A stretch of 24,063 nucleotides of DNA, from positions 1 through 24,063 of IMG/VR virus record IMGVR_UViG_3300046011_003269, one strand, 5' to 3'. The notes under the pieces were generated by a model. It made no database searches. It saw only the letters and a program-made list of their open reading frames with translations, and was not told the DNA's origin. Both the position numbers and the translations under genes were made by a program. Of this stretch, positions 1 to 24,063 are shown in pieces. Origin of the DNA: a virus. Position 1 is the first letter of the stretch; the number at the start of each line of letters is the position of its first letter.

Positions 1-2
1 TG

Positions 3-434
3 CCTACGGGCCAGAACGATCTAAACCGCTCAACGCAGCATAGTCTTCAGTTAGACTGTCAAGCTGGCGTTGGTCTTCCAGGCTATAGCCAAGAGGATGT
101 CAATGCTATTATTTACATTTATGATCGCGCTGGCGATTACATTCTTGACCGCGCTGGGTCTGCTTTAAAAATCCGTGATTACGCTCAATACACCATAACC
201 ATCGGCGCAGACCCGCAGGTTATGCTGCGCTGGTCGGACGATGGTGGTCACACATGGTCGAATGAGCATTGGAAGTCTATGGGCAAGATTGGTCAAACCG
301 GCTATCGCACGATCTGGCGACGGCTTGGCATGACAATGAAACTCCGCGATAGGGTTTACGAAATATCGGGCACTGATCCTGTTCAGATCGCCATCATGGG
401 CGCTGAATTGCATGTGAGTCCGACTAATGCCTAG
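3..434 (+). CDS. P22 gp10-like packaged DNA stabilisation protein (C-terminal part)
   Basis: The frame is open from the left edge, so only the last 143 residues are visible. In P22 and relatives this tail accessory factor sits below the portal, closes the DNA channel after packaging and gives the tail needle its platform. The visible tail carries an Asp-box-like turn (SDDGGHTWS), then a GKIGQTGYRTIWRRLG block and a C-terminal TDPVQIAIMGAELHV strand, which is the usual ending of the gp10 family. The next gene starts inside its last codons (8-nt overlap), as expected for a tightly packed late operon. The fibre and ejection genes downstream keep the P22-like order, which supports the call. The N-terminal two thirds lie outside the window. 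Confidence 0.85.
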   Translation, partial: PTGQNDLNRSTQHSLQLDCQAGVGLPGYSQEDVNAIIYIYDRAGDYILDRAGSALKIRDYAQYTITIGADPQVMLRWSDDGGHTWSNEHWKSMGKIGQTGYRTIWRRLGMTMKLRDRVYEISGTDPVQIAIMGAELHVSPTNA

Positions 435-1014
435 TCAGTTTTATAACGATACTCAGATCCCGGCGGCTCGCGTTCAAATGAACGACCCGTCTAATGATTA
501 CGTTAATCGGCCTTGGTATCGGTTCTTTTATAATCTTTTCATACTGTTAGGTAGTGGATCGCTGCGCTACGGCACTTTTTTTGACACGACTGACCAGACG
601 GCAGCGGCTATTAACACTGGCTACCCAATTACCTTTAACAACACTGACTTATCAGAAGGCGTTTATCTGGGCACACCTACGTCACGCATATACGTGAACA
701 GACCCGGAGCATATAACTTTCAGTTTTCGCTTCAGCTTGTTAGCACCAACGCCAGCGCGCATTTAGTTTATATCTGGGCGCGCATAAATGGCACTGATGT
801 CGCTGATTCTGCCACAAAACTTACTATGAAAGGCGGCGGCGAAGCCGCTGTTGCTGCATGGAATTTCGTGCTAAGAATGGACACGAATGACTATTTTGAA
901 CTGGTATGGGCCACTGATGACACAGATGTGCGAATTGACGCCTCTACCGCTACCGCTTTCTGTCCTGCTATTCCTTCGGTTATTATGACCGTAACTTGTA
1001 ATATAGGTGAATAA
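427..1014 (+). CDS. Putative C1q/TNF-like jelly-roll virion protein (head or tail fibre)
   Basis: This 195-residue protein has a short N-terminal arm (about residues 1-45, with RPWYRFFYNLFILLGSG) that resembles virion-anchoring segments of phage fibre proteins. The remainder is beta-rich and reads like a C1q/TNF-type jelly roll: GTFFDTTDQTAAA, a PITFNNTD turn, a YVNRPGAYNFQFSLQL strand pair and a closing VIMTVTC strand. Such domains in marine and environmental podoviruses usually form trimeric fibres or decorations. The start overlaps the gp10-like stop by 8 nt, and its own stop overlaps the collar-fibre start (taATG). The fold is inferred from sequence style only. It could be a head fibre rather than a tail fibre. 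Confidence 0.55.
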   Translation: MPSQFYNDTQIPAARVQMNDPSNDYVNRPWYRFFYNLFILLGSGSLRYGTFFDTTDQTAAAINTGYPITFNNTDLSEGVYLGTPTSRIYVNRPGAYNFQFSLQLVSTNASAHLVYIWARINGTDVADSATKLTMKGGGEAAVAAWNFVLRMDTNDYFELVWATDDTDVRIDASTATAFCPAIPSVIMTVTCNIGE

Positions 1015-2402
1015 TGGCCGTCGTATCGCCCACCGCTAAAGCTCAATTTATTGACGCCGCAGGCATACCGCTCGCAGGCGGCTTTTTATATACTTACGAA
1101 GCGGGCACGACCATACCGCAAGCGACTTATACGGATTCGGCAGCATCAACGCCTAATAGTAACCCTATTGTGTTAGACTCGCGGGGTGAAGCCAATATTT
1201 GGCTGTCTTCAGCTAACTATAAGTTCAAGTTAACGGACGCTAACGGCACTGAGATTTGGACGGTCGATAACATCGCCGCGCCTTCAACAGCGCTGTCGCC
1301 AGTCTTTTCCAGTAACGTTACGATCTCGGCTAACACTTCTGGCCCCGCGCTTCTTATTACGCAGACAGGTGCAGGCGCGGCGATCAGAGTTCAAGATTCT
1401 GCCGATCCTGACGCATCGCCGTTTGTCGTTGATACAGATGGCAACGTAGGTATTGGCACCGCGACGCCTGCTAATGCTATTGACGTGGCTGGCGGCGCTA
1501 TTCAGATCTCGACATCCGGCGGCACGGCTAGAACGGTTATGTCAGCGGATGCTACGGACTCCATATTTTCTGTTAATGATGATCGTAACTTTACGGTCAA
1601 GACTAATGCGGCGACCCGTTTGACAATCAATTCAACAAATGCCACGTCTACTGTCCCTGTAGTATTACCTGGCGTTCCTACAACGGCGCTTCAGGCTGCG
1701 ACTAAATCTTACGTTGATACGGTCACGCCGCCAGGATCATTAATGGCTTACGCTGCGTCTACAGCGCCTAGCGGCTGGTTGCTCTGCGACGGCTCGGCGG
1801 TATCCCGCACGACATACGCGACACTCTTTGCCGCTATTAGCACGACTTGGGGAACGGGTGACGGCTCTACAACATTCAATGTGCCGGATCTTCGCGGTCA
1901 GTTTCTGCGCGGTTTTGATAGCCGCTCAACAGCGACTAGCCAAGATACAACTACTTTTACGGGAACTACGACTAACGGCAGCGCAACTATTTCGGGTATT
2001 AGCTCTACTGTAACGGCATTTCTTGCTGCAACTACACCGATCAGCGGCACTGGTATTCCTACAGGCGCAACAATTTCGACTGTTTCATCAACGTCGATCA
2101 CGATTTCAGCAAATGCTACCGCGTCCGGCACAATTACAATAACTGTTGGCCGCGCGTTTGCCAGCGCGCAAAATGACTTTTATGAGAATCATAGCCACAC
2201 AGCTACAGATAGCGGCCACGCGCATACTATCCCAGGTAATGTTACTGCTGGCGCTTCAGGCATTCAAACAGGTTCTGGGGTTACATACGGAGCTGCGTCC
2301 ACAACCACGGGAAATGCTGTTATCACAGTAGCTACTTCCACGACAGGTAACGTCGAAACTCGGCCTAAGAACTATGCCGTGCTATACATCATCAAGACCT
2401 AG
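1014..2402 (+). CDS. Tail fibre with phage tail-collar domain
   Basis: A 462-residue adhesin-like protein. Residues 1-90 resemble head- or tail-binding modules of podoviral spikes (LAGGFLYTYEAGTTIP, NPIVLDSRGEANIWL, YKFKLTDANG). A repetitive beta region follows. At about 240-300 a tail-collar domain is clear (PPGSLMAYAASTAPSGWLLC, then FNVPDLRGQFLRGFD). After an insertion rich in Thr, Ser and Gly (about 310-370) comes a histidine-rich NHSHTATDSGHAHTI stretch. Its HxH motifs recall the metal-binding tips of T4 gp12-type fibres. The C-terminus ends in RPKNYAVLYIIKT, the usual collar-domain ending. The protein probably binds the host surface and is the receptor-specificity candidate of the window. 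Confidence 0.85.
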   Translation: MAVVSPTAKAQFIDAAGIPLAGGFLYTYEAGTTIPQATYTDSAASTPNSNPIVLDSRGEANIWLSSANYKFKLTDANGTEIWTVDNIAAPSTALSPVFSSNVTISANTSGPALLITQTGAGAAIRVQDSADPDASPFVVDTDGNVGIGTATPANAIDVAGGAIQISTSGGTARTVMSADATDSIFSVNDDRNFTVKTNAATRLTINSTNATSTVPVVLPGVPTTALQAATKSYVDTVTPPGSLMAYAASTAPSGWLLCDGSAVSRTTYATLFAAISTTWGTGDGSTTFNVPDLRGQFLRGFDSRSTATSQDTTTFTGTTTNGSATISGISSTVTAFLAATTPISGTGIPTGATISTVSSTSITISANATASGTITITVGRAFASAQNDFYENHSHTATDSGHAHTIPGNVTAGASGIQTGSGVTYGAASTTTGNAVITVATSTTGNVETRPKNYAVLYIIKT

Positions 2403-2419
2403 TATTATAGTGAGGCATT

Positions 2420-3391
2420 ATGGATCCGTTCACACTAGCCCTTTTAGGCGGCTCTGCTTTAGCCTCTGGCGGCTTAAGCTACATGGGGTCGCAGCGTGCA
2501 GCCGGAGCGCAAAGCGCTGCCGCGCAGCAATCGGGCATGCTTGGCCTCATCGCACAGCAACAGGCGCAGGAACAAGCTCGGCAAATGGCCGAACAAGGCG
2601 CAGCGGCTGGGCGTGAATTTTACGGCAAAGGTCGTGAGGATCTATTAGCTCAAGGTCGCACAGGCGCAGAGACGGCGCGTGAGTTCTACGGCCAGGGCGT
2701 AGGCTTTCAAGAGCCTTACATGGGCGCAGGCGCTGGAGCTACAAATCAGCTCGCGCAGCTCTTTGGTCAAGGTGGCGCATATACGCAACAGCCGACCTAT
2801 GAACAGCTTCAAATGGATCCTGGCTATGCGTTCAGGTTCCAGCAAGGCCAGCAAGCGATGACTAACGCCGCCCGTGCAGGCGGTTTAGCTGGATCTGGTG
2901 GCGCTCTTAAAGCAGCTACACGCTTTGGCCAAGAGGCAGGAAGCCAAGAATATACCAACGCCTATAACCGCTTTATGGCTAACCGCGCAGCGGCGACACA
3001 AGGTCTTCAGAATCTTGCAGGAACGGGCGCAGGCGCAGCTCAGACAGCAACAGGTCTAGCTGGTAGTGTCGGTAACGCCCTGTCTGGCAATCAGTTTAAC
3101 CTTGGCTCTAATCTTGGCACAATGGCCTCTAATGCTGGCGGAACGGTCGCAGGCGCTTACACAGGCGCTATCCCAACAATGGCGGCGCTCACGTCAGCTA
3201 ATCCTTACGGGCAGGCGATGGAGAATGTCGGACAAGCTAGAGCATCTGGCTATGTCGGCGGCGCATCAGCACTTGGTAACGCATTAAACAGCGGTATGGG
3301 TAATGCGCTGGCGTATAACATGATGAGCAATATGTATCCAAGCGGCAATTATCAATTTGGCGGACAGAACGTTCCTTATTTTAATAGGTGA
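2420..3391 (+). CDS. Internal virion / DNA-ejection protein, P22 gp7-like
   Basis: A 323-residue protein rich in Gly, Ala and Gln with a hydrophobic small-residue N-terminus (LALLGGSALASGGLSYMG). The diagnostic block is at about 133-185: DPGYAFRFQQGQQAM, then a Gly-rich LAGSGGALKAATRFGQEAGS and a QEYTNAYNRFMANRAA stretch. This pattern recurs in podoviral DNA-transfer proteins equivalent to P22 gp7. Such proteins are packaged in the capsid and ejected to form a conduit across the periplasm. A GAGG element lies just upstream of the ATG. It is first of three consecutive ejection-type genes in the same order as P22 7-20-16. The family assignment is good; the exact role is inferred. Confidence 0.7.
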   Translation: MDPFTLALLGGSALASGGLSYMGSQRAAGAQSAAAQQSGMLGLIAQQQAQEQARQMAEQGAAAGREFYGKGREDLLAQGRTGAETAREFYGQGVGFQEPYMGAGAGATNQLAQLFGQGGAYTQQPTYEQLQMDPGYAFRFQQGQQAMTNAARAGGLAGSGGALKAATRFGQEAGSQEYTNAYNRFMANRAAATQGLQNLAGTGAGAAQTATGLAGSVGNALSGNQFNLGSNLGTMASNAGGTVAGAYTGAIPTMAALTSANPYGQAMENVGQARASGYVGGASALGNALNSGMGNALAYNMMSNMYPSGNYQFGGQNVPYFNR

Positions 3392-3396
3392 TTTAG

Positions 3397-4692
3397 ATGC
3401 CCGTTGATTACACAATAGCTGCGCGCGGCGCACAGGCTAATGCAGCTCCTGACTTTGCGAATATGCTGGCTCAGTATCAGATGATGGGCGCTCGCGCACA
3501 GCAAAATCAATTGGCGCAAATGCAGATGCAAAAATTGCAGCAAGAGCAAGATCAGCAAAATGCTCTGCGCGGCGTATTAAGTGGGCAGAATTTTAATCTT
3601 ATGTCTCAACAAGGCGTAAGAGATATTGCGCGGTATAATCCTGAGTTAGCTATTCAGTTGTCTAATGCTTTGCGTGGGCAGCAACATTATGGCGCATTGG
3701 AAAGCCAAGCGGCTCAAGAGCTTGCGATGAAAAGACCAGTATACAGCGCGCAAGTTGAAAAAGAGCTTGCTCAAGGCAGTAAAGCCGCGCTTGAGCGCGA
3801 TGCTGACTTGTTGCGAAACCAAGAAGTCAAGGGCGCTAAAATTGTTATGGCCGACGGTAAAGGCTATGACGCTTGGTATTCTGGCTTGCCTAATGATTTA
3901 AAGTCTGTTCTGCCGCCTAAATATGACGAACAATCGCTAACTAATTTTGTTACACAGATGGCGACAATCCAAGACAATCTAAAGTCGCACATTCAAGGAA
4001 TTAAAGAAGGCGAAACGCCAGTCGTTGTCAAACCTGGCCTTGGCGGCGCAGCACCAACAATGCAGAAAGTTCAAGAAGCGCCGACTATCGGGCGTAATCT
4101 TGGGCCTGCGGGTATGGAATTAACGCCTGAAGCTAGAGCTATTCAGGATACGATGGCGACTGAACAAAATATTATGCGTTCAGCCCCAGCGGGGCGGGAG
4201 AAAGAAGCGCTTGGCAAGTATCGCTTTAGCAATACGCTTAAGGATATGGGGTCTACCTTTATTGATTTGGCTAAAGCTAAAGGCATTGTTGTCCCAGGCG
4301 AAACGCAAGGCGAGACTTTTGAGGCTCTGGCTAATAAATCTAAGCTGGGCCAAGTATTTGGTAAACTGGATGCGAGCGAGCGTTTGGCGCTTGTCGATCA
4401 GTTGAAATCGCTCGTTACAACTGCGGTGCCTCAGTTCGCTGCGGCGGCGGGGCTTCAAAGTAAAAACTTTGACTCGGAAAAAGAAGGCCAGCGGCTTATG
4501 GGCGCGTTGGCTGACCCAGACAATGTTGCTAACATCAGTAGCGCGTTTGGTATTCTTAACAATCTGAACAAACAATTTGGATCGGGCGCTCAGTTATTTG
4601 AGCCAAAGAAAGAAATTGGCGGCATTATAGGCGCGCGGCGCGGTACAGAGCAAAAACCAAGCGGTGAAATTGATTTTGGAGCGCTGAAATAA
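3397..4692 (+). CDS. Putative ejection protein, P22 gp20-like position
   Basis: A 431-residue, largely helical protein. The N-terminus (about 25-60) is a Gln-rich amphipathic stretch (AQYQMMGARAQQNQLAQMQM) likely to form a coiled coil. The middle is charged and ends in a Lys/Glu-rich tail. There is no signal peptide and no recognised enzymatic motif. It lies between the gp7-like and gp16-like genes, where P22 has gp20, and its composition fits proteins ejected into the host with the DNA. It starts 5 nt after the previous stop, with an AGGTGAT element as ribosome site, and its TAA overlaps the next ATG (taATG). The functional call rests mainly on synteny. Confidence 0.5.
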   Translation: MPVDYTIAARGAQANAAPDFANMLAQYQMMGARAQQNQLAQMQMQKLQQEQDQQNALRGVLSGQNFNLMSQQGVRDIARYNPELAIQLSNALRGQQHYGALESQAAQELAMKRPVYSAQVEKELAQGSKAALERDADLLRNQEVKGAKIVMADGKGYDAWYSGLPNDLKSVLPPKYDEQSLTNFVTQMATIQDNLKSHIQGIKEGETPVVVKPGLGGAAPTMQKVQEAPTIGRNLGPAGMELTPEARAIQDTMATEQNIMRSAPAGREKEALGKYRFSNTLKDMGSTFIDLAKAKGIVVPGETQGETFEALANKSKLGQVFGKLDASERLALVDQLKSLVTTAVPQFAAAAGLQSKNFDSEKEGQRLMGALADPDNVANISSAFGILNNLNKQFGSGAQLFEPKKEIGGIIGARRGTEQKPSGEIDFGALK

Positions 4693-6443
4693 TGGACGTT
4701 CGGCTTCCTGACGGCACCCTTATTAAGAATGTTCCTGAAGGAACGACAAAAGCCCAGCTTACAGAAAAGCTGAGAGCTAATGGCTATGACGTTAGCGCGC
4801 TTGAAGAAAAACCGTCTGGATTTGCTGATACAACGTCAGGTAAGGTTCTCGGCTATTTAAGCGAAGCCGCTGGCAACGTTCCGGCGGATGTTATGAATAT
4901 AGCGCAAGGCGCGTATAATGTAGCGACAGATCCGCTACAGGCGCTTCAAGGCGTCGCTGAAGCTGTTGGCAGTCCATTACAGACTAGCGCTCAATTATTA
5001 GGCGGGGCGTATCAAGTTGCGCGCCACCCATTTGAATCCTTCAAGCAAGCGCCTGTATCTACGTTACTAGGCGCAACTGCCGCAAGAGGACTTGCGTCGC
5101 CTTTTATGGCTGGCGCGACTAACGTCGCCAACGTAGCGACGCCTATAGTTCGCAATATGATGAACCCCAAAGCGCAAATGTATGGTGAGGCTTTTGGCGC
5201 GCAAATGCCAGAGGCTATGAACGCATTAGCCGCTGCAAAGCCTGGAATGACTTCGGCACAAGCGCTTGCAGATATAAACGCTCCCGCTATTCAAGCTATC
5301 GGCGAAAAAGTTACCCAGCAAGTGCCACAACAAGCGCGTGCGGTTCAGCAAGCGCAAGAAGCCCAACGCGCTGCGGCTATTGGTCAGATCGCCGGAACGC
5401 CAGAAGAACTGGCGGCAGCTAAAGCCGCTAGAGATGCTGAAGCAGCATTAAATTATAATAGAGCTTTTAAACAAGTTATGACAGAAACACCTGAATTGAC
5501 GTCTATTATGGACAGACCGTCAATGGAAAAAGCGTTTGGACGCGCGGCTCAAATAGCCGAAGAACGTGGGCAGGCTTTTCAAATAGGTAAAACTAAACCC
5601 GCTGAGATCACAGAATCTAAAATATTAGATGAATTTGGTCGACCAGTTCAAAAAGTAACGCCTGCCGAAATAGCAAAATATCCTGTTCAAAGCCTGCATT
5701 ATGTGAAGATGGCGCTGGATGATATGGTTCGCAGTCCAAAGGATTTTGGAATTGGCGCGGCTGAAGTTTCAGCTATACGAGATACCCGTAAAGAATTTAT
5801 ATCTCAGCTAGAAAATAACGCAAACTATTCAAAAGCGCGTATGCAATATGCCGCGCAAAGCGTTCCGATCAATAAAATGCAGATTGCGCAAGAGCTACAA
5901 AAGTCATTGACTGCGCCATTGACGGGTGAAACGACGCGCGGTGCTATGTTTGCGCGCGCCGCTGAAGAAGCGCCAAAGACAATTAAGCGCGCTACAGGTC
6001 AAGAGTTCTATAGCAAGCTCGAAGATGTATTAAGTTCTGACGAAATGAAAGTTGTGAATGATGTCCGCGATGAGTTCCGGCGCACACAATTAGCCAAAGA
6101 TCAAGCTAAACTAGCTAAGTCTTCAGTAGAAGATCTGGCGTCAACGCAGCTTGGGCCTATCACGCATTTGAACTTATTGAACCGCGTTTGGACGATTGCG
6201 AACACAGTAATCAAACGGTCGCTTGGTAAGATAGATCAGAAGCTGGCTACACAGATTGGTATGGAGATGTTAGATCCTGCCGAAATGCAAAAAGCGCTAA
6301 AAGCAGCGCAAGAGTATAACGCTAAAACAGAAGCGTTATCAAAACGTAAACCACGTCAAGTAGCGCCGCCAATTATATCTGGGGCAGTTACTTTTCAAAA
6401 TGCTTTGAGTCCGCAACAGAATCAAAATGCGATGGCGAGATGA
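4692..6443 (+). CDS. Large virion/ejection protein, P22 gp16-like position
   Basis: A 583-residue protein. It opens with a small beta module (VRLPDGTLIKNVPEGTTKAQ) that occurs at the N-terminus of many virion-associated phage proteins. A long amphipathic, Ala-rich helical region follows (about 40-150) that could insert into membranes. The remainder is charged and helical. No hydrolase motif was found. It is the last of three ejection-type genes, so by analogy with P22 gp16 it may help DNA cross the inner membrane. It is translationally coupled upstream (taATG) and overlaps the next gene by 4 nt (ATGA). The virion role is probable, the specific equivalence less so. Confidence 0.5.
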   Translation: MDVRLPDGTLIKNVPEGTTKAQLTEKLRANGYDVSALEEKPSGFADTTSGKVLGYLSEAAGNVPADVMNIAQGAYNVATDPLQALQGVAEAVGSPLQTSAQLLGGAYQVARHPFESFKQAPVSTLLGATAARGLASPFMAGATNVANVATPIVRNMMNPKAQMYGEAFGAQMPEAMNALAAAKPGMTSAQALADINAPAIQAIGEKVTQQVPQQARAVQQAQEAQRAAAIGQIAGTPEELAAAKAARDAEAALNYNRAFKQVMTETPELTSIMDRPSMEKAFGRAAQIAEERGQAFQIGKTKPAEITESKILDEFGRPVQKVTPAEIAKYPVQSLHYVKMALDDMVRSPKDFGIGAAEVSAIRDTRKEFISQLENNANYSKARMQYAAQSVPINKMQIAQELQKSLTAPLTGETTRGAMFARAAEEAPKTIKRATGQEFYSKLEDVLSSDEMKVVNDVRDEFRRTQLAKDQAKLAKSSVEDLASTQLGPITHLNLLNRVWTIANTVIKRSLGKIDQKLATQIGMEMLDPAEMQKALKAAQEYNAKTEALSKRKPRQVAPPIISGAVTFQNALSPQQNQNAMAR

Positions 6444-6706
6444 CACCAATGGCTGAATATCAAGTGTTTTTTGATGTGGCCGTTGGCGTGATCGGCGTCC
6501 TGGGCGGATGGGTATTGAATACCGTCTGGGGCGCTGTCAAAGATTTGCAAGCCGCCGATAAAGAACTGGCCGAAAAGGTTGGTGAGATCGAGGTGCTTGT
6601 TGCTGGGCGCTACGTCACCCGCGACGAGTTCAACACGACACTTAGCCAAGTGTTCGTCAAGCTCGACACCATCAGAGACATCGTTAGCCATAAGGCAGAT
6701 AGATGA
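6440..6706 (+). CDS. Small single-TM protein with coiled-coil tail, lysis-associated candidate
   Basis: This 88-residue protein has one hydrophobic segment at about residues 10-30 (VAVGVIGVLGGWVLNTVWGA). A charged helical tail follows (DLQAADKELAEKVGEIEVL, later SQVFVKLDTIRDI), typical of a coiled coil. Similar small membrane proteins precede the endolysin in many phages, where their role (holin-like or otherwise) is unproven. The chosen ATG gives an ATGA overlap with the previous gene. An alternative ATG nine bases later (MAEYQ) would remove three residues. Its own stop overlaps the lysozyme start by 4 nt. The call is based on topology and position only. Confidence 0.5.
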   Translation: MTPMAEYQVFFDVAVGVIGVLGGWVLNTVWGAVKDLQAADKELAEKVGEIEVLVAGRYVTRDEFNTTLSQVFVKLDTIRDIVSHKADR

Positions 6707-7206
6707 AAGAGAACTACGCGCAAGCTCTCAAACAAGTTCTTAAATATGAGGGCGGCTACGTTGACCACCCAAAAGATCCAGGCGGCCCGACGAATAAGGG
6801 CGTTACGCAAGCAGTCTATGATACTTGGCGCAAGTCGCAGAATCTCCCGACGCAAAGCGTGCGCGCTATTGCTGATTCGGAAGTTGCGGCGATTTACAAG
6901 AACCTCTATTGGGATCGTGTTTCTGGAGATAATTTGCCCGACGGTGTTGATTTTGCTGTGTTCGACTTTGCTGTCAATTCAGGCGTAAGCCGCGCAGCTA
7001 AAACCTTGCAAGCCGTTGTTGGCGTAACACAAGACGGCGTGATCGGCCCTGCTACTATTCAAGCCACTAAAACCTACGTTGCTATGGCCGTCACGAACAA
7101 ACGGCTGGCGTTTATGCAGTCGCTGTCGATCTGGTCTACGTTTGGCAAAGGCTGGTCTGCGCGTATCGCAGACGTTAAAGCGCAGATCGTAGCGCTATGC
7201 GGATAA
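6703..7206 (+). CDS. Endolysin: GH108 N-acetylmuramidase with peptidoglycan-binding domain
   Basis: A 167-residue lysozyme that cleaves the glycan strands of peptidoglycan. The N-terminal GH108 signature is intact: KYEGGYVDHPKDPGGPTNKG, with the proposed catalytic glutamate at residue 16 (EGGY), followed by GVTQAVYD. A YWDRVSGDNLPDGVDFAVFD segment leads into a C-terminal peptidoglycan-binding domain 3-like region (TQDGVIGPATIQA). The length matches the usual 160-190 residues. No signal peptide or SAR anchor is visible, so release probably depends on a separate holin. The start overlaps the upstream gene (ATGA), and a lipoprotein gene begins inside the last codons. Confidence 0.92.
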   Translation: MKENYAQALKQVLKYEGGYVDHPKDPGGPTNKGVTQAVYDTWRKSQNLPTQSVRAIADSEVAAIYKNLYWDRVSGDNLPDGVDFAVFDFAVNSGVSRAAKTLQAVVGVTQDGVIGPATIQATKTYVAMAVTNKRLAFMQSLSIWSTFGKGWSARIADVKAQIVALCG

Positions 7207-7292
7207 TTTTATTTTGTCTTTTATTGTCTGGCTGCGCGCCGGCCAAATATATTTTCCATTGTACAGTCACTCAACCAAGGAACTGTAACTGA
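7197..7292 (+). CDS. 31-residue predicted lipoprotein in lysis cassette
   Basis: A very short frame encodes MRII, a hydrophobic stretch and a clean lipobox (LLSGC, cysteine at residue 13), leaving a mature peptide of only 19 residues with two further cysteines (CAPAKYIFHC..., ending PRNCN). It starts 10 nt before the end of the lysozyme gene, and its TGA overlaps the ATG of the next gene (tgATG). It therefore fits the coupled chain exactly. No strong ribosome site precedes it, so translation probably depends on re-initiation. I do not recognise a family. The lipobox and junctions argue that it is real. The role could be an accessory lysis lipoprotein, a regulator or an entry-exclusion peptide. 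Confidence 0.55.
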   Translation: MRIILFCLLLSGCAPAKYIFHCTVTQPRNCN

Positions 7293-7453
7293 TGCTTAAG
7301 AATTGGAAAACTTCTATCCCAGGAATCCTTACTCTTGTAGGCGTTCTTTTCAACGCTTGGCAAACTAAAACGCTTGACTGGCCTTCTTTGCAAGCTGCGT
7401 TGATTGCTATCGGTCTTATCGGCGCTAAAGACTTTAACGTCACGGGCGCATGA
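7292..7453 (+). CDS. Small holin-like membrane protein
   Basis: A 53-residue protein with two hydrophobic segments, about residues 9-23 (PGILTLVGVLFNAW) and 34-45 (LQAALIAIGLIG), ending in AKDFNVTGA. Small proteins of the pattern MLKNWKT, hydrophobic, then GL-x-AKD-NVTG occur next to phage endolysin and spanin genes and are candidate holins or holin regulators. It starts at tgATG over the lipoprotein stop, and its own TGA overlaps the i-spanin ATG. Two TM segments with both termini on one side would fit a class II holin. There is no direct evidence of pore formation, and the single-TM protein upstream of the lysozyme is the alternative holin candidate. Confidence 0.5.
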   Translation: MLKNWKTSIPGILTLVGVLFNAWQTKTLDWPSLQAALIAIGLIGAKDFNVTGA

Positions 7454-7662
7454 CAACTGCTATCTTAATTGGCCTATTTTTAACGGTGCTCTACGGCGGC
7501 GTTAAAATGTTAATCGCTGATGCTTATGATCGTGGGCGGCGCGAGGAAGTCGTGCGTCGCATGGATCTTGCAGCTAAGTTAAAAGAAAGACAGACCAATG
7601 TCGTTATGGCCCCTAAAACCGTGGACGATACTGCTACTGATCTCGACAACGGCACTTTCTAG
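7450..7662 (+). CDS. Short i-spanin (Rz-like) inner-membrane protein
   Basis: A 70-residue protein with an N-terminal TM anchor (about residues 4-23, ILIGLFLTVLYGGVKML), then a basic and acidic helical stretch (YDRGRREEVVRRMDLAAKL). It ends in an unstructured tail. This is the topology of an Rz-type i-spanin, which joins an outer-membrane lipoprotein partner to fuse the two membranes at lysis. It is shorter than lambda Rz (about 150 residues). The identification is made much stronger by the lipoprotein gene that starts inside it in another frame and runs past its end, the classic Rz/Rz1 arrangement. The start overlaps the holin-like stop (ATGA). Confidence 0.68.
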   Translation: MTTAILIGLFLTVLYGGVKMLIADAYDRGRREEVVRRMDLAAKLKERQTNVVMAPKTVDDTATDLDNGTF

Positions 7663-7819
7663 CTGCCAGACAGTCAGGGAAGGGTCATGCCCTCCCCTGG
7701 CTCAGTACTCAGTCGCTCAACAGCGCGCTGTTGCCACTGAACTGCGGCGGCTCCGTGGAACCGAAACGGCTCAGTTTATCATCGATTACGGCAAGCTCCG
7801 CGCGGCGTGTAGGCTTTAG
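7598..7819 (+). CDS. o-spanin (Rz1-like) outer-membrane lipoprotein
   Basis: A 73-residue lipoprotein. The signal peptide is a hydrophobic stretch (WTILLLISTTALSSC) with the lipobox LSSC and lipidated cysteine at residue 23. The mature part (CQTVREGSCPPLAQYS..., then ELRRLRGTETAQFIIDYGKL) resembles o-spanins of environmental phages. The gene begins 65 nt before the end of the i-spanin in a different frame and extends beyond it, so the two probably form the spanin pair. Its stop TAG (7817-7819) is the end of rightward coding here. A convergent gene on the opposite strand now overlaps its last 111 nt, although the original arrangement was probably stop-to-stop. A 9-pair imperfect hairpin (7675-7699) lies inside it. 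Confidence 0.72.
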   Translation: MSLWPLKPWTILLLISTTALSSCQTVREGSCPPLAQYSVAQQRAVATELRRLRGTETAQFIIDYGKLRAACRL

Positions 7820-8161
7820 CGGCTCGGTCTTAGCTGGTCTTAGCTCAGTCCGCTTCTTGTATCCGATGTTCGCGCCGGTATCAGCTTTCTGCGCTATGTA
7901 GTCCGCAGCAAACTGCGCTGCAAACGCTTCATAGTTCATAGCGTCTACGCGGCTATCAAGATGCGTAGGGTCATTAAACGCCCGCGCATTCTTAACGCAA
8001 ACCATAATAATCGCCACTTCAAACGGATGAATGTCGCGCCCCAATCGCAACGATGCCAAGTCCGCTATAAGCTGGAAATTATTCTCGATGCCGCCATACG
8101 TCTCGCCGCGCTCGGCGATGATATCAGCGGCCTGTCTTAGAAGATCGGTAGGTGTATGCAT
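7709..8161 (-). CDS. DUF6378-like phage protein with secondarily extended C-terminus
   Basis: A 150-residue protein of unknown function. Residues 1-90 match the DUF6378 pattern found in many phages: an N-terminal helix, RGETYGGIENNF, LGRDIHPFEVAIIMVCVKN, then a DSRVDAMNYEAFAA helix. The start has a GAGGAA element about 10 nt upstream and overlaps the preceding gene by 38 nt. The C-terminal part (from about residue 112) is low in conserved features and is antisense to the o-spanin. A 10-bp tandem duplication at 7826-7845 lies exactly where the frame diverges. With one copy the gene would end in RPSR and a TAA at 7816-7818, touching the o-spanin stop. The last 30-odd residues are therefore probably accidental. 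Confidence 0.72.
   Translation of the reverse strand: MHTPTDLLRQAADIIAERGETYGGIENNFQLIADLASLRLGRDIHPFEVAIIMVCVKNARAFNDPTHLDSRVDAMNYEAFAAQFAADYIAQKADTGANIGYKKRTELRPAKTEPLKPTRRAELAVIDDKLSRFGSTEPPQFSGNSALLSD
7826..7845. repeat. Perfect 10-bp tandem duplication (GGTCTTAGCT x2)
   Basis: GGTCTTAGCT occurs twice head to tail, at 7826-7835 and 7836-7845. The unit is not a multiple of three, so the copy number decides the reading frame of the leftward gene crossing it. Two copies open a long antisense tail. One copy would give a TAA at 7816-7818. Confidence 0.9.
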
Positions 8162-8330
8162 CTTTCAACAATTCCTCTCTTTCGCGCAACACTCGCAGAA
8201 TGTTGTAGCGTTGATGCAAGCGGGTCATAATAAAAGCGCGCCGCCCATTCGCGCGTTCATCCTGAAGCAGATCGTAAATCTCCTTCTCGGATAAATCGGG
8301 TAATTTTTCATTCAGTTCATGCCAGTGCAT
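8124..8330 (-). CDS. Small conserved-looking phage protein, unknown function
   Basis: A 68-residue basic, helical protein (NEKLPDLSEKEIYDLLQDER, then RLHQRYNILRVLREREELL). Short phage proteins with a LHQR-N-LR-ER-ELL pattern accompany replication genes, but I know no function for them. The ATG has an excellent ribosome site (GGAGGAATT) inside the end of the helicase gene, which it overlaps by 19 nt. Its C-terminus overlaps the DUF6378-like start by 38 nt. The charge and helicity would suit a nucleic-acid or partner-binding adaptor, but this is only inference. Confidence 0.65.
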   Translation of the reverse strand: MHWHELNEKLPDLSEKEIYDLLQDERANGRRAFIMTRLHQRYNILRVLREREELLKDAYTYRSSKTGR

Positions 8331-9604
8331 AATTCCTCCAACGCCAGTTCGGACATGGAGCGCTTGTCTCTCAGCGCGGTTTGGATCTTTTCATCGATGG
8401 TGTTAGCACAAATAATATTGTAACACCAGACATCTTTTGTTTGCCCGCTGCGATGCAAGCGCCCGATGGTTTGCTCATACAATTCTAGCGACCACGGCAG
8501 CGACAGAAAGATGATCTTGTTGCCGCCATGCTGCAGGTTTAGCCCATGACCGGCAGATTTAGGATGTATCGCTAATAGCTCTGTTTCGCCTCTGTTCCAC
8601 TTGTCCACAGCCTGTGGATCGTCCATAGTGGAGAGTTTCGGAAATAATTCTCGTAACTTAGCAAGCTCTTCTTTGTAGTTATACACAAGCAGCGTGTTGT
8701 CGTGTTGGTTCTCTTCAAGCACTTCTTTTAATAAATCAAACTTATGCGAAGCTAACCACTCCGCGCCTTCAAGACCGTATATAAACCCGCTCGCAAGTTG
8801 TTGAAGCTTCTGCGTTACGACCGCCGCTGTCGGCGCTGTGATGGTCTGCCCCAGCTCTAGGACAAACTCCCGCTTCATCTTGTTGTATGGCTCCATGTCC
8901 ATTGTACAACGCATGTCAACGACGTGCAGCTCCGGCAGCTTGTCCTTATACTCGCCGGCCTCTAACACATATGTCGCTGGTTTAATGGTCGCCATCACGT
9001 TCGGCAGCGCATTAGGCAACGGCACCCATTGCTGATATTCGCGGTTTAAGCAGTAAAAATACTGTTGCAGGAACGCGCCTTTGCTACGGCCTAACAGCTT
9101 CTGGTCAACGACCTTGCACTGGCCGAACACGTCTTCCAAGCCGTTAGACGTAAACGAACCAGTCAAGCCCCAGCGTATGTGGAAGTTGCCAAGGATCTTT
9201 AACAGGTGTTTAAAACGCTTGCCGCTTGGATTTTTAAGCCGCGTCAGCTCATCGAAGACAACAGCGTCAAAGCCGGTGGGATCTATGGATGGGATATTGT
9301 CATAGTTAGTCACGACTACATCTGCTGCGCTCTCAAACGCTTCCCGGCGCTGCGCTGGCGTGCCAACAGCTACAGCGATGGGCATTTCAGGTGCCCACTT
9401 TGGCCCCTCCACAGGCCACACGTCGGTGCAGACGCGCTTGGGCGCGAGCACTAACCAGCGCTGCACAAAGCCCTTTTCAAGCATATCGCGCATAGCGGTT
9501 AATGTTATTGCTGTCTTTCCCGCGCCTACTGGCGCAAGGATCATGGCGCGGTCTTTACAAAACAAAAAATCCGCTGCCTCATCCTGATATGGTCTAAGTC
9601 CCAT
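8312..9604 (-). CDS. SNF2/DEAD-type superfamily 2 helicase
   Basis: A 430-residue ATP-dependent translocase. Motif Q-like LRPYQDEA is at residues 3-10, Walker A PVGAGKT at 25-31, and motif Ia LVLAPKRV at 51-58. The Walker B box is DELT at 118-121, motif III is LTGS at 147-150, and motif VI is QTIGRLHRSGQT at about 378-389. The QTIGR-HR-GQ form of motif VI is typical of SNF2-family enzymes. The compact size fits the phage helicases found beside VRR-NUC nucleases and family A polymerases, where a role in replication, fork repair or recombination is presumed. The start codon overlaps the last codons of the HNH gene. Confidence 0.88.
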   Translation of the reverse strand: MGLRPYQDEAADFLFCKDRAMILAPVGAGKTAITLTAMRDMLEKGFVQRWLVLAPKRVCTDVWPVEGPKWAPEMPIAVAVGTPAQRREAFESAADVVVTNYDNIPSIDPTGFDAVVFDELTRLKNPSGKRFKHLLKILGNFHIRWGLTGSFTSNGLEDVFGQCKVVDQKLLGRSKGAFLQQYFYCLNREYQQWVPLPNALPNVMATIKPATYVLEAGEYKDKLPELHVVDMRCTMDMEPYNKMKREFVLELGQTITAPTAAVVTQKLQQLASGFIYGLEGAEWLASHKFDLLKEVLEENQHDNTLLVYNYKEELAKLRELFPKLSTMDDPQAVDKWNRGETELLAIHPKSAGHGLNLQHGGNKIIFLSLPWSLELYEQTIGRLHRSGQTKDVWCYNIICANTIDEKIQTALRDKRSMSELALEELCTGMN

Positions 9605-10100
9605 GGCGTTCCGTAAAACCTTTCAATTCTTTAATAATATTTTGCCGAAACTGTATTGCGGATTGTCGCGCGGTATCTTCGCCTAATTTTTCTATGTTAA
9701 ACCATTTATTATGGTTTACGCCGTTATTATCAGTCCATATTGACACCCAATATTTGGCCCCTTTATGTAAGGTTCTTTTTACGCCGACCATGCCGCTAGT
9801 GTTATCTTTACGTCTTTTTGCATTACGCTGATTTAAACTGTGCGATACATCGCGTAAATTTTCGATACGGTTATCATCGCGTGTGCCATTTATGTGATCT
9901 ATTTCATTCTTAGGCCAATCGCCGTAAACAAAAAACCATGCTAATCTATGAGCCAAATACATTTTTCCGTTTATTTTTATCCGGCGATATTGATCGTAAG
10001 TAGTTACAGATCCTGCGATGTCGCCTACGCGCTTGTTTCCTGTCTTTACTTTCCAATAAAATTGCCCCGTGTCTAAATCATAATATAGTTTATCTCTCAT
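9594..10100 (-). CDS. HNH endonuclease with C-terminal AP2-like DNA-binding domain
   Basis: A 168-residue free-standing endonuclease of the HNH_3/AP2 type. The nuclease core lies at about residues 50-82, with AHRLAW (His51), a DHING box (Asp68-His69, Asn71) and DNRIENLR (Asn77, Asn81). An AP2-like three-stranded region follows (SGMVGVKRT, AKYWVSIWTD, KWFNIEKLG). An in-frame ATG exists 36 nt upstream (10136), but the chosen one has a GGAGAG ribosome site and gives the usual 11-nt overlap with the VRR-NUC gene. The reading frame also overlaps the helicase start. The gene looks AT-richer than its neighbours, which suggests later arrival as a homing-type element fitted between two replication genes. 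Confidence 0.82.
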   Translation of the reverse strand: MRDKLYYDLDTGQFYWKVKTGNKRVGDIAGSVTTYDQYRRIKINGKMYLAHRLAWFFVYGDWPKNEIDHINGTRDDNRIENLRDVSHSLNQRNAKRRKDNTSGMVGVKRTLHKGAKYWVSIWTDNNGVNHNKWFNIEKLGEDTARQSAIQFRQNIIKELKGFTERHGT

Positions 10101-10374
10101 CGCTTCTCTCCACAGCCCAGCGATCGATTTGTTCACGATTCCACAGACATGCGTAGCGCTGGTTCATACGCTTCATGTCTTGTGCAAACACTTTCTGAAG
10201 CGCCGACAACTTGCCGCCGCTCGTTTTCAATTCGATGAACCACGTCTCGCCATTTGGTAAACAGACAATCCTGTCTGACACCCCGCGATGTGATAGCGAA
10301 TTGAATTTGTAGGCTTCTCCGTCCATAGCGCGGACGGTTTTAACCAAATATTTCTCAATTTCTGATTCGTTCAT
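10090..10374 (-). CDS. VRR-NUC domain nuclease
   Basis: A 94-residue single-domain nuclease of the VRR-NUC group (PD-(D/E)XK fold). The motifs are GVSDRI (Asp34), FIELK (Glu48, Lys50) and ALQ (Gln60), with the typical N-terminal ESEIEKYLVKTVRA helix and a GG-K-SALQ loop. Such stand-alone proteins process branched or damaged DNA and are commonly next to an SNF2 helicase in phages, as here. The frame extends 23 codons further upstream, but homologous proteins begin at the MNESE position. There is no clear Shine-Dalgarno before this ATG, only an A/T-rich leader. The gene is divergent from the DUF2800 gene across a 62-bp gap. Confidence 0.85.
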   Translation of the reverse strand: MNESEIEKYLVKTVRAMDGEAYKFNSLSHRGVSDRIVCLPNGETWFIELKTSGGKLSALQKVFAQDMKRMNQRYACLWNREQIDRWAVERSDER

Positions 10375-10384
10375 AAAAAAGTTA

Positions 10385-10413
10385 TTGCATAAACAAAAAA
10401 AGTTGTCTAGTGT
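10385..10413 (+). promoter_or_regulatory. Putative promoter of the rightward replication operon
   Basis: TTGCAT (10385-10390), a 17-bp spacer containing AACAAAAAAA, and TAGTGT (10408-10413) read rightward. The ATG of the DUF2800 gene is 24 bp further on with an AAGGGAGA ribosome site. The A-tract spacer and the -10 closely match the two leftward promoters at 21748-21775 and 22078-22105, which strengthens all three. The gap also faces the leftward VRR-NUC gene. No comparably clear leftward promoter was seen in it. Confidence 0.55.
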
Positions 10414-10436
10414 GATTCGCATAAGGGAGACATTAA

Positions 10437-11534
10437 ATGGCACATTCTACTATCGTCGGGGGTTCTTCAGCAAAGCGCGTTATTAATTGCCCTGGCAGTG
10501 TTGCATTAGTTACCAAAGTTCCGCCCAAGCCATCGTCATCATACGCTGAAGAAGGCACGTTCCTGCATGAATGCATGGAGCGTATACTCAACGGCGAATC
10601 AATTGATACGTTTAAAGACGCGACTGAGGAACAGATCAATGAGAAATTACGGCCTGCATTCGCGGCGCTCGATGAGATCGATCCAGACGGAAAGCTTGAG
10701 TTTCAGACCGAAGTTTACGTCGCGTTTCCTGAACCATTGCAGGAAGTATTCGGGTCTTGCGACGTTGTGGGGCGTCGCGGCGATACTGCTATTATTCTTG
10801 ACTGGAAGTTCGGCAGCGGCGTCTGGGTTGACGCAGAAGAAAACGATCAGCTCATGTTCTACGCAGCCGCAGCTATGCACACAGAAAGCTGCCGCTGGGC
10901 CTTTGAAGGCGTCAGCAAAATCGAATGTATCATTGTCCAGCCCCCTTACGTCAAAGTCTGGCAAACAACCCCAGGACGAATCAAAAACTTTGAGCGTGAA
11001 TTGGTGCGTGCTATTCATTCTGCCATGCGTGAAGACGCCCCTCTAAAGAAGGGTGATCATTGTCGCTGGTGCGCTGCTAAAGCCATCTGTCCTTTGATGA
11101 ATGGCGAAGCTAAACGCGCCGTAAAGACACAACTCGATAACCTGCCGGATCTTTCAGATGCTCTTAAACTTGCTGATTTACTTGAGCCGTGGATTAAGGA
11201 TGTGCGAGACCTTGCTCTTCGCGCTATGGAAGAAGGAAAAGAAATCGCAGATTTTAAACTGGTCTCAAAACGAGCAACACGCCAATGGGTTGATGCTGAA
11301 GGAGCGCGAGAAGCTCTTGAGCAAATGGGACTGGATATGTCGGAATTGATGGAGACTAAGCTCTTATCGGTAGCGCAAGCGGAAAAGGTGTTGAAAAAGC
11401 ACAAGCTCGCTTTACCGAAAGATCATGTTGTGTCCATCTCATCGGGCAACACAATCGCGCCAAGGACTGATCCAAGGCCGGCTGTGTCGCAACTCGGCCA
11501 GGATCTTCTGGCTTTTAGCAAAATGGAAAGATGA
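10437..11534 (+). CDS. DUF2800 Cas4/RecB-like PD-(D/E)XK nuclease
   Basis: A 365-residue protein of the DUF2800 family. The RecB/Cas4 nuclease signature is complete: His44 (FLHECMERI), Asp109 (SCDVVG), Asp122 and Lys124 (ILDWKFG), and a QxxxY motif (Gln138, Tyr142). Four cysteines (Cys18, Cys209, Cys212, Cys218; CRWCAAKAIC) are spaced as in Cas4/AddB iron-sulphur clusters. The enzyme is therefore expected to be an Fe-S exonuclease acting on DNA ends during replication or recombination. It is the first gene of the long rightward operon, behind a promoter-like sequence and a strong ribosome site. The spacing to the next gene is 4 nt. Confidence 0.85.
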   Translation: MAHSTIVGGSSAKRVINCPGSVALVTKVPPKPSSSYAEEGTFLHECMERILNGESIDTFKDATEEQINEKLRPAFAALDEIDPDGKLEFQTEVYVAFPEPLQEVFGSCDVVGRRGDTAIILDWKFGSGVWVDAEENDQLMFYAAAAMHTESCRWAFEGVSKIECIIVQPPYVKVWQTTPGRIKNFERELVRAIHSAMREDAPLKKGDHCRWCAAKAICPLMNGEAKRAVKTQLDNLPDLSDALKLADLLEPWIKDVRDLALRAMEEGKEIADFKLVSKRATRQWVDAEGAREALEQMGLDMSELMETKLLSVAQAEKVLKKHKLALPKDHVVSISSGNTIAPRTDPRPAVSQLGQDLLAFSKMER

Positions 11535-11538
11535 CAAA

Positions 11539-12168
11539 ATGACAGACTTTGCAAACTTACCTGCGGTAGCCGATTTAGCATCAGCTCTCGAAAAGTTCTC
11601 AGCGGGTTCTACGCTGGGCGCTAGAGAGGTGTATCTAAAGATGGATAAAACAGGTCATTGGGTCTATGGCGCTGATCAGACAGAGATCGAGCCTGACTCA
11701 CTGTGGGCTATCAACCCATTCTCTTTTGTTGAGGGTTACGTTTGCTGGGGCGCGCAAAATACGCCTAGCATGGGTAAACTCCTCGGCGAAGTAATGGTGC
11801 CGCTAGGTAAAGATAGGCCCGCGATGCCTGAAGATATTCCTGACTCTAACGGCTGGGAAGAACAGGTAGGTATATCGCTACAATGCATCAGCGGTAATGA
11901 TAAAGGATTGGTGGCGCGCTATTCTACTAAAACTAAAGGCGGTGTGCCTGAAGTAAAGCGCATAGCGTATGAGATTGGTATGAACTACAAAACAAATCCA
12001 TCTCATCCCGTGCCAGTCGTTAAGTTAAAAAGCTCACATTACAATCACACTGGAGGCTATGGACGCATATATAACCCAGTGATCGAGATCGTTAAGTTCG
12101 TGAGCAACGATAAAGAGCCTACGGTCGAAGAGGTAGCGGAAGCTCCAGTTCGTCGTCGCAGAGGTTAA
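11539..12168 (+). CDS. Unknown replication-operon protein (ssDNA-binding candidate)
   Basis: A 209-residue protein. I chose MTDFANLP because a GGAAAG element lies 8 nt upstream; a longer frame (from 11425) would overlap the DUF2800 gene by 110 nt. The centre is beta-rich with many aromatic and glycine residues (HWVYGADQTEIEP, VEGYVCWGAQ, YEIGMNYKTN, GGYGRIYNPVIEIVKFV). The C-terminus is a short acidic-then-basic tail (EPTVEEVAEAPVRRRRG). No enzyme motif is recognised. In comparable operons this slot between a DUF2800 nuclease and the polymerase is held by single-strand binding or polymerase-accessory proteins, so that is the working guess. A GC-rich hairpin follows 6 nt after its stop. Confidence 0.7.
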   Translation: MTDFANLPAVADLASALEKFSAGSTLGAREVYLKMDKTGHWVYGADQTEIEPDSLWAINPFSFVEGYVCWGAQNTPSMGKLLGEVMVPLGKDRPAMPEDIPDSNGWEEQVGISLQCISGNDKGLVARYSTKTKGGVPEVKRIAYEIGMNYKTNPSHPVPVVKLKSSHYNHTGGYGRIYNPVIEIVKFVSNDKEPTVEEVAEAPVRRRRG

Positions 12169-12174
12169 TGAGTC

Positions 12175-12193
12175 GGGGCGCGTAAAGCGCCCC
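12175..12193 (+). terminator. GC-rich hairpin, possible terminator/attenuator
   Basis: A perfect 7-bp stem (GGGGCGC / GCGCCCC) with a GTAAA loop starts 6 nt after the preceding stop and is followed by TTCTTAT. The U-rich tail is weak and the operon clearly continues behind a strong ribosome site (AGGAGA). It may be a partial terminator or a transcript-end stabiliser rather than a full stop. Confidence 0.55.
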
Positions 12194-12215
12194 TTCTTAT
12201 CTCAGGAGAAATCAA

Positions 12216-12809
12216 ATGTTGTTTGTGCCTGCCTATTGGCCGTTCTTTAAGAGCGGCGAACTGAGACGCTTTGACTATACCGCACCCGACACGCCGTCGT
12301 TTACGTCTGTGTTTAGTTACGACAAAGGCTCTGACTCTATGTTGTATAACAACTACGACAGCGCCGGGACGTGGTTGAACAAATGGTATTATCAATACCG
12401 CACAGGCTTTGGCGTCGCCGAGTGGCGCGATGATTATCCAGGCAATAAGAAAGTAGTTTTATCGCCGCCTATTGGCTGGGGCGAGTTCCAAGAAGTCGGA
12501 TCGGATTACATCAACTATCCTAAGTTCGATTTCTTTAAATGCTGGCCCCCTGCCGCAAGCAAGGGCGTGCAGATCGTACATTTTGAAGAGCAAATATCAC
12601 AGATGAACGTCTTGGGCGTGTATTACCAAGACGTTATCAAGTTCAGCTATTTGCAAGGTTGGAATGGCAAGGCAGCAACAGGCGCGCGTTACTGGATGGC
12701 GCTCGGCGTTGGGCCGATCAAGACGCAGTTCTTAACGCAGGACGCGAAAGATCCCACCAAGATCACGGAAACGATCATGTGGGAGGCCAAGGTGACTAAA
12801 TATGAGTGA
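12216..12809 (+). CDS. Aromatic-rich protein of unknown function
   Basis: A 197-residue soluble protein unusually rich in Trp, Tyr and Phe (VPAYWPFF, WLNKWYYQYRTGFGVAEW, VLSPPIGWGEF, FDFFKCWPP). No catalytic motif, signal peptide or TM segment is visible, and I do not recognise a family. It is preceded by a strong AGGAGA ribosome site and a 5'-side hairpin, so it may be expressed more highly than its neighbours. Its stop overlaps the start of the next gene by 8 nt. The position beside the preceding unknown protein, and the shared aromatic and beta character, would allow a nucleic-acid-binding or partner role. That is speculation. Confidence 0.7.
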   Translation: MLFVPAYWPFFKSGELRRFDYTAPDTPSFTSVFSYDKGSDSMLYNNYDSAGTWLNKWYYQYRTGFGVAEWRDDYPGNKKVVLSPPIGWGEFQEVGSDYINYPKFDFFKCWPPAASKGVQIVHFEEQISQMNVLGVYYQDVIKFSYLQGWNGKAATGARYWMALGVGPIKTQFLTQDAKDPTKITETIMWEAKVTKYE

Positions 12810-13011
12810 CATATACATTGAACGGCTTCAGCGAATGCTGGATGAAAAAGATCGCCAGCTACAAGCTTTGCGCAACTCAGTTGAGATATACGCTAAAGAG
12901 CGATCTGACTTGGTTGAATGCTTAAAATATTTTGTGTCTGACAAATATGAGATGCCTCTACCGAAGGCGATCCAGCGCGCCAAAGCTGTCCTTGAAGGGA
13001 AGGGCCTGTGA
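12802..13011 (+). CDS. Small coiled-coil protein, unknown function
   Basis: A 69-residue protein with an N-terminal heptad-rich helix (YIERLQRMLDEKDRQLQALR) and a second helix (LPKAIQRAKAVLEGKGL). It overlaps the previous gene by 8 nt and the next by 4 nt (GTGA). It is the first of three consecutive short coiled-coil genes. There is no recognised family. Confidence 0.65.
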   Translation: MSDIYIERLQRMLDEKDRQLQALRNSVEIYAKERSDLVECLKYFVSDKYEMPLPKAIQRAKAVLEGKGL

Positions 13012-13352
13012 CTGATCTATCGCTACTTGAAAAGCTGCAAATTGCCCATGTCACAACGGGACAGAAAATGTTTAAGGAGGCGTCTGACGCTATTGAGGCG
13101 CAAGGAAAGAGGATTGAGGAATTGGAGAAAGAAATAAATTGTTGGCACGAAGCGGCTAATTGGCCTGAGAAGTCACCGTCACAATTACGCAGCCGTATCG
13201 CTGAACTAGAAGCGGCAATGCGGGAAATTTACGAGGTTTATGCTGGCAGCGAAGGGTTTATTCCTGAGACGTGTGCAGAGGGCTATCAGCAGCAGTTAAT
13301 TAAAGAGATGGCCGACATTGCCGCCAGACATATGCGGAAGGGAAAGAGATGA
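13008..13352 (+). CDS. Coiled-coil protein, unknown function (GTG start)
   Basis: A 114-residue helical protein starting at a GTG that overlaps the previous stop (GTGA), with a GAAGGGAAGGG ribosome site. Coiled-coil stretches are at about 28-45 (AIEAQGKRIEELEKEI) and 60-78 (LRSRIAELEAAMREI). The C-terminus is basic (AARHMRKGKR). The RIAELE-type segments resemble those of many small phage early proteins of unknown role. It overlaps the next gene by 4 nt (ATGA). Confidence 0.65.
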   Translation: MTDLSLLEKLQIAHVTTGQKMFKEASDAIEAQGKRIEELEKEINCWHEAANWPEKSPSQLRSRIAELEAAMREIYEVYAGSEGFIPETCAEGYQQQLIKEMADIAARHMRKGKR

Positions 13353-13681
13353 CTGACATTGTAGAACGGCTGCGAGAAGGCGAAGGCGTGGATGGGTGGT
13401 GGTTTAGGGCCGAGGCCGCCAATGAGATTGAACGCCTTCGCGCTGAAAATGAAATGCTTAAAAGCAATCTTCCAGCTAGAGCGGCGACACGCGGTTTGGC
13501 TGAGCAGCATAACGAAATCACCATCCTCCACGCTGAAAATGAGAAGCTGCGTGATGCGTTGATCGATGCAGCCGGAGAGTTACAACACGCTTATATAATG
13601 GGATTTACTGAGCGTTATAGATACGCAGCTAGAGCAGCCCGTAACGCTGTCGCCGCTATTCGGGAGAGAAGGAATGAGTGA
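13349..13681 (+). CDS. Coiled-coil protein, MTDIVERLR type
   Basis: A 110-residue protein starting MTDIVERLREGE, a frequent beginning of short phage early proteins. Two heptad stretches (NEIERLRAENEMLK and HAENEKLRDALIDAAGEL) frame a basic middle. The C-terminus is Arg/Ala-rich (YRYAARAARNAVAAIRERR). Function is unknown. It may bind nucleic acid or partner proteins of the replication module. It is coupled to both neighbours by short overlaps. Confidence 0.7.
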   Translation: MTDIVERLREGEGVDGWWFRAEAANEIERLRAENEMLKSNLPARAATRGLAEQHNEITILHAENEKLRDALIDAAGELQHAYIMGFTERYRYAARAARNAVAAIRERRNE

Positions 13682-13802
13682 CGTTTTCTGGTGGATAGTC
13701 GTTGCACCGTTCATTGCCGCAACGGCGGTTATGGTTGTTGTGGCGCTAATTTTTATATTTGCGCTTGCCTATACGACATATGATGTGTGGAGGAATGGAT
13801 GA
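13674..13802 (+). CDS. 42-residue single-TM protein
   Basis: A short frame encoding an N-terminal MSDVFWW followed by one long hydrophobic segment (residues 7-35, VVAPFIAATAVMVVVALIFI) and a polar end (YDVWRNG). The ATG lies behind GAGAGAAGG and overlaps the previous stop by 8 nt. The stop overlaps the next ATG by 4 nt (ATGA). These junctions and the clean TM segment support a real small membrane protein. Its role is unknown; a place in host takeover or in anchoring is possible. Confidence 0.6.
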   Translation: MSDVFWWIVVAPFIAATAVMVVVALIFIFALAYTTYDVWRNG

Positions 13803-13969
13803 GTGACGAAGAAACACGACTAAAGCAACTGATGGGCGATCTACTATTCACCATTAAAGAATACTCAGAGAAAAATGAGAGGCCAGATGAAATACTTTTT
13901 GTTCTTGACCGTATTACTGCCGCTTATCGCGCAGCCTTTGAAAGCGCAGGAAGTGGAGACCTTCACTGA
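13799..13969 (+). CDS. Small acidic protein, unknown function
   Basis: A 56-residue soluble protein (MSDEETRLKQLMGDLLFTIK..., ending SAGSGDLH). The ATG has a GGAGGA ribosome site 4-5 nt upstream and an ATGA overlap with the preceding gene. A GTG 12 nt earlier in frame is a weaker alternative. Its last 83 nt are shared, in another frame, with a predicted secreted protein. No family is recognised. Confidence 0.6.
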   Translation: MSDEETRLKQLMGDLLFTIKEYSEKNERPDEILFVLDRITAAYRAAFESAGSGDLH

Positions 13970-14108
13970 GATGAACTATGGCGAGCAGACTTTCATCTAC
14001 GACCGCAACGGGCGCATGGTCGCTGCGGGCGTAGGCGATGAGTATGGCATGTATTACAGCAACCGCTACGGCCAGACTATCGGCACAAGATATGACGCGC
14101 CAAAATGA
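13887..14108 (+). CDS. Small predicted periplasmic (secreted) protein
   Basis: A 73-residue protein with a convincing signal peptide: MKYF, a hydrophobic core (LFLTVLLPLIAQPL) and a cleavage-type LKA before QEVET. The mature part, about 50 residues, has short beta-like repeats (YGEQTFIYDRNGRMVAAG, YGMYYSNRYGQTIGTRYD). A GAGAGG ribosome site precedes the ATG, which I prefer over an in-frame ATG 12 nt earlier. The gene starts inside the preceding one (83-nt overlap in another frame) and ends in the ATGA junction of the polymerase gene. An exported protein inside a replication operon is odd. Superinfection exclusion is one possible role. Confidence 0.6.
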   Translation: MKYFLFLTVLLPLIAQPLKAQEVETFTEMNYGEQTFIYDRNGRMVAAGVGDEYGMYYSNRYGQTIGTRYDAPK

Positions 14109-15997
14109 TCTGGCTTGATTTCGAAACGCGCAGCGAGTGCGATCTGAAGGTGGCGGGCGTATATAACTACGCTCGTCATCCCACAACAGAAGTGTTGTGT
14201 ATGTCCTACGCATGCAACGACGAGCCTGTGCAGACGTGGCGTCCAGGCGAGCCGTTCCCACGTTTGACCGGTCAGATCCGCGCGCATAACGCAGCGTTTG
14301 AGCGTCTGATCTTCTGGCATGTGTTAGACAAACAGATCCCGTTGGAGCAGTTCTACTGCACCGCGTCGCAAGCGAGAGCGAACTGTGCGCCAGGAAGCTT
14401 GGAAGACATGGCGCGCTTTGCCGGCTCAGACATGCGGAAAGATCATCGAGGCAATTATCTCGTTCGCAAGCTGTGCATCCCGCCATTCAGCGATGATGTG
14501 CGTTTAATGCAAGAGCTGGTAGAATATTGCGAACAAGACGTGCGTACTATGCGCGCGGCATCTAAGGCGATGCGGGAACTGACAGATGAAGAGCTGGCAG
14601 ATTATCATACTAATGAGCGCATCAATGATCGCGGCGTCTTGGTTGACGTACCTCTATGCCAAGCAGCGGTTCGATTCGCGGCTGATGAACTACAGGAAAT
14701 CGAGCGCATCGTACGTGAGGTTACGAACGGCGAGATCACGTCAGTCCGAAGCCCTAAGATGCGACAATGGGTTCAAGATCGTGTTGGCCCCGCAGCCCTC
14801 AAGCTCATGGAACGCGACGACAAATATAGTATCGATAAGACGGCGCGTGCAAATCTATTGGCGATGGACGATCCTGAAGAAGTGCCGCCGGATGTTGCCG
14901 ACGTTATACAGTGCGCTGATGATCTTTGGGCGTCTTCTGTAGCTAAATTTAAACGCCTATTTGATCTTGCAGGCGAAGATCACCGCGTACGAGGCGCGTT
15001 TGTATTTGCAGGCGGCAGCGCAACAGGTCGCGCGTCATCTTATGGCGCGCAGGTGCATAACTTTACGCGCGTCTGTGCAGAAGATCCCGACGCTGTACGC
15101 CATGCGATGGTGCGCGGTCATAAGATCGTCCCTAAGTTCGGCAAGCGCGTCACTGATGTGCTCAAGGGCATGTTACGTCCAGCGATGGTTCCGGCGCGGG
15201 GGCATCAATTCGTTGTCGCAGATTGGTCGTCTATAGAAGCCCGTGTTACTCCGTGGTTGTCCAACAACGGCGAAGAGAAGCTCGAATTATTTAGAGCTGG
15301 ACAAGATGTGTATAAGTTCAACGCGTCAAAAACTTTTGGTTGTGCCATAGAAGATGTGACAAAAGACCAACGCCAAGTTGGTAAAGTTCAAGAGTTAGCT
15401 TGTGGCTTCGCCGGAGGCGTCGGCGCGTTTGCTGCGATGGGTCGCGTGTATGGCATTAACATGCCGGAAGACGAAGCCAGACGCATGGTAACTGCGTGGC
15501 GTATTGCAAACAAATGGTCAGTGCCGTTCTGGAATGACATCGAGTTGGCGTACACAAGAGCGCTGAGTCGTCAAGGCGAAATATTTGAAGCCGGTAAAAT
15601 TAAATACTTGTTTCGTGGTCAGCATCTTTGGTATGCTTTACCTTCGGGGCGCGTTCTTTGCTATCCCTATGCGCGGTTCGAGGATGACGGCAGTATAACC
15701 TACGCCAAAGCATCTTGGAAACCAGCCGCAGACGCAAAGGAATGGCCTCGCGCGCGGCTATGGCGCGGGCTTGCATGTGAGAATGTAACCCAAGCAGTTG
15801 CGAATGATTTATTAAGGTACAGTTTAAAGCATTTAAATAATGTTGTGCTTCATGTGCACGACGAAATAGTTGTCGAATCAGATGAACCAGAAATAGCAAG
15901 GGAGGCTATGGTTCGTGTGATGACAACGCCGCCGGATTGGGCGGTTGGATTACCGCTTGCAGTAGAAGCTAATATTATGGGGCGATATGGAAAATAG
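14105..15997 (+). CDS. Family A DNA polymerase with 3'-5' exonuclease domain
   Basis: A 630-residue replicative polymerase of phage PolA type. Exonuclease motifs are Asp5/Glu7 (WLDFETRS), AHNAAFE (61-66) and Tyr141-xxx-Asp145 (YCEQD). Polymerase motif A is VADWSSIEAR with Asp373. The O-helix motif B is R423-xxx-K427-xxx-L431-xxx-F435 followed by AGG. Motif C is HDE at 585-587 (LHVHDEIVVE). No 5'-nuclease domain is present. Leu431 aligns with E. coli Pol I Phe762 and Phe435 with Tyr766, both notable substitutions. It is coupled to the upstream gene (ATGA) and overlaps the primase-helicase start by 11 nt, so the two enzymes are probably made together. Confidence 0.95.
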   Translation: MIWLDFETRSECDLKVAGVYNYARHPTTEVLCMSYACNDEPVQTWRPGEPFPRLTGQIRAHNAAFERLIFWHVLDKQIPLEQFYCTASQARANCAPGSLEDMARFAGSDMRKDHRGNYLVRKLCIPPFSDDVRLMQELVEYCEQDVRTMRAASKAMRELTDEELADYHTNERINDRGVLVDVPLCQAAVRFAADELQEIERIVREVTNGEITSVRSPKMRQWVQDRVGPAALKLMERDDKYSIDKTARANLLAMDDPEEVPPDVADVIQCADDLWASSVAKFKRLFDLAGEDHRVRGAFVFAGGSATGRASSYGAQVHNFTRVCAEDPDAVRHAMVRGHKIVPKFGKRVTDVLKGMLRPAMVPARGHQFVVADWSSIEARVTPWLSNNGEEKLELFRAGQDVYKFNASKTFGCAIEDVTKDQRQVGKVQELACGFAGGVGAFAAMGRVYGINMPEDEARRMVTAWRIANKWSVPFWNDIELAYTRALSRQGEIFEAGKIKYLFRGQHLWYALPSGRVLCYPYARFEDDGSITYAKASWKPAADAKEWPRARLWRGLACENVTQAVANDLLRYSLKHLNNVVLHVHDEIVVESDEPEIAREAMVRVMTTPPDWAVGLPLAVEANIMGRYGK

Positions 15998-18290
15998 AAT
16001 CCTTGACTATGTAGTCGGACTTGCGGAAGCAGGCGAGACGCCGCTCATAGTGCGGCAAGTGCCAATTGTGCGTAATAACGTACATCTACAGCATTTAGAT
16101 GGATCATATAAATATACTTGGCCCGCTTATCTTCCTACGCATAAGCGCAAGAAAGGCGAAGCTTGGTATATTAATACAGGTTCTTTTATTATCGAGCGCT
16201 TTAAAGACGGTAAGGTTAGCGCCGCGTCTGCCAATTGCGAATACGTGCTGTTTATGATGTTGGACGACATCGGCACGAAAAGCAAAACGCCGCCGCTTGA
16301 TCCTACGTGGATAGTGGAGACAAGCCCAGATAATTTTCAATGGGTTTATGCATTCAGAGAACAACCAACAACAGGAGAATATTGTGCAGCTATTACAGCG
16401 CTGGCCGCAGCCGGTTATACCGATCCAGGCGCAACTAATGCTGTGCGTAATTGCCGTCTGCCTGGTTCAGTTAATTTAAAACCTGGGCGTGATGCGTTTG
16501 AGTGCAAAGAGATCTCTTTTAACCCAAAGCTAGACTACACGCTACAGGAGATATGCGACGCATGTGGCGTTATACCGTTAGAGGCAAACACAGCTACCTA
16601 TCGATCCGTTAAAGTAGAAGATAACGGCGTTGATAATGTAATGACATGGCTCAACGAGCAAGGTCTTGTCTTATCGCGTCCTAATGCTGAAGGATGGATG
16701 GGCGTAGTCTGCCCTAACAATGCGGCGCATACAGACGGTCAGATCGAGGGTCGGTATAGACCGCTGGATCGTTCTTATTGCTGCATGCATGCCCACTGCG
16801 ATCACATCAACAGCGAAGCGTTTCTCAAATGGGTCGCTGATAATGGTGGGCCGCGTGAGCATCAAGGCATCAGAGGCGAGCTTATCACTGCCGAATTTAA
16901 AGCGATGCATGATGCTATAAAGCCCAACGAGTTCTTTCCTGACGTAGCATCTGAGCGCGTCGCGCAGGTGGAGCGCGAAGAGGCCGGACGCGTTGAGCGC
17001 GGTGACTGGTATGAGCGCTTTGCGTATATCGTGGATGATGACGCATACTTTGATCTTACGACGCGCAATGAGATCTCGCGCAGTTCTTTCAATGCTATCT
17101 TCCGGCATATCAGTTGCGTGTCAGTGCATAACGCCAAGCGCCGCATCGAGGCATCTGTGTGCTTTGACGAGAATCGCCAGGAGCACAAGGCAAAACTATT
17201 GAAAGGTCTAACCTATGCGGCAGGCGAGAAAATCTTGGTGCATAAAGATAATGAAATCTATGGTAATCGATGGCGAGACGCTCGACCGATTTTCACCAGA
17301 ACAAGCGGGGATATATCACGCTTTACTGCCCATTGTGAACGATTGGTACCTGATGAGGTTGAGCGAAACCATTGCTACGACGTTATGGCGTTTAAGCTCC
17401 AACACGCGGACGTTAAAATAAATCACGCTGTCTTGCATGGCGGCGATGAAGGCTCCGGCAAAGACACGATGTGGGCTCCGTTCATCTGGTCTGTCTGTGG
17501 CCCGAACAATCACAACAAGGGTATCATAGACAACGAGAGCCTTTCGTCGCAGTGGGGCTATCAGCTCGAGAGCGAGATCTTGATCCTCAACGAGCTGCGC
17601 GAACCAGAGGCCAAAGAGCGCCGCGCGTTAGCCAACAAGCTTAAGCCTATTATCGCTGCGCCGCCTGACATGCTGCCGATCAACCGCAAGGGTCTGCATC
17701 CATACAACATGCTCAACCGCGTTCTTGTGCTCGCCTTCACCAACGATCCGATTCCGATCTCTATCCCGTCGCAGGATCGTCGCTGGTTCTGCGTGTGGTC
17801 TACCGCGCCGCGCATGGCTCCAGACGAGGCCCGCGAGATGTGGGACTGGTATCATGCCGGTGGCTTCGAGGCGGTCGCCTCCTGGCTCTACGCGCGCGAT
17901 GTTAGCCGCTTCAACCCTGCCGCCGCGCCGCCTATCACTGACTTCAAGCTCTCGCTCGTTGAGCACGGCATGTCTATGGCTGAGAGCTTCATCGTTGAGA
18001 TGATCAGAGGCCGCAAGGGTGACTTCGCCCTGGGCGTTATCGCTGGGCCTTTCCATGAGATGTGCGGGCGCTTGAGCGTCCAAGCCGGCAATGGTGTTAA
18101 GGTGCCGCAAGCCGCGCTCCTGCATGCGCTCAAGGAGGCCGGCTGGGTAGACTGTGGTCGCCTGCATTCAGGTAAGTATCAGACCAAGCGCCACGTCTTT
18201 TGCGCGCCGAACATGTTTCAGCATAGCAAGTCAGATTTGCGTAATATGTGCGAACCAGCCCCAACCCCGAACCTACAGGTGGTCAAATGA
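15987..18290 (+). CDS. Primase-helicase: AEP-like primase, Zn motif, SF3-like helicase
   Basis: A 767-residue protein. Residues about 60-170 look like an archaeo-eukaryotic/RepB-type primase: a hydrophobic strand ending in Asp93-Asp94 (FMMLDDIG), SPDNFQWVYAF at 113-123 and NCRLPGSVNLKPG at 155-167. A Cys/His cluster (C242, H248, C265-C266, H268, H270, C271, H273) suggests a zinc site. The C-terminal half has Walker A GGDEGSGKDT (485-494), a Walker B-like ILILNEL (531-537), a sensor asparagine (FTNDP) and an arginine pair (DRRWF), as in DUF5906/P4-type helicases. It should unwind DNA and lay primers for the polymerase encoded just upstream. The helicase half looks GC-richer than the primase half. 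Confidence 0.85.
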   Translation: MENRILDYVVGLAEAGETPLIVRQVPIVRNNVHLQHLDGSYKYTWPAYLPTHKRKKGEAWYINTGSFIIERFKDGKVSAASANCEYVLFMMLDDIGTKSKTPPLDPTWIVETSPDNFQWVYAFREQPTTGEYCAAITALAAAGYTDPGATNAVRNCRLPGSVNLKPGRDAFECKEISFNPKLDYTLQEICDACGVIPLEANTATYRSVKVEDNGVDNVMTWLNEQGLVLSRPNAEGWMGVVCPNNAAHTDGQIEGRYRPLDRSYCCMHAHCDHINSEAFLKWVADNGGPREHQGIRGELITAEFKAMHDAIKPNEFFPDVASERVAQVEREEAGRVERGDWYERFAYIVDDDAYFDLTTRNEISRSSFNAIFRHISCVSVHNAKRRIEASVCFDENRQEHKAKLLKGLTYAAGEKILVHKDNEIYGNRWRDARPIFTRTSGDISRFTAHCERLVPDEVERNHCYDVMAFKLQHADVKINHAVLHGGDEGSGKDTMWAPFIWSVCGPNNHNKGIIDNESLSSQWGYQLESEILILNELREPEAKERRALANKLKPIIAAPPDMLPINRKGLHPYNMLNRVLVLAFTNDPIPISIPSQDRRWFCVWSTAPRMAPDEAREMWDWYHAGGFEAVASWLYARDVSRFNPAAAPPITDFKLSLVEHGMSMAESFIVEMIRGRKGDFALGVIAGPFHEMCGRLSVQAGNGVKVPQAALLHALKEAGWVDCGRLHSGKYQTKRHVFCAPNMFQHSKSDLRNMCEPAPTPNLQVVK

Positions 18291-18487
18291 AGCCAGGAGC
18301 TATGCATGCCCTTAAGGATCCATCACGCCTCACCAAGGCCGAAGAGAAAATTTATGAGCTTATGCAACAGGGTTTGACGGGTAAGGAGATAGCTGAGAGA
18401 ATAGGGTCTGGAGGTGCGGGGGCTATGAACTGCCGCATCAAGGTTATACGTGAAAAGATTGCTGCGCGCCTTATGCCTACTGGTTAG
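18287..18487 (+). CDS. Small helix-turn-helix protein (LuxR/sigma region 4-like)
   Basis: A 66-residue protein that is little more than one HTH: LTKAEEKIYELMQQGLTGKE, then IAERIG and a recognition-helix region (AMNCRIKVIREKIAARL). This is the layout of GerE/LuxR C-terminal or sigma region 4 modules. The chosen ATG overlaps the primase-helicase stop (ATGA) and has an AGGTGG element. An in-frame ATG 39 nt upstream, inside the primase, is less likely. It could regulate the late genes or bind the repeats near 22 kb, but there is no evidence for a target. A GTG-initiated small frame overlaps its 3' end. Confidence 0.68.
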   Translation: MKPGAMHALKDPSRLTKAEEKIYELMQQGLTGKEIAERIGSGGAGAMNCRIKVIREKIAARLMPTG

Positions 18488-18551
18488 GGTTACTTTTTTA
18501 TGGCTGCTTTTCATTTGGTTCTTTATCGAGAGCCGAAAAAGGGTTGAGTAA
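18450..18551 (+). CDS. 33-residue predicted TM peptide (GTG start)
   Basis: The frame starts at a GTG six bases after AAGG and encodes a basic N-terminus (MKRLLRALC), a strongly hydrophobic segment (LLVRVTFLWLLFIWFF) and a charged end (ESRKRVE). It overlaps the HTH gene by 38 nt in another frame. Its TAA overlaps the ATG of the next gene (taATG), the coupling junction used elsewhere in this phage. That junction is the main reason to consider it real. The gap it fills is otherwise unexplained. Confidence 0.4.
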   Translation: MKRLLRALCLLVRVTFLWLLFIWFFIESRKRVE

Positions 18552-19003
18552 TGGCTGACGAAGTAAATGAACTACTCGGCAGGGTATCCAGAGAGCGCTA
18601 TTCGAGCAAGAAAGCGCTCAAAGACCTGCTGGAGCCATCTTTTTTGGATGATCTTAACTTTATGTATCAATACAACTTCGTCCCGCGATACAACGCACTC
18701 GCCGCGCGCATGTTCGGGCCTGGGCCGTCCTACAGTGATCCGCTAACAAGCAGAGAACGGTCGCCTGTAGGCTTTATGGGCGACATGCCTACACAGGCCA
18801 CCCCAGCCCAGCCGATGGCCCTGAACGCCTTCGTCTTTAATCCTATGCGCGCTTATCCGCGTTATTACACCGCAACTGAAACTTCTAACGAAGACGTTAA
18901 AGGCCCAAGCAAGTTTATGGAAGGTTTTAGCTATCTAGGCAATGACCGCCCATGGGGCTTTATGGATATGACCTCGGGGCGCTATCCAGGCTTTGTAAGA
19001 TAA
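18551..19003 (+). CDS. Hypothetical protein, last gene of rightward operon
   Basis: A 150-residue protein with a charged helical N-terminus (MADEVNELLGRVSRERYSSK). The rest is rich in Pro, Met, Gly and aromatic residues (FGPGPSYSDPL, FVFNPMRAYPRYYT, MDMTSGRYPGFVR), which looks like a structural or extended protein rather than an enzyme. I recognise no family. An AAAAAGGG ribosome site precedes the ATG. A strong inverted repeat begins 2 nt after the stop and marks the meeting point with the leftward operon. Being last in the operon, it could be expressed later than the replication genes, but this cannot be told from sequence. Confidence 0.7.
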   Translation: MADEVNELLGRVSRERYSSKKALKDLLEPSFLDDLNFMYQYNFVPRYNALAARMFGPGPSYSDPLTSRERSPVGFMGDMPTQATPAQPMALNAFVFNPMRAYPRYYTATETSNEDVKGPSKFMEGFSYLGNDRPWGFMDMTSGRYPGFVR

Positions 19004-19005
19004 AA

Positions 19006-19035
19006 GCCCTCTAGCTATGGGGGCAGCTAGAGGGC
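19006..19035 (-). terminator. Rho-independent terminator of the leftward operon
   Basis: A perfect 11-bp stem (GCCCTCTAGCT / AGCTAGAGGGC) has an 8-nt loop. Read leftward, the stem is followed directly by TTTTATCTTA, the usual U-tract. Read rightward there is no T-run (AGGAGG follows), so it should stop leftward transcripts best. It may also stabilise the end of rightward ones. Confidence 0.8.
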
Positions 19036-19068
19036 AGGAGGCTTGCAATACGGCCAAGGGAGGAGGCC

Positions 19069-19113
19069 ATGAGCCACACCCTAACGCATCACGATAAACG
19101 CTACAATACCTAA
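19069..19113 (+). CDS. 14-codon frame with unusually strong ribosome site (doubtful)
   Basis: The frame MSHTLTHHDKRYNT follows an AAGGGAGGAGG element. The Shine-Dalgarno bases sit in the loop of a GGCC/GGCC mini-hairpin (19052-19068) directly before the ATG. It lies just beyond the terminator at 19006-19035 in a gap between convergent operons. It could be a leader peptide, part of a small RNA, or chance. Confidence 0.25.
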   Translation: MSHTLTHHDKRYNT

Positions 19114-19130
19114 AATCGATAGCGTTAAAA

Positions 19131-19316
19131 TCAAAACATCGTATCCATGTACTGGACGACTTCCGCTTCCGTCATGTCCTTACCTTTAGACCATTTAGTC
19201 CAAAATTGCCATAACGGCTTGTTTACAATCTCGCATGGCTCGTCGCGCGGGATATCGGGTATGGTGCATTGGAGCGCCTCGTATTGCTCTATAAAGTAGT
19301 CTTTCATTTTAGACAT
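19131..19316 (-). CDS. Small acidic protein, unknown function
   Basis: A 61-residue soluble protein (MSKMKDYFIEQYEALQ..., with PLWQFWTKWSKGKDMTEAEV) and no recognised domain. An internal ATG three codons on is an alternative start. It is the last well-supported gene of the leftward operon, about 100 nt before the terminator. A TTG-initiated 17-codon hydrophobic frame overlaps its stop (19134 down to 19081) but has no ribosome site. Confidence 0.6.
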   Translation of the reverse strand: MSKMKDYFIEQYEALQCTIPDIPRDEPCEIVNKPLWQFWTKWSKGKDMTEAEVVQYMDTMF

Positions 19317-19325
19317 AGCAGCACC

Positions 19326-19583
19326 TCAATGATTGTTGTTACTAGGATCACAAAAGCTGATTCTTCGTTCTTCATATCTAATCCCGCTTATTATGGTTGT
19401 ATGATCGCGTTTAAAAACACGCGCTATTTGTGTGTAGGTCTTGTCGGTTTCTTTATGCGCGCGATACATGGCCTTGCGACGTATGGCGCTGATCCGCACT
19501 GTGTGGTTATAAGAGATTAGTGTTTCATAGCTCACCCCTGCCGCTTTCGCTTCCTCCAATATTATCTGCTTTATTGTCTTCAT
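19326..19583 (-). CDS. Stand-alone DnaA domain IV-like HTH protein
   Basis: An 85-residue protein equivalent to the DNA-binding C-terminus of DnaA without the ATPase. The basic helix ISAIRRKAMYRAHKET (31-46) corresponds to the R-x-AMYLARE segment of DnaA. TYTQIARVFKRDHTTIISGI (49-68) carries the signature DHTT (Asp60-His61-Thr62-Thr63), which contacts the DnaA box in cellular DnaA. It overlaps the preceding gene by 59 nt. Small DnaA_C-like proteins are known in phages and could occupy host DnaA boxes, help at the phage origin or act as regulators. The adjacent operon also codes for a clamp-like protein. The fold assignment is strong; the role is inferred. Confidence 0.85.
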   Translation of the reverse strand: MKTIKQIILEEAKAAGVSYETLISYNHTVRISAIRRKAMYRAHKETDKTYTQIARVFKRDHTTIISGIRYEERRISFCDPSNNNH

Positions 19584-19788
19584 GTCCGGCCTTCATGTTA
19601 AACGCAAAGTTAAGAGCGCTTGCCACTGTCGCCAATGCGCGCAAGTCTGCTTGTTGTACATATAGGCGCATGATCGGTGTTTCTTTTGCGTCGCACTTGT
19701 AGATAATGACGCAACTAGTCTTGTCGGTCTTTATGGGCTTTGCTTTCATGCGCCCAGGATGGTCGCAAAAAAGATCAAGGTGTAGCAT
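19525..19788 (-). CDS. Hypothetical small protein
   Basis: An 87-residue protein (MLHLDLFCDHPGRMKAKPIK...) with a beta-like centre (CVIIYKCDAKETPIMRLYVQ) and a helical LRALATVASALNFAF segment. The ATG at 19788 has a GAGG element nearby and overlaps the previous gene by 14 nt. A longer form from 19812 would overlap it by a further 24 nt. The C-terminal 19 codons are overlapped by the DnaA_C-like gene in another frame. There is no recognised family. Confidence 0.6.
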   Translation of the reverse strand: MLHLDLFCDHPGRMKAKPIKTDKTSCVIIYKCDAKETPIMRLYVQQADLRALATVASALNFAFNMKAGHEDNKADNIGGSESGRGEL

Positions 19789-19906
19789 TGCGCGCCTCGA
19801 TCTCTCCCGCAATTAACTCGCGTCTTGTATCGTCACCCTCACCCTGTAACATCAGCTCGAGCGCTGGGGTTGATAGGCGATAGAGTAAGCATAGAAAGTC
19901 ATACAT
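19775..19906 (-). CDS. Small hypothetical protein (43 aa)
   Basis: The frame encodes MYDFLCLLYRLSTPALELML followed by an acidic stretch (GEGDDTRRELIAGEIEARN). It starts one base after the stop of the upstream TM peptide and overlaps the next gene by 14 nt, matching the packing of the operon. A GAGAGGGGC element lies upstream. Role unknown. Confidence 0.5.
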   Translation of the reverse strand: MYDFLCLLYRLSTPALELMLQGEGDDTRRELIAGEIEARNATP

Positions 19907-19907
19907 G

Positions 19908-20006
19908 TTAGCCCCTCTCGATTAGGTAAAGTATGGTTATAATGGCGGCAGGTATCGCCAGGCTAACACTCGCCGCCAAGCCTATTAAATAAAGCGCTTG
20001 TTTCAT
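19908..20006 (-). CDS. 32-residue single-TM peptide
   Basis: MKQALYLIGL leads into a hydrophobic segment through AASVSLAIPAAIITILYLI and ends ERG. The ATG overlaps the preceding stop in the ATGA manner, and the next gene starts 2 nt after its TAA. It is too short for usual gene calling, but the junctions support expression. Role unknown. Confidence 0.5.
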   Translation of the reverse strand: MKQALYLIGLAASVSLAIPAAIITILYLIERG

Positions 20007-20167
20007 TTATTTTTCTCTGCTTGTTCTATCAACTTCTCTATTGCGTCAGCCGCTTCGTTACATAATTTATTTATTTCGGCGGGATGTCGTCCTGGCACAA
20101 CAAAACAGCTTTTTATTATAGATGTTACTAAGTCTTTAGCTCTTAACCGCGCTATAAGCTCTTTCAT
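20003..20167 (-). CDS. Small helical protein (54 aa)
   Basis: MKELIARLRAKDLVTSIIKS, then a middle with CFVVPGRHPAEINKLCNEAA and a helical AIEKLIEQAEKNK end. It starts in the stop of the upstream gene (tgATG) and ends in the ATGA start of the TM peptide. The pattern resembles the coiled-coil early proteins near 13 kb. Function unknown. Confidence 0.55.
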   Translation of the reverse strand: MKELIARLRAKDLVTSIIKSCFVVPGRHPAEINKLCNEAADAIEKLIEQAEKNK

Positions 20168-20490
20168 CAGTAATCGCTCCTATCCTCGCTTGCATCCTCT
20201 ACACATGCGCTAAGTAAATGCTCATCATCAATGAGCGCGTCATGTATCAGTTTATAAAGCCAGTGGTCTTGTGATAGGTTGAGCGCTGGAACGTCTTTTT
20301 TATTGCTGTTTAATGTTATCGACGTGATATCGATATCAGTAATCCAGGGTTCAAAAATTCCAACATCAGGTTCCGCTTTTGCTATGTTATAGTCTACGTC
20401 AATCTCTCCTGCCGCCATAACAGAATAGTTTTTGATCAGTTCAAGCTCGTCAAAGCTATATGTGAACGTGTTTGTCTTTTTATGTCTCAT
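20167..20490 (-). CDS. Acidic hypothetical protein
   Basis: A 107-residue protein with a basic start (MRHKKTNTFTYSFDELELIK) and an otherwise very acidic body (EIDVDYNIAKAEPDVGIFEP, ITDIDITSITL, DDEHLLSACVEDASEDRSDY). The high net negative charge over such a short length recalls DNA-mimic or anti-host proteins, but no family is recognised and that reading is speculative. It is separated by 2 nt from the upstream gene and ends in a tgATG junction. Confidence 0.65.
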   Translation of the reverse strand: MRHKKTNTFTYSFDELELIKNYSVMAAGEIDVDYNIAKAEPDVGIFEPWITDIDITSITLNSNKKDVPALNLSQDHWLYKLIHDALIDDEHLLSACVEDASEDRSDY

Positions 20491-20492
20491 AA

Positions 20493-20651
20493 TTATTCCC
20501 CCTTTGGATTTACTAATTTAGCAATGCACCATTCACGCCCATAATCTAAATTTTCATCGGCATATGTGCACGCCTCGTCTTTAGACTCGAAAGGCCCATA
20601 GAATTGATAGCCATCTACTGGGTTACCATCTATAATTATATGCTGCGCCAT
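20493..20651 (-). CDS. Small hypothetical protein (52 aa)
   Basis: The start at MAQHIIIDGN is chosen because AAGGGGGA lies 5 nt upstream; an open frame continues to 20756 without a better site. The sequence (GNPVDGYQFYGPFESKDEAC, then YADENLDYGREWCIAKLVNP) has the look of a small alpha/beta domain seen in short phage proteins of the FG-PFES-DEA-YA type. Function unknown. Confidence 0.65.
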   Translation of the reverse strand: MAQHIIIDGNPVDGYQFYGPFESKDEACTYADENLDYGREWCIAKLVNPKGE

Positions 20652-20661
20652 CTTATCCCCC

Positions 20662-20847
20662 TTAGTCGTTCTCAGCCGATCTTTCCCAGTCATACCGCGC
20701 GCTATGTTGGCGCTCGGCTTCGTTGTCGTACTCTTCTTGCATAGTGTGTAAGGCATCGATTAGATGCCACGGCAAGGGCTCGGGTTGATTGTTTAATATC
20801 TTTATGAGCGCCTCGACCGCTTCGTGATTTAAAGATAGCTCGATCAT
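20662..20847 (-). CDS. Small hypothetical protein (61 aa)
   Basis: An acidic helical protein (MIELSLNHEAVEALIKILNN, then EEYDNEAERQHSARYDWERS). It overlaps the upstream gene by 4 nt (ATGA). There is no recognised domain, but the coupling to its neighbour supports expression. Confidence 0.6.
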   Translation of the reverse strand: MIELSLNHEAVEALIKILNNQPEPLPWHLIDALHTMQEEYDNEAERQHSARYDWERSAEND

Positions 20848-21119
20848 GCCGCTTCCTCCTCATGCTCATCGATCAAATGTTGCGCAATCTCTGTCCAGTT
20901 AACATCAACAAGGAACGCCATTGCATATGAAAACGCCAAGCCCTCGGCGTTTCCTGTTTCGTGCTCTAAGATATCCTCGGCATGGTGTTTGAGCGCTTTG
21001 CCAAGATCATACGCATCCTCAAAAGACCCCTGCCACCATTCGCGCGGGTTAAACCCGTCGAATATCTCTAAATTGACGCGCCAAGTTGCATAGTTCGTCC
21101 AGCCATTGTAATCGCTCAT
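20844..21119 (-). CDS. NYATW-motif phage protein, unknown function
   Basis: A 91-residue acidic protein. I chose MSDYNGW because AAAGGGG lies at proper spacing; ATGs at 21125 and upstream are poorer. The N-terminal NGWTNYATWRVNLEIFDG motif is shared by many small phage and mobile-element proteins, which I believe carry a DUF7249-type annotation (family number from memory). The remainder is helical, rich in Glu and Asp (WTEIAQHLIDEHEEEAA). The function is not known; proposals for similar small acidic proteins include inhibition of host defence. A GC-rich hairpin sits between it and the clamp gene. Confidence 0.68.
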   Translation of the reverse strand: MSDYNGWTNYATWRVNLEIFDGFNPREWWQGSFEDAYDLGKALKHHAEDILEHETGNAEGLAFSYAMAFLVDVNWTEIAQHLIDEHEEEAA

Positions 21120-21143
21120 TGTCATTCCCCTTTGTTGATTTGT

Positions 21144-21162
21144 GGCCGGCATTGCGCCGGCC
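21144..21162 (-). other. GC-rich hairpin between clamp gene and next gene
   Basis: A perfect 7-bp stem (GGCCGGC / GCCGGCC) with a 5-nt loop lies 6 nt after the clamp-gene stop on the leftward strand. No U-tract follows (ACAAATCAAC). It is probably a transcript stabiliser, an attenuator or a processing site rather than a full terminator. Confidence 0.5.
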
Positions 21163-21168
21163 CCAGTA

Positions 21169-21711
21169 CTAAAGCGCCCAGGATGGCGGTAAATCATTCA
21201 TACCTGTGAATTTGAGGCGCGTTGGCATTAACAAACCAAAGCCATCAACATCAGGGCCAAATGATATTAACGCTGCTGAGTAGCCATTATGATTAACGCA
21301 AGTCGGCGTTCCTTTGCCTAGCGCTTTTGCAACTTTGGCAAAGTCTCCAAGATATGTGAGATTGAATTGTGCCGTCTCATTATTTAATTCTTTTGGCACA
21401 ATGCGCCGCCAATCGGGAAATGTGCCTTCAATAGGCGTGAAGATTATATTGCCTAATATATTGCCATTTAGCTCAACGGTTTCTTCTTTAGTCTTTAGCG
21501 CGTTGACGGTTTCAATAGGAATTATAATGTCTACTGGCGCACCGTCGTACGTCTCAGCTTGCCTAAATGCCGTCAGACGATGGCCGTCAGTGGCGACAAT
21601 AAACACACCCTTACCACTGGCTTGAATAGCTACGCCTTTTAGATAATAGCGCGTCTCTTCCTTACTTGTGACAAGTGCAGCAGCTTTAAGATAGTTCACG
21701 TTAATTTTCAT
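21169..21711 (-). CDS. Miniature DNA polymerase III beta-like sliding clamp
   Basis: A 180-residue protein with clear beta-clamp motifs: RYYLKGVAIQ, VFIVATDGHRLTAFR (about 37-50), IIPIETVNAL and EGTFPDWRRIVP (about 94-105). Near the C-terminus it has GLLMPTR, resembling the MPMRL end of bacterial DnaN. It is half the length of DnaN (about 366), so it holds at most two of the three clamp domains and would have to form a higher oligomer to encircle DNA. Alternatively it may bind clamp partners without forming a ring. A GAAGGGAAAG ribosome site and a dedicated promoter lie directly upstream. A clamp in a phage with its own PolA is notable. Confidence 0.85.
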   Translation of the reverse strand: MKINVNYLKAAALVTSKEETRYYLKGVAIQASGKGVFIVATDGHRLTAFRQAETYDGAPVDIIIPIETVNALKTKEETVELNGNILGNIIFTPIEGTFPDWRRIVPKELNNETAQFNLTYLGDFAKVAKALGKGTPTCVNHNGYSAALISFGPDVDGFGLLMPTRLKFTGMNDLPPSWAL

Positions 21712-21747
21712 TTTACTTTCCCTTCATTAGGACAAATAGACAGTAGG

Positions 21748-21775
21748 ACACTAACACAGTTTTTTTGTTAGTCAA
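21748..21775 (-). promoter_or_regulatory. Putative promoter for the clamp gene (leftward)
   Basis: Reading leftward: TTGACT (21775-21770), a 16-bp spacer with AACAAAAAAA, then an extended TGT-TAGTGT -10 (21753-21748). It is 37 bp from the clamp ATG. The 23 bases at 21755-21777 are repeated exactly at 22085-22107. Its -35 overlaps the end of the 47-aa gene upstream. Confidence 0.65.
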
Positions 21776-21777
21776 TA
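21755..21777. repeat. 23-bp direct repeat, copy 1
   Basis: Identical to 22085-22107, 330 bp apart. It covers the -35 hexamer and A-tract spacer of a leftward promoter. The run of seven T/A and the flanking CACAG and TTAGTCAATA are preserved in both copies. Confidence 0.9.
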
Positions 21778-21911
21778 GGCTCTATTACCAGTGTGCTTCC
21801 GCGATGCAGGTTCACATAACGCAGGCCTATTTCGATGGCTTCCTCGCGCGTGGCGCATATGCCGCTCTCGACTAGCGCGTGATATCTATTTAATACTTGG
21901 AATGTATACAT
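21768..21911 (-). CDS. Small hypothetical protein (47 aa)
   Basis: MYTFQVLNRYHALVESGICA, then TREEAIEIGLRYVNLHRGST and VIEPID. The small alpha/beta pattern has a conserved-looking TREEA-E-G-R motif. A CAGGAA element lies 8 nt before the ATG. The start codon falls inside a TGTATACA palindrome (21903-21910), and its TAA is part of the clamp promoter. No family is recognised. Confidence 0.6.
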   Translation of the reverse strand: MYTFQVLNRYHALVESGICATREEAIEIGLRYVNLHRGSTLVIEPID

Positions 21912-21932
21912 GACTTGTGTTCCTGGGTTGAG

Positions 21933-21950
21933 GGGGCGCTTGCGCGCCCC
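21933..21950. other. GC-rich hairpin directly after the 30-aa gene
   Basis: A perfect 7-bp stem (GGGGCGC / GCGCCCC) has a 4-nt loop. On the leftward transcript it begins directly after the TAA at 21951 and ends about 22 nt before the next ATG. Read rightward it is followed by TTATTTTA, so it would be a better terminator for rightward transcription. Confidence 0.55.
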
Positions 21951-22043
21951 TTATTTTAGTATTGGCTCGAATGCGACGGCTAAGATTAGAAGGCCAACAA
22001 AAGCGCTCGAGACAGTGAAGAGAAGGTCTAAAAGCTTGGTCAT
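21951..22043 (-). CDS. 30-residue single-TM peptide, first gene of leftward operon
   Basis: MTKLLDLLFTV leads into a hydrophobic stretch (SSAFVGLLILAVAF) and ends EPILK. The ATG lies about 35 bp after the leftward promoter. An AAAGGAC element is some 13 nt upstream, which is long. A nearer ATG ten bases before (other frame) has the same problem. The start codon sits inside the first pair of TTGGTC repeats. Role unknown. Confidence 0.5.
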   Translation of the reverse strand: MTKLLDLLFTVSSAFVGLLILAVAFEPILK

Positions 22044-22077
22044 TTTTGGTCATGTCCTTTCGTGATTCGATGATTAG

Positions 22078-22105
22078 ACTTTAGCACAGTTTTTTTGTTA
22101 GTCAA
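22078..22105 (-). promoter_or_regulatory. Putative promoter at the head of the leftward operon
   Basis: Reading leftward: TTGACT (22105-22100), 16-bp A-tract spacer, extended -10 TGC-TAAAGT (22083-22078). The -35 and spacer are identical to the clamp promoter. It would transcribe the 30-aa and 47-aa genes and then the rest of the operon. Confidence 0.65.
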
Positions 22106-22107
22106 TA
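22085..22107. repeat. 23-bp direct repeat, copy 2
   Basis: Identical to 21755-21777. It lies between the first gene of the leftward operon and the repeat-rich region, and contains the -35 and spacer of the outer leftward promoter. Confidence 0.9.
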
Positions 22108-22253
22108 ACTTTTTTGGCAAAAGCAAATTATTTTTGTTTGTTGGTCTTGTTTGGTCACGTTTTGGTTATTGTTTTGGGGTTGGATGACCCAAACGTAAAC
22201 GACTAATATTGCGGGCTAAAGTGGCTTGTTTGGTCTTATTGGTCTTTTTTATA

Positions 22254-22265
22254 TTAACTAGTTAA
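22254..22265. promoter_or_regulatory. 12-bp perfect palindrome (TTAACTAGTTAA)
   Basis: The palindrome lies at the AT-rich centre of the control region, between the two TTGGTC arrays and next to a run of ten A. It may be an operator or part of a melting element. Confidence 0.6.
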
Positions 22266-22274
22266 AAAAAAAAT

Positions 22275-22308
22275 ATTGTATACATATATATGTAGGTGTG
22301 TATACAAT
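22275..22308. promoter_or_regulatory. Paired TGTATACA palindromes forming an inverted repeat
   Basis: ATTGTATACA (22275-22284) and TGTATACAAT (22299-22308) are 10-bp inverted arms 14 bp apart. Each contains the 8-bp palindrome TGTATACA, with centres 22 bp (two helical turns) apart. Another exact copy is at 21903-21910 and a 7/8 match (TGTATACT) at 22463-22470. This pattern suits operators of a dimeric repressor. Confidence 0.7.
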
Positions 22309-22337
22309 CCTCCATATTTGGCGCGATTTTTTTCCGA

Positions 22338-22454
22338 TGACCAAAAGACCAAGATGACCATAAGCCCCCTCTCTGCTACGTCATTCTCTCCCCATGTCTA
22401 CATTCAATATGCTAGCGTGAATGCAACCCCGCAACACATGACCAAAATGACCAA
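22338..22454 (-). repeat. Right half of TTGGTC repeat array (inverted orientation)
   Basis: The complementary form WGACCAA occurs at 22338 and 22346, with a degenerate TGACCAT at 22355, and again at 22439 and 22448. Spacing is 8-9 bp. The orientation is opposite to the left half, so the two halves face each other across the AT-rich centre. Confidence 0.85.
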
Positions 22455-22588
22455 GGCCTGAATGTATACTTAGTTTATGTAAACATGTTGACATTTAATT
22501 CTCAAGGTTTAGTTGACATTCGATCCGCTTGGCCGGCAATCGACGGGGGGACTGGGCCTTGCGTGGTCTGGGAATATCTACGCAGGGA

Positions 22589-22616
22589 TTGCACAAACTT
22601 TTTTTTATTTTAAAAA
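22589..22616 (+). promoter_or_regulatory. Possible promoter of the terminase/late genes
   Basis: TTGCAC (22589-22594), a 16-bp T-rich spacer, then TAAAAA (22611-22616), ending 18 bp before the small-terminase ATG. The 11-bp stretch ATTGCAYAAAC is shared with the rightward promoter at 10384-10394. The -10 match is only moderate. Confidence 0.4.
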
Positions 22617-22634
22617 TGTGTTACAAAAGATTCT

Positions 22635-23159
22635 ATGTTTGAAAGCTTGCCATACGAGCCTCGTAAAATAGAGGCTACAGAAAAGAATCTCGAACTGATC
22701 TACGAGGCCGCGCGTAAAGGACTCAAAGGTGACGCGCTCGCGTTAGCTGCCGGCATGCTGCCGGTTGAGTATCGCCGGCTGGTGCAGTTCGATCCTATTG
22801 CTGAGTATGCGGAGATTAAAGGCCGCGCAGATGGCGAGATGGAGATGGCTGGCGTCTTACGCACAGCCGCGTTAAACGGCGACACTAAAGCGGCGCTCGA
22901 CATACTAAAACATGTGCATAAGTGGACTGCACCACAGTCGATGCAGATCCAAGTCGAGCAACGCATATCTATCTTAGCGGCGCTTGAAGAAGCGCAGACC
23001 AGAGTTATCGAAGGGCAGGTATTGGATGCAAGTGCCGATTTACTCAGCGGAAGAAGAACAGAAGCTGATGGCGACGCTCTGGAGTCCAACGCTGAAGAAC
23101 GACCCGCTGGCGTTCGTGCGTCTGGCCTTCCCGTGGAAGAAACCTGGGACACCGCTTGA
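22635..23159 (+). CDS. Terminase small subunit
   Basis: A 174-residue protein that would recognise phage DNA and hand it to the large subunit. Residues 10-50 look like a helix-turn-helix (KNLELIYEAARKGLKGDALA, then LAAGMLPVEYRRLV). The central block (EMEMAGVLRTAALNGDTKAA, then LDILKHVHKW at about 85-95) is the pattern of small terminases from podoviruses and siphoviruses with the same large subunit. The ribosome site is poor (ACAAAAGATTCT before the ATG), so initiation may be weak or leaderless-like. The final 44 codons overlap the large-subunit gene out of frame, an unusually long overlap for this phage. Confidence 0.8.
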   Translation: MFESLPYEPRKIEATEKNLELIYEAARKGLKGDALALAAGMLPVEYRRLVQFDPIAEYAEIKGRADGEMEMAGVLRTAALNGDTKAALDILKHVHKWTAPQSMQIQVEQRISILAALEEAQTRVIEGQVLDASADLLSGRRTEADGDALESNAEERPAGVRASGLPVEETWDTA

Positions 23160-24063
23160 GTTCTTCGACGGCCCGCGCCAATGGCAGCGCGAGGTTCTGA
23201 TCGAGCTGCGCGAGCACATTAAGGCTAACAACGGTAAGATAGACTTTGAGACGCTACGGCTGGCGGTATCATCGGGGCGCGGTATCGGTAAGTCAGCCCT
23301 TGTGTCATGGCTGACGATCTGGATGCTGACGACAAGAATAGGTTCTACCACGATAGTGTCTGCTAACTCAGAGGCGCAGCTCCGTAGCGTCACCTGGGCT
23401 GAGATTACCAAGTGGCTGAGTATGTCAATACACAGTCACTGGTTCGAGGTCAGCGCAACGCGAGTGCTACCGGCGAAGTGGATAGCGGAGTTAGTAGAGA
23501 AAGACCTGAAACTCGGAACGCGCTATTGGGGCGTAGAAGGGCGGTTGTGGAGTGCAGAGAATCCTGACGCATATGCTGGCGTGCATAACTTCGCGGGTGT
23601 CATGCTGGTATTCGATGAGGCGAGCGGAATTGATGATAGTATCTGGTCAGTTGCAGCGGGCTTTTTTACGGAAAATACCCCTAATCGCTTTTGGTTGTGC
23701 TTCAGCAACCCCCGTCGTAACTCTGGTTACTTTTATGAGTGTTTTAACTCCAAGCGAGACTTTTGGCGAAATAAAATTGTCGATGCCCGCTCCGTCGAAG
23801 GCACGGATAAGGCCGTCTACCAACAGATCATTGACGAGTATGGCCCCGACTCAAGCGCAGCCCACGTCGAGGTCTACGGTCAGTTCCCCAACGCCAGCGA
23901 CGACCAGTTCATCGGAAACGCGCTGGTTGACGAGGCAATGGAACGTCCCGCTATATCCGACCAGTCCGCGCCCATCGTGGTCGGAGTGGATCCAGCACGC
24001 TTTGGTGCCGACGCCACCGTCATCGCCATAAGGCAGGGCCGCGACATACTGAGCATCCGACGA
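23026..24063 (+). CDS. Terminase large subunit (N-terminal 346 residues, runs off window)
   Basis: The packaging motor ATPase and nuclease. The start MQVPIYSAEEEQKLM is preferred over a later MATLW because an AAGGGCAGG site precedes it. The N-terminus holds the FVRLAFPW and GPRQWQREVL adaptor motifs, Walker A SSGRGIGKS at about 82-90 and Walker B MLVFDEASGID with Asp197-Glu198. Coupling-motif-like FSNPRRNSGYF follows. The nuclease domain begins with VVGVDPARFGADATVIA, first metal ligand Asp322. The frame is open to the last base, so the remaining nuclease residues and the portal are expected just beyond the window. It overlaps the small subunit gene by 134 nt. Confidence 0.93.
   Translation, partial: MQVPIYSAEEEQKLMATLWSPTLKNDPLAFVRLAFPWKKPGTPLEFFDGPRQWQREVLIELREHIKANNGKIDFETLRLAVSSGRGIGKSALVSWLTIWMLTTRIGSTTIVSANSEAQLRSVTWAEITKWLSMSIHSHWFEVSATRVLPAKWIAELVEKDLKLGTRYWGVEGRLWSAENPDAYAGVHNFAGVMLVFDEASGIDDSIWSVAAGFFTENTPNRFWLCFSNPRRNSGYFYECFNSKRDFWRNKIVDARSVEGTDKAVYQQIIDEYGPDSSAAHVEVYGQFPNASDDQFIGNALVDEAMERPAISDQSAPIVVGVDPARFGADATVIAIRQGRDILSIRR

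Follow-up and report, generated by a model that had tools for sequence, protein, structure and literature searches.

We found that an array of short repeats at positions 22036..22454 of a 24,063-nucleotide stretch of viral DNA (the window) is very probably an iteron-type replication origin, which, as judged from its sequence, would be read by the phage's own primase-helicase through the wing of a C-terminal winged-helix domain. The first-pass annotation had described the region as a candidate origin resembling iteron-type initiator sites, and this interpretation gains support from co-variation, which ties the repeat motif to the primase-helicase. The array contains five opposed TTGGTC pairs. 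Copies start at 22036, 22046, 22141, 22151, 22230 and 22239 on the plus strand and at 22339, 22347, 22440 and 22449 on the minus strand. This confirms the ten copies in about 420 bp initially noted, the start-to-start distance of 8-10 bp between the copies of each pair, and their orientation, with all six left copies reading rightward and all four right copies reading leftward. Pair 1 (22036..22051; GCTTGGTCATT and TTTTGGTCATG), pair 2 (22141..22168; TGTTGGTCTTG and GTTTGGTCACG) and pair 3 (22230..22244; GTTTGGTCTTA and TATTGGTCTTT) are located on the plus strand; pair 4 (22339..22361) and pair 5 (22440..22454; TTTTGGTCATG and CCTTGGTCATT) are located on the minus strand. The stretch given for pair 2 includes a degenerate third site at 22160 (+), TTTTGGTTATT, which is written TTGGTTAT in the profile result, and that for pair 4 includes an additional ATGGTC at 22356 (-), in phase with the pair.

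We compared these counts with chance expectation. Of the 19 TTGGTC copies in the whole window (8.1 expected from dinucleotide shuffles), 10 fall inside the array, where about 0.14 would be expected in 419 bp at the window-wide rate (Poisson P(>=10) = 8e-16). A profile derived from relatives finds 12 sites in the array, compared with 16 weaker ones across the remaining 23.5 kb. Iteron origins are marked by clustered short repeats in non-coding DNA, far above chance, and by an adjacent AT-rich unwinding region, and both are present here. The 90 bp of highest A+T content in the window (78%) start at 22229-22230, at the center of the array. This AT-rich center (22229..22336) is a candidate unwinding region and contains the A10 run (22264-22273) that had been pointed out before. 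The earlier statement that no gene explains the array holds in that the region is without a convincing gene, but the start of a possible leftward ORF (30 aa) coincides in part with pair 1. The first pass had also known of no described system with this motif, and the literature we searched indeed contained no description of TTGGTC repeats. GC skew was uninformative, as it follows gene strand and leaves the array unmarked.

The array is positioned between a leftward early operon, which contains beta-clamp-like and DnaA domain IV-only genes, and the rightward terS and terL genes. The first rightward gene past the array (22635..23159, +) is named terS (small terminase) by its position before terL. 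The beta-clamp-like protein of the leftward operon (21169..21711, -; Pfam DNA_pol3_beta_2, 7e-10) is short, with 179 aa and a single recognizable clamp domain, and PHROGs link it also to RusA-like resolvases. Two possible small genes are found on the same strand, one encoding a hydrophobic 30-aa peptide with a start codon overlapping iteron pair 1 (21951-22043, -), the other a 47-aa protein (21768-21911, -); a search for convincing families retrieved none for either product. A sigma-70-like promoter for the leftward operon, TTGACT-16-TAAAGT, is located between pairs 1 and 2 (22078..22105, -), and a 26-bp direct repeat (21752-21777 and 22078-22108) contains this promoter. A second, palindromic motif, TGTNNACA, occurs at 21903, 22277, 22299, 22395, 22478 and 22486. 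These are six of its eight copies in the window, all inside a 600-bp stretch around the array, and relatives carry copies at similar distances from terS.

We next turn to the relatives, which were gathered by using the clamp, TerS, primase and DnaA_C proteins as queries. This yielded about 245 loci, partly several per contig, and the scans of relatives used the best 80 of 203 and the best 80 of 395 matches. The relatives represent one group of freshwater podovirus-like phages, plus more distant DnaA_C carriers. The closest ones retain a TTGGTC/ATGGTC array in the same position, and in two relatives of ~38.5 kb the densest such cluster of the record is found at the same place as the array in the window. 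Syntenic relatives devoid of the motif had been named in the first-pass annotation as an argument against its reading. On its face the argument applies, as TTGGTC clusters are lacking from syntenic phages that are more distantly related, but another repeat family occupies the same place. In the 750-800 bp before terS, where repeat words were sought, these phages nearly always carry a different over-represented ~7-10-mer, among others TTAGTCAT, ATCGTCAT, TTGGGTCAT, TTGTCCACAT, TTTAGGCTAT, TATCGCCAT, TTTAGGGCAAT, TTAGGGTAAT and TTTGGGCAAT. The architecture of the array is thus conserved while the repeat word changes. Several motif classes show half-arrays that converge on an AT-rich gap of 65-96 bp, and the most frequent site spacing is 9 bp; in the TTGTCCACA class this convergent arrangement was not found. 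In a few loci (L240, L232, L229, L248, L114), the dispersed array is replaced by head-to-tail satellites upstream of terS, for example TGCGGTTTATGCGGTT or CTGCCC repeats.

We analyzed which protein changes together with the repeat word; the later of these tests were run on single loci that hold both primase and terS. When sequence distance along the primase-helicase (767 aa; 15987..18290, +) is compared with motif distance, the correlation peaks in the last 130 residues. In a scan of 12-residue windows across the whole 767-aa protein (188 windows, 53 loci), the two windows covering the wing rank highest, with r values of 0.71 and 0.68 compared with a mean of 0.35 (sd 0.10). When the C-terminal domain is scanned more finely (62 loci), r reaches a sharp maximum of 0.70 at GRLHSGKYQTKR in the wing. 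The partial correlation between wing and motif, given the rest of the C-terminal domain, is 0.48 (0/2000 permutations), and the reverse is 0.11. The main statistic omits six loci dominated by tandem satellites. With all loci kept, including satellites and weak motifs, the maximum is still located at the wing (r 0.53 and 0.51), while the partial correlations drop to 0.27 and 0.25. We thus propose the wing segment CGRLHSGKYQTKR (aa 723-735; 18153..18191, +) as the specificity determinant. A cognate initiator on the same replicon, with a specificity matching the repeat, is a further mark of iteron origins, and the co-variation suggests that the primase-helicase is such an initiator.

Shared ancestry contributes to all of these correlations. 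In 30 branch-disjoint pairs, chosen on a tree from which the wing was excluded, motif similarity correlates with wing difference at a Spearman coefficient of -0.67 (p 4.5e-5) and with tree distance at -0.63. Natural swaps therefore carry most weight. Up to the wing (715 aa), the primases of L112 and L124 are 98.0% identical, whereas their wings (CGRLKSRDYDTKK and LGRVASSDYPSKK, respectively) share 54% identity. Their arrays differ accordingly in their words, with six TGTCCAC copies in L112 versus none in L124, and no TGGGTCA in L112 versus nine copies in L124. In a second pair, L202 and L201, the dnaAC and terS regions are ~88% identical at the DNA level, the wings are GRCMSSTHMNKK and GSVGTKEHQTKK, respectively, and the arrays contain TAGTCAT 13 times versus 0 and TAGGGTA 0 times versus 7. 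A contig fetched later from a bacterial genome collection, assigned to an actinobacterial MAG (L254), combines a previously unseen wing, CGRLASRDHTTRK, with a previously unseen array word, TTGCTTACAT, in the same place. Some loci have identical wings yet different top repeats (L108/L111, L055 versus L232/L242, L114 versus L137), an effect due in part to tandem satellites, which took over the automatic motif calling in a few loci.

As the repeat word changes together with one short protein segment, the sequences themselves reveal a recognition rule. In arrays of the NGTCAT type, the wing residue that precedes the S of the wing (and follows GRL, GLC or GRC) predicts the base N: His corresponds to G, Met or Leu to A, and Cys, Ser or Tyr to C. 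The correspondence of Met to A is found in two primase backbones that are only 54% identical. Perfect consistency between residue and base has a probability of 0.0025 by shuffling, a procedure that treats distinct wings as independent.

The swap pairs also bear on other candidate readers. The DnaA domain IV-only protein (19326..19583, -; Pfam Bac_DnaA_C, 3e-12) is encoded 2.5 kb from the array and is conserved in the clade of the window. We first favored it, given that several motifs look like drifted DnaA boxes, TTGTCCACA of some relatives among them, and that the presence of TTGGTC tracked DnaA_C identity. This candidate and the HTH protein, which the first-pass annotation had put forward together for binding assays, gain no support from our analysis. 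For DnaA_C, the partial correlation with the motif, given the wing, is 0.08, compared with 0.58 the other way around. Near-identical DnaA_C proteins occur with different motifs (L201/L202; L200/L201 is also cited), the same motif occurs with different DnaA_C proteins (L205/L221), and many arrays belong to phages in which no DnaA_C is detectable. Bacterial oriC regions resemble the array in that clustered short DnaA boxes are located beside an AT-rich region, but there is no exact TTATNCACA box in our array, and the number of such boxes in the window is at chance level. With both the boxes and the co-variation of a DnaA-type reader negative, the array does not group with DnaA-box origins, and we regard a drifted DnaA box read by the domain IV protein as highly improbable. 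The protein itself is a stand-alone DnaA domain IV of 84 aa, which keeps the RDHTT signature and is common in part of the phage group; the literature searched held no description of such stand-alone phage proteins. Four whole records (L101, L036, L043, L086) encode two DnaA_C-domain proteins each, a short one and one of ~190-230 aa.

Every relative we examined has its array immediately before terS, as the search was designed to find, and the array could in principle represent a packaging (pac/cos) site bound by TerS. As a reader, TerS is only weakly associated with the motif once the wing is accounted for (partial correlation 0.13 versus 0.64), and its similarity does not predict the motif. 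In addition, the packaging-gene DNA on the terS side is ~90% identical between L112 and L124, and the motif is not common to both. A packaging site is thus hardly credible.

An alternative of a different kind is that the array is an operator, at which the primase-helicase or another protein mainly represses divergent promoters while replication starts elsewhere. Its location between divergent operons would fit such a role, as would the presence of the leftward promoter (22105-22078) and of a possible gene start (22043) within it. We consider this unlikely: the protein that co-varies combines primase and helicase domains and is no dedicated regulator, its own gene is located 4 kb away, and 11-12 sites around the most AT-rich stretch exceed what an operator needs. 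A dedicated regulator is further disfavored because few gene families span all motif classes, and those identified are the terminase genes, the primase-helicase and the polymerase. As pair 1, the leftward promoter and the possible gene start are all inside the array, a protein bound to the origin may, however, also repress or regulate the leftward operon.

We analyzed the architecture of the proposed initiator. The protein combines a RepB_primase domain, a DUF5906/NrS-1-like SF3 helicase domain and a C-terminal domain (aa 657-757; 17955..18257, +), which is predicted with high confidence to be a winged helix (AlphaFold2 pLDDT 90.5, pTM 0.80). In this model, the co-varying segment forms the beta-hairpin wing that follows a well conserved third helix. 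We found no Pfam or PHROG family covering the C-terminal domain alone. In a viral fold library, this domain best matches the C terminus of a helicase protein resembling NrS-1 polymerase; other phage primase-polymerases rank next. A fold search against solved structures returned generic winged helices with Z scores of at most 6.8 (TFIIIC T138, Pex, RTP), and the P4 domain is absent among the matches listed. In the P4 alpha protein, a winged-helix domain binds origin repeats, and unwinding and priming follow (PMC4234260). Like P4 alpha, the window protein is modeled to contain a primase, an SF3-type helicase and a C-terminal winged helix in one chain. The primase of P4 alpha is of the Toprim type (PMC4234260), whereas the window protein matches the AEP-type RepB_primase and has an NrS-1-like helicase; a sequence match to the P4 origin-binding domain was not found. 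By analogy, the window protein may be said to work like P4 alpha, but it is not a member of that family, because its primase is of another type.

The closest solved relative of the helicase part is NrS-1, with matches to structures 6k9c/6k9e (E 8e-4). NrS-1 polymerase starts at a short specific sequence, TTTGGTTA, which has been proposed as its origin, and the basis of this sequence recognition has been described as unclear (PMC8718748, PMC7102993). The two systems thus share the helicase match and a start at a short specific sequence. They differ in that NrS-1 uses two copies of an 8-mer rather than an array, recognized through its N-terminal region, and in that its C-terminal Tail is reported to adopt a novel fold, in contrast to the winged helix predicted here. 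By comparison with NrS-1, which starts at TTTGGTTA (PMC8718748), a sequence similar to TTTGGTCA, the TTGGTC sites might be template recognition sites of the N-terminal primase, and one exact TTTGGTTA is indeed found inside the array. TTTGGTTA is no more frequent in the window than expected by chance, however, and co-variation is located at the C-terminal wing rather than in the N-terminal half, with L112 and L124 98% identical in everything before the wing. Template recognition by the primase domain is thus a very unlikely explanation for the array.

In the staphylococcal SaPI origin, iterons flank an AT-rich region. SaPIs differ from our phage in element, host and protein family and are likened here by description; their Rep, encoded by a satellite, is a replication protein that has primase/helicase activity (PMC7145576). 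In geminiviruses, related viruses carry different iterons, to which the cognate Rep corresponds (PMC12548392). The iteron-related domain of Rep would work alike as one half of a co-evolving initiator-iteron pair. Geminiviruses are unrelated plant ssDNA rolling-circle viruses and their Rep has another protein fold; we claim no membership.

Together, these findings suggest how an iteron origin read by the primase-helicase could function. The C-terminal winged helix of the protein would bind every TTGGTC-type site, and its wing hairpin (aa 723-735) would read the bases. On either side of the AT-rich center, pairs of sites spaced ~9 bp apart would load several copies that face this center. There, the SF3 helicase part would assemble and melt the DNA, and the primase part would begin synthesis at the melted center, from which replication would start. 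Iteron origins are known as a kind; what is new is a wing-to-iteron code that spans the family and the speed at which it diversifies. We tentatively speculate that, across the phage group, an origin code of nearly one residue to one base resides in the wing rather than in the recognition helix, and that origins diversify fast by joint changes in wing and iteron. This could keep replication private to each lineage, for example against origin or initiator piracy by co-infecting relatives or satellites, a scenario that is possible but for now rather doubtful. In dozens of uncultured phages, both the DNA-reading segment of the initiator and its cognate iteron can be read, and the natural swap pairs provide ready-made controls. 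If our reading is true, one could predict the origins of many metagenomic phages and test a DNA recognition code of winged-helix wings, and the rapid, lineage-specific change of phage origins would need an evolutionary explanation.
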